Source: Candidatus Micropelagos thuwalensis
GTDB lineage: Bacteria > Pseudomonadota > Alphaproteobacteria > RS24
DNA length: 64,000 bases
Direction of reading: 5' to 3'
Assembly: GCF_000469155.1 (NCBI RefSeq)
Contig: NZ_AWXE01000001.1
Span: forward strand, 496,001 to 560,000
Shown here: in pieces, positions 1-64,000 of the stretch
Layout of the letters: the number at the start of each line of letters is the position of its first letter
Position numbering within the stretch: position 1 is the stretch's first letter
The notes under the pieces: model-generated
Databases searched by the model: none
Told to the model about the DNA's origin: nothing
The model's input: the letters and a program-made list of their open reading frames with translations, nothing else
Made by a program: the position numbers and the translations under genes

Positions 1-362
1 CCCTTAGAAAATATGAAATTTCAGGTCACAAACGTATCGCAAACATCCTGACCCCACTCATTATCGGGCTGATTGTTTCAGCCTGTATCCTGACCGGTAT
101 CTTTGGACGCACTGGCAATAAACGGCGAATGAGCACATGCATAATAGTTACGCTGGGATATTATATAATCGCTATGATTTTCGCAGGACTCGCAGAAAGT
201 AAGTCAGGTATTATTGCGAATATCTATACCCCTCCGGTTTTTGCATTAATAATTGCTTGTCTGTATCTTCAATTTGGAGGTTCTAAAAATAATTGGCCAT
301 CAATTTTTAAATCAATGACGTCACACACCTCTACAGCAGACCTAAACAAACCAAATCATTAA
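1..362 (+). CDS. lptF: LptF, LPS export ABC permease (5'-truncated by window edge)
   Basis: An open frame enters from the left edge (first complete codon at base 3) and stops with TAA at 360-362, giving the last 119 residues. It starts as a cytoplasmic loop and then shows three membrane segments, roughly ILTPLIIGLIVSACILTG, CIIVTLGYYIIAMIFAGL and PVFALIIACLYLQF, which is the C-terminal layout of the YjgP/YjgQ permease family. LptF pairs with LptG and the ATPase LptB to pull lipopolysaccharide out of the inner membrane. It lies 26 bp before lptG on the same strand, the usual order. The N-terminal half is outside the window. An ATG at 129 is internal and not the start. Confidence 0.85.
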   Translation, partial: LRKYEISGHKRIANILTPLIIGLIVSACILTGIFGRTGNKRRMSTCIIVTLGYYIIAMIFAGLAESKSGIIANIYTPPVFALIIACLYLQFGGSKNNWPSIFKSMTSHTSTADLNKPNH

Positions 363-388
363 AACGAGCCACGAAACAAGAAATCAAA

Positions 389-1486
389 ATGACACTCAAC
401 ACGCGATTAAAAAAATATCTTGGTCATCAATTCCTTTTATGGGTTGGAGGTGCGTTTATTTTTACCGCCTTCATTAGTTTGGTTTTTGATATGTCAGAAA
501 TCGCTCAAACCAATTCAAATAAGGAAGCATTCAATTTTTTTAATATTGCGCTTATTTCGTTAATGCGTTTACCAAATTTGTTAAATGAAACTTTACCATT
601 TGTTTTCCTGTTTGGCACAATCGGGTTTTTTACAAAAATGCGGAACTCAAACGAACTGATTATCGCCCGAGCTTCAGGCATATCTGTATGGCAATTTTTG
701 GCCCCGGGGTTAGCGGCAACACTCCTCGTCGGGAGCTGTTTTATGATGCTATGGCAACCAATCTCATCGTATCTCTACATGCAAAGTGAACAATATAAAG
801 AAAGTAAATTTTACGAAAAAAACAATCAGCTTAAAATTTCTCAAAACGGCTTATGGCTAAGAGAGAATACGAAAGACGGGTTCTACATTTTACATGCCGA
901 AAGCGTGTCAGAAACAAATCCAATTCAGATTGGAAATCCGGTGGTAATGCAATTTAACAATCAAAATCAATTGATCAGTCGGGCAACTGCAAAAAGCGGT
1001 ATTTTAGGTTTTCAAAACTGGCATCTGAAAAACGTGTTGGTACAAGAAGAAACTTTAGAAACATTTCAAAAAGATAGCATTTACATACCTACAAAATTTA
1101 AAACGGACCAAATCGTTGATAATTTTCAAGCACCGAGTTCTATTTCTTTTTGGGATTTACATGACTTCATTAATATTTCCGAAGCTTCCGGATTACCGGT
1201 AAAGAAATATGAAATGTATTTTCATCTTCTGCTTGCCCGACCTCTATTAATGGTGGCTATGGTGCTGATAGCAGCGACCTTTGGACTTAAGCATGCAAGG
1301 TCAGGCGGGCATATATCCGGGGTGGTTTTGTCTGTTATTTCCGGCTTTTTGCTTTTTATATTTGCAGAATTTATGAAAACGCTCGGAGAATTGGCGATGT
1401 TATCCCCCCCCTTGGCGGCATGGACGCCGGGTGTTATTGCTAGCCTGCTTGGAATTACCCTGCTCTTACACCGCGAGGATGGATGA
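389..1486 (+). CDS. lptG: LptG, LPS export ABC permease
   Basis: 365 residues, the usual length for the LptF/LptG family. There is an N-terminal membrane segment at about residues 14-34, a second around 60-80 and a third near 100-120. A periplasmic beta-jellyroll region of about 150 residues follows, then three C-terminal membrane segments. The loop KHARSGG between the fourth and fifth segments is typical of the family. It acts in the inner membrane with LptF and LptB2 to drive LPS toward LptD. Its TGA overlaps the lptD ATG as ATGA, so the two are probably translationally coupled. The ribosome binding site before the ATG is weak. Confidence 0.93.
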   Translation: MTLNTRLKKYLGHQFLLWVGGAFIFTAFISLVFDMSEIAQTNSNKEAFNFFNIALISLMRLPNLLNETLPFVFLFGTIGFFTKMRNSNELIIARASGISVWQFLAPGLAATLLVGSCFMMLWQPISSYLYMQSEQYKESKFYEKNNQLKISQNGLWLRENTKDGFYILHAESVSETNPIQIGNPVVMQFNNQNQLISRATAKSGILGFQNWHLKNVLVQEETLETFQKDSIYIPTKFKTDQIVDNFQAPSSISFWDLHDFINISEASGLPVKKYEMYFHLLLARPLLMVAMVLIAATFGLKHARSGGHISGVVLSVISGFLLFIFAEFMKTLGELAMLSPPLAAWTPGVIASLLGITLLLHREDG

Positions 1487-3600
1487 TGCGCCATTTTCTT
1501 ATAACCGGTTTCATCATTTGTATGTGCATGATCCCGCTTCATATAAATGCCCAAACCCTTAATGATGAGCAGGCGCTTATTGAAGCTGAGAGCATGTCAT
1601 ATGCTCAAGATACCGAAATTGTGACGGCCTCAGGGGATGTAAAAATCCAATATCGTGGGAGAGAGCTTCGTGCCGGTAAAATCACATGGGACCAAAAATC
1701 AGATCGCATCATAGCTCGTGATAATGTCATCCTCATTGATACCGACGGCACAAGCGTTACCTCGCAAAGTGCCGAGCTTCAAGATGAAATGAAGCAAGCC
1801 ACACTGAAAAAATTCAGTCTGATGATGAAAAATAATTTACGTTTTAAGGGGGAAACGGCATCACGCGAATCCGGCAAGTTAACCAGCGTCAGAAAATCAA
1901 TTTTTACGGCTTGCAAACCCTGCAAAAATAATCCTGACGCGTCTCCGACATGGCAATTAAGAAGTGGCCAAACTGTCTATGATGAAAAAGATAAAACAAT
2001 TTCCCACAAAAATGTCCGCTTAGAAATGCGCGGTGTACCGGTTTTCTATCTACCCTATCTCACACATCCAGCACCAAATGTTAAAAAGCGTAGTGGTTTT
2101 CTTTTCCCGGTTTTCAAATCCTCAACCGACACGGGAGCTGATGTCGCTCTCCCCTATTTCATTAACCTCGCGCCAGATTATGATTTAACGCTTTCCCCTC
2201 GCTACATTTCAGATGGAAGCTCCATGCTCGGTTTTGATTGGCGTCAGAAAACATCACAAGGCACTTATAACATTTCGGGAAATGGCCTTTGGCTTGATGA
2301 AGAGGATAACCTCGATAATGACAAAACCTTCCGAGGTAATATTCAAAGTAAAGGTGCATTTAAGCTGAGTGAAAACTGGCAGGCGGGTTATGATTATTGG
2401 TGGGTATCCGATAAATCATTTATGCGGCGCTATGACATTGATGATGATGATTTTTTCACCTCTAAAGCCTATATCCGCCAAACAAATGGAAGGAATATAG
2501 TTGATGTTCGTTTACTCGATTTTAAAACATCTATTTTCAATATTGATGAAGACGCTCAGCCAGAAGTCGCCCCCCAAATCAGAACTGAACATTATTTTGA
2601 TAATCTCGCCGGCGGTGAATTGCGTGTAACATCTGACATAATATCAATGTCCCGAAAAAACGGTGCAGACTTGAATCGTGCCGCGGCAGAGACAGAATGG
2701 AACCGTCAGTCAATCCTCAAATCTGGTCAAATTCTTGATTACTTCGGCGGTGTGCGTGGTGCCTATTATGACTATGAAACTGATAGTGGTGAGCAAAGAA
2801 ATAAGGATGAGGAGTCCGTTTTACTTGCACATGCAGGCATTAAGTGGCGCATGCCCTTTATCAAAAGACAGACATCTGGAGCGGTGATTATTGAACCGAC
2901 AGCGCAAATAATAATCGCCAATGAGGAAACCAGTGAGGGGGCAATTCCGAATGAAGATAGTCTTTCGTCGGAATTTGACAGTTTAAACCTTTTTGATGTT
3001 TACCGTCACACCGGCTATGACCGCTTTGATACGGGTAATCGGTTTGATGTCGGGGTCAATACGGTTTTTGAAGGGGATAAGGGGAGTTCCTACCGCATGT
3101 TTGTCGGTAAGTCTTATCGGGATAAAGCTTTAGAGCGCCCGACAATTGGCACCGAGCAGGACGCGAAAGCCTCAGACTGGCTCCTCGATATAGGTTTCGA
3201 GCAAGGCTCAGCTTTGGGTTTCAATGGTCAATTAAGATTTGACGATGATGATCAGAAGCTCATTCGAAGCGATGGCGAAATTTATGCCAGTATCAAAAAG
3301 GCAAATTTTTCACTCCACTATACACATCTGGATGCGTCGATAACGCCTGACGGCGTTGAGCGAGAAGAATCGAGAGGCTCCTTTGATTTCAGCTTATCTG
3401 AAAACTGGTTGTTAAATGGCCATATAAGATATGATATGGAAAGAGAAAAACGCCTAAAAAATTCAATCGGGCTAATCTATCGGGATGATTGCACTGATAT
3501 AAGCCTGAGTTTTAATCAGTCATTCACACGAAACGGGAATATCGGACCACGTAATGGCGTGACGTTTAAAATTATTTTACGCACTCTCGGCGGTAAATAA
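1483..3600 (+). CDS. lptD: LptD, outer-membrane LPS assembly protein
   Basis: 705 residues. Residues 1-24 form a signal peptide ending HINAQ. Residues about 30-140 are the OstA/LptA-like periplasmic beta-jellyroll, and the rest is the long beta-barrel ending in alternating aromatic/hydrophobic strands. LptD with LptE inserts LPS into the outer leaflet. Two cysteines at 144 and 147 (CKPC) precede the barrel and one lies near the C terminus (about 670). The Escherichia coli protein uses two disulfides between N- and C-terminal cysteines, so the pairing here must differ. It follows lptG with a 4-bp overlap and precedes surA, whose product folds LptD. Confidence 0.93.
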   Translation: MMRHFLITGFIICMCMIPLHINAQTLNDEQALIEAESMSYAQDTEIVTASGDVKIQYRGRELRAGKITWDQKSDRIIARDNVILIDTDGTSVTSQSAELQDEMKQATLKKFSLMMKNNLRFKGETASRESGKLTSVRKSIFTACKPCKNNPDASPTWQLRSGQTVYDEKDKTISHKNVRLEMRGVPVFYLPYLTHPAPNVKKRSGFLFPVFKSSTDTGADVALPYFINLAPDYDLTLSPRYISDGSSMLGFDWRQKTSQGTYNISGNGLWLDEEDNLDNDKTFRGNIQSKGAFKLSENWQAGYDYWWVSDKSFMRRYDIDDDDFFTSKAYIRQTNGRNIVDVRLLDFKTSIFNIDEDAQPEVAPQIRTEHYFDNLAGGELRVTSDIISMSRKNGADLNRAAAETEWNRQSILKSGQILDYFGGVRGAYYDYETDSGEQRNKDEESVLLAHAGIKWRMPFIKRQTSGAVIIEPTAQIIIANEETSEGAIPNEDSLSSEFDSLNLFDVYRHTGYDRFDTGNRFDVGVNTVFEGDKGSSYRMFVGKSYRDKALERPTIGTEQDAKASDWLLDIGFEQGSALGFNGQLRFDDDDQKLIRSDGEIYASIKKANFSLHYTHLDASITPDGVEREESRGSFDFSLSENWLLNGHIRYDMEREKRLKNSIGLIYRDDCTDISLSFNQSFTRNGNIGPRNGVTFKIILRTLGGK

Positions 3601-3738
3601 AATCGGCCAAACCACAAAGAGAATTTTTAACTCAAGTCTTGTTTCCAAACCTTTCACATGCGAACCTGCGAACTTCTATTAGTGGATTCGATTATTAATT
3701 ACTAAATGTAAGCGGAAATTACCTAATTGACCCATATT

Positions 3739-5007
3739 ATGAGCAAAACTGTATCTTTGAGTAAATTTATGACCACAAAAAATAAATTTATAGCCTTTAT
3801 TTTTATGGCTCTTATGACCTTCAATACCGCCGAAGCACGAGAGGTTGAAGGTATTGCTGCCATTGTGAATGATGAGGTAATTTCTAAATTTGACGTTGAC
3901 CAACGTGTTAATCTTTTTCTGGTGACATCAGGTATTGAGCGCACCCCGCAAAATATTGATGGCTTGAGACGTCAGGTTCTCCGCACTCTGATACAAGAAA
4001 AACTACAATTGCAAGAAGCCCGTGATAGCGAAATCGAAATCTCACGCGCAGAGATAAACGCGGCGATGCAAGATATGGCATCTGGTACAAATCGAAGTCT
4101 TGATGAAGTTGAGAAATTCCTTAAAGAAAATAACGTCCATATCCGCACCATGGAAGATCAAATAGAAGCTGAACTAGCTTGGAATCGCTTTGTGAGAGGT
4201 CGATTTGGCGGGCAAGTTTCAATCGGTGAAATAGAAATTGACGAGACACTGGAACGTGCTGAAGCGGCTATGAATCAGGATCGTGTAAATATCAGCGAAA
4301 TTTTGTTACTCGCAAATAACCAGCTAGACGGACAAAGGCTCATGTCAGAAGCTGCACAAATTGTGCAACAACTTCGCGCTGGTATTAATTTCGGGGCAGT
4401 CGCCAGACAATTCAGTGCTGCCTCATCGTCAGCGAGTGGCGGCAATCTGGGCTGGACCCCTGTTAACCAGCTTGATGAAAATATTGTCCCGATTATTGAA
4501 AATATGGCTGCAGGAGACATATCCGATCCAATAGAAACCTCAGCAGGTATCTATATTGTTCAGTTAAACAGCAAACAACAATCTGGCGGCATTGACCCTA
4601 TGCGTAATCTGTTTGATTTGCTGATTATCACATATGATGTTGCCACTGAAGGCCATTTGGCAAAGCTTGAGTCTTTACGGGATAGTTTTACGACCTGTAA
4701 AAATACAGAGGCAAAAGCCAAGGAAATGGACGCTCGAAATGTGACCAGAACAGGACAGGTGGAACTTCGCCGCTTTCCGAAAAACCTACAATCTGAAATC
4801 AGCACGACGGAAGCTGGGCAAGTAATCGGCCCCAAAAAGAACGAGAAAATCGCCGAAATGGTCGTCGTCTGCGACCGCAAAGATGACCAAGGCGCGACCA
4901 TTTCCCGCGACGCAATTGAAAACAATCTTTACTCACAAAGACTGGCTATCATGGCACGCCGTCATTTGAGAGAATTAAGGCGTGACTCAATCGTAGAGTA
5001 TCGGTAG
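3739..5007 (+). CDS. surA: SurA-like periplasmic peptidyl-prolyl isomerase/chaperone
   Basis: About 422 residues with an N-terminal signal peptide (the stretch KNKFIAFIFMALMTFNTAEA). A SurA N-terminal helical domain follows at roughly residues 40-170, then a parvulin (PPIC) domain around 185-285 with the family block GGNLGWTPVNQL. A second, more degenerate PPIC-like region comes after it. It escorts outer-membrane proteins, including LptD, through the periplasm. The start is uncertain: TTG at 3727, ATG at 3739 and ATG at 3769 are all in frame, and none has a strong ribosome binding site. Its TAG shares one base with the GTG start of ksgA. Confidence 0.88.
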   Translation: MSKTVSLSKFMTTKNKFIAFIFMALMTFNTAEAREVEGIAAIVNDEVISKFDVDQRVNLFLVTSGIERTPQNIDGLRRQVLRTLIQEKLQLQEARDSEIEISRAEINAAMQDMASGTNRSLDEVEKFLKENNVHIRTMEDQIEAELAWNRFVRGRFGGQVSIGEIEIDETLERAEAAMNQDRVNISEILLLANNQLDGQRLMSEAAQIVQQLRAGINFGAVARQFSAASSSASGGNLGWTPVNQLDENIVPIIENMAAGDISDPIETSAGIYIVQLNSKQQSGGIDPMRNLFDLLIITYDVATEGHLAKLESLRDSFTTCKNTEAKAKEMDARNVTRTGQVELRRFPKNLQSEISTTEAGQVIGPKKNEKIAEMVVVCDRKDDQGATISRDAIENNLYSQRLAIMARRHLRELRRDSIVEYR

Positions 5008-5858
5008 TGCCGGAAACGGACGACCCACTACCGCCCTTACGCGACATAATTCGTGACCATGATTTACGCGCAAGCAAAGTTCTGGGACAAAATTTTATTT
5101 TGGATTTAAACCTGACACGGCGTATAGCCCGAACGGCAACGCAAGCAGGCGCCACCCCCTTACATAAAGTCATTGAAATTGGCCCTGGCCCTGGCGGTTT
5201 GACGCGCGGACTACTTATGGAAGGTGCCGAGCACGTGACAGTTATAGAAGCGGATGAGAGATTTCGTCCAGCTCTGGAAGATATCGCTACTACCTATCCA
5301 GACAGGCTGTCCGTGGTTATGGGAGACGCGCTTAAAATCAATCCTTCTGAAATCCTAGAAGGCAATTATAAAATTGTCGCCAACCTGCCCTACAATATTG
5401 CAACTCCTCTTCTCATCAAATGGCTATCACAATCTCCTATAGGTTGGGACAGTCTCACGCTAATGTTCCAAAAAGAAGTTGCACAACGTATCTGCGCTCA
5501 ACCTGGCGAAGATAACTATGGACGGTTAGCCGTCCTCAGCAATTGGTTGGCTGAAACAAGAATTGAATTTGATGTGCCAGCAGACGTATTTGTCCCCCCG
5601 CCCAAAGTAACCTCAGCGATTGTCAGCCTTATCCCCAGAGAACACCCACTGGCTGAGGCAGATTTACCGACGCTTGAAAAAGTGACAGCAGCGGCTTTTG
5701 GCCAGCGCCGGAAAATGCTACGCGCAAGCCTTAAGCAGATTACGAATGAAGCAGAAACCATACTTATCGCTTGCAATATTGACCCGACGCGCCGCGCAGA
5801 AACCTTAACGATTGAAGAATTCTGCACACTCGCTAGAGCATTAAAAGAATACATATAG
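5007..5858 (+). CDS. ksgA: KsgA/RsmA, 16S rRNA dimethyladenosine transferase
   Basis: 283 residues. It methylates two adjacent adenines in helix 45 of 16S rRNA late in 30S assembly, using S-adenosylmethionine. The family blocks are all present: GQNFILDLNL near residue 25, the SAM-binding EIGPGPGGLTRG near 58, the acidic VIEADERF, and the catalytic NLPYNIATPL near 125. A GTG start at 5007 overlaps the surA stop by one base. In many alphaproteobacteria pdxA sits between surA and ksgA; here there is no room for it. It is the last gene of the block and converges on gmk, with only 14 bp between stops. Confidence 0.95.
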   Translation: MPETDDPLPPLRDIIRDHDLRASKVLGQNFILDLNLTRRIARTATQAGATPLHKVIEIGPGPGGLTRGLLMEGAEHVTVIEADERFRPALEDIATTYPDRLSVVMGDALKINPSEILEGNYKIVANLPYNIATPLLIKWLSQSPIGWDSLTLMFQKEVAQRICAQPGEDNYGRLAVLSNWLAETRIEFDVPADVFVPPPKVTSAIVSLIPREHPLAEADLPTLEKVTAAAFGQRRKMLRASLKQITNEAETILIACNIDPTRRAETLTIEEFCTLARALKEYI

Positions 5859-5872
5859 ATTTGAAAGTGAGT

Positions 5873-6508
5873 TTATAGGGAGGCGCGTAATTGTTTAACA
5901 AAATCAGACAAAGCCGTTTGGCGCACACGTTTCAGTCTCTCGGCTTTTAAAATAGTCATTATTTTACGGTGACTAACAGCAATATCTTCATTTAAAATTA
6001 TATAATCATATTCTGCATAGTGACTGATTTCATCTGATGCCTGCGCCATTCTTTTCGTCACAGTCTCAAGTGAATCCTGCGCTCTTTTTTTAAGCCGTGA
6101 CTCAAGTTCTGCGGCTGAAGGAGGCAAAATAAATATGCGGACAAGATCATCTGCTGAGGCTTCCTCAAGCTGTTGTGTTCCCTGCCAATCAATATCGAAT
6201 AGAACATCTTTACCTGCGACCAAAGCCTCCTCAACGGGGCCTCGTGGCGTGCCATAGTAATTGTCAAATACTTTAGCGTGTTCGAGAAGCTCATTTTTAT
6301 TGACCATCAGGCCAAAAGTTTCCTTATCGACAAAATAATAATCCTCACCATGCGTCTCACCTGTACGCGGGGGGCGCGTCGTCGCGGAAACGGACATAGT
6401 AATTTCATTATCTTCTTCCAACAGCATTCGGCTTAAGGTCGTTTTACCCGCACCGGACGGGGACGACAGCACAAGCATCAATCCGCGCCGGGAGAAATCA
6501 TCTGTCAT
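5873..6508 (-). CDS. gmk: Guanylate kinase
   Basis: Phosphorylates GMP to GDP with ATP. The P-loop SSPSGAGKTT lies near the N terminus, followed by the GMP-binding blocks TTRPPRTGE and GEDYYFVDKETF and the lid/C-terminal helices. I chose the ATG at 6508 because AGGA lies 6 bases upstream. An in-frame ATG at 6532 would add eight residues but has no visible binding site. It is last in the fabD-to-gmk run, 39 bp after mltG (15 bp if the longer start is used). The related order in many alphaproteobacteria has a yicC-family gene between mltG and gmk, which is missing here. Confidence 0.93.
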   Translation of the reverse strand: MTDDFSRRGLMLVLSSPSGAGKTTLSRMLLEEDNEITMSVSATTRPPRTGETHGEDYYFVDKETFGLMVNKNELLEHAKVFDNYYGTPRGPVEEALVAGKDVLFDIDWQGTQQLEEASADDLVRIFILPPSAAELESRLKKRAQDSLETVTKRMAQASDEISHYAEYDYIILNEDIAVSHRKIMTILKAERLKRVRQTALSDFVKQLRASL

Positions 6509-6547
6509 TTTTTGTCCTGAAGAATCACTCATGTTTTACATTATAGC

Positions 6548-7567
6548 TTATTGTCTTGCTCTCATACGTCGCCAGTTTTCAACATTTTTATTATGCGCCG
6601 ACAGCGTTTTCGCAAAAACATGCCCCCCTGTCCCGTCAGCAACAAAATATAGGTAATCTGTTTTCGCAGGATTTAACGTTGCAGCAAGGGCATGCCGTCC
6701 AGGATTCGCAATCGGTGTAGGTGGCAAGCCTCTTATTACATATGTATTGTAGGCGGTTGGCATTTTAATTTCACTTTTGCGTATTGGTCGACCCAACACC
6801 TGCCCTTTTTTGAGACCATAAATAATGGTTGGGTCAGACTGTAGACGCATATTTTTATTCAGGCGATTGATGAAAACCGAAGCGACTAAGGCTCTTTCCG
6901 CAGCGACACCTGTTTCTTTTTCTACAATTGAAGCCAAAACAAGGGCTTCGTCTTGATTTTGAAGCGGTAAGTTCGGTGCTCTGTTATCCCATAGCTGGTC
7001 GAGTGTTTGCCGCATGGCTTTTTCCATCTGCAAAATCAACGCGTCTCGACTGCCACCTCTCGGAAAATAATACGTTTCAGGCAGAAGCGAACCTTCTGGC
7101 GGCATGCGTGTTATATCTCCGTTCAATAAAGGTGTCTTCGCAAGCAGACTGTAAATCTGAACATTACTTAAGCCTTCAGGAATGGTCACAGAATGAAGAA
7201 CCGCCTGCCCTTCAGTCAAAACATGCATGATTCGATACATAGAGCTTCTCAATGAGATGCTGAATTCGCCTGCTTTTAGCTGAGCGGCATTACCGAACAA
7301 TATAACTCCCAGCCGGAAAACATATTGATTGGAAATCAAACCTTCATTTTTAAGACGCTGTGCGATTAAAGGCAGCGGAGAACCTGTTTCAATAGTAAAA
7401 ACTGTGTCCTTATCATTTTGAAACGGTAAAAAGAAAAGCGCGCCTATCGCAACACCTAATATAAATGCGGTAATAATCCCGGCAGATAAAATAGTTTTTA
7501 GACGTGTGAGAAAGATAGCCGACTTGCTTTTCGTTTGTGGCGGTACGCTTTCGGTATCGCCTGGCAT
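6548..7567 (-). CDS. mltG: MltG, endolytic peptidoglycan transglycosylase
   Basis: 339 residues. A cytoplasmic N-terminal tail of about 28 residues is followed by one membrane segment (AGIITAFILGVAIGALFFLPF). The periplasmic YceG domain contains LASIVEKETG with the catalytic glutamate (about residue 218) and SDPTIIYGL. MltG cleaves nascent glycan strands and is thought to set their length. Its ATG directly follows the fabF TAA (TAAATG), indicating coupling. Placement after fabF is common in alphaproteobacteria. Confidence 0.94.
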   Translation of the reverse strand: MPGDTESVPPQTKSKSAIFLTRLKTILSAGIITAFILGVAIGALFFLPFQNDKDTVFTIETGSPLPLIAQRLKNEGLISNQYVFRLGVILFGNAAQLKAGEFSISLRSSMYRIMHVLTEGQAVLHSVTIPEGLSNVQIYSLLAKTPLLNGDITRMPPEGSLLPETYYFPRGGSRDALILQMEKAMRQTLDQLWDNRAPNLPLQNQDEALVLASIVEKETGVAAERALVASVFINRLNKNMRLQSDPTIIYGLKKGQVLGRPIRKSEIKMPTAYNTYVIRGLPPTPIANPGRHALAATLNPAKTDYLYFVADGTGGHVFAKTLSAHNKNVENWRRMRARQ

Positions 7568-8812
7568 TTAGGGGCAGCTTCTAAATATCAGAGAGGCGTT
7601 TGTCCCACCAAACCCAAAAGAATTAGATAGTACGGCTTCAATATTTTTCTCTTTTGGCTGATTAGGCACGAGATCAATTTTAGTTTCAACTGAAGGTGAC
7701 TCGAGATTAATTGTCGGCGGCGCAACATTATCCTGCATCGCCAAAATAGAAAAAATAGCTTCAACAGAACCCGCAGCACCCAGCAAGTGACCTACAGATG
7801 ACTTTGTCGAAGACATTGTCAGGTTAGCACTAGCGCTACCAAAAAGCTTTTCAATGGCGCGCAACTCAATTTCGTCGCCCATTGGCGTGGATGTACCATG
7901 CGCATTAACATAATCAATATCTTCTAAATTAAGTCCTGACATTTTTAGGGCAGCTTGCATGGAACGGAAGCCACCATCCCCATCTTCCGCAGGAGACGTA
8001 ATGTGATAGGCATCACCCGACATACCATAACCAATTACTTCAGCGTAAATCTTGGCACCGCGTTTTTTTGCATGCTTATATTCTTCCAGCACGACGACGC
8101 CTGCACCTTCCCCCATAACAAAACCATCACGGTCTTTATCATAGGGGCGTGATGCTTTTTCTGGTGTGTCATTAAAACTCGTTGAAAGCGCTCGACAGGC
8201 TGCAAACCCAGCTATCCCCAGACGACAAATAGATGCCTCTGCACCCCCTGCCACCATCACATCGGCTTGATCCAGCTTGATAAGCTGAAAAGCATCACCA
8301 ATTGCATGTGCTCCCGTAGAACAGGCTGTAGAAACAGTACTGTTTGGACCCTTCAGATTATTTCTGATAGAAACCTGACCACTTGCAAGATTGGAAATTG
8401 AGCCGGGAATAAAGAAAGGGCTGACACGTCTAGGGCCCTTTTCATTCAGAAGTAAAGCCGTCTCCTCAATGCTGGCAAGTCCACCTATGCCAGATCCAAT
8501 ATAAACACCGCTTCTATATTGCTGCTCATCCGTCTCAGCTACAAAACCAGAGTCTTGAAGTGCCATTGTGGCAGCTGCAATGCCATAAATAATGAAGGTA
8601 TCACTTCTTTTTTGGTCTTTGGGTTCAACCCAGTCATCAGCATTAAAACTATCCGGAACGTGACAAGCGACCTGACAAGGTAAGTCTGAGACATCAAAAG
8701 CCTCAATACGACCCGCCCCGGATTGAGAAAGCAGGATGTTTTGCCAACTCTCATCAAAAGAAGCACCGAGAGGATTGACAGTCCCAAGTCCTGTTATGAC
8801 AACTCTTCTCAA
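7568..8812 (-). CDS. fabF: FabF, beta-ketoacyl-ACP synthase II
   Basis: About 414 residues; elongates acyl-ACP with malonyl-ACP. The Cys-His-His triad is visible: TACSTGAHAIGD (Cys), NAHGTSTPMGD (His) and SSVGHLLGAAG (His). The C terminus GFGGTNASLIF is typical. No ATG is available. TTG at 8812 gives the usual MRRVVITGLG start with GGGG six bases upstream; TTG at 8824 would add four residues. It is encoded just after acpP in a fabD-fabG-acpP-fabF run, so substrate carrier and enzyme come from one cluster. Confidence 0.95.
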   Translation of the reverse strand: MRRVVITGLGTVNPLGASFDESWQNILLSQSGAGRIEAFDVSDLPCQVACHVPDSFNADDWVEPKDQKRSDTFIIYGIAAATMALQDSGFVAETDEQQYRSGVYIGSGIGGLASIEETALLLNEKGPRRVSPFFIPGSISNLASGQVSIRNNLKGPNSTVSTACSTGAHAIGDAFQLIKLDQADVMVAGGAEASICRLGIAGFAACRALSTSFNDTPEKASRPYDKDRDGFVMGEGAGVVVLEEYKHAKKRGAKIYAEVIGYGMSGDAYHITSPAEDGDGGFRSMQAALKMSGLNLEDIDYVNAHGTSTPMGDEIELRAIEKLFGSASANLTMSSTKSSVGHLLGAAGSVEAIFSILAMQDNVAPPTINLESPSVETKIDLVPNQPKEKNIEAVLSNSFGFGGTNASLIFRSCP

Positions 8813-8877
8813 GTTAAACCCCAATCTTATTAGAGACAGGAGACAATATCGTTATGAAATTATGATCAGTAGGCGAC

Positions 8878-9111
8878 TTATGAAGCCTCTGAGATAAACT
8901 TAACGGCATCTGCAACTGTCAAAATTGTTTCAGCGGCATCATCAGGAATTTCAATACCAAATTCTTCTTCAAACGCCATGACTAGCTCAACCGTATCCAA
9001 ACTGTCAGCACCCAAATCATCAATAAAGCTTGCGTTTTCTACAACTTTACCCGCATCTACACCCAAATGCTCAACAACTATTTTTTTAACTTGTTCGGCA
9101 ACATCGCTCAT
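8878..9111 (-). CDS. acpP: Acyl carrier protein
   Basis: 77 residues, the standard size, starting [12 protein letters not shown]. The motif [15 protein letters not shown] carries the serine that receives 4'-phosphopantetheine, and the protein is strongly acidic. It shuttles acyl chains among FabD, FabG and FabF encoded around it. A longer frame to 9165 exists, but the extra N-terminal residues are unlike the family, so ATG 9111 is used. A 205-bp gap with a large inverted repeat separates it from fabG, so acpP may have its own promoter or processed transcript, as is common for this abundant protein. Confidence 0.96.
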
Positions 9112-9234
9112 TTCAAAATTCCTTAAATTGATGGTTGAAATTTGTAACTCAATAGCAGGATTCATTCATTTATGTAAAATCTAAATAAGAATGAACCATC
9201 CTTCAAAATTTAATTCGGCTGAATAACACCCTTT

Positions 9235-9270
9235 TTATTTCCTGTAAAGCGACGCTTATACAGGAAATAA
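9235..9270. repeat. Long inverted repeat between fabG and acpP
   Basis: TTATTTCCTGTA at 9235-9246 pairs with TACAGGAAATAA at 9259-9270. Inside it AAGC/GCTT adds four more pairs around a GAC loop, with one unpaired A. It is a 16-pair hairpin with few defects. No long T tract follows on the minus strand, so it is not a textbook terminator. A processing site, attenuator or mRNA-stabilising structure for the highly expressed acpP is an inference. Confidence 0.7.
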
Positions 9271-9316
9271 AATGGAATATATAAAACTTTCAGTCTAAGC
9301 ACTGAAATTTTTACCT

Positions 9317-10054
9317 TTATATCATCGCCATGCCGCCATTCACATGAAGCGTTTGACCCGTAACATACTCAGCCTCATCGGAAGCCAGATAAAGAACAGC
9401 TGCGGCAATATCATTACCGCTACCAAGCCGACCCGCCGGAACAGCCGCAGTCAGTGTTGCTTTTTGTTCGTCAGGCAGAACATCTGTCATTGGTGTAGCT
9501 ATAAAACCAGGAGCCACACAATTAACTGTGACACCGCGTGAGGCAACTTCTTGTGCAAGCGCTTTGCTCATCCCAACCATGCCAGCTTTAGCAGCGGCGT
9601 AGTTCGCCTGCCCAGGGTTTCCGGTGGTCCCTACTACTGAGGTGATGCCAATTATACGTCCGTGGCGTTGTTTCATCATTCCGCGAAGACACGCTTTTGA
9701 TAATAGAAAACCTGCTTTTAGGTTAACATCCAGTACATCATTCCAGTCTTCCTCTTTCATCCGTAATGCCAGATTATCACGCGTGATACCTGCATTATTG
9801 ACAAGAATATCAATACCGCCGAGTGCCTCCTCAGCACTTTTTATAAGGCTTTCAATGCCTTCGGATGTTGATAGGTCAGCCACCAAAGGCATAGCTCCAT
9901 CGCCAAGCTTGTCGGCTAACTCTTTGAGGACCGCCTCACGAGTACCGGCAAGTCCTACTTTAGCACCCGCTTCATGAAGCCGTGCAGCAATATCTTGACC
10001 AATACCGCCTGATGCTCCGGTAATCAGAGCTGTTTTTCCGCTTAAATCAAACAT
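9317..10054 (-). CDS. fabG: FabG, 3-oxoacyl-ACP reductase
   Basis: 245 residues; reduces beta-ketoacyl-ACP with NADPH. The Rossmann motif TGASGGIG is near residue 13, NNAG near 86, and the catalytic set Ser (GITSVVG), Tyr and Lys (NYAAAKAG) is near 138-155. The C terminus GQTLHVNGGMAMI is characteristic of FabG rather than a general SDR. A GAGAGAG run lies just upstream of the ATG. It lies 29 bp after fabD and before acpP in the conserved order. Confidence 0.96.
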   Translation of the reverse strand: MFDLSGKTALITGASGGIGQDIAARLHEAGAKVGLAGTREAVLKELADKLGDGAMPLVADLSTSEGIESLIKSAEEALGGIDILVNNAGITRDNLALRMKEEDWNDVLDVNLKAGFLLSKACLRGMMKQRHGRIIGITSVVGTTGNPGQANYAAAKAGMVGMSKALAQEVASRGVTVNCVAPGFIATPMTDVLPDEQKATLTAAVPAGRLGSGNDIAAAVLYLASDEAEYVTGQTLHVNGGMAMI

Positions 10055-10083
10055 TGTTTTTCTCTCTCTTTTTTAATGTTGGC

Positions 10084-11028
10084 CTATGTAAGGCTTGCTA
10101 TGAATGCGTCAACGTCCTCGGCCTCATTAATCGCTGAAGCAACTAATTCCCTAGTGATACGTCGCGCCAGCCCGGTCAGCACCTTACCGCTACCGACTTC
10201 AACCAGTTCAGTCACGTTATTCTGACAGAGCCATTCTACGGACTCACGCCACCTGACACTTCCAGTAACCTGCTCAACAAGCCGAGAACGTATTTCTTCT
10301 GGGTCGGAACAAGAAGCTGCCGTCACATTGGTGACTATAGGGATTTGGGGTGCTGAAATCTCAACATCCGCCAGAGCATCGCGCATTGCATCAGCGGCGG
10401 GTGACATAAGTGAACAATGGAAAGGTGCGCTAACTGGTAACTCAACGGCCCGCTTCGCGCCAGCTTCCTTTGCCAGGTCAATTGCCCGCGCAACAGCAGC
10501 AGCAGAACCAGAAATCACGACCTGGCCTGGGGCATTATCATTAGCAGCACTGCAAATTTCTTCATCGGTGCTTGCTTTAGCAGCAATCTCAACAACAGTA
10601 TCAAAATCTGGCCCCAATAGGGCTGCCATTGCACCAACACCCACAGGAACGGCTTGTTGCATGGCTTTGCCTCGTATCCGAAGTAATTTTGCTGTATCCG
10701 CAAGTGTTAACGCACCCGACGCAGCCAAAGCTGAATATTCGCCAAGGCTGTGACCAGCGACATAATCGGCATGAATGGAAAGGTTAAACCCTTGATTTTC
10801 AAGAACACGAAAAGTCGCAAGCGAAACGGCCATTAAAGCGGGTTGCGCATTTTCTGTTAGAGTTAATTCCTCACCAGGACCATTCCAGATGACAGCAGAC
10901 AGCTTCTCGCCCAATGCATCATCTACAGCCTCAAAAACTTCTCTGGCTTCTGGGTATTGCGAGGCTAGCCCACGTCCCATGCCTACTGACTGACTCCCTT
11001 GACCGGGAAAAATAATAGCTCGGCTCAT
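10084..11028 (-). CDS. fabD: FabD, malonyl-CoA:ACP transacylase
   Basis: 314 residues. The motif FPGQGSQSVGMG is at the N terminus, the catalytic serine in GHSLGEYSAL and the histidine in APFHCSLM. It loads malonate onto ACP to supply FabF. The ATG at 11028 is fixed by an excellent ribosome binding site, AAGGAGGGA at 11031-11039, so the longer frame to 11052 is not used. First gene of the leftward fab cluster; divergent from rpsF. Confidence 0.96.
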   Translation of the reverse strand: MSRAIIFPGQGSQSVGMGRGLASQYPEAREVFEAVDDALGEKLSAVIWNGPGEELTLTENAQPALMAVSLATFRVLENQGFNLSIHADYVAGHSLGEYSALAASGALTLADTAKLLRIRGKAMQQAVPVGVGAMAALLGPDFDTVVEIAAKASTDEEICSAANDNAPGQVVISGSAAAVARAIDLAKEAGAKRAVELPVSAPFHCSLMSPAADAMRDALADVEISAPQIPIVTNVTAASCSDPEEIRSRLVEQVTGSVRWRESVEWLCQNNVTELVEVGSGKVLTGLARRITRELVASAINEAEDVDAFIASLT

Positions 11029-11364
11029 AATCCCTCCTTGTCTTAAGCACATTACTTACATATCGCGACGGAGATTGCCAAGTACTATAAATTCTCAATT
11101 AAAAAACCCTTGCTACATAGTGCTTTACCGTGTATCACCCTTCGTGAATTTGCTCGGCTGAAGGCTGAACGGAATATCACATTAAATCTTTTCATTTTTA
11201 GATTTATTGTGACAGGTTTAAATCCGTATTCCCGTGTCTTCGCTCTCGCGTTCCCTGTAAGCCTTTCCCTCAGACCGGATTGGGGCTTGCTGGAGGCTCA
11301 GCGCCGAGTTCACATTGGTCTTCTTATCGGAATCATCCGGTAAGGTTAAAGAAAGGAAAGGCAT
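11029..11364 (+). promoter_or_regulatory. Divergent fabD/rpsF intergenic region with rpsF leader hairpin
   Basis: A 336-bp gap. A 77-codon frame at 11110-11343 has no convincing protein character and I treat it as non-coding leader. Near the rpsF end TTATCGG (11324-11330) pairs with CCGGTAA (11337-11343) around AATCAT, placing a CCG at the loop edge just upstream of the rpsF binding site GAAAGGAAAGG. Leaders of rpsF operons in several phyla bind S6:S18 through a hairpin with an exposed CCG, so autoregulation is plausible but unproven. A 16-base string at 11104-11119 also occurs at 37217-37232 on the other strand. Confidence 0.45.
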
Positions 11365-11784
11365 ATGTCTCTATACGAACATGTGTTTATTTGCCGTCAG
11401 GATATTTCTCAGCAACAGGTTGAGAGTCTTACCGAAAACTTGACAGCCATTCTCTCTGAACAGGGTGGTAGCGTCGAAAAAACAGAATATTGGGGCCTTA
11501 GAAGCCTTGCCTATCGTGTTAAAAAGAATCGTAAAGGCCATTATTCGCTTCTTAATATCACAGCTGATCATTCGGCGATTTCAGAGATGGAGCGTCAAAT
11601 GAGTCTCAATGATGACATCTTACGTTTCATGACCATTCGTGTTGATGAACATGATACGGAGCCCTCTGCTCCTCTGAGCAGCAAAAATAAAGATGAAAGA
11701 AAAAGACGCGGTGGCGACTACAATGATGGTGAAGGTTCATCCGCCAGCGAAGAGATAAGTTCAAATTCAGGAGAAGACTCATGA
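11365..11784 (+). CDS. rpsF: Ribosomal protein bS6
   Basis: 139 residues. The first 95 or so are the S6 fold ([14 protein letters not shown]..., the [19 protein letters not shown] block, ending [10 protein letters not shown]). The remaining 44 residues are a charged, low-complexity tail rich in Lys, Arg, Glu, Asp and Ser, longer than in E. coli but of a kind often seen in alphaproteobacteria. It binds the 30S platform with S18. The binding site GAAAGGAAAGG precedes the ATG. Its stop overlaps the rpsR start by four bases. Confidence 0.96.
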
Positions 11785-12014
11785 GTTTTGGTCGTAAGCC
11801 ATTTAACCGTCGTAAGAAAAACTGTCCTTTTTCAGGCGAGAACGCTCCTAAAATTGACTATAAAGACGTGCGCTTGCTTCAAAAATATGTATCCGAACGC
11901 GGCAAAATTGTCCCCCGCCGGATAAGCGCCGTCTCAGCCAAAAAACAAAGAGAGTTAGCAAAAGCTATCAAACGCTCACGTTTTCTGGCTCTGATGCCTT
12001 ATACAGTCGAGTAG
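11781..12014 (+). CDS. rpsR: Ribosomal protein bS18
   Basis: 77 residues, the normal size and very basic. The core [19 protein letters not shown]...[29 protein letters not shown] is diagnostic of S18. The N-terminal part has a single Cys (NCPFSGE). It is coupled to rpsF by an ATGA overlap, which suits their function as an S6:S18 pair on the 30S subunit. Confidence 0.97.
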
Positions 12015-12038
12015 TTCAAGCCCTGATTGGGGTCGCAT

Positions 12039-12980
12039 ATGCCATATGACTTTCTCTTAAGGAATGTAATCGCTGGGTTGGTAACAGCTCTTTTGACGGT
12101 GAGTGTGCTGCTTTCCCCCTTTGCGATGATACCCAGCATGTTGGTTGGGCTGGCTTGGGGCCTGTATTCAACCATTGCCAGTATAATCATTTCTTTTATT
12201 TTACTCGGCCTGTGGCTGAATATTGGTATTGCTATTGGCATGGCTATCACTATTGGTTTGCCCGCCATTTTCTTTGTCCGCCAAGCTTTGTTATCGCGCT
12301 CTATGCAAGCAGATAACGAAAACACCGCCTCTTCAGATGCAGATACTTCCGTCAATGAACGTGTCTATTATCCGCCTGAGCGTTTAATCATCTGGGCCAT
12401 AGCTTTTTGCGCCAGCTTTTCCTTTTTGGCTTTTGGTTTATCGGCAAATAATACGGGCGGTTTACCTGGTATCCTGCAAACAATGATACTTAGTAATGAG
12501 AATTTTATCCGCGATATTGAAACCCTTTATCAAGTAGAATTAACGGATAATCTTGTCAGAATTCTGGCCGAGACAATTATTGTTTTGACGCCATTAACAT
12601 GGATGTTAATTATCCTGGGTAGTCTGCAAACTGCACAGACAATAGCCAAGTTTTTTAAAATTAATTTACGACCAACACCCGATTATTCGGTGATGCAACT
12701 GCCGGGCAAGTTAGAATATGTTCTGACTGGTCTCCTTCTGCTGATATTTATATCTTCAGACTGGGTTTCGGTGTTTTTCCTTGTTCTGGTTTGTTTGTGT
12801 TTAACCGCATATTTTCTATTGGGTCTTGCGGTAATTCATGCTATCTCCCGCACATGGAATGGTCGTGGAGTTTTCATTACGGCTGTTTATTTTATTGTTT
12901 TTCTGGTGCCTTGGGTTGCGATTCTCGTAAGCATTACCGGGCTTGTTGAGTCCCGCATAGGTATCAGATCAAGATTTTAA
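12039..12980 (+). CDS. DUF2232-family polytopic membrane protein
   Basis: About 313 residues with roughly eight hydrophobic segments and no catalytic motif I recognise. The position between rpsR and rplI is the standard location of the DUF2232 (YybS-like) membrane protein in alphaproteobacteria, and the hydrophobic profile fits. Its function is not established. A cytoplasmic loop near residues 90-110 is acidic and serine-rich. I prefer ATG 12039, with GGGG six bases upstream; TTG at 12027 would add four residues. It lies 24 bp after rpsR, so it is probably in the ribosomal-protein transcript. Confidence 0.8.
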   Translation: MPYDFLLRNVIAGLVTALLTVSVLLSPFAMIPSMLVGLAWGLYSTIASIIISFILLGLWLNIGIAIGMAITIGLPAIFFVRQALLSRSMQADNENTASSDADTSVNERVYYPPERLIIWAIAFCASFSFLAFGLSANNTGGLPGILQTMILSNENFIRDIETLYQVELTDNLVRILAETIIVLTPLTWMLIILGSLQTAQTIAKFFKINLRPTPDYSVMQLPGKLEYVLTGLLLLIFISSDWVSVFFLVLVCLCLTAYFLLGLAVIHAISRTWNGRGVFITAVYFIVFLVPWVAILVSITGLVESRIGIRSRF

Positions 12981-12990
12981 ACGGAATGGA

Positions 12991-13020
12991 CGTCAAACGA
13001 TTTAGCCGTTTAGTTTGACG
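12991..13020 (+). promoter_or_regulatory. Hairpin in the rplI leader
   Basis: CGTCAAAC at 12991-12998 pairs with GTTTGACG at 13013-13020 around a 14-base loop containing GCCG. It ends just before the AAGGAG ribosome binding site at 13024-13029. No T tract follows, so it is not a terminator. It could affect rplI translation or mRNA processing; that role is inferred from position only. Confidence 0.5.
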
Positions 13021-13035
13021 ACTAAGGAGAATAAA

Positions 13036-13716
13036 ATGCAGGTTGTACTGCTCGAAAGAATTGCAAAACTTGGACAGATGGGCGACGTCGTCACTGTCAA
13101 AGATGGATATGCCCGAAACTTTCTGTTACCTCAGGGCAAAGCCTTACGCGCCAATAAATCCAACCTGGAGCGCTTTGAAAATGAACGCGCCCAGCTTGAA
13201 GCTAGAAATCTCGAGCAGAAATCAGAAGCTGAAGGCGTGAAAGCCAAGCTGGACGGCGAGACAGTTATCATCATCAGGCAATCCGGCGAAACCGGCCAGC
13301 TATACGGGTCTGTTAGTCCACGCGATATTGCTGAAGCCTTAACAGAAAAAGGTTTTAATCTTGAACGTGGTCAAATTGGCCTCGACGCACCTATTAAAGT
13401 TCTTGGTCTTCATGAAACCAAGGTGACACTCCACCCTGAAGTGTCGTCTACAGTGACAGTCAACGTCGCCCGTACTGAAGAAGAGGCTGAACGTCAAAGT
13501 AAAGGCGAAGATGTCACTATCGAAAAGATTGAAGAAGAAGAAATCATGCTTCAAGCCGAGGAAGTTTTTGAGGAAGGCGCAGATGTGAATCTTTCCGATG
13601 AGACTGAAAGCGAAGACGCTCCAGAAGTTGAAGCTGCTCCAGAAACAGAAGACGACTCTGAGGCTGAAAGTACTGAAGAAATTACTCCAGAAGAGGCCGA
13701 AGATAGCACCGAGTAG
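13036..13716 (+). CDS. rplI: Ribosomal protein bL9 with long acidic tail
   Basis: 226 residues. Residues 1-150 are L9: [32 protein letters not shown], then the connecting helix and C-terminal domain ([33 protein letters not shown]). From about 165 to the end the sequence is almost entirely Glu, Asp, Ala, Thr and Pro, so it is about 75 residues longer than E. coli L9. Acidic extensions of L9 occur in alphaproteobacteria; this one is long. ATG 13036 is chosen for the AAGGAG at 13024-13029. It is last before a strong terminator. Confidence 0.95.
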
Positions 13717-13768
13717 CCTTTGTCAAGCTAGAGAAAAATTTTATTTTTGATTTTTCCCCACTGTTCAC

Positions 13769-13807
13769 AAGCTCCGCTGAAATTAAGTTTTCGCGGAGCT
13801 TTTTTTT
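13769..13807 (+). terminator. Rho-independent terminator after rplI
   Basis: AAGCTCCGC (13769-13777) pairs perfectly with GCGGAGCTT (13793-13801) and runs straight into a T tract to 13807. It ends the rpsF-rpsR-DUF2232-rplI transcript before dnaB. Confidence 0.92.
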
Positions 13808-13843
13808 GCATTTTTTTTATTTTTTATCTGATATTAAATTTGT

Positions 13844-15373
13844 ATGGAAAGCATTATTCAACCTCTCAACAACAATCAGGAAGCAGAATATCGCTCACTC
13901 CCGCATAACATCGAAGCAGAACAAGGGCTTTTGGGGGCTCTGCTCGTCAATAACGATGTCCTTGACCGTGTTCGAGATTTTCTGGAACCTCATCATTTCC
14001 ATGACCCAGTTCACGGCAGAATTTTTGAAGCCGCTGCAAAATTTATTGATAATGGCAATGCCGCATCACCCGTAACACTCAAAAACTATTTTGAGCATGA
14101 TGAGGGTGTTAACCAACTTGGCGGTACAGCATATTTATCTAAACTCGCCAGTAACGCCACCACCATTATTAATGCTAAGCAATATGGTAAAACCATTTAT
14201 GACCTCGCTTTACGTCGTGAAATCATCAAACTTGGCGAGAATATGGTGGTCACGGCACATGATGCAGAGATTGACGACAGCCCATCACAACAAATTGAGA
14301 CTGCAGAACAAGCGCTTTACGAAATTGCTGAAAAAGGCCATCACAGCTCAGGTTTTATGAGCTTTGACAATTCTGTCAGCGGGGCAGTTGAAATGGTCAC
14401 CCGGGCTTATAAGCGTGAAGGAAAACTCTCAGGCATTTCCACAGGGTTTATAGATTTAGATGATGTACTGGGCGGGTTACAAGAAAGTGATCTGCTGATT
14501 TTGGCAGGGCGCCCCGGCATGGGTAAAACGGCCTTAGCCACCAACATCGCTTTTAACATTGCACGCAAATATGCCCGCGCCGTAGCCGACGGCAATGTTG
14601 AAATTCAGCCCGATGGACGTCAGATTGTAAAAGACGGTGCTGTTGTTGGGTTTTTCTCTCTAGAGATGTCAGCCGAACAACTCGCATCGCGTGTCATTGC
14701 AGAGCAAACTAAAATCTCATCCGACTCCATTCGGAAAGGAAGTCTGACAGATGAAGAATATACCCGGCTGTTTAATACGGCAAAGGAACTTCAGTCTCTA
14801 CCGCTTTATATTGACCACACTGGCGCTATTCCGATTTCAACTCTTACAGCCCGCGCAAGACGGCTCAAAAGACAATATGGATTGGGACTCATCGTCGTTG
14901 ATTACCTTCAACTTGTTCGTGCGTCATCATCAGGCGGTGTTGAAAATAGAGTTCACGAGATCAGCATCATCACACAAGGCCTGAAAGCTCTCGCCAAAGA
15001 ACTCGAAGTTCCAGTCCTCGCACTATCCCAGCTTTCGCGTCAGGTTGAAAATAGAGATGACAAGCGCCCTCAACTTGCAGACTTACGCGAGTCGGGGTCT
15101 ATTGAACAAGATGCTGATATTGTTATGTTTGTTTACCGAGAGGAATATTACATTAATAAAAATCAGCCCAAGCCGGGCACTGAAGAGCATCTTAAATGGC
15201 AGGCAGATATGGATCAGGCAATGGGTAGAGCCGAACTTCTTATTGGGAAAAACCGTCACGGGCCAACTAAGACCGTCGATATGGCGTTTGAAGCTCAATT
15301 CACACGCTTCCATGATTTGGTGAAAGATACACATCTGCCGGATGGTTACCCGGACGGTTATATTGACGAATAG
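13844..15373 (+). CDS. dnaB: DnaB, replicative DNA helicase
   Basis: 509 residues. The N-terminal DnaG/loader-binding domain covers about 20-120 (NIEAEQGLLGALLVNN). The RecA-like domain starts near 190 (GISTGFIDLDDVLGGL) with Walker A GRPGMGKTALA, then FFSLEMSAEQLASR, VDYLQLV, SQLSRQVENR and the arginine-finger region KNRHGPT. It unwinds DNA ahead of the replication fork as a hexamer. It starts right after the rplI terminator, so it has its own promoter. Placement between rplI and alr is standard for the class. Confidence 0.97.
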   Translation: MESIIQPLNNNQEAEYRSLPHNIEAEQGLLGALLVNNDVLDRVRDFLEPHHFHDPVHGRIFEAAAKFIDNGNAASPVTLKNYFEHDEGVNQLGGTAYLSKLASNATTIINAKQYGKTIYDLALRREIIKLGENMVVTAHDAEIDDSPSQQIETAEQALYEIAEKGHHSSGFMSFDNSVSGAVEMVTRAYKREGKLSGISTGFIDLDDVLGGLQESDLLILAGRPGMGKTALATNIAFNIARKYARAVADGNVEIQPDGRQIVKDGAVVGFFSLEMSAEQLASRVIAEQTKISSDSIRKGSLTDEEYTRLFNTAKELQSLPLYIDHTGAIPISTLTARARRLKRQYGLGLIVVDYLQLVRASSSGGVENRVHEISIITQGLKALAKELEVPVLALSQLSRQVENRDDKRPQLADLRESGSIEQDADIVMFVYREEYYINKNQPKPGTEEHLKWQADMDQAMGRAELLIGKNRHGPTKTVDMAFEAQFTRFHDLVKDTHLPDGYPDGYIDE

Positions 15374-16502
15374 TGTAAGCTCTAAATTTCCAGTTAATGA
15401 GTTGTGTCCAATCCTGTCGATTGACCTCACGGCCTTGTCTCATAATTACGTCGCACTTCAGAAAAAATCTGGAAATGCGAAACTGGCGACAGTCGTCAAG
15501 GCTGATGCCTATGGTCTGGGCATAGATAACATCGTACCCGTATTAAAAGCAGCAGGATGCGAAAGTTTTTTTGTCGCTACCGCTAATGAAGCCGCCGCAC
15601 TGAGAGCCATCACAAATGATAGCGACATATATATTATGAATGGCCTGACTTGTGACGGTGCAGAACTGGCAGATAAAAAGCTTGCCCCCTGCCTTGCTTC
15701 TGCAGAAGAAGTGGCAAGATGGATAACACTTTGCGCTGACAGAAGCTCTAACCTCCCCGCCGCCATTCATATTGATACAGGCTTTAACCGCCTTGGCATT
15801 TGCCCCGATGACTGGCCTGAAATAGCAGATCAGGTGAAGGCCGGCCTATTTACCCCGCGACTGATAATGAGCCATCTGGCCTGCTCGGAACATAAAGAGC
15901 ACCCCAAAAACCGTTCTCAGTTGGAAAAATTCGAGGCTGCACGGCAACTTTTCCCGGATGTAACAGCCAGTCTCGCAAATAGTGGCGGTATTTTTCTGGG
16001 TTCCGATTTTCATTATAACCTGATTAGAGCCGGTATCGGCCTCTACGGTAGTGTTGAATTCGATACTGCCGATGCAGGTTTGCAAAATGTATTGTCCCTG
16101 CATGTACCGATTTTACAAATTCGTGATGTGAAGCAGGGCGAAACTGTCGGGTATGGGTGTGATTTCATCGCCCAACGTGATAGCCAAGTTGCAATTCTCG
16201 GTATCGGCTATGCAGACGGTATCTTCAGACATTTAGGGGATTTAGAGAACAAGCCCGCAAGTGCCACTGTAGCTCTTGAAGGACAAATGCTTCCTTTAAT
16301 TGGACGTATATCAATGGATTTGACAACGATTGATGTAACCGACTTTAACGGAAAACTCGAAAAAGGTATGATGGTTGAACTTATTGGCGAGAATATAAAG
16401 CTTGCAGATGTTGCTAAAAGAGCCAATTCAATAAGCTATGAAATTTTGACACGACTTGGCACACGTTATAAGCGGTACTATAAACAATCCGACAAGCCAT
16501 AA
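15342..16502 (+). CDS. alr: Alanine racemase
   Basis: Up to 386 residues. VVKADAYGLG holds the PLP-binding lysine, the barrel blocks HIDTGFNRLG and NSGGIF follow, and the C-terminal domain has GYGCDFIA (second catalytic base) and GRISMDLTTIDVT. It makes D-alanine for peptidoglycan. The start is unclear. ATG 15342 overlaps dnaB by 32 bases, while TTG 15399 would give the short N terminus normal for the family (MCPILSIDLTALSHNY). Neither has a good binding site. Confidence 0.92.
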   Translation: MVTRTVILTNSVSSKFPVNELCPILSIDLTALSHNYVALQKKSGNAKLATVVKADAYGLGIDNIVPVLKAAGCESFFVATANEAAALRAITNDSDIYIMNGLTCDGAELADKKLAPCLASAEEVARWITLCADRSSNLPAAIHIDTGFNRLGICPDDWPEIADQVKAGLFTPRLIMSHLACSEHKEHPKNRSQLEKFEAARQLFPDVTASLANSGGIFLGSDFHYNLIRAGIGLYGSVEFDTADAGLQNVLSLHVPILQIRDVKQGETVGYGCDFIAQRDSQVAILGIGYADGIFRHLGDLENKPASATVALEGQMLPLIGRISMDLTTIDVTDFNGKLEKGMMVELIGENIKLADVAKRANSISYEILTRLGTRYKRYYKQSDKP

Positions 16503-16514
16503 CCGGAGATAATA

Positions 16515-17288
16515 ATGAACCCACTGGCAAGAATAGGTAAATTTTTTCTAGGCTTTCTGGCGCATACTGGCCGACTGGCTGTTTTTATCGCTCAATCATT
16601 TCTAGCGATTATCCAACCCCCTTATTATCTTCGCCTAATTGGGCAGCAAATGATACGCATTGGGTACTTTTCTTTACCAGTCGTCGCCCTCACCTCTTTT
16701 TTTACGGGCGGGGTGCTGGCCTTGCAAATTTATTATGGTGGCAACCAATTTAATTCCGAAGCAATTGTATCAAGCATTGTGGCACTAGGCATCACCCGCG
16801 AACTTGGCCCGGTATTGGGTGGCTTGATGGTGGCAGGTCGTGTCAGTGCCGCTATTGCAGCCGAAATTGGTACCATGCGCGTCACAGAGCAGATTGATGC
16901 CCTGACCACACTCTCAACTGAGCCATTTAAATATCTTGTTGCGCCACGTGTGATTGCTGCCGTTCTGTCTATGCCATTACTGGCACTGGTTGCTGACATT
17001 ATTGGCATTATGGGCGGCTTTGTTGTCGGTACCCAATCATTAGGGTTTAACCCCGCAATTTACATGCAATTAACAATTGATTTTATCACGCCTGATGACA
17101 TTACTTCGGGTCTGATTAAAGCGGCAGTGTTTGGTTTTATCATCGCCATTATGGGGTGCTATAACGGCTATCATAGCGCCGGTGGTGCTCAAGGGGTTGG
17201 ACGCGCAACAACGAATGCAGTTGTCTCCGCCTCCATTCTCATACTATCTGCCAATTATCTTATGACTTCTCTGTTATTTTCATCATGA
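16515..17288 (+). CDS. mlaE: MlaE-type ABC permease (phospholipid transport)
   Basis: 257 residues with about five membrane segments. The MlaE/DUF140 signature is clear at 95-135: RELGPVLGGLMVAGRVSAA followed by EIGTMRVTEQIDAL. It forms the inner-membrane channel of a Mla-type system that moves phospholipids between inner and outer membranes. CGGAG lies upstream of the ATG. mlaF follows after 13 bp, but no MlaD/MCE substrate-binding gene is adjacent, so the partner is encoded elsewhere. Confidence 0.93.
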   Translation: MNPLARIGKFFLGFLAHTGRLAVFIAQSFLAIIQPPYYLRLIGQQMIRIGYFSLPVVALTSFFTGGVLALQIYYGGNQFNSEAIVSSIVALGITRELGPVLGGLMVAGRVSAAIAAEIGTMRVTEQIDALTTLSTEPFKYLVAPRVIAAVLSMPLLALVADIIGIMGGFVVGTQSLGFNPAIYMQLTIDFITPDDITSGLIKAAVFGFIIAIMGCYNGYHSAGGAQGVGRATTNAVVSASILILSANYLMTSLLFSS

Positions 17289-17301
17289 CCGGACATTCTC
17301 A

Positions 17302-18066
17302 ATGACGGACATGATTAAACTGTCAAATGTGCATAAATCTTTTGGCCCTAAGCATGTGCTTAAAGGGGTTGATTTATCCGTTGAAAAAGGCAGTTCGCTA
17401 GTCGTGATAGGTGGCTCGGGCAGTGGCAAATCAGTCATGATGAAAAGCATTCTTGGATTACTGACACCCGAAAAAGGAGAGATTGAAATTAACGGTTTCC
17501 CCACAGTCGGGCTAAAGGGCGGAAAAAGAGATCTGGTGAACCGGCAGTTTGGCATGCTTTTCCAAAACGGTGCTTTGTTTGACAGCCTTCCCGTCTGGCA
17601 AAATGTGTCATTTGCAGCAATGCAAGGGAATAATATGCCGGCAGATGAAGCCTATGAACTTGCAAAGGAAAGCCTTGCCTTGGTTGGTCTGGGTGAAAAT
17701 ATTCTTAACCTCTATCCAGCCTCACTTTCGGGCGGTATGCACAAACGTGTCGGGTTGGCGCGCGCGATAGCCACACGACCACCCATTATCTTTTTTGATG
17801 AACCAACCACGGGTCTCGACCCGATTATGACAGATGTGATTAATCACCTTATCAGGGACTGCGTCAATGAGCTTGGCGCCACAACAATGACCATTACCCA
17901 TGATATGAGCAGTGTTCGCACGATAGGAGATAAGGCCGCGCTTTTATATCAGGGTAAAATTATCTGGACGGGCAATGTAGATTCACTTGATCAAAGCGAT
18001 GACCCATTCCTTGTGCAATTCGTTAACGGGCTTGCAGACGGGCCAATAGAAATCTCTGGGGCTTAA
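17302..18066 (+). CDS. mlaF: MlaF-type ABC transporter ATPase
   Basis: 254 residues. Walker A GGSGSGKSVMM is near residue 38, the signature LSGGMHKRVGLARAIA near 145, Walker B IIFFDEPTTGLDP near 165, and the switch histidine in ITHDMSSV. The HKRV form of the signature is typical of MlaF. It energises the MlaE permease encoded 13 bp upstream. ATG 17311 is a possible shorter start. The TAA is immediately followed by the radA ATG. Confidence 0.94.
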   Translation: MTDMIKLSNVHKSFGPKHVLKGVDLSVEKGSSLVVIGGSGSGKSVMMKSILGLLTPEKGEIEINGFPTVGLKGGKRDLVNRQFGMLFQNGALFDSLPVWQNVSFAAMQGNNMPADEAYELAKESLALVGLGENILNLYPASLSGGMHKRVGLARAIATRPPIIFFDEPTTGLDPIMTDVINHLIRDCVNELGATTMTITHDMSSVRTIGDKAALLYQGKIIWTGNVDSLDQSDDPFLVQFVNGLADGPIEISGA

Positions 18067-19461
18067 ATGGCGCGCACTCAGTCAAAATTTGTCTGTCAGT
18101 CCTGCGGAGCCGTAACGCCAAGATGGTCAGGAAAATGTGAAAGCTGTGGCGCGTGGAACACAATTATCGAAGAACGCAGCAATGAAACACCACCCAAAGG
18201 TAAAGGCCTGAAAGCAGCGACGAAGGCGCAAAAAATTAGTTTAACTGGCCTGTCCGGCGATAGTGATACACCCGATAGAACCCTATCCGGTTTGAATGAA
18301 TTTGACCGGGTAATTGGTGGCGGCTTTGTACCAGGCTCGGCCATTTTACTTGGTGGCGACCCGGGTATCGGAAAATCTACCATTCTTATGCAAGCTGCTG
18401 CTGCCCTCGCCGCATATGGAAAAAGAGTAGTTTATATTTCCGGTGAGGAAGCTATCGCCCAACTCAGAATGCGCGCTGCACGGCTTGGCCTATCAAACGC
18501 GTCCGTTCAGCTCGGCGCAGAAACAAATGTTGAAAACATCATCGCCACTTTAAAGTCAGAAAAATCTGACGGGCATGTGGATCTTGTCATTATCGACTCC
18601 ATTCAGACTATCTGGTCACCTGTTATAGAAAGCGCACCCGGCACTGTCAGTCAGGTTCGTGCCTCAGCGCAGGATTTGATTCATTATGCTAAATCGGCAG
18701 ATACTTCACTTGTGCTGGTCGGGCATGTGACAAAGGAAGGCCAAATTGCAGGGCCGCGTGTGCTCGAACATATGGTTGATACTGTTATTTATTTTGAAGG
18801 CGACCGCGGACATCATTTCAGAATTTTACGGGCCGTGAAAAACCGTTTCGGCCCGACAGATGAGATTGGTGTTTTTGAAATGCGCGGTGCCGGATTGGTA
18901 GAAGTCGCGAATCCATCGGCACTTTTTCTGGAAGCACGGGAAGATAATGTTCCAGGCTCAGTTGTATTTGCCGGACTAGAAGGGACACGCCCGCTACTTG
19001 TCGAAATTCAGGCTCTTGCAGCGCCTTCATCTCTTGCCACGCCCCGGCGTGCAGTAGTCGGATGGGACTCAAACCGACTTTCAATGGTGTTGGCTGTGCT
19101 GGAAGCGCGATGCGGCATCAGCTTTGCTGGACGGGATGTGTTCTTGAACATTGCTGGTGGTCTCAAAGTCAATGAACCCGCCGCGGATTTAGCCGTTGCT
19201 GCGGCTTTAATTTCCTCAATTTGCTATCAGCCCCTGGCGCCAAACAGTGTAACCTTCGGCGAAATCAGTCTCTCAGGTGCGATCCGCCCGGTGAGCCAGA
19301 CAGGGTTACGACTTAAAGAAGCTGCCAAACTTGGTTTCCACTCCGCCAATACAGCCTTGCCAGCTAATATTGAAAAACCGCCGCTTGAAGTGAACGATCT
19401 TGATAAGCTGACCGACTTATTGAAACAGATGAATGTCACCCCTACAGACGAGTCATGTTAA
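18067..19461 (+). CDS. radA: RadA/Sms, DNA recombination and repair ATPase
   Basis: 464 residues. An N-terminal four-cysteine zinc finger (CQSCG...CESCGAW, residues 9-29) is followed by Walker A GGDPGIGKST near 98, ISGEEA, the RadA-specific KNRFGPTDE near 260, and a Lon-like C-terminal domain (GGLKVNEPAADLAVAAAL). It drives branch migration during homologous recombination. It abuts mlaF with no gap and sits before cvpA, the common alphaproteobacterial order. Confidence 0.96.
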   Translation: MARTQSKFVCQSCGAVTPRWSGKCESCGAWNTIIEERSNETPPKGKGLKAATKAQKISLTGLSGDSDTPDRTLSGLNEFDRVIGGGFVPGSAILLGGDPGIGKSTILMQAAAALAAYGKRVVYISGEEAIAQLRMRAARLGLSNASVQLGAETNVENIIATLKSEKSDGHVDLVIIDSIQTIWSPVIESAPGTVSQVRASAQDLIHYAKSADTSLVLVGHVTKEGQIAGPRVLEHMVDTVIYFEGDRGHHFRILRAVKNRFGPTDEIGVFEMRGAGLVEVANPSALFLEAREDNVPGSVVFAGLEGTRPLLVEIQALAAPSSLATPRRAVVGWDSNRLSMVLAVLEARCGISFAGRDVFLNIAGGLKVNEPAADLAVAAALISSICYQPLAPNSVTFGEISLSGAIRPVSQTGLRLKEAAKLGFHSANTALPANIEKPPLEVNDLDKLTDLLKQMNVTPTDESC

Positions 19462-19470
19462 ATAAAAAAT

Positions 19471-20154
19471 ATGACTGAATTAGCAGCACTTGATTACATC
19501 GTCATAGCGGTTCTTTCGCTTTCAGGCATTATTGCACTGATACGCGGCTTAACCCGCGAAGTGCTGTCTATTATTGGCTGGATTGCTGCTTTTTACGGTG
19601 CATTGTTTGCTTTGCCATTATTGCGGGACATGGTTAGAGAGTTCATTTCTCCGGCTTGGATTGCAGATGGTGTCATCCTGGTTGTGGTTTTTGTTATCAT
19701 TCTCATCGGCTTTAGCCTCGCTTCCAAGGCATTTACTGATAAATTAAAAAAGAGTCCAATCGGCATGCTTGATCGCCTTCTGGGACTGGTTTTTGGCGTC
19801 ACCCGTGGCGTTGTGATAGTATCTTTTGCTTATCTCATTCTTTTATTGCTATTGCCACCTGATGATCACCCGGAATGGGTGCGTGAGGCAAAATCCAAAC
19901 CCGTCCTGAAATCTTCAACAGCTATTCTGGTTCGCGTTATCCCATTTGATAATTTATCCGACAGAGTCCCGGATATTGATGATTTAATGAAAACGGACGT
20001 ACTGAAAAATGCCATAGACGACAATATGCCAAACTTGCCGCCAGATATAAAAGATAATTTTTCTGGCAAATTATCTGACAAAGATGATAGTGCAGGCTAT
20101 AATGAACAAACACGCGAATTACTTGATGCTCTTATAGAAGAAACCGTTGAGTAA
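19471..20154 (+). CDS. cvpA: CvpA-family membrane protein
   Basis: 227 residues with four membrane segments in the first 130 or so (YIVIAVLSLSGIIALIRG, IIGWIAAFYGALFALPL, GVILVVVFVIILIGFSLA, VVIVSFAYLILLLLL). A soluble acidic tail of about 90 residues follows. CvpA is linked to envelope homeostasis and, in E. coli, to colicin V production; the biochemical role is unclear. It lies nine bases after radA and just before purF, the same cvpA-purF linkage as in E. coli. Confidence 0.9.
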   Translation: MTELAALDYIVIAVLSLSGIIALIRGLTREVLSIIGWIAAFYGALFALPLLRDMVREFISPAWIADGVILVVVFVIILIGFSLASKAFTDKLKKSPIGMLDRLLGLVFGVTRGVVIVSFAYLILLLLLPPDDHPEWVREAKSKPVLKSSTAILVRVIPFDNLSDRVPDIDDLMKTDVLKNAIDDNMPNLPPDIKDNFSGKLSDKDDSAGYNEQTRELLDALIEETVE

Positions 20155-20183
20155 ATTGAGTAAACGGCAAAGGATACGATGCA

Positions 20184-21659
20184 TTGACCGATAGTGAAAT
20201 GACATCCCTTATTCAATCTCTTCACGGTGATAAACTTCACGAAGAATGTGGTGTATTCGGAGTCTATAATCACCCTGATGCCGCCGCACTGACTGCACTT
20301 GGCCTTCACGCCCTTCAACATAGAGGTCAAGAAGCTGCAGGCATTGTTTCTTTTGACGGTGAGAAATTTCAGTCCGAGAGACGTTTAGGTCTGGTCAGTG
20401 ATAATTTCACGAAAGCCAGCGTGATTGATCGCCTAGAAGGTACTTCCGCCATTGGACATGTCCGATATTCCACAACAGGCGAAACAGCTTTACGAAATGT
20501 GCAGCCACTTTTTGCCGACCTTGCTGGGGGTGGCTTTGCTTGTGCGCATAATGGCAACCTGACAAATGCATTAACACTCAGGAATGAGCTTGTTCAACAG
20601 GGAGCGATTTTCCAATCCACCTCCGACACGGAAACAATTTTACAACTTGTCGCGCGCAGTAAGCGTGGGAGGACCATTGACAGACTTATTGATGCGCTTT
20701 TCCAAATTCAGGGCGCATATAGTCTCGTTGTATTGACTAATAAAAAAATGATTGGCGCGCGGGATCCGCTAGGTATTCGACCACTGGTACTTGGTGACCT
20801 GGACGGATCACCTGTGCTGGCATCGGAAACTTGCGCGTTGGATATCATAGGCGCGCAGTTTGTACGTGATTTAGAAAATGGCGAGATTGTTGTCATTAAT
20901 GAAGACGGTATTGAAAGCATCAAACCATTCCCACAAATGAAGCCACGCCCTTGTATTTTCGAATATATTTACTTCTCGAGACCTGACAGCATTCTCCTGG
21001 GTAAGAGTGTTTATAATTGCCGTAAGAATTTTGGGGCAATGCTTGCCAAAGAAAGTTATGTCGAAGCAGATGTCGTAACTCCAGTGCCCGATAGTGGTGT
21101 GCCGGCAGCTATTGGCTTTGCCGAGCATGCCAATATCCCATTTGAGATGGGCATAATCAGAAACCACTATGTCGGCAGAACCTTTATTGAGCCAACCCAA
21201 CTGGGAAGACAACTTGGGGTGAAACGTAAGCATAACCCCAATAAAGCGCATGTGACCGGCAAGCGGGTCGTGTTGATTGATGACAGTATTGTCCGCGGCA
21301 CGACATCTGTGAAGATTGTTCAGATGATGCGCGAGGCAGGTGCGACAGAAGTCCATATGCGGATTGCATGCCCCCCAATCACGCATCCAGATTTCTATGG
21401 TATTGATACGCCAACGCAGGATCAGCTTCTTGCAGCAACACATTCAATGGAAGAAATGAAAGAATATATCGGGGCGGATAGTCTCGCCTTTCTTACTATT
21501 GACGGCATGTATCGTGCTATGGGCTATGAAGAAGGCCGGAATAAAGACCTGCCGCAATTCACTGATCATTGCTTTACGGGTGATTACCCGACTGCCCTTA
21601 CGGACCGTGAGGGAGATGAGGATTTCCGTCAGCTCTCATTACTTCAGGAACAGGGTTAA
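20184..21659 (+). CDS. purF: PurF, amidophosphoribosyltransferase
   Basis: 491 residues; first committed step of purine synthesis. After a propeptide of about 21 residues comes EECGVFG, whose cysteine becomes the N-terminal nucleophile of the Ntn glutaminase domain. The PRPP-binding loop is VLIDDSIVRGTTS near 370. FEYIYFSRPDS is typical of the bacillus-like class. Start TTG 20184 has AAAGGA ten bases upstream; ATG 20199 is an alternative without a clear site. The TAA shares a base with the next gene's ATG. Confidence 0.95.
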   Translation: MTDSEMTSLIQSLHGDKLHEECGVFGVYNHPDAAALTALGLHALQHRGQEAAGIVSFDGEKFQSERRLGLVSDNFTKASVIDRLEGTSAIGHVRYSTTGETALRNVQPLFADLAGGGFACAHNGNLTNALTLRNELVQQGAIFQSTSDTETILQLVARSKRGRTIDRLIDALFQIQGAYSLVVLTNKKMIGARDPLGIRPLVLGDLDGSPVLASETCALDIIGAQFVRDLENGEIVVINEDGIESIKPFPQMKPRPCIFEYIYFSRPDSILLGKSVYNCRKNFGAMLAKESYVEADVVTPVPDSGVPAAIGFAEHANIPFEMGIIRNHYVGRTFIEPTQLGRQLGVKRKHNPNKAHVTGKRVVLIDDSIVRGTTSVKIVQMMREAGATEVHMRIACPPITHPDFYGIDTPTQDQLLAATHSMEEMKEYIGADSLAFLTIDGMYRAMGYEEGRNKDLPQFTDHCFTGDYPTALTDREGDEDFRQLSLLQEQG

Positions 21660-22372
21660 TGAATTCAATCACCACGGACAGCCAGCGTGTCGCGCTGGTG
21701 ACAGGTGCCAATCGCGGTATCGGCAGAGCTGTAGCACTAGCCCTTGCAGAACAGAATATTCATATTCTTCTGCTTGCTAGAACTCAGGGAGGACTTGAAG
21801 AGGTCTATGACGAGATTGTCAATGCAGGCGGTGAGGCAACAGGTGTCCCTATGGACTTAACCGATTATGAAGCCATTGACCGACTGGGCGGGGTGATTGC
21901 AGAGCGCTGGGGAAAACTGGATATTTTTGTCGGAAATGCAGGTATTCTCGGGCCGATTTCACCCGTCGCCCACATGAAACCCGATGAGTTTGAAAAAACT
22001 CTTGCCGTTAATGTAACCGCCAACGCACGTCTCATTAGAGCGTTGGAGCCACTTTTACTTGCATCTGATAACGGGCGGGCAGTGTTTTTAACTTCAGGCG
22101 CGGCTTATTCTACCAAGCCATTTTGGGGCGCTTACAGTACATCTAAAGCCGCACTGGACGCGCTGGTAAAGAGTTGGGCTAATGAACAAAAAAATACTTC
22201 TTTGAAAATAAATCTCTATTCGCCCGGCCCGGTCAGAACGGCAATGCGCGCACAGGCCATGCCAGGAGAAAACCCTTCGACCTTGCCGACTGCCGAAGAT
22301 ATTGCACCACAAATTGTATCACTTTGTTCACCCGATTATCAGGAGACTGGTGAGATTATATCCAAAAGGTGA
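21659..22372 (+). CDS. SDR-family oxidoreductase, substrate unknown
   Basis: 237 residues of short-chain dehydrogenase fold: TGANRGIGRAVALAL at the N terminus for NAD(P), VGNAGILG in place of the usual NNAG, and the catalytic Tyr/Lys in GAYSTSKAALDAL near 160. The substrate cannot be read from sequence. It overlaps purF by one base (TAATG), a linkage seen in other alphaproteobacteria, so it is co-transcribed with purF. It converges on a lipoprotein gene six bases away. Confidence 0.85.
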   Translation: MNSITTDSQRVALVTGANRGIGRAVALALAEQNIHILLLARTQGGLEEVYDEIVNAGGEATGVPMDLTDYEAIDRLGGVIAERWGKLDIFVGNAGILGPISPVAHMKPDEFEKTLAVNVTANARLIRALEPLLLASDNGRAVFLTSGAAYSTKPFWGAYSTSKAALDALVKSWANEQKNTSLKINLYSPGPVRTAMRAQAMPGENPSTLPTAEDIAPQIVSLCSPDYQETGEIISKR

Positions 22373-22378
22373 ACTTCT

Positions 22379-22945
22379 TTAGTAGCTCGGTTTATCGGTT
22401 TTGTTTTCTGCCTGATCTCCACTCGCTCCTTCTTCAGCCTGTTCAAGTGGCTTTAGGCAGCGATTAAGAATCTGTCCACACAGTCCGTTACCCCCGACGG
22501 TGTTTTCACCCATAATGTTTGTAACTTTGCCGTCTTTAATCCAATAGCCGACCTGACAGCTACGTTCTCTCACTTCAAGATCGCCGGCAATACCAAAGGG
22601 ACTGCATCGGTTTGTAAAACTGCCATAGTATGGTTTGCAACCTCCCCAATGACCCCAATATGAACCAAAACCATAATCTTTAATTTCTGATCTTCTTATT
22701 GAATAAACCAGAATTTGAACACCATCTTGCATTGTAAAGCTTGCATTCGGCAATCCTGAACAAGCAAGAAGCTCTTTTTCATCAAGACCAATTAAACCTT
22801 CTGCTCTTTCCTCAAAAGGTGGCGCAGATGCACATGCGGTCAAAAGAAAGGCAAACATAACGAAAAAAAGTGAATTTGAATGTTTACAGTCGTCAATTCT
22901 TTTAAAAAAGATCATTGGATTAAATTTCTTTAGATTTATCATCAT
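22379..22945 (-). CDS. Putative lipoprotein, uncharacterised
   Basis: 188 residues. A basic N terminus and hydrophobic stretch end in a lipobox-like LTAC at about residues 35-38, so it is probably lipid-anchored. The following domain has KELLACSGLPNASF, a pattern like the small SmpA/BamE-type outer-membrane lipoproteins, then a Gly/Trp/Tyr-rich segment with several cysteines and an acidic tail. I do not recognise a specific family. It stands alone, with about 126 bp of non-coding sequence on its upstream side. Confidence 0.7.
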   Translation of the reverse strand: MMINLKKFNPMIFFKRIDDCKHSNSLFFVMFAFLLTACASAPPFEERAEGLIGLDEKELLACSGLPNASFTMQDGVQILVYSIRRSEIKDYGFGSYWGHWGGCKPYYGSFTNRCSPFGIAGDLEVRERSCQVGYWIKDGKVTNIMGENTVGGNGLCGQILNRCLKPLEQAEEGASGDQAENKTDKPSY

Positions 22946-23071
22946 AATATTACCCTAAAACAATATTAGTATATAACGTAAACATGAATTTAATCCGTCT
23001 TATAAAACAGAAAAGTAAAATTTTGCCGCACTTGTTGCGTGTTTACTTGAAAATATAGAGGTATATTTTAT

Positions 23072-24466
23072 TTAGGACTTATCATCATAAGGATTTTTAC
23101 CCTTACGAATGAAAAACCGGATTGGCACGCCCTGCAAATCAAATGTTTCACGCAAAGAATTAATCAAATACCTTATATAACTTTCAGGAACTGCATGGCC
23201 GCGACCTGAAAAAGCCGCGAATGTTGGTGGTCTAGCTTTTGCTTGAGTGACATATCGCAAACGAACAGGGCGGCCTTTATCAGCCGGTGGCGCGTGGCGA
23301 GTAATGGCATCCGCTAGCCATTTATTTAATCGAGCTGTCGGGACACGCCCATTCCAGATTTCGTGCTGTCGAATGACAGCTGGCATGAGCCTCTCAACAC
23401 CCTTTCCGGTTTTCGCAGACATCGTGATAACAGGAATTCCGCGCAGACGAGGTAAAGCGAATTCCAGCTTGTCACGAATAATTTCTCGTACTTTATTTCT
23501 ATCCAGCTTGAGATCCCATTTGTTAATGGCAATAACCATGGCACGCCCTTCGCGCTCAACCAGATCAGCAAGTTGTACATCCTGTTTGTCAAATGGGGTA
23601 TCAGCATCAATCAGCAAAACAACAATTTCAGCAAATTTAACAGCACGTAAAGCATCGGCGACGGAGAGTTTCTCAAGCTTTTCAGATACACGAGATTTCC
23701 TGCGAATACCCGCAGTATCCCATAACTTTATGGGTCTTTTCTGGTCACCTTCTTGCCACTGCCAGTCAATGCCAATCGCATCTCGCGTAATACCCGCTTC
23801 TGGACCTGTCAACATGCGCTCTTCGCCCAGCATATGATTGGTTAAGGTAGACTTACCGGCATTTGGACGACCTAGAATTGCAACCCGCAATGGAACATCC
23901 GGATCAACCTCAAAAGGGGTATCCGGATCAAAAGCTTCGTCGTCCTCTTCTTCCTCAAAAAGATCAGCTTCAGAACCCATAGCTGCTTTAACACGATCAT
24001 AAAGTTCACCAATTCCATGCCCATGTTCAGCAGACAAGCCGATTGGTTCACCAAAACCTAGCTCATAGGCCTCTAAAAACCCTGCCTCAGCTTTATCACC
24101 CTCATATTTATTTGCTGCCAGCACAACCTCATGCGGGGATTTCCGAATAAGGTCAGCAAAATATCTGTCTTCGGGAAGAAGCCCAGTTCGGGCATCTACA
24201 AGCATCAGCACCATATCTGCTTGCGTTATGGCAATTTCGGTTTGTTGACGCATGCGAGCTTCAAGTGTGCCGGTCTTTGCATCTTCAAGTCCCGCAGTAT
24301 CAATAACAGTGAAACGCAATTCCCCCAAACGCGCCTCACCCTCCCGCCGGTCGCGTGTTACACCGGGGCGATCATCCACAAGGGCAAGTTTTTTACCCGT
24401 TAAACGATTGAAAAGCGTTGATTTACCGACATTCGGACGCCCGACTATAGCAAGCGTAAAGCTCAT
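23072..24466 (-). CDS. der: Der/EngA, double-GTPase ribosome assembly factor
   Basis: 464 residues with two GTPase domains in tandem. The first has GRPNVGKSTLF, DTAGLED and NKYEG; the second, from about 200, has GRPNAGKSTLTN, DTAGIRRKS and NKWDL. A KH-like C-terminal domain ends the protein (IRFFIRKGKNPY). It acts in 50S subunit maturation. An acidic linker (about 170-195) joins the two G domains. It is downstream of the BamB-like gene, as der is linked to bamB and yfgM in many proteobacteria. Confidence 0.97.
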   Translation of the reverse strand: MSFTLAIVGRPNVGKSTLFNRLTGKKLALVDDRPGVTRDRREGEARLGELRFTVIDTAGLEDAKTGTLEARMRQQTEIAITQADMVLMLVDARTGLLPEDRYFADLIRKSPHEVVLAANKYEGDKAEAGFLEAYELGFGEPIGLSAEHGHGIGELYDRVKAAMGSEADLFEEEEDDEAFDPDTPFEVDPDVPLRVAILGRPNAGKSTLTNHMLGEERMLTGPEAGITRDAIGIDWQWQEGDQKRPIKLWDTAGIRRKSRVSEKLEKLSVADALRAVKFAEIVVLLIDADTPFDKQDVQLADLVEREGRAMVIAINKWDLKLDRNKVREIIRDKLEFALPRLRGIPVITMSAKTGKGVERLMPAVIRQHEIWNGRVPTARLNKWLADAITRHAPPADKGRPVRLRYVTQAKARPPTFAAFSGRGHAVPESYIRYLINSLRETFDLQGVPIRFFIRKGKNPYDDKS

Positions 24467-24498
24467 CAGTTTCTTCCCTGACTTAAAAAAGCGACCTG

Positions 24499-25839
24499 TT
24501 AGCGATAAGCAATCAGCCTACCTTTATCGGTCAAAACATAAACTGTCTTATTCGCAACTATCGGTGAAATGGATACCGGATCGCCAACATCTGAAAGGCT
24601 TACTATCTCACCTGTATAGGGCGAGATGGAAACCAAATCTCCAAGGGAGGATGCCAGAAGTAACCTATCGCCAGCAAGAACAGGCCCTGACCAAGATACA
24701 GGATCATCCTTGTTATCATCATCCTCATAATCTTGTAATTGCGTGATCCAGCGAATACGCCCCTGCCCTCTGGACAGGCAAATCACTTTGGCATCTGTCG
24801 TCACAAGAAACAAATTATCTCCCGCCACCCATGGTGTCTCTATGGATTTAACCTCTGCCATCCAGACACGCTCGCCAGTACGCAAATCAATTGAGACCAT
24901 GCGCCCACCATGACTAGCGGCAAACACCCTGTCGCGGTCAATGACTGGACGCCCGACAATCGGATTTAAATCTGATAAAGGTGTTAACTGTCCCGCACGG
25001 GAAAGCATATCTTCCCAGTTAACTGTGCCATTCGCCACACGCAAAGAGACAACTTCACCAGAGCTAAATCCAGTCACCACAATATCGCCAGAAACGGCAG
25101 GGCTTGGTGAGGAGAGAATAGTGGCGGGTTCAACAATCGCCAAATGCGTCCAGATACGACGCCCGTCATCAGTGGAAAATACCTGAAGCTGGTTATCATG
25201 GCTGACAACGAAAACCTTACCGTCATCTACTGTGGGGGATGTTTTAAAAGGTATTGCGCTTGTCTCACGCCAGTTTATTCGGCCTGTTTTAGCGTCAACC
25301 GAAAGAAGTGTTCCAAAGCCAGTGGCCACGAAAATCTGCCCTCCCCAGTAAGAGATACCGCCGCCAAAGCCGTCTTCTGTTTCCGCGCCCTTTTGATAGA
25401 CTTTTATCGTCCAAATTTTTTTACCAGTATGCGCATTTGCCGCTGTCAGGCGCATATCCGCACCAAGGCCGAAAATCATATCCTCGGCAATGACAGGCGT
25501 CGCAGTCATTTTCAAATCTTTCGTACTGCCGCTCACAAATGAGACAGAGAATTTTTTCCGTGTCTCATCATTAATCATTAAATGATGAGCAACATTGTCA
25601 GCAAAGGCACCGGGCTGATGCCAACTATCATTTTCATATGGTTGGGGAAGTACAATCGGCACACCTGACAAACGTGGATCAGCGCGCAGGCTACGCTCAT
25701 AACTGAGCACGGAAATACGGTCACCTTTGAGTTTTTTCTTAGCTTCCTCACGACTATCATCCGAACAAGCGCTCACCATGAATGTCGTAATCATGCCAAC
25801 GATAAGCAGTTTAAGCGGGTTGGTTTTCAGATGGTGCAT
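24499..25839 (-). CDS. bamB: BamB-like outer-membrane assembly lipoprotein (PQQ-type beta-propeller)
   Basis: 446 residues. The N terminus is lipoprotein-like (ITTFMVSACSDDS, predicted lipidated Cys about 25). The rest is a series of PQQ/propeller blades with repeated elements such as AANAHTGKKIWTI, VDAKTGRINWR and IDLRTGERVWMAEV. BamB is the propeller subunit that helps BamA insert outer-membrane proteins. The identity is supported by its place between a YfgM-like gene and der. A PQQ-binding enzyme is unlikely because catalytic residues are absent and the protein is an anchored propeller. Confidence 0.88.
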   Translation of the reverse strand: MHHLKTNPLKLLIVGMITTFMVSACSDDSREEAKKKLKGDRISVLSYERSLRADPRLSGVPIVLPQPYENDSWHQPGAFADNVAHHLMINDETRKKFSVSFVSGSTKDLKMTATPVIAEDMIFGLGADMRLTAANAHTGKKIWTIKVYQKGAETEDGFGGGISYWGGQIFVATGFGTLLSVDAKTGRINWRETSAIPFKTSPTVDDGKVFVVSHDNQLQVFSTDDGRRIWTHLAIVEPATILSSPSPAVSGDIVVTGFSSGEVVSLRVANGTVNWEDMLSRAGQLTPLSDLNPIVGRPVIDRDRVFAASHGGRMVSIDLRTGERVWMAEVKSIETPWVAGDNLFLVTTDAKVICLSRGQGRIRWITQLQDYEDDDNKDDPVSWSGPVLAGDRLLLASSLGDLVSISPYTGEIVSLSDVGDPVSISPIVANKTVYVLTDKGRLIAYR

Positions 25840-25849
25840 AAAGTTACTT

Positions 25850-26515
25850 TCAAGTTTTATTATTCAGCAATTCATCAACAACAAGACTTCGCATGATGAT
25901 GATACGCGCCCTGAGAGACTCGGGCAACTCGCTATCGGCAAGTGCCATATCATATATCTCACGCGCTGTCAGATATTCCTCAGATAGGAAATAAGCCAGA
26001 CCGGCCAATTCACGTGCCGAATGACGAAAGGCATTATCGGGGGACAACAGATCTTGTAAACGCGCATCCAGCTCGGATGCTTCAATAGATCCGACCAACA
26101 GAGAAGCCGCACTCAGTTCAGCAAGCGCATTCAAAGACGAAGGTAAGGAGCCGTCATCGGATAAAATATCATAAGCATTAACTGCGGCATCGGTATCACC
26201 TGATTGATGAAGGAGACGCGCTTTATGAAAAGCGGCGATTTTTCCATATCCGTTATTTTCAACCTGAATAAAATCCGAAATTAGCTGGATACTGGTCTCC
26301 TGATTGGCATCACCAATTTGCATGATAAGTGCTTCATATCTTTCTGAAGCTTTAATATTTTGCGAAGTTCTGTAAGAGCTATAAATATTCGTTCCAGCAA
26401 CAAGGACAACGATCGCTACGAGTGCAATAATAATGGTAGAACCATATCTATCCCAAAATGCCTTTAGGCGATCGCTGCGAAGTTCAGCTTCTATTTCATC
26501 AAATAATTCACTCAC
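25850..26515 (-). CDS. YfgM-like membrane-anchored TPR protein
   Basis: 221 residues. A short cytoplasmic segment (FDEIEAELRSDRLKAFWDRY) precedes one membrane helix near 28-50 (IIIALVAIVVLVAGTNIY), then a periplasmic helical TPR-like domain. This matches the YfgM/TPR_21 (DUF2133) family, which works with periplasmic chaperones and is encoded next to bamB and der in many bacteria. It ends ten bases before bamB, so they are co-transcribed. Confidence 0.85.
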   Translation of the reverse strand: MSELFDEIEAELRSDRLKAFWDRYGSTIIIALVAIVVLVAGTNIYSSYRTSQNIKASERYEALIMQIGDANQETSIQLISDFIQVENNGYGKIAAFHKARLLHQSGDTDAAVNAYDILSDDGSLPSSLNALAELSAASLLVGSIEASELDARLQDLLSPDNAFRHSARELAGLAYFLSEEYLTAREIYDMALADSELPESLRARIIIMRSLVVDELLNNKT

Positions 26516-26554
26516 AGGTCACTCCAGAAATTGTGATGTCGCAAGGACGTTAGA

Positions 26555-27388
26555 TTAATCAACTTTTCTCTTCATACCATAGGTATGTTGTTCTGCTGGA
26601 AAAGTTCTTGCACGCACTTCACGCGCATAGGCTTCCGCCGCACCGGCAATCTGTGCCCCCAATGTCGCAAATTCTCTCACAAAACGCGGCACTTCTGGCG
26701 ACAAACCCAGCATATCTTCGGTCACCAATATTTGACCATCGCATTGTGAGGAGGCCCCAATACCGATAGTCGGAATGGTCAATTCGGCAGTAATTTTATC
26801 AGCCAAGGGGGCCGCCATGCCTTCGAGAACAACACTAAATGCCCCTGCCTTTGCAACCGCGGCTGCATCTGCCTCCAGTTCTGCCCATTCTTCATGTGTA
26901 CGGCCTTGAGTTTTAAATCCACCCATCACATTGACACTTTGAGGTGTCAGGCCGATATGTGCCATTACGGGAATACCGCGTTCATGCATGTAGGCAATGG
27001 TAGCCGCCATTGATTGCCCACCTTCAAGCTTAACTGCCTGACAGCCAGTTTCCTTGATAATGCGAGCAGCATTTCTAAAAGCCACTTCGGGGCTTTCTTC
27101 ATAAGTTCCAAAAGGCATATCTACTACAACTAATGCACGTTCTGAGCCGCGCACAACTGCCGCACCGTGGGCGATCATCATATCCAGAGTGACACCAAGC
27201 GTACTTTCCATGCCATACATCACCATACCAAGGCTATCGCCAACGAGCAGGAGGTCAACATAGGGGTCAATCAAGCGGGCTGTATGGGCATGATAAGATG
27301 TCAGACAAACGATAGGGTCTCCCCCGGCAGCCTTACGTGAGGTGAGACTGGGGACCGTAAAGCGTTTCTGAACCTTTTGAACGGACAT
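26555..27388 (-). CDS. panB: PanB, ketopantoate hydroxymethyltransferase
   Basis: 277 residues; first step of pantothenate synthesis, adding a hydroxymethyl group from methylene-THF to ketoisovalerate. The motifs [47 protein letters not shown] and [15 protein letters not shown] are all present. ATG 27388 is chosen because AAGGAG lies six bases upstream. The longer frame to 27421 adds a non-family tail. panC is not adjacent. Confidence 0.95.
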
Positions 27389-27502
27389 ATCCGTCTCCTT
27401 TGCCTGGAGGGTTATACTCATAAACCCAATATTGTGCGGAAATTAACCCAAAAAAATGATTTGAGCAAATATATCACAGTATGTTTTTATTAAGTTTTCA
27501 TG

Positions 27503-27531
27503 TTGTAGTTTATGAGTGTGGTTAATAAAGT
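27503..27531 (+). promoter_or_regulatory. Candidate sigma70-type promoter for the NTF2-like gene
   Basis: TTGTAG (27503-27508), a 17-base spacer and TAAAGT (27526-27531) precede the gene at 27555, whose AAAGGAG binding site is at 27542-27548. The fit to consensus is moderate. Position and spacing support it. Confidence 0.4.
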
Positions 27532-27554
27532 TATTACCAAAAAAGGAGAACTTT

Positions 27555-28124
27555 ATGTCGAAAACACCATTAGATGCGCAGAACGAACTTCAAAAGCTTC
27601 TAGATAAAGAAGCTATTAGAGAACTTGTACAAATATACTGTCGTGCAGCCGACAGACATGACCATGAACTCATGCGGTCATTATATCACGAGGATGCCTT
27701 TGACGATCATGGCAATTTCTTCAAGGGCCCAGCGATGGAATTCATTGATATGCTCCCTGAAATTCAAAAAGCAATGGCAATCCTTCATCACAATGTAACG
27801 ACCCATAATATCTTTTTTGATCCTGAAAACCCTAATTATGCCGAAGGCGAGACTTATATCATTGCGTTTCACAAGGTTCAGCCAGAAGATGACCCGAACG
27901 GACATGATGTCTTAATCGGCGGGCGGTACTTTGATATTTACGAAAAGCGTGAAGGTGTCTGGAAGTTTTCCAGCCGATGCATTGACGCTGATTGGGTTTA
28001 TGTGAGTGACCCCTCGGATGTAGCACTTGATCACCCTATGATTGACGGTGTGCATATTGGATGTCCAGGAACATCAGACCCGTCCTACAAGCTGTTAAAA
28101 CTGTTTAAACCTGGCCCGCGTTAG
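27555..28124 (+). CDS. NTF2-like (SnoaL-type) protein
   Basis: 189 residues. The cone-fold SnoaL_4/ring-hydroxylase beta-subunit-like pattern is visible: IRELVQIYCRAADRHDHELMRSLYHEDAFDDHG near the N terminus, then HHNVTTHNIFF and GGRYFDIYEKREGVWKFSSRCIDADWV. The Asp/His arrangement resembles SnoaL-type dehydratases and isomerases, but the substrate is unknown. ATG 27555 is set by AAAGGAG upstream. Its 3' end overlaps by 20 bp the convergent FAD enzyme gene, and the pair may serve one catabolic route. Confidence 0.85.
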   Translation: MSKTPLDAQNELQKLLDKEAIRELVQIYCRAADRHDHELMRSLYHEDAFDDHGNFFKGPAMEFIDMLPEIQKAMAILHHNVTTHNIFFDPENPNYAEGETYIIAFHKVQPEDDPNGHDVLIGGRYFDIYEKREGVWKFSSRCIDADWVYVSDPSDVALDHPMIDGVHIGCPGTSDPSYKLLKLFKPGPR

Positions 28125-29622
28125 CCGCAGCACTTTTACCTGCAAGCCGCCCGAAGAATGTTGCGTCCCCCACAGACATGCCGCTGGCATACCCTTTTGA
28201 CGTGCGCGGCAAACCGGCTGTTACGCGTCCAGCGGCATATAGGCCAGGGATGACTGAACCTGAAACACTAATGACCTCCCCGCTTGGCAAGGTATCCAGC
28301 CCGCCAAGTGAAAAAGTCAAAGGTCCTGTTGTACCCGGCATTATAACCGCAGTCTGATTTTCAAATGACAAATCCAGCAAAGCAAAAGGTTTAGCTTTGA
28401 GCGGCTTTATCCATTCTGGGGATTTATGAAATTTTGGATCTTGGGACGTCTCAGCAAATTTATTGTAAAAGGCAACGGTTTCTTGCAATGCCCCATCGGG
28501 GAAAAGACCAGACTCGCGTTCAATTTCTTCAATTGTGTCACCCACAGCCACAACATCAAGACGTTCAATGTACATCGGGTGATCATAATCATCCTGATCG
28601 ACGAGAAGATAAGTGCGCTGTTCATCCTGCAAGCTTGAATAATGCCCAAGCCGGGCAAGATAGGCATCTTCGTTAACAAATCTGTCGCCTTGTAAATTGA
28701 CCATAATGCCATTGGTCAGCTTGGCTGGCGGGTAAAGCGGAAAGGACAAGAAAGCCTGATCCATATTTATCACCGAACCGCCCGCAGCCATCCCCAGGCG
28801 AATGCCGTCGCCCATATCAAACGGATTGCCATAAGGTGTCGCCCAGCTATGAATTTCAGGAATATATTTTGCCGTCATCTCCTTATTCATAATAAAACCG
28901 CCTGAAGCCAATACGACGCCGCGCCGCGCCTCATAAAAAACCTCTTTATTATCCTCGCGCGCGACAACACCAGCAACACGGCCATCCGCTTTTACCAGCA
29001 ATCTTATGACCCGGCTGTCATAATGAATATCGACCCCAGCCTTTTCTACAGCATCTGTAAGGGCATCCATAAAAATTCGCCCACCAAAATCACCTTCATG
29101 AGAAGGTACATGTCCGCGCGGGACTGGGTCAGCTTTGCGCTTAAAAATTTCGGTGCGCTCGTTACCTGTAAACAGTAATGACTCATCCGTTAACGGCACG
29201 ACGTCACGTTCGAGCATCACAGCAGGTTTATAAGTCACACCGAGACTGACAGCCCAATCATAATGGTCCGCAGCCCCTTCTACATAGGTTCTGATTTTCT
29301 CTGGGTCACCGCGCTCCTCAAGCGCCATCTCAAGATATGAAATCATATTTTCAGTACTGTCCTCATAACCCAGTTCTTTTTGTAAGGCTGTACCGCCGGA
29401 GCCGCCCAGATACATTTCACAACTCGACATACCTGTTGAGCCACCTGAACCACTTGCGCGCTCAAATAGTACCACTTCAGCACCAGCTAAAGCCGCTTCA
29501 AGAGCAGCACTACCGCCTGCACCACCAAAACCGCAAACAAGCACATCTGCTGAAACGTCAAAGCATTCAACGCTTTTGAAAGACTGGATAGTAAACCTGT
29601 TATTTTCTTCGTTATTTGACAT
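28105..29622 (-). CDS. FAD-dependent oxidoreductase, ketosteroid dehydrogenase/fumarate reductase-like
   Basis: 505 residues of the FAD_binding_2 family. FAD motif VCGFGGAGGSAALEAAL is near residue 30, followed by GSGGSTGMSS, FGGRIFMDAL and VVLASGGFIMN. The C-terminal GLYAAGRVTAG and SGMSVGDATFFGRLAG close the fold. Relatives include 3-ketosteroid 1-dehydrogenases and flavocytochrome c-type reductases. No signal peptide or heme motif is present, so a cytoplasmic dehydrogenase is likelier. ATG 29622 has GGGAG upstream. Substrate unknown. Confidence 0.85.
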   Translation of the reverse strand: MSNNEENNRFTIQSFKSVECFDVSADVLVCGFGGAGGSAALEAALAGAEVVLFERASGSGGSTGMSSCEMYLGGSGGTALQKELGYEDSTENMISYLEMALEERGDPEKIRTYVEGAADHYDWAVSLGVTYKPAVMLERDVVPLTDESLLFTGNERTEIFKRKADPVPRGHVPSHEGDFGGRIFMDALTDAVEKAGVDIHYDSRVIRLLVKADGRVAGVVAREDNKEVFYEARRGVVLASGGFIMNKEMTAKYIPEIHSWATPYGNPFDMGDGIRLGMAAGGSVINMDQAFLSFPLYPPAKLTNGIMVNLQGDRFVNEDAYLARLGHYSSLQDEQRTYLLVDQDDYDHPMYIERLDVVAVGDTIEEIERESGLFPDGALQETVAFYNKFAETSQDPKFHKSPEWIKPLKAKPFALLDLSFENQTAVIMPGTTGPLTFSLGGLDTLPSGEVISVSGSVIPGLYAAGRVTAGLPRTSKGYASGMSVGDATFFGRLAGKSAAANAGQV

Positions 29623-29727
29623 GTTATCTCCCTTCAATATCCCTCAATATTGGAGACCATATTCAACCAAAAGGCCAAATCTTGGCAAGCCAAAACGAAT
29701 ATAGCCCAGAGAAGAGGTAAGAATAAC

Positions 29728-29756
29728 TTGGCGAGAATAGGTTTTTTGTTTAGATT
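29728..29756 (+). promoter_or_regulatory. Candidate promoter for the AhpD/CMD-like gene
   Basis: TTGGCG (29728-29733), 17-base spacer, TAGATT (29751-29756), about 24 bases before ATG 29780. It fits the sigma70-type pattern reasonably well in a divergent intergenic region. Confidence 0.45.
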
Positions 29757-29779
29757 TTTAGGTGATAGTGGAGGTGCTT

Positions 29780-30307
29780 ATGAGAATTTCTTTACCAGAT
29801 ACAACGACGGCAACCGAGTTTGATCCGGGTGCTGTTTATATTCCTGAAATCGCCAAAGCAGGCGGAGCATTTGCTAAAGCCGTTTATTCAAATAGCAAGC
29901 TACCATTAAGAACATTTGAGGCTGCCCGAATTGTTACAGCAATGATTAATGGCTGCAAAATATGCATGAACTGGCGTGCTGCAAGAGATGTCAGCCAGTT
30001 CGGCATAGAGAATGGTGTCGACAAAAATGGTGATGCACCTGATGAAGAATTTTATTTGGCCCTACTAGATGATGATTATACCGGACTCTCTCGACAAGAA
30101 GAACTCGCCATACAATATGCCAAGCTTATGGGAACAGACCCTCAAAAACTGTCAGCCGATGATGCCTTCTGGAATGAGATGCGTACCGAATTCTCAGAAG
30201 CGGAATTGACGGATTTAACCTATTGCGTTGCTATGTGGATGGGATTGGGGCGTATGACCCACGTGCTAGGCCTCGACTCAGGTTGCGAGGTAACACCCCA
30301 GTCATGA
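29780..30307 (+). CDS. Carboxymuconolactone decarboxylase/AhpD-like protein
   Basis: 175 residues. The alpha-helical AhpD/CMD fold is indicated by FEAARIVTAMINGCKICMNWRAA, where the CKIC pair (about residues 61-64) is the redox-active CxxC seen in AhpD-like members. Such proteins reduce peroxiredoxins or act as decarboxylases; the CxxC favours a redox role. GGAGGTG lies just before ATG 29780, so the upstream ATG at 29762 is not used. Divergent from the FAD enzyme gene. Confidence 0.82.
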   Translation: MRISLPDTTTATEFDPGAVYIPEIAKAGGAFAKAVYSNSKLPLRTFEAARIVTAMINGCKICMNWRAARDVSQFGIENGVDKNGDAPDEEFYLALLDDDYTGLSRQEELAIQYAKLMGTDPQKLSADDAFWNEMRTEFSEAELTDLTYCVAMWMGLGRMTHVLGLDSGCEVTPQS

Positions 30308-30417
30308 GCCTACAATACAAAATTTATTTCTGTTTAGTTATCGAGCAAAAAAAATAATTGCTGGATCACAAGTATTGAAATCGTATATGTAAAAGGTTTA
30401 CTCCCGCCTTTTTATAT

Positions 30418-31830
30418 TTACCATTTAAGAATATTTTCACCTAAAATCTTGCCAAAGGTCATTGCAGGTGTAAGCGACATTCCTCCCACAAAACCATGGC
30501 CTGATGTATTACCAAATCCTAAAATTTCTCCTGCAGCGTATAAATTTTTAATACATTTTCCTTCTTTATTTATTACATTTAGTTGATCATTTACCTTTAA
30601 TCCTTCAGGACTGACAATTGTAAAGCCATTACTTTTGATTGCATAGAATGGTGGGGTTTCTATTTTTCGTATAAGAAAAAACTTATTCCACTCATGATCA
30701 ATTTGATTTTCTACTGCATGATTATAATTTTCAATTGTTTTCAATAAATTACCGAATGGCACATTAATTTTTTCAGCTAGCTGTTCAATAGTATCTGCCT
30801 TCACAAAATTGTCATGATTACCAAACTTACTTTTATATTTATCAAAATCTAATAATGAAATTGGCGTAGCATTTTGAATAATCTTATCATCAAAAATAAT
30901 ATTCATTCTCATTTCAGGTTGCTTCATTAGTGCATGTTCACGATATTCAATACTAGGATGGTCTTCCTGCATAAAACGCTTACCATTAGAATCTACAAAA
31001 ATTTCCCAAATATTTCTGTCTTTTGGTGACAACATCAAAAATTCAATTGAAAGTGGATCTTGAGGTCGCTCAAGCCAGCCCGAAAATGTGCATAAGAAAT
31101 TTTCACCCCCACCTGTATCCGCCCCAATTGATCTTGCAGCCCTCAAACCATCCCCCTGAGAAAAGGGGTTACAATGAGAATAAAAAGGATATTGAGGGGT
31201 ATTTAGTTCCCATTCATCCTTATTTGATGCATACCCACCAGTAGTCAGTACAATATTTTTTGACGAAAAATTTTCTTGGCTACCATCTTTATTAATTACT
31301 TTTACACCGGTTACCTCACCAGAATTATTTAAAATTAATTCCGTAAATTTTGTCTGTGTCTTTAAAGTAATTTTTCCTTCATTTAAAAATTTTTCATAAA
31401 TTGGTTTAAGTATCTCTAAAAAAGATATTCCGCCTTTTTCACCCCAAAGGTATCTTCTTGTTCTGTATGCCTCATGATTTTCTCCAGCAACAGGCATATT
31501 AGGTGCAGGACAAAAACCTAAATCTTCTAACCAATCTAAAGTTGCTGCGGCATTATCAACAAATAGTCTCAAAATTGTTGGGTCTATTTTTCCCTTACCA
31601 ATTCTTTGCGCATCTTCATAATGCTCATCAGGAGAGTCTTGAATTCCCATCCTTTTCTGTAGCTTTGTTTGAGCAGCTGCCACTTGTCCAGTTGACCAAT
31701 GTAAAGTTCCGCCAATTCTATTATCAGCTTCAATATGAAGAATCTTACCATTTCTTTTAGCAACTTGAATTGCTAAAGGCAGCCCCGCAGAACCCGCACC
31801 TATACAGATAACGTCCCAAATGTTTTCCAT
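30418..31830 (-). CDS. FAD-dependent oxidoreductase (FAD_binding_2), AT-rich region
   Basis: 470 residues. FAD motif CIGAGSAGLPLAIQVAKR is at the N terminus, with GGTLHWSTGQ, NIVLTTGGYASN, and the C-terminal AAGEILGFGNTSGHGFVGGMSLTPAMTFG. It belongs to the fumarate reductase/ketosteroid dehydrogenase superfamily, as does the protein at 28105-29622, but the two are clearly different in sequence and base composition. There is no signal peptide. The binding site AAGGTG precedes the ATG. It is the last gene of the leftward AT-rich block; its substrate cannot be inferred. Confidence 0.83.
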   Translation of the reverse strand: MENIWDVICIGAGSAGLPLAIQVAKRNGKILHIEADNRIGGTLHWSTGQVAAAQTKLQKRMGIQDSPDEHYEDAQRIGKGKIDPTILRLFVDNAAATLDWLEDLGFCPAPNMPVAGENHEAYRTRRYLWGEKGGISFLEILKPIYEKFLNEGKITLKTQTKFTELILNNSGEVTGVKVINKDGSQENFSSKNIVLTTGGYASNKDEWELNTPQYPFYSHCNPFSQGDGLRAARSIGADTGGGENFLCTFSGWLERPQDPLSIEFLMLSPKDRNIWEIFVDSNGKRFMQEDHPSIEYREHALMKQPEMRMNIIFDDKIIQNATPISLLDFDKYKSKFGNHDNFVKADTIEQLAEKINVPFGNLLKTIENYNHAVENQIDHEWNKFFLIRKIETPPFYAIKSNGFTIVSPEGLKVNDQLNVINKEGKCIKNLYAAGEILGFGNTSGHGFVGGMSLTPAMTFGKILGENILKW

Positions 31831-31865
31831 ATAAACACCTTAAATCAGGAATTATTGATTACTAG

Positions 31866-31895
31866 AACTAAAAATTAGATGATCATCTTTGTCAA
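31866..31895 (-). promoter_or_regulatory. Candidate promoter with palindrome before the FAD gene
   Basis: A consensus -35 TTGACA lies on the minus strand at 31890-31895. The spacer holds a perfect 12-base palindrome, AGATGATCATCT (31877-31888), and a weak -10 (TTTTAG or TTTAGT) lies near 31867-31873. A repressor binding the palindrome would block polymerase; this is inferred. Confidence 0.35.
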
Positions 31896-31957
31896 AAAAA
31901 ATTATTATGTTTGATAATTTATCTAAGTAGATTGTTTTAAGGGTCTTTGGATAGGGT

Positions 31958-32443
31958 CTAATCACTCAAATTTATATTATTGAATTTAATATCTTTTAAA
32001 CATAAAAAATATGCCCAAGCTATCAGAAGAACTTGTAAAGGTGCTCTTATCAAAAGATATATTGGTCCCCATTGATGCCCGCCAAGACCTATTCCGTTGA
32101 TTGCTGCATAAACGTTTGCTGGAAAAAAAATAATAAAAATCAAAATTCCCAATTTTGCTGCAAATGTCTGAAATCTAGCGATAAAAAGCATAAGTCCAAC
32201 AAATAACTCTATTAATCCTGTAAAATAAATTAATAAGGTTTTCAAAGGAACCCACATAGGTAACATTTCGATCATTCCGTCAGTTAATACAAAATGTCCT
32301 AGAGAAAAGAACAGAAAGTTAAAGCCTAAACCCCAACAAGAATATTTTTTAATATTTATAGGATATCCATTAAAGCTGGAATAAGAATAAGCAACAAATA
32401 ATGGAAAAACTAAAATTAAAAGAATTAGTAAAGGAGTGAACAT
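31958..32443 (-). CDS. DoxX-like small membrane protein
   Basis: 161 residues with about four to five hydrophobic helices. The pattern SLGHFVLTDGMIEMLPMWVP followed by GLIELFVGLMLFI, then PANVYAAINGIGLGGHQWGP and a final helix, matches the DoxX/DUF4267-like small quinone-related membrane proteins. The exact biochemical role of such members is uncertain. It lies 127 bp upstream of the FAD oxidoreductase on the same strand, an association seen with some membrane redox systems. Confidence 0.7.
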   Translation of the reverse strand: MFTPLLILLILVFPLFVAYSYSSFNGYPINIKKYSCWGLGFNFLFFSLGHFVLTDGMIEMLPMWVPLKTLLIYFTGLIELFVGLMLFIARFQTFAAKLGILIFIIFFPANVYAAINGIGLGGHQWGPIYLLIRAPLQVLLIAWAYFLCLKDIKFNNINLSD

Positions 32444-32577
32444 CGGTTAATCACCATACTATTTAGTTACTGGTGTAAAAATTGATATTATTCTTTGACG
32501 CAGAGGACTGTGCAAACGCATCTCCAACGGTTACTTGAGAAACTTGGTCCATATTTAATAAATAAAGTTTTCAAAGT

Positions 32578-33780
32578 TTAATTCGCTTGAAGTGTAGCTA
32601 AGGTATTTACAATTTCGATATATTGCTCGTAAAACTCATTTGACTCACCCTCTTCAAGGGTAACCGGAGTTTGAATATCCCCCCCCGAAAAATTTATTAA
32701 ACCTATATTATTAAGAAACCTTGCTAAACCGATGGCAGCATCAACACTACCCAAAAATTTCAAAAATTTAAGAGGTCCAAAGTTTTGAACATCTCCTTTA
32801 GTTGGATAGTATTTTGTTATACGTGTAAAAATAATATCTCTGTCTTTATCTATGAAAATAAACTGTCCAAATTTGCCGCTAGTATTATAAATCTTAGCTT
32901 GTTCATCATATTTTGAAATCCACCATTGTAAGCTATAGCCTCTAGTGTCACTATGTACCCACCCCATACTAGGTGTGCTTCCCCAATATGGTTTAAGTGT
33001 TTCATTAACATAATCTTTAGAAATCACATTGTTTCCATCCCAATTACCGTCCCTTGAAAACAATAATCCAAATCTTGAGTAATCTCTGGCAGACATGTCT
33101 AAGCAACAATAAGTAAGAGTATTTCCAGCGCTATCCTCCCATGCAGTAAAGTTATCCAAACCAATCTTGCTAAATATTCTTTCTTTAATAAGAGTTTTTG
33201 CTGTTTTGCCAGTCGCATTCCTTAAAATCTCACCTATCAACATCGAGTTGACATTGTTGTATTCAAATTTTGCTCCGGGTTTACTCTCTAAATCAATATT
33301 AAGTGCATATTTCATGTGATCTTTCTCAAAAAACATCTTTTCATGTTCATGACTTGGAAATTCAAGGCCACTTGTCATGTTAAGAATTTGCCGTATAGAA
33401 ATATCTTTCTTTTCTGGTTTATCGAATTCCTCAACATACTTGCTGACAGGGTCATCAAGACTATAAATTTCACCTCTATCAATTGAAATACCAATTAATG
33501 CTGCATAGAAACTTTTCGCTGTAGACCATGAAGTGCCAAATGAATTTTTATCAAATCCATTCGCATATTGCTCTTTCACAATGTAACCATCTTTAATTAG
33601 AACAGCACCCATAGTTGCATGGTCGTTAAAAGTTAATCTAAACAGCTTATCAATTTGTTTATTGCTAAGATTGACATCATCAGCAGTTCTTGTTTCCCAG
33701 GTGTCGCCAGGAAAATACGTTTCAGCTAACGCTTTGTAGTTAATGAAAAATGATATTAATAATATTGTTGCTAACCGCAT
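32578..33780 (-). CDS. Class C beta-lactamase-like serine hydrolase, exported
   Basis: 400 residues. A signal peptide of about 19 residues (LLISFFINYKALAE) precedes the penicillin-binding-protein-like fold. The SxxK motif is STAK in GTSWSTAKSFYA, the YxN motif is YNN in FEYNNVNSMLIG, and a TSGKFGQF segment stands in for the KTG region. Relatives include esterases, D-aminopeptidases and lactamase-like hydrolases, so antibiotic resistance should not be assumed. Preceded by an RBS-like GAGGAAAAA. Part of the AT-rich block. Confidence 0.85.
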   Translation of the reverse strand: MRLATILLISFFINYKALAETYFPGDTWETRTADDVNLSNKQIDKLFRLTFNDHATMGAVLIKDGYIVKEQYANGFDKNSFGTSWSTAKSFYAALIGISIDRGEIYSLDDPVSKYVEEFDKPEKKDISIRQILNMTSGLEFPSHEHEKMFFEKDHMKYALNIDLESKPGAKFEYNNVNSMLIGEILRNATGKTAKTLIKERIFSKIGLDNFTAWEDSAGNTLTYCCLDMSARDYSRFGLLFSRDGNWDGNNVISKDYVNETLKPYWGSTPSMGWVHSDTRGYSLQWWISKYDEQAKIYNTSGKFGQFIFIDKDRDIIFTRITKYYPTKGDVQNFGPLKFLKFLGSVDAAIGLARFLNNIGLINFSGGDIQTPVTLEEGESNEFYEQYIEIVNTLATLQAN

Positions 33781-33821
33781 TTTTTCCTCATGATAATAAT
33801 AAAATCATTAGGTATATTTTT

Positions 33822-34304
33822 TTAATCTTGCTTAGGAATACCAATCCTAAGTTTTATATTTTGCGAGGTAGGCCCTAAGATCTTAAATTTAGCCTGATCA
33901 AATTTTGGTGCAGACATTTTACCAATAACATTATTAGAAAACCCATATGGCTCTTTTGGAATCCCTAAAAAATTTTTATCTATTTTTTTATTTCCGTTAA
34001 AATCAACAAACAGACTTATTGCATGTTCGCCAAAGGGCAACTTCATTGTTGTTTGAGAATTTTGAGGACTCATTTCCTGTGAGGCACGAATACAATTTTT
34101 TTCTTCAGTCTCTTTAACTGTCCTTTCAAAACTTTCCTTATCTTGACAAACGCTTAGATATAACACTCCTGGTTTGTCTAAGTTTAAAATATTTATTTTT
34201 AAGTTCGTCTCCGCAGAAAAAGAATTTGAGGTTGTTAATAATATAGATAAAACAAAAAGTTTTGTCCGAAACAGCAATCCATTAATATAGTGAGAGTTTT
34301 TCAT
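33822..34304 (-). CDS. DUF2141 exported protein
   Basis: 160 residues with a signal peptide (KLFVLSILLTTSNSFSAE). The DUF2141 core follows: INILNLDKPGVLYLSVCQD, LPFGEHAISLFVDFNGNKKIDKNFLGIPKEPYGFSNN. The DFNGNKKID part resembles a calcium-binding loop. The function of the family is unknown. It sits 41 bp upstream of the beta-lactamase-like gene and 44 bp after sppA on the same strand, so the three may share a transcript. Confidence 0.83.
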   Translation of the reverse strand: MKNSHYINGLLFRTKLFVLSILLTTSNSFSAETNLKINILNLDKPGVLYLSVCQDKESFERTVKETEEKNCIRASQEMSPQNSQTTMKLPFGEHAISLFVDFNGNKKIDKNFLGIPKEPYGFSNNVIGKMSAPKFDQAKFKILGPTSQNIKLRIGIPKQD

Positions 34305-34348
34305 AATTACCTTATAAATTCTTTTATAACCTTCTCGATAGTTATCAA

Positions 34349-36178
34349 TTAATCGAGTTCAACCAAGCAATCCATACAAGTAAATAAAGCTTTTGGTTCT
34401 TTGATACTTATAAATGTTTCTAAGAGTCCTACTAAACCATCAAGAGCAGACAGAACACTGGGCACCCTTTGTGAAATTTCACTATTTTTTTGTAATTTTT
34501 TGATTATTTTTTCTCCGTAAGTAAGTTCATCTCCATAATACTTAACTTGATAGTCTTTTAGTGCATTCATGTTTGCCGCATATTTGATAGCCTCTTCAAT
34601 TCCTCCGATTTCATCTACCAAACCTATTGCATTAGCATTTGTTCCAATCCAGACCCTGCCATTTGCAATTTTTTCAATATCTTTAGGTGATTGAGATCTT
34701 GACTCAGATACAAAATGAATAAATCGGCGGTAGGCATCTGCCCCCCAACTCACAAAGATTTTATCCAAATCATCATCAATAGCTTGAGCCAAATTCCAGC
34801 CACCATGTTTAGATGTAACAACGCCATCAAAGTTAACACCAATAAAATCAATTACTTTTTCAAATGTTGGGATAGCAAATGCTACGCCTATAGAGCCAGT
34901 AATGGTTGTCGGTTCAGCAAAAATGTAATCGGCTGGAGTTGAAATATAAACCCCCCCAGATGCAGCGTAATCGCCCATAGATACAATTATGTTGATGTCC
35001 TTTTTTTTTGCAGCTAGTAGCTCATCTCTTATCATTTCACTGGCAATAATAGACCCACCTGGGCTATTAACCCTCAGAATTATTGCTTTTGTATTGTTTT
35101 CTTCATATGCAGACCTGATTTGCCTTATAAGCTCGTTTGCACCCGCCACACCTCTAGAAACTTCGCCTTCCATAATGGCACCTTCAGCGGTAATTACAGA
35201 TATTTGATTATCACTGTAGATATCTTTTCTATTTATATGCTTTTCATAATCCTTATAGGAAATAGATTTGTAAGTATCGATCTCAGCCTCTTCGTCTAGA
35301 CCAAATTCATCAATCATATACTGACGAAATTCTGGAAATGATTTTGTGCCATCGATGATATTATTCGTTTTGGCATAATCAATATTCCCTAATGCAGCTT
35401 CACCAATAAATCCAACGAAATTGTCCGCAAAAGATTGTATCACGCTGGCCTCAATGCTGCGCCCGTCTGCCATAAGAGATTTCATTTCATTCCATATTGG
35501 ATTTAACAATGCCTGTCTCTGGTTTCTTTCATTTTCTGACATGTTTGACCTTGTATTTGGCTCAAGCGCAGACTTAAATTCTCCTTGAGAATAATTGTGA
35601 AAATTAACTTTTAGATTTTTATATAGTTCTCTTTGATACGCGTTTAATCCACCAAGACCTCGAACGCTGACGCTTCCAACAGGATGAACCCATAACTCTG
35701 AAGCCTGTGATGCCATTAAATAAGAAGCTGTAGATAAATGATCATTAAAAGCAATAACTCTTTTACCAGACTCTCGAAGAGCTTTTAATTCTTTTGCAAT
35801 ATTGATTGCTGTGGTTGGGCCAGCAAAACTCGTAGATGAGAAATCAATCAGTACAGCAGGAATGTCGTCATCTGCTGCTGCCGATCTTATTAATTGTATA
35901 AGATCTCTTGTTTGAATTTGTTCAGCTGAAGCGTCTCTGGCATTAAATAAAAAATATTTATTAAACACCTCTTGATCAACCACACTACCCTTAGGATCAA
36001 TTATTAACACACTGCCGATAGAGTCTTTTACTTCAGGCTTGGAAATTAGCACGTTGATAATTATGAGAATAAATAAGATCAAAATGAAGGCTGTACCGAG
36101 GTTTAAGATGAAAAACCTTGCCTTTTCCAAAAATAGTCCGATCCAAGAAAAAAAGGATTTAATAAACTTCAAAAGCAC
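34349..36178 (-). CDS. sppA: SppA, signal peptide peptidase (protease IV, 67-kDa type)
   Basis: 609 residues, the size of the long E. coli-type enzyme with two tandem ClpP-like domains. An N-terminal membrane helix lies near 20-45 (FILNLGTAFILILFILIIINVLI). The catalytic lysine should be in GEFKSALEP and the nucleophilic serine in YAASGGVYIS, matching the Lys-Ser dyad split across domains. It degrades leftover signal peptides in the inner membrane. It lies within the AT-rich block, so it may be an accessory copy. Confidence 0.93.
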   Translation of the reverse strand: MLLKFIKSFFSWIGLFLEKARFFILNLGTAFILILFILIIINVLISKPEVKDSIGSVLIIDPKGSVVDQEVFNKYFLFNARDASAEQIQTRDLIQLIRSAAADDDIPAVLIDFSSTSFAGPTTAINIAKELKALRESGKRVIAFNDHLSTASYLMASQASELWVHPVGSVSVRGLGGLNAYQRELYKNLKVNFHNYSQGEFKSALEPNTRSNMSENERNQRQALLNPIWNEMKSLMADGRSIEASVIQSFADNFVGFIGEAALGNIDYAKTNNIIDGTKSFPEFRQYMIDEFGLDEEAEIDTYKSISYKDYEKHINRKDIYSDNQISVITAEGAIMEGEVSRGVAGANELIRQIRSAYEENNTKAIILRVNSPGGSIIASEMIRDELLAAKKKDINIIVSMGDYAASGGVYISTPADYIFAEPTTITGSIGVAFAIPTFEKVIDFIGVNFDGVVTSKHGGWNLAQAIDDDLDKIFVSWGADAYRRFIHFVSESRSQSPKDIEKIANGRVWIGTNANAIGLVDEIGGIEEAIKYAANMNALKDYQVKYYGDELTYGEKIIKKLQKNSEISQRVPSVLSALDGLVGLLETFISIKEPKALFTCMDCLVELD

Positions 36179-36256
36179 TCTCCAAAAAAATAACCAATAC
36201 CTATCTAACTAACTAACTTCATAAAATTTAATCTTGAATATTTGAACGGACTAATC

Positions 36257-36682
36257 CTACTCAACCGCTCTTGCCGAGTCCTTGGTTGGTCGCAAAAGTA
36301 AAGGTACCAACCAAAACCAACCCAATATCGGCAGTGGAAAAATCCATAAAATACTCCACCATCCGCTTTTTCCAACATCGTGCAATCTTCTGATAGTTGC
36401 AGACATTGATGGTACGACCATTACAGGCCGAAACAGCAAAACTATTAAACCCACTTCGGGGTCAATGTACCCAAGTGGCATAAAGGTCATTAGGGGCAAG
36501 TCATTAAGGTCGACAGTGACGTCGAAAAACAACTCGTCCAAAATCCATACACATAAATAAGCTATGAGAAAAAAAAGAAAGAAGAACCAAAAATCTCCCC
36601 TATTCGATTTGCCGGAGAAATTGAATGTATTTTTAAAACCCACTAGTGTTGAGTATGCAAATCCTTGAAAAAATTTGTTCAA
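36257..36682 (-). CDS. DUF805 small membrane protein
   Basis: 141 residues with three to four hydrophobic segments. The DUF805 pattern is clear: FNFSGKSNRGDFWFFFLFF at the N terminus, ATIRRLHDVGKSGWW in the middle and a C-terminal LLLRPTKDSA. The function is not established. The start is TTG 36682 with AAGGAA six bases upstream (no ATG fits). It lies about 50 bp downstream of the weakest guaA-tail copy. Confidence 0.85.
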   Translation of the reverse strand: MNKFFQGFAYSTLVGFKNTFNFSGKSNRGDFWFFFLFFLIAYLCVWILDELFFDVTVDLNDLPLMTFMPLGYIDPEVGLIVLLFRPVMVVPSMSATIRRLHDVGKSGWWSILWIFPLPILGWFWLVPLLLRPTKDSARAVE

Positions 36683-36730
36683 CTAAATTTCCTTAAATAC
36701 ACTTGATTTAAAAATTATTTATTAATCACC

Positions 36731-36745
36731 TTATCCCCACTCTTG
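36731..36745 (-). repeat. Degenerate guaA-tail repeat (copy 4, tentative)
   Basis: The minus strand reads CAAGAGTGGGGATAA, sharing GAGTGGG and ATAA with copy 3 (11 of the last 12 bases), 116 bases further from guaA and in the same orientation. Alone it would not be convincing. Its place in the series supports it. Confidence 0.4.
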
Positions 36746-36761
36746 CGAGGAATTATGAAAA

Positions 36762-36782
36762 AACCCTTTGTTAATGAGGGTT
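36762..36782. repeat. Inverted repeat AACCCT/AGGGTT
   Basis: AACCCT (36762-36767) pairs with AGGGTT (36777-36782) around nine bases. A similar AAACCCTT-spacer-AAGGCTTT element lies beside guaA-tail copy 2. The 36683-36937 gap holds only this and repeats; no gene is seen. Confidence 0.45.
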
Positions 36783-36846
36783 ACATAGTGACAAATAATA
36801 GTTTGTAACTTCAAAAGTCAGCAAACGTAGGCTTCAGCAATCTCGG

Positions 36847-36861
36847 TTATTCCCACTCAAT
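36847..36861 (-). repeat. guaA-tail direct repeat (copy 3)
   Basis: The minus strand reads ATTGAGTGGGAATAA, matching the last 15 bases of guaA at 14 positions and again encoding IEWE-stop. It is 334 bases from copy 2 in the same orientation. Interpreted as an attachment-site copy (att) left by insertion at guaA. Confidence 0.8.
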
Positions 36862-36880
36862 AATATTATTACTATAATAT

Positions 36881-36898
36881 ATTGATTTTATTGAATTT
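36881..36898 (+). repeat. 18-bp cassette-end direct repeat, left copy
   Basis: ATTGATTTTATTGAATTT here is repeated exactly at 37159-37176. The two copies lie inside the two ends of the 334-bp cassette. The sequence is AT-rich, which weakens its significance. Confidence 0.55.
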
Positions 36899-36937
36899 AT
36901 TGAATTTTTTAATACTTTGAAACTACTTTGAAAGAAC

Positions 36938-37132
36938 CTAAGCATAGTTCATATAATAATGGTTTTCTCTATCGGCTTTAATCATTCCTTTGGTTTCATC
37001 CATAAAATTATTTCTATCATCTCTTGTCTTAAAAACCCATATGCAAACTGTATCACTGCTATGATATATTGCTTTCAGTTCGTCGTCTATTTTGCATATA
37101 TCTTCCGGTATATCTACTTTCAAACAGTACAT
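36938..37132 (-). CDS. Small hypothetical protein in guaA-tail cassette
   Basis: 64 residues with ordinary amino-acid composition (LKVDIPEDICKIDD, VCIWVFKTRDDRNNFMDE) and an AAAGG binding site nine bases before the ATG, so it is probably a real gene. No family is recognised. It has no signal peptide and no membrane helix and looks like a small globular mixed alpha/beta protein. It is the only gene between guaA-tail copies 2 and 3 and reads in the same direction as guaA. A promoter was not identified in the AT-rich upstream sequence. Confidence 0.55.
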   Translation of the reverse strand: MYCLKVDIPEDICKIDDELKAIYHSSDTVCIWVFKTRDDRNNFMDETKGMIKADRENHYYMNYA

Positions 37133-37158
37133 ATGATATTGCCTTTATAATTTAAATT

Positions 37159-37176
37159 ATTGATTTTATTGAATTT
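37159..37176 (+). repeat. 18-bp cassette-end direct repeat, right copy
   Basis: Exact partner of 36881-36898. It lies five bases from guaA-tail copy 2, just inside the cassette that carries the 64-residue ORF. Confidence 0.55.
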
Positions 37177-37180
37177 TTAA

Positions 37181-37195
37181 TCACTCCCACTCAAT
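37181..37195 (-). repeat. guaA-tail direct repeat (copy 2)
   Basis: The minus strand reads ATTGAGTGGGAGTGA, 14 of 15 identical to the end of guaA and encoding IEWE-stop. The similarity extends: over 37183-37202 versus 37947-37966, 18 of 20 bases match. It is 764 bases from guaA's own copy. Interpreted as an att site. Confidence 0.82.
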
Positions 37196-37465
37196 AGTTA
37201 CACTTTTACAAAGCCTTATGTAGCAAGGGTTTGCGAGGGGCAAAACTGAGTTTACAAGTAGTTTACAAGTTTCGTTCTTCATTTCTGCTTTTGTAACTCC
37301 CTCAAATTCCTAATGTAATCAGTATTTTAGCACTTTTAGACTTGTAAACTTTACAAGTGCTAATGCCCTACTCCAAATATTTCTTTCTAAAAAAGTTACG
37401 CTATAGGAACTTAACTGAAAGGATTGGCTACTCTCTTTCAGTTTTCCACCATTTCCCCGCAACAT
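37196..37465. other. Non-coding cassette end with reiterated TTTACAAGT motifs
   Basis: About 270 bases without a convincing gene. TTTACAAGT occurs at 37251-37259 and 37262-37270 in direct orientation. ACTTGTAAA-C-TTTACAAGT forms a perfect inverted pair at 37340-37358, nested in TTAGCACTT (37327-37335) and AAGTGCTAA (37355-37363). An imperfect inverted repeat, AAACCCTT/AAGGCTTT, lies at 37211-37232. Such clustered sites beside an att copy are what recombinase arm sites, an excisionase site or a replication-type iteron cluster would look like; no recombinase gene is present. Confidence 0.55.
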
Positions 37466-37945
37466 CTACTCGATTAGTTGATCATTCAGAGGCCTAAAAT
37501 TGAGATTTACTAGTTTCCGCCATCTCATTTGTCTATAGGAGTAAAAAATGAATGCGTAGATATAGATTGGTAATGTGAAAAGACCAGCATCGATAGAAAC
37601 CTCATCTGTATATCGAGTTCCGCCTCCCTTCGATTCTAAAAAAATTAGATGATCCCAAGTTTTTGCTATAGAACCACTTCCATTATCTCTGAGAACCCAA
37701 TGATCGAATTTTTGTGGAAATTCTATACCTACAATTTGTTTTCCGATGGGTAAAAAATGAAATGCGAACATTTTTACAGAGAACTTACCCTCAACCCATT
37801 TTGACGGAAAGAAATTTGGTTCGATAGGATGGAATTTCATTAAACCAGCCACCAAATAATTGAGTAGCGCTGGCGTCATTAAATAACTCTTAACCGTCTC
37901 TAAATCTGCTGCTAAATAGGTGCTGATTTTTAGCGTACGCATCAT
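37466..37945 (-). CDS. SRPBCC-fold (START/polyketide-cyclase-like) protein, cassette cargo
   Basis: About 159 residues. The N terminus LKISTYLAADLETVKSYLMTPALLNYLVAG, the middle FDHWVLRDNGSGSIAKTWDHLIFLES and GTRYTDEVSIDAG fit the SRPBCC ligand-binding fold; the specific ligand is unknown. A C-terminal hydrophobic stretch (FTLPIYIYAFIFYSYRQMRW) may associate with membranes. ATG 37945 overlaps the guaA stop as TAATG, and a second ATG at 37942 gives better spacing to GGGAG. It is thus translationally coupled to guaA through the repeat itself, between guaA-tail copies 1 and 2. Confidence 0.75.
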   Translation of the reverse strand: MMRTLKISTYLAADLETVKSYLMTPALLNYLVAGLMKFHPIEPNFFPSKWVEGKFSVKMFAFHFLPIGKQIVGIEFPQKFDHWVLRDNGSGSIAKTWDHLIFLESKGGGTRYTDEVSIDAGLFTLPIYIYAFIFYSYRQMRWRKLVNLNFRPLNDQLIE

Positions 37946-37959
37946 TACTCCCACTCAAT
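37945..37959 (-). repeat. guaA-tail direct repeat (copy 1, inside guaA)
   Basis: The native end of guaA, ATTGAGTGGGAGTAA on the minus strand, encoding IEWE-stop. It is the reference for copies 2-4. The 3' end of guaA is a known insertion point for genomic islands. Confidence 0.85.
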
Positions 37960-39489
37960 TGTTCCAGGTGGCTTAGATGTCACGTCATACACAACGCGGT
38001 TAATGCCGCGTACTTCATTAATAATACGCGTTGAAACACGACTAAGAAATTCATGTGTGAAAGGATAATAATCCGCTGTCATACCATCGGTAGAAGTCAC
38101 AGCACGAAGCGCACATACATAATCATAAGTCCGGCTATCACCCATAACACCTACAGTTCGCACTGGTAACAAGACTGCGAATGCTTGCCATATCTCATCA
38201 TAAAGGCCTTGCTTGCGTATCTCATCGAGATAAACGACATCGGCTTTTCTTAGAATATCCAATTTCTCTGACGTAATTTCACCGGGAAGACGAATAGCCA
38301 GACCAGGGCCGGGAAATGGATGCCGCCCGACAAAAGCATCTGGCAAACCTAGCTCACGCCCTAAGTCACGCACTTCATCTTTAAACAGCTCACGCACCGG
38401 CTCAACCAACTTAATATTCATGCGCTCAGGCAAGCCACCAACATTATGATGGCTCTTAATCGTCACACTCGGGCCGCCAGTGAAAGACACACTTTCGATA
38501 ACATCGGGATAAAGCGTGCCTTGTGCCAGAAAATCAGCGCCACCAATAGCTTCTGCCTCAGCTTCAAAAACATCAATAAAAGTTGCACCAATAATCTTAC
38601 GCTTTTGCTCGGGATCAGAGACACCATCGAGTTTGGATAAAAACAAATCAGAGGCATCTTTATGAACAAGCTTGATGTTGTAATGGTCACGGAACAAGCT
38701 AACCACCTGCTCACTTTCGCCTGCACGCATCATGCCAGTATCAACATAGACACAGGTTAGTTGCTCCCCAATCGCCTCATGGAGCAATACGGCAACAACA
38801 GAACTATCCACCCCGCCGGAGAGACCGCAAATTACCCGCCCCTCGCCAACTTGTGCACGCACCTGATCAATAGCCTTTTTCTTGAAAGCTGCCATTGACC
38901 ATTTTCCATCACATCCAGCGATATGATGAGTAAAATTCCGTAACATTTTAGCGCCATCAGGCGTATGCACCACTTCGGGATGGAATTGAACCCCATAGAT
39001 TTTGTCCGTTTCATTTGCAATAGCAGCAAAAGGTGCGTTCTCGGATGTGCCAATCACTTCGAATTTTTCAGGGAGCGACATAACGCGATCGCCATGGCTC
39101 ATCCAGACTTGAATGTCAGAACCCGGACTTGCGATACCTTCAAAGAGAGGGCTGGCTTTTGATAAAGATAGCATAGAACGACCAAACTCACGTTCATCAG
39201 ACGTTTCAACACGCCCACCAAGCTGGGCACATAGAGTTTGTTGACCATAACAAATACCGAGTAACGGTTTGCCGGAACTTAAAATTTCATCTGGGGCACG
39301 CGGCGTATCCAGATCAGCAACGCTATTAGGGCCGCCTGATAAAATAACGGCCTTTGGATCAATTTCTGTAAATTTTTCCGAGGCACTCTGGAAAGGAACA
39401 ATTTCACAATAGACACCGCTTTCTCTGACTCGTCGGGCAATAAGCTGAGTTACCTGACTGCCAAAATCAACTATCAGAATGCGATCCAT
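37945..39489 (-). CDS. guaA: GMP synthase (glutamine-hydrolysing)
   Basis: 514 residues; converts XMP to GMP. The class I amidotransferase domain has [15 protein letters not shown] (catalytic Cys near residue 82) and [10 protein letters not shown]. The ATP pyrophosphatase domain has [12 protein letters not shown] near 225, and the C-terminal dimerisation domain ends KPPGTIEWE, the near-universal GuaA terminus. The stop abuts the SRPBCC start. Upstream genes on the same strand are a TPR protein and guaB, so both steps from IMP to GMP are clustered. Confidence 0.97.
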
Positions 39490-39996
39490 TTATTCTTCCG
39501 ACTGTTCGGGTTTATTTTTTTCAGCCTCATCTTGATCTTGAGTTGAGGCATCTTCAATCTTTAATAAAAGCGTTTGTTGTTCGGCACAGTCACCGCACAG
39601 TTTCTCAAGACGTTTTAGGTGAATATCAGCCTCTTCAAAATCTTCCAACGATACCGCTGCCTCACCTGCCCAAAGAAGAGCCTTCAAATCCTTTGGGTTG
39701 ATGTTCAAACCACGCGAGATAAGTCGTAACCCCTCTGCAGGATCCTCATTCAAACTTGATAAGTGTCCTTTGAGGAAAAAAGCATCAGCATTGGCAGGAT
39801 TGGCAAGCAATGATTGCGTGAGAAGATTATCGGCTTTATCAAGCTCTTTATTTTTGAAAGCTAAATCAGCCTCAAGGTAAAGCTTTTTAGACAGCATTTC
39901 CATATCAGAGGTAGCGGCCGTGAGGGGTTGAGACACCAAAAATATGCCCAAGAAGAATAAAGCCGTCACAGGTAAAATCAAAAATCGTTTCATCAT
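39490..39996 (-). CDS. Exported TPR-repeat protein
   Basis: 168 residues. A signal peptide (LPVTALFFLGIFLVSQPLTA) is followed by about three TPR units between 40 and 130 (NLLTQSLLANPANADAFFLKG, LRLISRGLNINPKDLKALLWAG, ADIHLKRLEKLCGDC) and an acidic tail. Probably a periplasmic protein-interaction module; partner unknown. It ends directly against the guaA start and lies 33 bp after guaB, so it is in the gua transcript. Confidence 0.8.
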   Translation of the reverse strand: MMKRFLILPVTALFFLGIFLVSQPLTAATSDMEMLSKKLYLEADLAFKNKELDKADNLLTQSLLANPANADAFFLKGHLSSLNEDPAEGLRLISRGLNINPKDLKALLWAGEAAVSLEDFEEADIHLKRLEKLCGDCAEQQTLLLKIEDASTQDQDEAEKNKPEQSEE

Positions 39997-40029
39997 GCCT
40001 CAATTACTCCTGAAAAACTCAAGCCTTAC

Positions 40030-41544
<1,515 letters not shown>

Positions 41545-41673
41545 TCACTGTTGCTTGGCAAGTGTTCTTAACACCAAACATGACTAAGGTCTAAAAAATA
41601 TCAGACTTTTTCAATTAATTTTTTTAATCAATAAAAACAACGGCATCAAAGCATCGAAAAAATGAGAAACCTA

Positions 41674-42360
41674 TTAAGCACTGGGTTTAAACCCAAGCGC
41701 AATTACATAGAGCTCAGATGATTCCTTACGGCTGGCTTTGGGTTTTACATGGATAACGCGCGTGAAGTTTTTCTTCAATTCAGATAATAAATCTGCTTCT
41801 GTTCCGCCCTGAAAGACCTTAGCGCAAAACGCACCATCAGGAGCAAGATTTTCAATGGCAAAATAAGCTGCTGCTTCTGCCAGCGCAATAGTGCGTAAAT
41901 GATCTGTCTTTTTATGCCCTGTCACAGCCGCTGCCATATCTGACAAAACGAGATCAGGTGCACGACCGGCTAAATTACAAATCTCTTCCGGGGCAGCATC
42001 ATCCATAAAATCCATTTTTAAAATCTCAGCACCGGCAAGCATATCAACGTCCTGAATGTCAATGCCAATAACATAAGCGCCAGAATTTCTATCCGACTTC
42101 GTTCTTTTTACGGCTACTTGCGTCCAGCCGCCCGGCGCGCATCCCAGGTCAACAACACATTGTCCGGGCTTTAAAAGTTTGTATTTATCGTTAATCTCAA
42201 TAAGTTTATATGCCGCCCGTGAACGATAGCCTTCCTTCTGAGCCTGCGCGACATAGGGATCATTTAGCTGTCGCTCAAGCCAGCGCGTAGAAGAGATTTT
42301 GCGCCCTTTTGCTGTTTTAACTTTTGTTCTAAGCCGTCCGTCACGTCCAGATTTTGGCAT
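41674..42360 (-). CDS. rlmE: RlmE/FtsJ, 23S rRNA 2'-O-methyltransferase
   Basis: 228 residues. Catalytic K-D-K-E elements are visible: Lys in [12 protein letters not shown], the SAM motif [16 protein letters not shown], Asp in [18 protein letters not shown], Lys in FCAKVFQGG and a late ESSELYVIA. It methylates U2552 in helix 92 of 23S rRNA. The basic N-terminal 30 residues are normal for the alphaproteobacterial form. Its ATG overlaps the ppx/gppA stop by one base (TAATG). Confidence 0.96.
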
Positions 42361-43598
42361 TATGACGCTCCTCTGGCTTTTCTTGCACGCCGCATTTTTT
42401 GGCGTCTACGGGTTTTCCTTATCAGTCTGAGAAGAATACCCTCGCGGATTCCTCTATCAGCGATTTTAAGATTTTCCAGAGGCCAAGCTCTGATAATCGC
42501 CTCTAGCACGGCACACCCTGAAAGCACCAAATCGGCTCTTTCCTTACCAATACAGTTATTATTCTGCCGTTCTTCATGGGACATGTTCATTAAGGATTGA
42601 ATAACGGCAACAACTTCTTCACGCTTCATAACCGTACCATCAACAATATTGCGGTTGTATTTTTTTATTCCCTTGTGAATGGCAGCAAGCGTGGTGACTG
42701 TGCCGGATGTCCCGATAAGTTGAATGTCGTTCAAATTATCGGCATGGAATGTCTGTTTCTCAGCAAAAGCGCGTATTGTTTTCTCAGCTTCATCTCTGAT
42801 TTGTGTATAAATCTCCTGCGACATATTTTTGCCATCATATTTTTCAGATAGACGAACCACGCCCAATGGTAGGGAAATCATATCCTGAAGTTCATATCGT
42901 CCTTTTTTCAAAGATAAACACGTTATTTCTGTACTCCCTCCACCAATATCAAACACGATAGCATGTGGAAATTGCCTGTCGAAGAGAGCGCCACATCCAA
43001 TCGCAGCAAGTTCCGCTTCGTCTTTACCGTCGATAATTTCAAAGCGCAAACGTGTCGATTTTTCTATCTGATTAATAAAGGCCTGGCCATTTTCTGCTCT
43101 ACGGCAAGCTTCTGTGGCGACGCAACGCATCCATCGAACACGATGACGACGAATTTTCGTTGCACATACACGTAAAGCGTCAATCGTGCGTTGCATGGCG
43201 TCGGCGGACAAATTGTTGGAGCTTTCCAACCCCTCACCCAGACGCACAATACGCGAAAAAGAGTCGATGACCTTAAAACTATTTCCTTGTGGCTCGACGA
43301 TTAACAATCGGCAATTATTTGTGCCAAGGTCAATCGCAGCATAGGTTTCTCGAGACTTAGATTTGTGGGGGTTTTTACGGGATTTATGAGGGTATTTGTT
43401 TTTTTCGGACGAAGTTTGCTCTTGCCCGCTACTTTGATTATCACCTGATTTAACCCTTAAATAACTGTCAATCTCTAGATTAACACCTGTATCAAGCTTA
43501 TCATCAGTATGCATTTGCGGGCGTACATCGCTGTCAGGCGATATATTTGCCGGTATAGTCGAACTAACATACCCATTTTGGGCGTCTTTTTCAGCCAT
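42360..43598 (-). CDS. Ppx/GppA-family phosphatase
   Basis: 412 residues. The first 85 are polar and low in complexity (many Ser, Lys, Gln), then an ASKHA fold starts: [43 protein letters not shown] and [13 protein letters not shown]. The short form without the C-terminal HD region is typical of alphaproteobacteria next to rlmE. It hydrolyses polyphosphate or pppGpp; which one cannot be told. Divergent from the efflux operon. Confidence 0.9.
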
Positions 43599-43742
43599 AA
43601 TAGCTTTCCGTAATTATTAGCCACTCAAGTGGATCGAACTGAATCGTTACTCAGATAATAGACATGAAAAGCCAAATTTGGGTAGCGCAATTTGCCAATT
43701 TTGCAGAATTTATCGAAAAAACCTTTTAGTTGCTTAAAAATA

Positions 43743-43760
43743 AATAAAATGTATTTTATT
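43743..43760. promoter_or_regulatory. Perfect palindrome in the efflux-operon promoter
   Basis: AATAAAAT-GT-ATTTTATT is a perfect inverted repeat. A candidate -35 TTGCTT at 43731-43736 places the -10 (TATTTT) inside it. A repressor operator is a reasonable guess; no regulator gene is adjacent. Confidence 0.4.
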
Positions 43761-43765
43761 CAGTG

Positions 43766-43795
43766 AACCTTTTGCAAAGAACATCCGTAAAGGTT
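43766..43795 (+). promoter_or_regulatory. Hairpin covering the ribosome binding site of the RND adaptor gene
   Basis: AACCTTT (43766-43772) pairs with AAAGGTT (43789-43795), and the AAAGG in the second arm is the ribosome binding site of the gene at 43800. Folding would hide it. Confidence 0.4.
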
Positions 43796-43799
43796 TAGG

Positions 43800-44966
43800 A
43801 TGAAGTATTTTGCTTACATAATTGCTTACATAGACAAAATTCCAGTGATGAGACCGTTGCCGGAAACCGTCAAGCTGTCAGTTATCGCAAGTGTCGGCGT
43901 TTTTGTGTGGCTGATAAGTGGATTTCTTGTACCATCCGGTCCAGCTTTAGAAGTCCCCTCAAGTATTTCAGAAAAAAGCAATAATGCAGAAACCGTTAAA
44001 GTTGTCTCCAAAGAAATATTTGCCGAAGATTTTAATGAAATTCTTTCTATCCGCGGTTATACCAAGGCTAAAAGAAGTGTGAGCATTGCCTCCGAGACGT
44101 CGGGCATTATTGATGCCCTCCCTGTTAAAGAAGGTCAAAAAGTCAAAAAGAACGAGCTAATTTGCAAAATCCGCGTTGGTGCTCGTGAGGCTAAACTCGC
44201 TGAAGCCGAAGCGCTTATGCGCGCCAAAGAAATAGACTTCAAAGCCGCCGAAAAATTAGTTGAAAAAGGTCACTTTTCTTTAAGCCGTGCTGCGGCGGCG
44301 CAAGCCGCCTTTGACACAGCAAAAGCTCTTGTTGCTCAACGTCAGATCGAGCTAGAACGTACAATGATACGTGCGCCATTTGATGGTGTTCTGGATGTTA
44401 GGCATGTCGAATTAGGTGACTTTATAACAATAGGACAACCTTGCGGCACAGTAATTGACAAAAACCCTCTCAAAGTCGTCACTCAAGTTTCTGAAAAACA
44501 AGTCAGTTCTCTAAAAACCGGCGCGCAAGGAAAGGCGACATTGGCTACAGGAGAAGTCGTTGAAGGCGTTATTAGCTATCTCGCTGAAAAAGCCGATCCA
44601 GTAACCCGCACTTTTCGCATGGAAGTTGAAGTAGATAATTCCGATTATTTGTTACGAGATGGCGTCAGCACCAATCTTGAGGTGGAAGCCGGCATTACTG
44701 AAGCCTATTTGCTTCCGCATGGAATTATTACTTTAGATACCTCCGGTGATGTGGGTGTGATGACCGTTGAGAATAATCTTGCCCGTTTCCACCCAATCAC
44801 AATTTTATCTGACGGGCCAGAGGGTGTCTGGATAAAAGGACTAAATGGCCCCCAAAAGTTTATTACTGTTGGGCAGGAATTCGTCATTGACGGTCAACCT
44901 CTCAAGGTAACAGAAACCAGAGTTTCAAAGGATAACGCCTCTACTGGTGAGGCATTAGTCCAATAA
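43800..44966 (+). CDS. RND efflux periplasmic adaptor (membrane fusion protein)
   Basis: 388 residues. One N-terminal membrane anchor lies at about 25-45 (LSVIASVGVFVWLISGFLV). The HlyD/AcrA barrel-sandwich halves are VSIASETSGIIDALPVKEGQKVKK and MIRAPFDGVLDVRHVELGDFI, flanking a short coiled hairpin (about 125-175). Beta-barrel and membrane-proximal domains follow. It links the pump encoded next to an outer-membrane channel. No TolC-like gene is adjacent. Its TAA shares a base with the pump ATG. Confidence 0.92.
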   Translation: MKYFAYIIAYIDKIPVMRPLPETVKLSVIASVGVFVWLISGFLVPSGPALEVPSSISEKSNNAETVKVVSKEIFAEDFNEILSIRGYTKAKRSVSIASETSGIIDALPVKEGQKVKKNELICKIRVGAREAKLAEAEALMRAKEIDFKAAEKLVEKGHFSLSRAAAAQAAFDTAKALVAQRQIELERTMIRAPFDGVLDVRHVELGDFITIGQPCGTVIDKNPLKVVTQVSEKQVSSLKTGAQGKATLATGEVVEGVISYLAEKADPVTRTFRMEVEVDNSDYLLRDGVSTNLEVEAGITEAYLLPHGIITLDTSGDVGVMTVENNLARFHPITILSDGPEGVWIKGLNGPQKFITVGQEFVIDGQPLKVTETRVSKDNASTGEALVQ

Positions 44967-47900
44967 TGTACAATATTGTGTTATCCGCTATTGAGCGCGG
45001 AAGAGCCGTCGTTTTTCTGATGGGCGTAATTCTGCTGTCTGGCATAGCTGTTCTCATTAACATCCCCAAAGAGGCTGAACCTGATATTCCAATTCCATAT
45101 ATTTATGTATCAGTAATTCATCCGGGTATCTCGCCTGAGGATGCGGAAAGGCTCATTGTCCGTCCGCTGGAAAAAGAACTGATGCTGGCTGAGGGACTTG
45201 ATGAAGTCCTTGGATTTGGCGGACAAAATTACGGCGCTGTCATCGTTAAATATGATGTTGACGTAGATGTCGATGAGGCCTTACTGGAAACGACTCGCCT
45301 GGTAGATCTGGTTAAACCAAAATTCCCGAAGGAGAGTGAAGAACCTTTAATTAAAGAAGTCAACGTAACGGCTTTCCCAGCTCTTTTCGTTGCCTTGTCC
45401 GGGAAGGTCAGTGAGCGCGAACTTATCCGGCGGGCAAAAACTCTTAAAAATGAATTAGAAAACCTACCCAATGTTCTGGGCGCCGAAATTATGGGCGACA
45501 GGGAAGAGCAGCTTGAAGTGACCATAAATCCGGCACGTATGGAGGCGTATCAGATTTCGCATAATGATTTATATGCGATTATCGCCAATAACAATCGTGT
45601 CATTCCAGCTGGGCAAATGGATACTGGCCTTGGAAGATTCACAATTTCTGTGCCGGGTTTATTTGAAACCGCTGAAGATGTTTTCAAACTCCCCGTAAAA
45701 GTAAGAGGGGATGCGGTTGTTACCCTCTCTGATATTGCAGAAATCAGGCGGACATATAAAGACCAACAAACCAGGACATTTTATAATGGCGATCCAGCAT
45801 TAATTTTAAAGGTTAAACGCAAAACGGGTACCAATGTTTTGGAAATGACTGATCAAGTCAGGGAAAGAACAATAGAATATACTGCTAATTGGCCAGAAAA
45901 TATTTATGTGAATTTTAGCTTTGATCAGTCTTCTCATGTATTCAATATGATTAGCTCCCTTCAAAGTTCAATTGCCAATGCGATTGTGCTGGTGATGCTC
46001 ATCGTTATCGGCGCACTGGGATTTCGTTCGGCGATGATGGTTGGCATCGCAATCCCAACAAGTTTTATGATGAGTTTTGTTCTGCTAAGCCTTTTCGGTA
46101 ACTCACTTAATATGATGGTGATGTTTTCACTCATCCTTTGTGTCGGGATTCTGGTCGATAGTTCTATTGTAATTGTTGAATATGCCGATAGAAAAATGGC
46201 AGAGGGGCTAGATCGCAAGCAAGCTTATGCGCGGTCAGCCGAACGGATGTTTTTCCCAATATTATCATCAACGGCCACAACACTGGCAGCCTTCACCCCT
46301 CTGTTATTTTGGCCTGGTGTGTCAGGTGAGTTTATGAGCTACCTGCCTCGCACGCTTATTTTTGTTTTAACCTCATCATTGGTTATGGCGCTTTTCTTCC
46401 TACCAGCTATAGGTGGCCTTTACGGTAAAACTGAACAAGCAGGCGACAGGACGCTTACAGCTTTATCAGCGGCCAACCCTGATTTTATCATTGATGAAAC
46501 AACCTTGACGGGAAGATATCTTAGGATTTTAGAACGGCTGATGGTGAATCCGCTTCGAACTTTTGTAGCACTAATGCTGATTTTCGCATCCATTATAATA
46601 ACTTACAGATTTTTCGAAAAAGACACGCTGTATTTTGCTGAGATTGAACCCAGACAGGCAATTGTTCTGGTGCGTGCAAGAGGTAATCTATCTCTCGATG
46701 ACACAGAAAAACTTACGCGCTCTGTTGAAAAAGAAGTCATGCAGATAAAAGGGATACAAGCCGCGCTTACACAATTCGGGCCTAACATCGCTTATGGTGG
46801 CTCCGGGAATAACGAAAATCCGACAGATCTTATTGGATCAATTTTTATTGAATTTCAGCATTTCACAGTTCGCGAAAGCTCAAAAAAAATAATCCAAAAA
46901 ATTAAAGATCGAACTAAAGATTTCCCTGGCATCATTGTGGAAATTCGTGAGCAAGAAGACGGCCCTCCCATTGGGAAAGATATCCAACTTGAAATCAGAT
47001 CGAATAATTATGAAGGATTGGTTGATATTGCCGAAAAGGCCAATGCCAAATTCAAAAGCTTTGATGAACTGCTCACCGATGTTGAAGACAATCGTTCATC
47101 ACCCGGAATTGAATGGAAGATTAAAGTTGACCGCGAAAAAGCGGGGCTTTTTGGGGCGGACATATCCACTGTTGGCGCCATGGTTCAAATGATTACCAAT
47201 GGTGTGGAACTTGGGACTTACAGACCAATTGATGCTGATGATGAAGTAGAAATTCGTATTCGCTATCCCGAAGAATATCGGGACATTAAAAATATGGATA
47301 GCTTACGCGTTAATACACCTCTAGGAAGTGTGCCAATCAGTAATTTTGTTAGCCGTACAGCCGACCAACGCAAAATCCAAATCGACAGGACAGATGGTTA
47401 TCGCCAAATTACTGTAAAAGCCAATGTTCTAATTAACCCTGTCACAAATGAGAAATATCCTATTGCTGAGGCCATGTCGGAAATCCAGCAATGGCTTGAT
47501 GAAGAAAATTTCGGGCCTGAATACCTTTTCCGTTTTCGTGGTAGTAGCGAGGAAGAGGAAGCCGCTGCCGGCTTTCTCGGAAATGCCATGTTGGGCGGTT
47601 TAGCCTTGATGTTTATTATCCTACTTCTTCAGTTTAACAGCTTCTACTATGCCATCTTAACCCTGACGACAGTGGCCTCATCTAGCATTGGCGTCCTCAT
47701 CGGACTAATGGCGACTGGAGAACAATTTATTGTAGTTTTCTCTGGTGTCGGGATTGTCGCTCTTGCAGGCATTGTCGTGAATAATTCGATTGTTTTGATT
47801 GATACGCATCAACGGCTAGAAAAATCTGGTATAGAATTAAAAGAGGCTGTCTTACGCGCTGCCGGACAAAGAATTCGCCCTATTCTCATCACAACTGGCA

Positions 47901-48148
47901 CGACAATTATCGGCTTGCTCCCCATGGCAATGGGAACCAGTATTAATATTTTCACCCGCTCTATCGAATTAAATAATCCGATTTCGGCATGGTGGACAAA
48001 TATGTCGATTTCTATTGTTTTTGGTCTCGGCTTTTCAACCGTGTTGACGCTGATAACAATTCCGGTTTTGATTATGTTGCCGGATTATCTCCGCAAGGAG
48101 GTTTTTCCAAAATTTAAACAGCAATATGCCGTGCTTAGAAATGGATAA
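44966..48148 (+). CDS. RND-family efflux pump permease (AcrB/AcrD/AcrF family)
   Basis: 1060 residues with the RND layout: a first membrane helix at the N terminus, a large porter loop, six helices around 335-560, a second porter loop, and six helices around 860-1040. The fourth-helix motif is GILVDSSIVIVEY (Asp 398, Ser 399), and helix ten has VVNNSIVLID (Asn 939-940). AcrB has two Asp and a Lys at the matching places, so the proton path differs. Substrate class cannot be told from sequence. Coupled to the adaptor gene upstream. Confidence 0.94.
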   Translation: MYNIVLSAIERGRAVVFLMGVILLSGIAVLINIPKEAEPDIPIPYIYVSVIHPGISPEDAERLIVRPLEKELMLAEGLDEVLGFGGQNYGAVIVKYDVDVDVDEALLETTRLVDLVKPKFPKESEEPLIKEVNVTAFPALFVALSGKVSERELIRRAKTLKNELENLPNVLGAEIMGDREEQLEVTINPARMEAYQISHNDLYAIIANNNRVIPAGQMDTGLGRFTISVPGLFETAEDVFKLPVKVRGDAVVTLSDIAEIRRTYKDQQTRTFYNGDPALILKVKRKTGTNVLEMTDQVRERTIEYTANWPENIYVNFSFDQSSHVFNMISSLQSSIANAIVLVMLIVIGALGFRSAMMVGIAIPTSFMMSFVLLSLFGNSLNMMVMFSLILCVGILVDSSIVIVEYADRKMAEGLDRKQAYARSAERMFFPILSSTATTLAAFTPLLFWPGVSGEFMSYLPRTLIFVLTSSLVMALFFLPAIGGLYGKTEQAGDRTLTALSAANPDFIIDETTLTGRYLRILERLMVNPLRTFVALMLIFASIIITYRFFEKDTLYFAEIEPRQAIVLVRARGNLSLDDTEKLTRSVEKEVMQIKGIQAALTQFGPNIAYGGSGNNENPTDLIGSIFIEFQHFTVRESSKKIIQKIKDRTKDFPGIIVEIREQEDGPPIGKDIQLEIRSNNYEGLVDIAEKANAKFKSFDELLTDVEDNRSSPGIEWKIKVDREKAGLFGADISTVGAMVQMITNGVELGTYRPIDADDEVEIRIRYPEEYRDIKNMDSLRVNTPLGSVPISNFVSRTADQRKIQIDRTDGYRQITVKANVLINPVTNEKYPIAEAMSEIQQWLDEENFGPEYLFRFRGSSEEEEAAAGFLGNAMLGGLALMFIILLLQFNSFYYAILTLTTVASSSIGVLIGLMATGEQFIVVFSGVGIVALAGIVVNNSIVLIDTHQRLEKSGIELKEAVLRAAGQRIRPILITTGTTIIGLLPMAMGTSINIFTRSIELNNPISAWWTNMSISIVFGLGFSTVLTLITIPVLIMLPDYLRKEVFPKFKQQYAVLRNG

Positions 48149-48154
48149 AAATTA

Positions 48155-48976
48155 TTATAAAGTGCGTTCCATCTGACGATATTTATAGATAGCAACGGGA
48201 ATACTCAGCAAATACGCAGCACATAAAATAAGTATCATAATCCAAGGAAAAGTAGACAATGCTCCGGCTATGAGTACGAATGTAAGAAAAATAGAAATCA
48301 AATAAACGCGTGGTACTTTAAATTTGAGATGCTTAAGCGAAAAGGTTGGAATACTGCTGACCATCAGCAAAGAAAGGATGACAACCAAACAAGCAATAGA
48401 CATCAAAAAGGAAGACATATCAAACCCTAAAAAGGATAAATAAAGGGGTGAAAGAACCATAATTCCAGCTACAGGAGATGGAACACCCACAAAGAAGTTT
48501 TGAGTCCAAATCGGCATGGTTTCACCATCATCAGATGAAAGATCGTCTTGAAGAACATTAAATTTCGCCAAACGCAGAGCCGTACAAACCGTATATAAAA
48601 TCACAACCAACCAGCCTAGTCGTTCTATCTCATTAAGTTGCCAGAAATAAATCATCATAATCGGCGCAATACCGAAATTAAAAAAATCTGCGAGAGAGTC
48701 GAGTTGCCCACCAATTTTGCTCTCTGCCTTGAGCGCACGCGCAACGCGCCCGTCAATCGCATCAAGCAAAGCAGCAAGGAAAATAAATTCAACCGCCAAT
48801 TCATAACGCCCCTCAAGAGCGAAGCGGAACGAATTTAGTCCTGCGCAAAGTGCCAGAGTGGTGATGATGCTGGGAACAAGGGTTCTGAAATAAACAAAAT
48901 TCCTCTGTTTCCCCCCCTTTTGTTTATTTGGCTTAACTTTAGGGTTTTGGCTTGTTTGTGAGTTGGATTTTTTAAT
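48155..48976 (-). CDS. pssA: PssA, phosphatidylserine synthase, non-canonical start
   Basis: About 273 residues if it starts at ATT 48976. The CDP-alcohol phosphotransferase motif is complete: DGRVAR, GGQLDSLADF. Membrane helices run through to the C terminus. The family N terminus RTLVPSIITTLALCAG is encoded upstream of the first canonical codon (TTG 48799). The frame stays open to a TAG at 49010-49012 but contains no ATG, GTG or TTG in that stretch; only ATA 49006, ATT 48976 and an internal CTG are available. It makes phosphatidylserine for Psd, encoded upstream. The start is unresolved. Confidence 0.85.
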   Translation of the reverse strand: MKKSNSQTSQNPKVKPNKQKGGKQRNFVYFRTLVPSIITTLALCAGLNSFRFALEGRYELAVEFIFLAALLDAIDGRVARALKAESKIGGQLDSLADFFNFGIAPIMMIYFWQLNEIERLGWLVVILYTVCTALRLAKFNVLQDDLSSDDGETMPIWTQNFFVGVPSPVAGIMVLSPLYLSFLGFDMSSFLMSIACLVVILSLLMVSSIPTFSLKHLKFKVPRVYLISIFLTFVLIAGALSTFPWIMILILCAAYLLSIPVAIYKYRQMERTL

Positions 48977-49038
48977 GACTCTATCAGCCTTATGGCTGCC
49001 CTTTATTGACTAAATTACTACCTATTAAACCCGAAACA

Positions 49039-49737
49039 TTATATCGGATCTGCGACGCGTTGAATTTGGTTATCTTTGTCCGCTAAATCAGCCATAATTG
49101 TTTCACCACCGAGTACCTGCTGACCTACAGCAACTTTCGGCGCAATACCGTCCGGCAAATATATATCGACGCGACTACCAAATCGTATCAGGCCAAATCG
49201 TTCTCCAGTTTTGAGGCTTTCTCCTTCCTCTACCCAGCATAAAATGCGTCGTGCGACAAGACCGGCAATTTGAACGACTACCATTTCCTTACCGTCAGGG
49301 AGTTCCAATAAAAGTGACTGGCGTTCATTTTGATCGCTGGCCTTTTCCAGATCAGCGCTCAAAAACTTTCCCGTTCGATAAAGTGATTTTTTAATTTTCG
49401 CCGTATGTGGGACACGATTAATATGACAGTTAAACACATTCAAAAAAATTGAAATACGTGTCATAGGTGTTTCGCCAAGTTCAAGCTCCTGCGGTGGCAC
49501 GGCCTCAGTTATCATATTTACAACGCCGTCTGCAGGACTGACGACTAGCCCCTCCTGATTGGGAACATATCTCAGCGGGTCACGAAAGAAATAGGCGCAA
49601 AAAACGATGCCAATCACACCGAGCCAACCTAAAAAAGTTGAAACGAAAAACAGAGCGACCATTGCGACTGCAAAAATAAGAATAAATCTGTATCCCTCCG
49701 GATGTATCGGCAGTATCAGGGATAGGAAGTTATGCAT
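49039..49737 (-). CDS. psd: Phosphatidylserine decarboxylase
   Basis: 232 residues, the short alphaproteobacterial/archaeal-type enzyme. Two hydrophobic segments lie near 15-45. Motifs VVSPADGVV, FNCHINRVPH and the autocleavage site RFGSRVDIYLP (Gly-Ser, which forms the pyruvoyl cofactor) are present. It converts phosphatidylserine to phosphatidylethanolamine at the inner membrane. It precedes pssA on the same strand, the standard pair order in the class. Confidence 0.95.
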   Translation of the reverse strand: MHNFLSLILPIHPEGYRFILIFAVAMVALFFVSTFLGWLGVIGIVFCAYFFRDPLRYVPNQEGLVVSPADGVVNMITEAVPPQELELGETPMTRISIFLNVFNCHINRVPHTAKIKKSLYRTGKFLSADLEKASDQNERQSLLLELPDGKEMVVVQIAGLVARRILCWVEEGESLKTGERFGLIRFGSRVDIYLPDGIAPKVAVGQQVLGGETIMADLADKDNQIQRVADPI

Positions 49738-49842
49738 TAAAAGCTCCTTCTTGTTCTGTAATTAATAATATCATGCTTTAACGTCACAGATTTGTCAGAA
49801 TCATCATTAAGACTTGATAATATACTAAACTGAGGTTCTTTT

Positions 49843-50388
49843 ATGACCAAGTCTGTTTGTGTTTTTTGTGGATCGAGAGATGGCAATTTGCCTGAATTTC
49901 AAGAGATTGCCAATGAACTAGGGCAATCACTTGCTAAAAAAGGCATTAATCTGGTTTATGGTGGCGGTCAAGTCGGACTAATGGGGCATCTGGCACGCGC
50001 TGCTCTGAAAGAAGGTGGGCATGTAACCGGCATTATCCCTGAATTCCTTAATAAACGTGAAATACGCTTCGACGAGATCTCTCAGGTGATTGAAACAAAA
50101 ACCTTACGCGATAGAATCAAACAAATGGAACAACGTTCGGATGCATTTATTGTGTTACCAGGCGGGATAGGTACGCTTGATGAATTGATGCAGATGTTTA
50201 CGATGAACCTTTTAAAGCAACAAAACAAACCAATTTACATCATAAATCTTAACGGCTTCTGGGATCCATTTTTCACCATGATGGATGCATTCGAAAATGC
50301 TGGATTTATCTATCCTGGCAGTCGGGACTTGCTAAAAGTCTGCGCCACTCTTGATGATGTTATGATGGAATTAGAAACTGAGACTTAA
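49843..50388 (+). CDS. LOG-family nucleotide phosphoribohydrolase
   Basis: 181 residues. The family signatures GGGQVGLMG near 40 and PGGIGTLDELMQMF near 105 are clear; these were formerly annotated as lysine decarboxylases. Members hydrolyse nucleoside 5'-monophosphates or cytokinin precursors to free base and ribose 5-phosphate. TGAGG precedes the ATG. Divergent from psd. Its 3' end overlaps cimA by four bases in convergent orientation. Confidence 0.92.
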   Translation: MTKSVCVFCGSRDGNLPEFQEIANELGQSLAKKGINLVYGGGQVGLMGHLARAALKEGGHVTGIIPEFLNKREIRFDEISQVIETKTLRDRIKQMEQRSDAFIVLPGGIGTLDELMQMFTMNLLKQQNKPIYIINLNGFWDPFFTMMDAFENAGFIYPGSRDLLKVCATLDDVMMELETET

Positions 50389-52004
50389 TCAGTATTTGCC
50401 GGATTAGGCGAGACGCCTTCTTTCATCAACTTATAGACAATGCTGTCATGAAGCGCCTGAAAACTGGCTGCCACTATATTTTCCGACACCCCGACAGTAC
50501 GCCATGATTGCCCTTCACCATCAGCACTTTCAATAAACACACGGGTCACCGCGCCAGTACCGGTATTAAGAATACGGACTTTAAAATCTACGAGACGCAT
50601 ATCCGCAAGATAGGGGGCGTATCGTCTTAAATCCCCTCGAATAGCCATATCTAGCGCATTAACTGGGCCATTACCTTCCCCGGTAGTGGTTACACTCTGA
50701 CCGTCAATATTCAAACTAACTATCGCCGTCGCACGTGGTGCGGGGTTGGCTTCATCCCAAGCGACTTTTACCTCGTAATTCAGCACATTAAAATAAGTCG
50801 GTAAGGTTCCCAGCATTTCATGTGCCAATAATTCAAAAGACGCGCCGGCGCTGTCAAAACTATACCCTTCAAGTTCCTTATCTTTAATGCCGGAAAGAAT
50901 CCGTTCAACGGCAGATTTATCCTCTCCGACAGAAATACCCGCAGCCTCAAGACGTGCCAAAATATTACTTCGTCCCGCCTGGTCGGAGACAAGAATAATA
51001 CGCGCATTACCTACTTGTTCGGGGTCAACATGTTCATAAGTGGAGGGGTCTTTCATCACTGCAGAAACATGAATCCCCCCTTTATGAGCAAAGGCATTAT
51101 CTCCGACATAGGGAGCATGACGGTTTGGCGTACGATTAAGAATTTCATCCAGCAAGAGCGAGGTTTTTTTGAGTTTTTTCAAATGAGCGAGATTAATGCC
51201 GGTTTTATATTTATCGGCATAACCTGGCTTTAAAAGCAAGCTTGGAATGAGCGACACCATATTCGCATTACCGCAACGTTCACCAAGCCCGTTAAGTGTA
51301 CCCTGTACTTGTCGAACGCCGGCATCAATGGCAGCAAGAGAATTGGAAACTGCGTTTTCGGTATCATTGTGAGCATGGATGCCCAGCCTATCACCTTGGA
51401 AACGAGCCGAAAGCGCTGTGACAATATCATAAACATCGCCCGGCAATGTGCCACCATTTGTATCGCATAGCACTGCCCAGCGTGCGCCAGCTTCAAGTGC
51501 TGTTTCAATGCAAGACAACGCATAGTCAGGATTGGCCTTATACCCATCAAAAAAATGCTCACAATCAATCATGGCTTCTTTTTCATGTTCAACAATGGCT
51601 TTCACACTCTCAGAAATACATTCAAGGTTTTCTTCAAGGCTTATCTTGAGCGCGACATCAACATGATAATCCCAGCTTTTCGCTACCAGACAAACAGCCT
51701 GCGCTTCAGCACCCAAGATTTGCGCTAACCCCGGATCATTAGCCGCCGACCTTCCTGCTCGCTTTGTCATGCCGAAGGCAGTCATCTTTGCATGAGAAAA
51801 ATCATGGGACTTAGAGAAAAAATTTGTATCGGTCGGGTTGGCACCGGGATAGCCGCCCTCAACATAATCCAGACCTAACTCATCGAGTGTTTTGGCAATG
51901 GTTATTTTATCATCAACAGAAAAATCAACGCCAGCCGTCTGTTGCCCGTCCCTTAAAGTTGTGTCAAATAAGTAGAGCCTCTCAAGGCTGTCGTTTTCAC
52001 TCAT
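50385..52004 (-). CDS. cimA: Citramalate synthase (LeuA/CimA family)
   Basis: 539 residues. The HMGL-like barrel starts LYLFDTTLRDGQQTAGVDFS and includes HAHNDTENAVSNSLAAIDAG and VQGTLNGLGERCGNANM. A LeuA-type regulatory domain follows from about 400. The long form with this N terminus is the CimA-type, which condenses pyruvate with acetyl-CoA for isoleucine synthesis; 2-isopropylmalate synthase is the alternative. It follows gltX by 11 bp. Confidence 0.9.
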   Translation of the reverse strand: MSENDSLERLYLFDTTLRDGQQTAGVDFSVDDKITIAKTLDELGLDYVEGGYPGANPTDTNFFSKSHDFSHAKMTAFGMTKRAGRSAANDPGLAQILGAEAQAVCLVAKSWDYHVDVALKISLEENLECISESVKAIVEHEKEAMIDCEHFFDGYKANPDYALSCIETALEAGARWAVLCDTNGGTLPGDVYDIVTALSARFQGDRLGIHAHNDTENAVSNSLAAIDAGVRQVQGTLNGLGERCGNANMVSLIPSLLLKPGYADKYKTGINLAHLKKLKKTSLLLDEILNRTPNRHAPYVGDNAFAHKGGIHVSAVMKDPSTYEHVDPEQVGNARIILVSDQAGRSNILARLEAAGISVGEDKSAVERILSGIKDKELEGYSFDSAGASFELLAHEMLGTLPTYFNVLNYEVKVAWDEANPAPRATAIVSLNIDGQSVTTTGEGNGPVNALDMAIRGDLRRYAPYLADMRLVDFKVRILNTGTGAVTRVFIESADGEGQSWRTVGVSENIVAASFQALHDSIVYKLMKEGVSPNPANTD

Positions 52005-52015
52005 TGTCTCAATTA

Positions 52016-53374
52016 TTATCCCTTGAGACGATTCTTGACATGCGTCGGGCCGATAAGCAACAGCAGGTTTTGCATTTCGGGTCCGTGGGACTGACCGGTA
52101 AGCGCTTTACGAAGGGGCATAAAAAGTTCTTTACCTTTTCGGCCTGTCGATTGCTTAAGCTTCGTCGTCCATTGTGACCAACTTGTTTCATCCCATGGCT
52201 CATCGGGTAAACAGTCCAAAGCCGTTTCGAGATAAGCACTGTCTCCAGCGTCGATTACACTTTCCACGGGGCCTTGAATGATTTGCCAGAGCGCCAGAGC
52301 ATCCTCAAGCTTGTCGATATTCCCCCTCACGGTCTCCCAAAACAATGCGCCAGTTTGCATGTCATCACACTGAATACCCAAAGATAACAATCTATCAGCC
52401 ACTTTTTCATAGGGCAGGCTTTGTAGTAATTTAACATTCAATCTTTGCAATTCCGCTGGGTCGAAGCGCGCGGGGGCTCTACCTAGGCGCGTCAAATCAA
52501 AACCAGCAACAATCGCATCCATTTCAGCATGCGCTTCCACCGGGTCAGGTGTGCCGAGTCTCGCAATCAGACTGTTTATCGACATCGGGTCAACACCCCC
52601 TTCTCTCAATGACTCAAGCGATAACGACCCAAGTCGTTTTGACAATGCACTCCCGTCAGCCATAACCAGTAGCGGGTGATGAGCAAAAACAGGAATATCA
52701 ACACCTTCTCCAGCAAGGGCGGTGATCAATTCGATTTGAGCCGCAGAATTTGTTACATGGTCTTCACCGCGAATAATATGCGTTATGTTGAAATCAAGGT
52801 CATCCACCGCACTAGGCAAAGTATAGAGATATGTGCCGTCAGCGCGAACAAGCACCGGATCAGAAAGGCTGGAGGTGTCCACAAGCTGTTCGCCACGTAC
52901 CAAATCCTGCCAACTCACTTTATTGCCGGATAATTTAAAACGCCAATGCGGCGTTCGACCCTCGGACTCAAGTTTGGCTTTATCTTCATCACTTAGCTCC
53001 AGAGCAGCGCGGTCATAAACCGGGGGTTTACCTCTGGCGCGTTGGCGCTTGCGTTTCAGGTCGAGTTCATCGGGCGTTTCATAACAAGCATAAACTAACC
53101 CCATCTCTTTTAGCTTATTAAAAGCTGCATCATAGGCATCAAAACGATCAGATTGTTTTGCAGTTAAATCATACGGCAAACCGAGCCATGTCAAATCGTC
53201 AATAATACCTTGCGCGAAAGCCTCAGTGGATCTTTCAGAGTCAGTATCATCTAAACGCAGCATAAATTGCCCATCACTGGCTTTGGCAAAGAGCGCGCAG
53301 AACAATGCGGTTCGGGCATTGCCGACATGTAGGCGACCAGTCGGGCTTGGCGCAAAGCGGGTAATAATTGACAT
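52016..53374 (-). CDS. gltX: Glutamyl-tRNA synthetase
   Basis: 452 residues, class I. The HIGH-type motif is GRLHVGNART and the KMSKS-type motif is ALSKRLGS near 210. RFAPSPTGRLHVGN is at the N terminus, and the anticodon-binding C-terminal domain starts near 310. Alphaproteobacteria often have two GltX paralogs, and this may be either; whether it charges tRNA-Glu or also tRNA-Gln cannot be told. Lies between nadE and cimA on the minus strand, 14 bp after nadE. Confidence 0.95.
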   Translation of the reverse strand: MSIITRFAPSPTGRLHVGNARTALFCALFAKASDGQFMLRLDDTDSERSTEAFAQGIIDDLTWLGLPYDLTAKQSDRFDAYDAAFNKLKEMGLVYACYETPDELDLKRKRQRARGKPPVYDRAALELSDEDKAKLESEGRTPHWRFKLSGNKVSWQDLVRGEQLVDTSSLSDPVLVRADGTYLYTLPSAVDDLDFNITHIIRGEDHVTNSAAQIELITALAGEGVDIPVFAHHPLLVMADGSALSKRLGSLSLESLREGGVDPMSINSLIARLGTPDPVEAHAEMDAIVAGFDLTRLGRAPARFDPAELQRLNVKLLQSLPYEKVADRLLSLGIQCDDMQTGALFWETVRGNIDKLEDALALWQIIQGPVESVIDAGDSAYLETALDCLPDEPWDETSWSQWTTKLKQSTGRKGKELFMPLRKALTGQSHGPEMQNLLLLIGPTHVKNRLKG

Positions 53375-53388
53375 TTTTGTACCTTTCT

Positions 53389-55068
53389 TCAGCCCTTAAG
53401 GCGTGCGTTTCTAAAACCGTTCGTAATAGGATAACGACGGTCACGCCCAAAATTTCGATGTCCTATTTTGACACCAGGCGCCGCCTGACGCCGCTTATAT
53501 TCAGAGATGTATAACAAATGCTCTATGCGTTTCACAGTATCAGGGTCATGACCTCTAGAAACAATCTCGTCAAAACCAAGCTCCTCTTCTACAAGCCCTG
53601 ACAAAATATCATCCAGCGCGTCGTAAGGTGGCAAACTATCTTCGTCTTTCTGGTTATCGCGCAATTCAGCCGTTGGCGGTTTTTCGATAATGGAAACCGG
53701 AATGACTTTGCCCTTTTGCCCCAAAGCGCCGACAGGAAAATGTGAATTGCGCCATGCTGCAAGCGCGAAAATTTCGGTCTTATAAATATCTTTGATCGGA
53801 TTAAAACCACCATTCATGTCGCCGTAAAGCGTCGCATAGCCAACTGACACTTCGGACTTATTGCCCGTCGTCACCACCATCGAACCAAATTTATTTGATA
53901 GAGCCATCAGCAATGTACCGCGCAACCGTGACTGGATATTTTCTTCCGTAATATCATTCGGCAAATCGCCGAATAGCGACGATAAAGAACCCTCAAGAAC
54001 ACCGACGCTATCTTCAATAGAAACTTCATCTAGTTTCACTCCGAGTAAGTCAGCACATTCTTTTGCGTCATCAAGACTTTCCTGAGAGGTAAATTTGGAA
54101 GGTAACATTATACAATGCACTTGCTCTGGCCCCAAAGCATCAGCCGCCAATGCCGCACAAATTGCACTATCTATTCCGCCAGATAAACCTAGTAAGACAC
54201 TCGGAAATCCGTTTTTACGCACATAATCGCGTAAACCCAGCATCGCCGCTTGATAGGTTGCAGCCAACCCCTTTTCCAATAGAGCCTTATCGTCACTTAA
54301 GCATGTGGCTGTACCCTGAGTTAAAGACCAAGTGGTGTGAACAATGTTTTCTTGCCAGGCTGGTAATTGAATTTGGACTTCACCTGCCGACGACATCACA
54401 AAACTTGCGCCGTCAAAGACCAACTCATCCTGCCCCCCAAGCTGGTTAACATAAACCAATGGCAAATCGGTAGCGCGGCATCGTTCTATCGCATGCGCCA
54501 AACGTCTCTCTTGTTTGCCGGTTTCATAAGGTGAACCATTTGGAGATACTAGAATTTGCGCCCCACATGATTTTAAATGCGAACACACATCTTCGAACCA
54601 AATATCTTCACAAATCGGTAAGCCAATTTTCAAATCACCCGCAGATGTAGAAACGGTGACGGGATCAGGAAATAATCCGGTGAGAAAAAGTCGTTTTTCA
54701 TCAAAAACTGAATAATTTGGCAAATGCACTTTATGTCGGATATGACTGCGCCCACCTTCTGCCACCATGACGCTGTTATAAAGCGCGCCATCTTCTACAA
54801 AAGGTAACCCGAAAATATATGCCGGCCCCCCATCTGCTGTTTCAGCAACTAACTGTTCAGCAACATCCATTATATGACGCACAAATGCTTGTTTCATCAC
54901 CAAATCTTCAGGTGGATAACCACACAAAAATAACTCACTGGAAACAACAAAATCAGAACCAACTTTGATAGCTTCAGCGCGTGCTGCACGCAATAAACCC
55001 GCATTGCCGGAGACATCTCCGACCTTGGGATTAAGTTGTGCCAGCGATATGGTTATTTTTTCTTCCAT
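53389..55068 (-). CDS. nadE: Glutamine-dependent NAD+ synthetase
   Basis: 559 residues. The N-terminal nitrilase-type glutaminase domain carries the Glu in SSELFLCGYPPEDL, Lys in RHKVHLPNY and Cys in GLPICEDIWF. The C-terminal ATP pyrophosphatase domain begins around 280 with LLGLSGGIDSAICAA and has TTGNKSEVSVGYATLYGD. It amidates deamido-NAD with glutamine. It is divergent from the DAHP synthase gene. Confidence 0.96.
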   Translation of the reverse strand: MEEKITISLAQLNPKVGDVSGNAGLLRAARAEAIKVGSDFVVSSELFLCGYPPEDLVMKQAFVRHIMDVAEQLVAETADGGPAYIFGLPFVEDGALYNSVMVAEGGRSHIRHKVHLPNYSVFDEKRLFLTGLFPDPVTVSTSAGDLKIGLPICEDIWFEDVCSHLKSCGAQILVSPNGSPYETGKQERRLAHAIERCRATDLPLVYVNQLGGQDELVFDGASFVMSSAGEVQIQLPAWQENIVHTTWSLTQGTATCLSDDKALLEKGLAATYQAAMLGLRDYVRKNGFPSVLLGLSGGIDSAICAALAADALGPEQVHCIMLPSKFTSQESLDDAKECADLLGVKLDEVSIEDSVGVLEGSLSSLFGDLPNDITEENIQSRLRGTLLMALSNKFGSMVVTTGNKSEVSVGYATLYGDMNGGFNPIKDIYKTEIFALAAWRNSHFPVGALGQKGKVIPVSIIEKPPTAELRDNQKDEDSLPPYDALDDILSGLVEEELGFDEIVSRGHDPDTVKRIEHLLYISEYKRRQAAPGVKIGHRNFGRDRRYPITNGFRNARLKG

Positions 55069-55211
55069 AGCAGGTATTTAGCGTTAGTCACGGCTGAGAA
55101 CAAGTCCAACCTCCTTCCCCTTGAATTTTGTCTGAAAAGCTGACAAAAGAAAGTTGAAAATGGAATAACTTTAATAGGTTAGTGCCATCTTAAATTAATG
55201 AGGTTTACAAA

Positions 55212-56576
55212 ATGAGCTGGTCACCAGACAGTTGGCGCAAAAAGCCTGTGAAGCAAGTGCCAACTTATAATGATGAAAAAGCATTGAAAGAAGTGGAGGA
55301 ACGCCTGGCCGGTTTTCCACCATTAGTTTTTGCCGGTGAAGCAAGGAATTTGAAGAGCCAGTTAGCAAATGTGTGCAATGGCGATGCGTTTTTATTACAA
55401 GGTGGTGATTGTGCTGAAAGTTTTGTCGAACATCAGGCAGATTATATTCGTGACACATTCCGTGTGATGCTTCAAATGGCCGTGGTGCTGACATTTGGCA
55501 CCAAACTTCCAGTTGTTAAAGTCGGACGAATGGCCGGTCAGTTTGCCAAACCGCGCTCTGAAGATATAGAAGTTCAGGATGGTGTCGAATTGCCAAGCTA
55601 CCGTGGTGATATCATTAACGGAATTGAATTCACAGCAGAAGCTCGCTTTCCAGACCCGACCAGACAGATATCTGCTTACAGACAATCTGCTTCGACACTC
55701 AACCTGCTCCGCGCCTTTGCCAAGGGCGGCTACGCAGATTTGAATGAAGTACACCGTTGGAACCTTGGGTTTGTCGCTGAAAGCCCACAAGGCGAACGCT
55801 ATCAGGAAATCGCCGATCAGATTGATGCTGCGATGAGCTTTATGAATGCCTGTGGTATTAACAGCCTGACCGCACCGCAAATGAGCATGGTTGACTTCTA
55901 CACCAGCCATGAGGCGCTTTTACTTGTCTATGAACAAGCCCTCACCCGTTTAGATAGCACAAGTGGTGATTTCTATGACACCTCTGCTCATATGCTTTGG
56001 ATTGGAGACCGGACGCGCCAGCCTGACGGCGCGCATGTTGAATTTTTATCCGGCATCAAAAACCCTATTGGTTTGAAATGCGGCCCAAGTCTCAATCCAG
56101 AAGAGTTAATCGTACTACTTGATAAACTCAACCCAGAAAATGAAGCAGGTCGGATCACGCTTATTTCAAGATTTGGTCATGATAAGGTTGAAGATCATCT
56201 CCCAGCTCTTATTAGAAAAGTTAAAGCTGAAGGCCGTAAAGTCGTCTGGTCTTGCGACCCGATGCATGGAAATACGATTAAGGCTTCGAATGGCTATAAG
56301 ACACGCCCTGTCGATCGTATTTTAACGGAAGTAGAGCAGTTTATCGGTGTGCACCAGGCAGAAGGTACGCATCCTGGCGGTGTCCACTTTGAAATGACAG
56401 GTCAAAATGTGACTGAATGTTTAGGCGGCGCACAAGCCATCACAGAAGCAGATTTGTCCAGCCGTTATCACACGCATTGCGACCCGCGACTGAACGGTTC
56501 ACAAGCTCTCGAATTGGCTTTCCTCATCAGTGAGAAACTGAAACGCCACCACGAAGAAAACACCAAAGTCGCTTAA
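55212..56576 (+). CDS. DAHP synthase, class II (plant-type)
   Basis: 454 residues; first step of the shikimate pathway. The class II hallmarks are [11 protein letters not shown]-like text near 35 ([11 protein letters not shown]), [25 protein letters not shown], and the C-terminal [10 protein letters not shown] and [18 protein letters not shown]. Class II enzymes have no sequence resemblance to AroFGH and are the usual form in alphaproteobacteria. GAGG lies eight bases before the ATG. Single gene between divergent nadE and convergent gor. Confidence 0.96.
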
Positions 56577-56578
56577 TT

Positions 56579-56600
56579 AAGAAACGTAACTTTCTTTTTT
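56579..56600 (+). terminator. Possible weak terminator after the DAHP synthase gene
   Basis: AAGAAA (56579-56584) pairs with TTTCTT (56591-56596) and continues into TTTT. The stem is only A-T-rich, so efficiency is doubtful. Confidence 0.3.
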
Positions 56601-57948
56601 AACTTACAGGTTGTTTCATTGTTACAATCTCTTCTGCAGCTGTTGGATGCACTGCGACGGTCGCATCAAATTGCGACTTGGTAGCGCCCATTTTTACTGC
56701 AATACCAAAAGCTTGAATCATTTCTCCACTATCAGGGCCAACAATATGAAGGCCGAGAACTTTTTCAGTCCTGCGGTCGACAATCAGCTTCATCAGTGTT
56801 TTTTCATCGCGGCCAGATAATGTGTGTTTCATTGGGCGGAACACTGATTTGTAGATATCAATCTCAAGCATCTCATCGCGTGCTTCTTCTTCGGTCATAC
56901 CGACAGTCCCTACGGGCGGCTGAGAGAAAACGGCTGTAGGGATATTTGAATAATCAACAGCAAGCGGGTTGTTGTTGAAGATTGTTTCAGCAAAAGCCGC
57001 CCCTTCCCTAATCGCGACAGGCGTCAGTTGGCTTCGGTCAGTCACATCACCAACAGCATAAATATTTTCGACTGAGGTTTGGGAATAAGCATCAACTTTA
57101 ATTTCCCCTTTTGCGCCGAGTTCAACGCCAACAACATCCAGCCCTAATCCTTGGACATATGGAATCCGACCCGTCGCATACATAACACATGATGTTTTCC
57201 TTTTCGTACCGTCCTTTAAGGTGATCTCAAAACCATCATCATTTTTTTGAATAGAGGTCACATCATTCTCGGTTTGAACATCAACGCCTTTTTTAATCAT
57301 TTCTTCTTGAACATGGGTGCGAATATCGCCATCAAAGCCGCGCAATATCTCCTCGCCACGATAAACAAGCATAACATCCGAACCTAGCCCATTGAAGATA
57401 CCGGCAAATTCAACAGCAATATATCCACCGCCGACAATCGTGATATCGGAAGGAAAATCCTCAAGATGAAAAGCGTCGTTGGAACTAATGGCATGTTCAA
57501 TCCCCTCAATATGGGGCATGAAGGGTGTGGCGCCTGTAGCTACCAAGATATAATTTGCAGTGATTTCACGTCCATCCACCAAGATTGTGTGTGCATCCTT
57601 GAAAACAGCCCTACCGTTTAATATTTCCACGCCAGAAGCTTCCAAATTTCGCATGTAAATTTTATTTAAGCGATCAATTTCAGTGTCTTTATTAGCAATG
57701 AGCGTAGGCCAGTCAAAAGAGCGTGAACCTACCTCCCAACCAAAACCGACGGAATCTTCAAATTCTTCGGCAAAATGACTAGCGTAAACAAAAAGCTTTT
57801 TAGGTACACAACCTCTAATGACGCAAGTACCCCCGACACGGTATTCCTCAGCAATGGCGACTTTGGCACCATGGGATGCACTCATGCGTGCTGCCCGAAC
57901 GCCACCACTTCCAGCCCCAATCACAAACAGGTCATAATCAAAACTCAT
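56599..57948 (-). CDS. gor: Glutathione-disulfide reductase
   Basis: 449 residues. FAD motif [13 protein letters not shown] is at the N terminus, and the redox-active disulfide is [14 protein letters not shown] (Cys 42 and 47 region). The NADPH motif is [14 protein letters not shown], then [12 protein letters not shown] and [12 protein letters not shown], and the catalytic His-Glu lie in [11 protein letters not shown] at the C terminus. It regenerates GSH. Its start overlaps the rpiA stop by four bases, a linkage conserved in alphaproteobacteria. Confidence 0.94.
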
Positions 57949-58640
57949 ATCTCACCAAACTCTTTTAAGCCGGTATCAGATGCTATTATTGCGCCGGTCG
58001 CTAGACCGAGAAAAAGACCATGCTCAACAACACCGGGCACATTGAGCAAAGCCTCAGATAGAGAAGACGCATCCTCAATATGCCCTAAAGCACAGTCATA
58101 AATATAATGACCGCCATCGGTCATGATTGGATTATCATCACCACGCAAAGTTACATCGCCGGACAAGCCATTGGTGCTAATTGCTTCGCAAATCATCTGT
58201 GCTGTTGTTTCATGTGCAAAAGGGTTAACTTCCACAGGCAAGGGGAAGGCGCCAAGACGTTCAGTTAGCTTGCTTTCATCTGCAATAACAATCATCCGGG
58301 TTGAGGCCGCAGCTACAATTTTCTCTCTAAGCAATGCCGCCCCGCCTCCCTTGATAAGCGTCAGACCTGCATCCATTTCATCTGCACCATCCACAGTCAA
58401 ATCTAGCCCGCCGAGTTCATCAAGGTTTGAAAGTGGGATATTTAAACCTTCAGCTTGCTTACGCGTTTCTTCGGAGGTCGGCACACATTTTACATCTAAC
58501 CCTGCCGCACATTTTTCACCAAGACCGGCAACAAAATGCTTAGCCGTAGACCCAGTGCCAAGGCCTAGCCTCATGCCAGAGACAACAAGCTCCAAAGCGC
58601 GAAGGGCCGCCTGTTTTTTTAAGTCATCGCTCTTAGACAT
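57945..58640 (-). CDS. rpiA: Ribose-5-phosphate isomerase A
   Basis: 231 residues. Motifs [45 protein letters not shown] and the C-terminal [11 protein letters not shown] are diagnostic. It interconverts ribulose and ribose 5-phosphate; the pathway supplies NADPH for Gor encoded next to it. It overlaps the TerB/J-domain gene upstream by eight bases. Confidence 0.96.
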
Positions 58641-59340
58641 CTTTATTAAACTGTTCTTTTCTGATCATTTCCCATGCACTGTTAATAATCGCCATTCGGT
58701 CATTCGCCAAGTGCAGAATCTCCACTGGTACACCACGGGCTTGCAACTGATCAGGATGGTTTTCGCGCGAGGCCTTTAACCACGCTGATCGCGCGGCATC
58801 AAAAGAAGCGTTTGGGTCAATACCAAGAACGGCAAATGGATCAAAAACATTAGGATTATGTCTGGCATGAATACGCGAAAAGTCTGCCTCGCTAAGAGCA
58901 AAATTTTCTGCCACGCGCCTAAGGAATACTTCTTCTGCATGATTGAGTGTGCCATCCGCATAGGCAATATAAAAAAGCGCATCTAAAACATCTTCACAAA
59001 CTTTAGGGCGGTCAGCAAATATTTCAGCCACCTGACGCGCATAAGCTTCGAAACCAGCAATATCTTCTTGAGCCAACTTATAGACGCGAGCAACATTGCG
59101 TTGCTCACCTTCAGGAACACGGCAAATGCGGTAAAAAGCATCCACTTCAACAGGGGAAACAATACCATCTGCCTTTGCCATTTTGGCCGATAAAGCAATG
59201 AGCGCGATTGTGAAAGCAACCTCTTTATCCAGCTCACGGTCAAAGGCATAATGACCGGCAACAGTACCAGCCACAGCCCCTAAAGGACCGCCAAAATAAG
59301 CCCCAACAACAGCACCCGCAAATTTTCCCCATATCGACAT
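58633..59340 (-). CDS. TerB/J-domain protein (DjlA-like)
   Basis: 235 residues. A Gly/Ala-rich N-terminal segment ([19 protein letters not shown]) may insert in the membrane. It is followed by a TerB-like helical domain (about 40-150, with [17 protein letters not shown]) and a C-terminal J domain (about 168-230) with the HPD triad in RENHPDQL. This domain order is that of DjlA-type co-chaperones, which stimulate DnaK at the membrane. It is transcribed with rpiA and gor. Confidence 0.9.
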
Positions 59341-59392
59341 GACAGAAGATTATCAGCTTTCGTAAGATGAGTCAGGCATAAGACCTTGAGGT

Positions 59393-62300
59393 TCAGGATT
59401 TATAAGAAAGTATCGGCGCCATCCACTTTTCACAGATTTCGAGCGTCATGCCTTTTCTCTCGGCATAATCAACAACTTGATCGCTGTTTATTTTACCAAC
59501 TCCAAAATAAGCACTATCAGGGTGACTGAAATAAAGCCCAGATACAGAAGCCCCGGGCCACATAGCAAAGCTTTCCGTCAGCGATAGCCCGATAGCAGTC
59601 TCGGCATCCAGCAACTTAAATAAAGTGCCCTTCTCGGTATGATCTGGCTGCGCCGGATAACCCGGAGCCGGTCGAATACCCTTAAACTCTTCATTAATAA
59701 GTGCATCATTATCTAACGCCTCGTCAGGTTCATACCCCCAAAATTCTGTACGCACCAGCTGATGCATGCGTTCGGCAAACGCTTCCGCCAACCTATCTGC
59801 AAGAGCTTTCGACATGATGGAGCTATAATCATCTCCATCTGCTTCAAATTTTTTAGCGACCTCGTCTTCACCATGGCCTGACGTAACAGCAAAGCCGCCA
59901 ATATAATCCGGCTTGCCGCCGATTGGCTGGATATAATCCGCCAGAGCAAAATTCGGACGATTATTTGTACGCAGCATTTGTTGACGTAAAGTATGCAACC
60001 TTGCCAATTCAGCGTTTCGGGTATCATCTTCATAGACGATGATGTCATCGCCGTCACGTGCCGCAGGCCAAAAACCGATTACAGCCTTTGCCGTTACCCA
60101 TTTCTCTTCGACCATTTTATCGAGCATATCATTAGCATCTTTAAAGAGATTTTTTGCCGCTTCCCCAACAACATTATCCGACAATATGGCAGGATAACGC
60201 CCGTGTAAGTCCCAACTTTGGAAGAAAGGCGTCCAATCAATATAGTCGCGCAATTCAGCTAGATTATAATCCTCAAACACCTTCGTCCCAAGAAATGACG
60301 GTTTGACTGGCTTCACATCATCGTTCTTAAAGGCATTCTCCCGTGCCTGCTCAATCGGACAACGTTTATCTTCATTACGTCCGCGCGCATGGTTCTCTGC
60401 CATTTTCTCATAATCAGACCGAATTTCCTTGCGATAATCTTCTGCAGTTTCGTCTGACAAAAGACGGCTGGCAACACCTACTGCGCGGCTGGCATCAGTC
60501 ACATAAACGGTCTGCCCACGTTCATAATTTGGATTTATCTTCACGGCTGTATGGATTTTTGAGGTCGTCGCGCCACCAATCAATAGTGGAATATTGAGAC
60601 CACGACGCTCCATCTCAGAAGCGACATGGCACATCTCGTCAAGGCTAGGCGTGATCAAGCCAGAGAGACCGATAATATCAACCTTTTCCTCAACAGCGCG
60701 ATCGATAATATCATTTGCAGGTACCATGACCCCCATGTCTATGACATCAAAATTATTACACTGCAAAACGACACCCACAATATTCTTGCCGATATCATGG
60801 ACATCGCCCTTAACCGTAGCCATCAAAACCTTACCCTTGCTGGAAGATTGAATATTTGCGCCAGATTTTTGAGCCTCTTCTTTTTCCATATCCATAAAGG
60901 GTTCAAGATAAGCCACAGCTTTTTTCATCACACGGGCAGATTTGACCACTTGAGGCAAAAACATCTTACCGTCACCAAACAAATCCCCAACCCTATTCAT
61001 GCCATCCATTAACGGGCCTTCAATCACATTAAGCGGACGGTCATAACTTTGGCGGGCAAGCTCAGTGTCTTCCTCAATATAATCACCAATGCCGTTAACG
61101 AGGGCATGCATCAGCCTGTCCGGGACAGATGTCTCACGCCAACTTAGATCGGCTTCTTGCTTGGCGCCGCCTTGACCAAGATACTCTTCGGCGATTTTCA
61201 ATAGGTTATCGGTAGCGTTATCATTCGCATTGAGCAACACATCCTCAACTGCGGCTTTTAATTTTGCATCAATGTCTTCGTAAATTGCGAGCTGACCTGC
61301 ATTCACAATCCCCATATCCATCCCAGAATGAATAGCATGGTAGAGAAAAGCTGAATGCATTGCCTCGCGAACAGCATCGTTGCCACGGAACGAAAAGGAT
61401 ATATTTGACACCCCTCCCGAAACATGTGCTCCGGGAAGCTCAGTACGGATCCTCTTAGTAGCTTCGATAAAATCAACCGCATAATTATTATGCTCTTCGA
61501 TGCCAGTGGCGACAGCAAAGATGTTCGGGTCAAAAATAATATCTTCAGGAGGGAAGCCAACTTCATCTACCAGCAATCGGTAAGAACGCGCACAAATTTC
61601 AAATTTCCTATCAGCCGTATCAGCCTGCCCCTGCTCATCAAAGGCCATGACAATAACGGCGGCCCCATAGCGCAAACACAGTTTTGCGTGACTCAAAAAC
61701 TCCTCTTCACCTTCTTTAAGCGAAATAGAATTCACAACAGCCTTGCCCTGAACGCATTTCAAGCCAGCCTCAATAACTGACCATTTGGAACTATCAATCA
61801 TAATTGGCACACGTGCGATATCAGGTTCGGTTGCCGCAAGGTTCAAGAATTTGGTCATAGCCGCTTCACTGTCGAGCATGCCTTCATCCATATTCACATC
61901 AATAATCTGAGCGCCATTCTCAACCTGTTGACGCGCCACTTCTAAAGCCGTTTCATAATCACCCTCAGTGATGAGTTTCCTAAACTTTGCTGAACCGGTG
62001 ACATTTGTTCGCTCTCCAACATTCACAAAACGGATATCATCAGTCATGGTGAAAGGCTCCAGACCGGAGAGTCGCAGCCGCTTATCAATTTCTGGGATAG
62101 GCCGTGGTTTGTTTTGCGCTGCTGCAGCGGAAATCGCAGAGATATGGTCAGGTGTTGTCCCGCAACAACCACCTAAAATATTTACAAAACCCAACTCAGC
62201 GAATTCACCAACAATTTCAGCCATTTCTTCTGCAAGCTGATCATATTCACCAAATTCATTCGGCAAACCCGCATTGGGATAAATACAAATATTTGTGTCC

Positions 62301-63106
62301 GCAATACGCGAAAATTCAGCAACATAAGGGCGCATCTCTTCGGCACCTAAAGCGCAGTTTAGCCCGACAGCGAAAGGCCTAGAGTGTTTAATTGAATTCC
62401 AGAAAGCTTCCGTCGTCTGACCTGACAGAGTTCTACCAGAACGATCCGTAATACTACCTGATACCATCAAGGGCAATTCAACACCTGTCTCTTCAAATGC
62501 AATGTGAACAGCGTGAAGAGCCGCTTTTGCATTCAACGTGTCAAAAACTGTTTCAACGAGGATGATATCAGAGCCGCCTTCAATAAGTCCGCGCGTCGCT
62601 TCAACATAATTTTCAACCAATTCATCGTAATATATATTGCGCATACCGGGGTCATTTACATCCGGTGATATGGACGCCGTTCGGTTTGTCGGCCCAATAG
62701 CACCCGCCACATATCTCGGGCGGGATGGGTCAGTCGCCTCGAATTTATCACATGCTTGGCGCGCAAGTTTTGCACCCTCAAAATTCATTTCGTAGGCGTA
62801 GTCTTCTAGCGCGTAGTCAGCTTGCGCAATTCTGGTTGAAGAAAAAGTATTTGTTTCAATAATGTCGGAACCTGAGTCGAGATACACTTCATGAATCTCC
62901 CGTATCATATCCGGCTGGGTCAGAGACAGAAGATCGTTATTACCTTGGAGGTCCATATTAAATTGAGAAAAGCGGCTGCCACGATACATTGCTTCATCAG
63001 GCTTGTGACGTTGAATCATTGTCCCCATCGCCCCATCGAGGGTTAGGATACGCTTTTCAGTTAGACGCGGCAGTTCCGCAATTCTTTTTGCGCGATCCCA
63101 ACTCAT
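59393..63106 (-). CDS. metH: MetH, cobalamin-dependent methionine synthase
   Basis: 1237 residues, full length. In order: homocysteine-binding barrel ([12 protein letters not shown]; zinc ligands in VGLNCALG and GGCCGTTP, to about 330), pterin domain ([14 protein letters not shown], about 360-620), cobalamin cap and binding domain (about 650-890, with [11 protein letters not shown] whose His ligates cobalt), and the activation domain ([15 protein letters not shown] near 1155). It transfers the methyl of methyl-THF to homocysteine. It overlaps metF by four bases, so donor supply and use are co-transcribed. Confidence 0.97.
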
Positions 63107-63954
63107 GAGTGACCTCCAACTTTTTCTAAACTTAGGGCATTACAAACGGCTTTTGTAACAGTTGCTTGATTGAGTGTGTAAAAATGTAAATTTTCAAAAC
63201 CGCTTTTAATTAAATCTCGGCATTGATCTGTCGCGATTTCGATGGCGAGCGCGCGGCGACTTTCGAGATCTTCATCCAGCCCGTCGAATTTATTTTTCAT
63301 CCACTCAGGCACAGATGCACCACAGGCTTCCGACATCCGCAACACACCTTTAAAATTTGTGGTTGGCATAATGCCTGGGATAACCGGAATGTTGATTTGG
63401 TTATCGACTAATAAGTCCCGAAAACGATAATATTTTTCAGTATCAAAAACAAATTGTGTAATAGCGCGCGTTGCACCCGCATCAATTTTTGCTTTCAGAA
63501 GGTCAATATCTGTTTGCATATTATCCGACTCGGGGTGCTTTTCAGGATAAGCGCTGACTGTAATATCAAAACCGCCACGCTTTGCTAGAGACTCGACCAA
63601 TTCAACAGAGCCGCTATACCCATCTGGATGAGGACTAAAAGCTGCCATATCTGGCATATCGCCGCGTAGAGCAACGATATGCTTAACGCCTGCATGTGCG
63701 TAATCCTCAATCACCTCATCTACTTCAGATTTGGATGCCGCAACACAAGTGAGATGTGCAGCCGGCTTTAAATCCGTTTTTGTAACAATGTGCTTTACGC
63801 ATTTATGCGTACGGTCGCGTGTCGATCCTCCAGCACCATAGGTAATTGACACGAAATCAGGCCCGATAACGGAGAGCTCATTAACAACATCCCAAAGTTT
63901 CGCTTCAGTCTCAGCAGATTTGGGCGGAAAAAATTCAAAAGACATAGAGGTCAT
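63103..63954 (-). CDS. metF: MetF, methylenetetrahydrofolate reductase
   Basis: 283 residues. [17 protein letters not shown] at the N terminus, [21 protein letters not shown] and [13 protein letters not shown] fit MetF. It reduces methylene-THF to methyl-THF, the MetH substrate, using FAD. The start is near the right edge of the window, so any upstream regulatory RNA, such as a SAM or SAH riboswitch, would be mostly outside; the 46 bases shown do not display one. Confidence 0.95.
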
Positions 63955-64000
63955 ATGCTTCTTTTCTGTTTTTTGCTTAATTGTTTGCTTTGTGTGTCTG

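Follow-up and report, generated by a model that had tools for sequence, protein, structure and literature searches.

Repeats beside guaA in Candidatus Micropelagos thuwalensis as probable arm-type sites of a small integrase-less mobile unit

Downstream of guaA in Candidatus Micropelagos thuwalensis, four copies of one 9-mer are packed into little more than a hundred base pairs, directly beside a repeat of the sequence found at the guaA end. An earlier note on this DNA had suggested that such repeats could be arm-type recombinase sites, an excisionase site or iterons, and that they might allow the neighbouring cassette to be recognised by an enzyme encoded elsewhere. What are these repeats for, and which enzyme, if any, would use them? 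We address this question using the 64,000-nucleotide stretch of DNA that contains the locus (hereafter the window), together with other genomes that carry islands or smaller units at guaA.

The repeat cluster

Two copies of the 9-mer TTTACAAGT are direct repeats (37251-37259 and 37262-37270), while the other two form a perfect inverted pair (37340-37348 on the minus strand and 37350-37358 on the plus strand), so that all four copies are where the earlier note had placed them and together span 108 bp. The nesting of this pair in a second inverted repeat, also described there, was found again, and the "att copy 2" beside the motifs is real, being a GAGTGGGA core that reads on the minus strand from 37192. 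The cluster comprises the following features.

37250..37270, minus strand: putative arm-type pair ACTTGTAAACTACTTGTAAAC, 11-bp spacing, 78 bp before core 2, containing two of the four motif copies
37340..37358, unstranded: inverted pair ACTTGTAAA-C-TTTACAAGT, read as probable further arm-type sites (or an excisionase site)
37327-37335 / 37355-37363, unstranded: outer inverted repeat TTAGCACTT / AAGTGCTAA, enclosing the inner pair
37209..37233, unstranded: inverted repeat AAACCCTT..AAGGCTTT, between the arm pair and core 2

This cluster is far above chance. The window contains 5 copies of TTTACAAGT where 0.52 are expected, a count of at least 5 being reached in none of 100 shuffles, and no other 9-mer in the 64 kb reaches four copies within 110 bp without overlap. 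No comparable four-copy 9-mer cluster appeared in 30 order-2 Markov sequences. Across the genome (1,957,724 bp) there are 17 copies of TTTACAAGT against 31 of the reversed control pattern, indicating that the word itself is not common and that its clustering alone is unusual; 4 of the 17 fall in the 108-bp cluster. These counts contradict a chance cluster. The fifth copy in the window (32031-32039) lies inside an unrelated ORF (31958-32443) that has no Pfam match.

Three tandem units behind guaA

The GAGTGGGA core found within the last codons of guaA is repeated at 37192, at 36858 and, in degenerate form, at 36742, and the DNA behind guaA can thus be divided into three units in tandem, A, B and C. 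The features of the locus are listed below, where IHF matches refer to the IHF consensus WATCAANNNNTTR.

37945..39489, minus strand: guaA (GMP synthase), the target gene, intact
37949..37956, minus strand: att core 1, GAGTGGGA, within the last guaA codons
37185..37192, minus strand: att core 2, GAGTGGGA
36851..36858, minus strand: att core 3, GAGTGGGA
36735..36742, minus strand: att core 4, degenerate, GAGTGGGG
37193..37956, minus strand: cassette A, a 764-bp integrase-less unit with att cores at both ends
37466..37954, minus strand: cargo gene of cassette A, 162 aa, overlapping the guaA stop
36859..37192, minus strand: cassette B, 334 bp, with a 64-aa ORF at 36938-37132
36913..36933, minus strand: putative arm-type pair of cassette B, TTTCAAAGTAGTTTCAAAGTA, 75 bp before core 3
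37153..37165, minus strand: IHF consensus match just past core 2 (start of cassette B)
36875..36887, minus strand: IHF consensus match before core 3

None of the three units contains an integrase gene, their only ORFs being those of 162 and 64 aa, both without a family match. The 162-aa cargo of cassette A matched nothing in Pfam or NCBIfam; a 44% relative is present in G147. Cores 3 and 4 are 116 bp apart, and the unit that they bound, C, lacks both an ORF of 50 aa and a clear arm pair. Cassette A is devoid of left arm sites (the best left pair has 3 mismatches of 10), and no IHF consensus occurs between the motif cluster and core 2, i.e., at the cassette's own right end. The window has no tRNA or Rfam feature, and a comparison of the cassette region with the phage collection gave no match.

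The outermost core is followed by a DUF805 gene (window 36257-36742). The same arrangement is seen in G020 (L149 3569-4116), where the gene is 75% identical, but in G018 the gene directly behind guaA is related to the one located next after DUF805 in G020. The DUF805 segment may be a further insert.

Integrases and left ends of guaA islands

Complete guaA islands with an integrase adjoining guaA are present in two genomes, G001 and G014, the former being of the same genus as the window and matching alphaproteobacterium IMCC14465 of the PS1 clade. Scanning the named genomes with these two integrases yielded 52 loci. A guaA-type core lies no more than 700 bp upstream of the integrase in 42 of these, and the 10 loci without such a core were excluded from the set of left ends. 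Distances from the core, here and below, follow the direction of guaA. The best-scoring tandem pair of 11-bp spacing in these 42 left ends is mostly found at +47 to +53, with a mean of 2.14 mismatches of 10 compared with 4.98 in the background. Two distinct pairs can be recognised in a set of 45 left ends: pair 1 is specific to a spacing of 11 (mean mismatches 1.56 of 9, background 4.41) and pair 2, near +115, is specific to a spacing of 12 (1.96, background 3.98), with other spacings remaining close to background. The letters of the arms differ by island (e.g. TTACACA, ATACAAAC, TTAGACA and TTACAAAG), as would be expected if they match different integrase N-terminal domains. A match to WATCAANNNNTTR within +8 to +60 was found in 22 of 42 left ends and in 0.6% of background stretches.

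The letters used in the window are shared with a close relative. When up to 2 mismatches are allowed, the 20-bp arm pair occurs twice in 28 family genomes, once in the window and once in G002, of the same genus, where it forms part of a left end ~51 bp behind the guaA core. A second pair in G002, TTGTAAACAAACTTGTAAAC, uses TTGTAAAC, the same letters, at a spacing of 12 and with 0 mismatches. Among 45 left ends, that of G002 is the closest to core 2 and that of G151 the closest to core 3. The G002 contig stops ~100 bp into the first ORF, and the TTGTAAAC-type integrase was not seen; the G002 stretch around another integrase, C6 (L144), contains no guaA-type att core. In the search of guaA islands for the motif, as proposed in the earlier note, exact copies of the 9-mer proved rare (1 of 42 left ends and 1 of 24 right ends, the further sites being the G002 left end and G781, described below). 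The rarity is explained by arm letters that differ between islands while their geometry stays.

The genome of the window has five PF00589 matches, in ORFs of 325-343 aa, and no relative of the IMCC14465 guaA-site integrase at E <= 1e-15. A tblastn search of the plasmid collection with the latter returned one distant match (28.5%), integrase alignment A2 found one weak locus in viral_contigs, and the left-end pattern was absent from 385 class genomes (G002 not among them). Integrases at seven loci (L092-L095, L104, L105 and L107) are 86-97% identical over the matched stretch to the IMCC14465 (PS1) enzyme, in records assigned to Rhodobacteraceae, SAR116, Pseudomonadales, Oceanospirillales and Porticoccaceae, which points to recent spread across classes. 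Separately, in G028 (L076, 1669 and 5158) a second copy of the guaA C-terminus lies ~3.5 kb downstream of guaA, marking an insert.

Right ends of guaA islands and units

In a first set of far-end cores (n=24, including 15 right ends picked by eye as intergenic), the 11-bp pair score differed from background with p = 1.6e-12, a value that, like the other p-values given here, overstates independence as the loci are related. Eight core-like words inside genes, which had been set aside by eye as chance cores and then served as controls, showed 2-5 mismatches (p = 0.001 versus right ends). The final set, obtained after removing near-duplicates and adding later cases, has 27 right ends, 16 of which carry a pair with at most 1 mismatch of 10, compared with 1.35% of background windows. 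Position is also tightly constrained: of the right ends with at most 2 mismatches (n=20), 19 have the pair at -67 to -82 and one at -97. In the window, core 2 has a pair at -78 with 0 of 10 mismatches and core 3 a pair at -75, again with 0 mismatches, while core 4 has no pair (6 mismatches).

A further test used cores chosen by the word CTATTGAGTGGGARTR alone from 385 class and 398 phylum genomes, with the window excluded. The 33 guaA-coding cores obtained in this way score 2-6 and seven others score 0, 0, 1, 1, 2, 3 and 3 (p = 2e-5); two of 10 non-guaA cores (L155 and L169) were too close to a contig end for scoring.

Right ends also tend to repeat their own arm word further inside. With ends of more than 2 mismatches omitted, 18 were scored, two of them from the window, and these contain 16 inverted copies against 3.0 expected and 13 direct copies against 6.1 expected. 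The inverted pair of the window, at -148 to -166, is consistent with these inner inverted copies, the positions of which vary in other right ends. Repeats resembling AAACCCTT..AAGGCTTT are present in other right ends as well. A comparison of arm letters at the two ends of each of 9 islands gave no significant left-right agreement (p = 0.13), and the arm pattern had one match in viral_contigs (L091), with no core in the 800 bp examined.

In their place, orientation, 11-bp spacing and extra inverted copies, the repeats of the window match other guaA att sites, which lends good support to the first of the earlier note's suggestions. On the comparative sequence evidence, we consider it probable (roughly 85%) that the repeats are arm-type sites of a guaA-specific tyrosine integrase and make up the right end of a small mobile unit that lacks an integrase.

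A variant of this reading, in which the direct pair alone is arm-type and the inner inverted pair (37340-37358) is a site for an excisionase or another accessory protein, seems to us rather unlikely, though it is the best placed of the alternatives. The inverted pair lies outside the fixed-position pair and differs from it in orientation, and the variable placing of inner inverted copies in other right ends would suit such a site. However, its letters are exactly those of the arm pair, and right ends, the window included, contain an excess of inverted copies of their own arm letters.

Cassette A in a second family

A near-identical copy of cassette A is found in G781, a member of another alphaproteobacterial family, where the next core likewise follows the guaA core after 764 bp. 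The two units differ at 8 of 772 positions, three of these differences changing an amino acid, and none falls within the four motif copies; the arm pair is unchanged. In contrast, the 386 bp of guaA that precede the unit are 68.7% identical between the two genomes, and the sequences past the unit are unrelated (29% identity without gaps, with a best local match of 10 bp). Compared with eight other members of its own family, G781 shows 76-94% identity in guaA, making a misbinned contig unlikely.

Judged from these two copies, cassette A is a discrete mobile unit that has moved core to core without an integrase of its own. As the same precise unit is present in two families and has no integrase inside, the integrase must come from elsewhere. 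The earlier note's idea of an enzyme encoded elsewhere thus gains support from the G781 copy and the lack of an integrase in the unit, and further backing from the lack of a guaA-site integrase relative in the genome at the threshold given above.

Similar units in other marine bacteria

Comparable units are not confined to these two genomes. In SAR86 AG-333-P02 (L116), guaA is followed by an island with an integrase and then by three integrase-less units bounded by cores, and all five exact cores of that genome lie inside this array. Of the units in this array (L116 12667-16426), one carries two genes (one of them weakly UDG-like), another a GIY-YIG gene and a third a dienelactone hydrolase gene. 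The PS1 relatives G020 and G016 have one unit apiece, and in the family of G781 at least 2 exact cores occur within 5 kb on one contig in 7 of 18 genomes. Genes with tetratricopeptide-like repeats, recognised by eye, lie close downstream of guaA in several genomes of that family (L228, L229 and L242).

We tabulated 15 such units. An ORF of at least 50 aa is present in 13 of them (12 independent units, since the one in G781 duplicates cassette A), and in all 13 the longest ORF runs in the guaA direction. The left arm pair is poor in every one of the 15 (3-6 of 10 mismatches, versus the mean of 2.14 in islands). The exact left word TGAGTGGGARTRAAGTGAATAAAA, a left terminus unlike that of the islands, is common to seven units from five genomes; the pattern of this terminus was not found in viral_contigs. 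Right termini are also common to units with different genes, namely SAR86 unit 1 and G779 (94 bp, 88%), SAR86 unit 2 and a G199 core (173 bp, 88%), and G370 and G772 (151 bp, 91%). The G199 unit starts with an island-like left end.

Competing explanations

These units bear on a second alternative, in which A, B and C are remnants of guaA islands that have lost their integrase and left end, much like CIMEs, and their arm sites are fossils that are rarely or never used. Unit C with no ORF of 50 aa, the degenerate core 4 and the island-like left end of the G199 unit are what such decay could leave behind, and a review states that tandems of this kind usually arise by decay and subsequent accretion (PMC5704250). 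Nevertheless, unit A is common, core to core, to G781 in a different family, and so moved in its present form. A single left terminus, unlike that of islands, recurs in seven units from five genomes, and left arm sites are wanting in the cassettes at large. Decay is an improbable account in our view, less so than the remaining ones.

We regard it as very improbable that the repeats act as an operator or terminator of adjacent genes. The inverted pair does fold better than shuffles when treated as DNA (z -4.1), but a terminator was rejected as there is no terminator-like site at the repeats, and an operator of the next gene was rejected as the repeats are unchanged in G781 even though the sequence that follows them differs. 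Iterons, the other possibility named in the earlier note, were also rejected, as the unit has no replication gene and no replication initiator gene lies beside the repeats. A chance cluster, for which the AT-rich character of the region might speak, has a negligible probability given its absence from all shuffles and model sequences and its retention in a second genome.

Proposed mechanism

If the repeats are arm-type sites, cassette A would consist of a core, its single gene, the arm sites and a second core, in that order. A tyrosine integrase specific to guaA would bind the repeats through its N-terminal domain, and this helper would come from a guaA island elsewhere, with the same arm specificity. 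This enzyme would occupy the direct pair and the inner inverted copies and bridge them to GAGTGGGA. The unit would then be excised as a circle and inserted at a guaA core, with the inserted end restoring the last guaA codons and the stop. As cassette A has no left arm sites, its circle would carry a one-armed att site, in contrast to lambda. Protein binding, the circle, the helper enzyme and a host factor (bending by IHF) are what we infer from this anatomy.

A broader proposal, to which we give somewhat less than even odds, is that the units constitute an integron-like gene-cassette system that is run in trans by the integrases of guaA islands. Such cassettes would hold one or two genes in the guaA direction, the first start mostly close behind the core, with a single composite right-end site (arms plus core) and a short left terminus. 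They would enter at the guaA core, within possible reach of guaBA transcription, accumulate as arrays, and be exchanged among streamlined marine alpha- and gammaproteobacteria.

Relation to known systems

Lambda-type att sites combine a core with tandem arm-type sites and IHF sites. The guaA att sites resemble them in having a core, what appear to be tandem arm-type sites and IHF consensus sites nearby, whereas cassette A is armless on one side and has no IHF consensus at its own right end. Integron gene cassettes consist of one gene and one recombination site and form arrays of the same orientation beside a transcribed gene. The units described here are alike in all of these respects, including insertion by a transcribed gene, but no IntI was seen, and their site is a core with tandem arms rather than the folded attC of integrons.

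Decay and accretion of att-flanked elements (CIMEs) are already known (PMC5704250). CIMEs (cis-mobilizable elements) are, like the units here, flanked by att sites, without an integrase and placed in tandem at one target gene (PMC5704250). A CIME, however, is a decayed element that retains both ends (PMC5704250), whereas the units here are without left arm sites and one of them, cassette A, is precise in two families.

In the work on GIsul2, GAGTGGGA was named as the putative recombination core of guaA islands, and the GIsul2 integrase was shown experimentally to excise and move the CR2-sul2 unit at that same core (PMC9376610), which makes action in trans plausible for the cassettes. The two systems share the guaA 3' end, the GAGTGGGA core, an extra internal att site and, if our reading is correct, an island integrase that excises and moves a unit flanked by att sites (PMC9376610). 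CR2-sul2 differs in being larger and in having a putative transposase gene, rcr2, while the cassettes here have one or two genes and common ends, and the GIsul2 paper names no arm-type sites (PMC9376610). The 28.5% match mentioned above, which was all that the IMCC14465 integrase gave in the plasmid collection, does not establish kinship with the GIsul2 integrase by sequence. Among the papers listed by our literature searches, we found no report of guaA cassettes with such anatomy and none that describes the arm sites of guaA-site integrases. The closest known systems are CR2-sul2/GIsul2 and CIMEs, next to which a regular, integron-like anatomy of the cassettes would be a new variation.

The traffic of single genes into and out of the small genomes of streamlined ocean bacteria is not well understood. 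A cassette of <1 kb would offer such genes a very inexpensive route if all it needs is a borrowed integrase and a target gene that is universal. The cassette reading predicts circles, dependence on the arms and arrays beside guaA, and an arm-site geometry is now available for guaA-site integrases. Overall, these observations suggest that single genes travel between ocean bacteria by means of borrowed recombinases.
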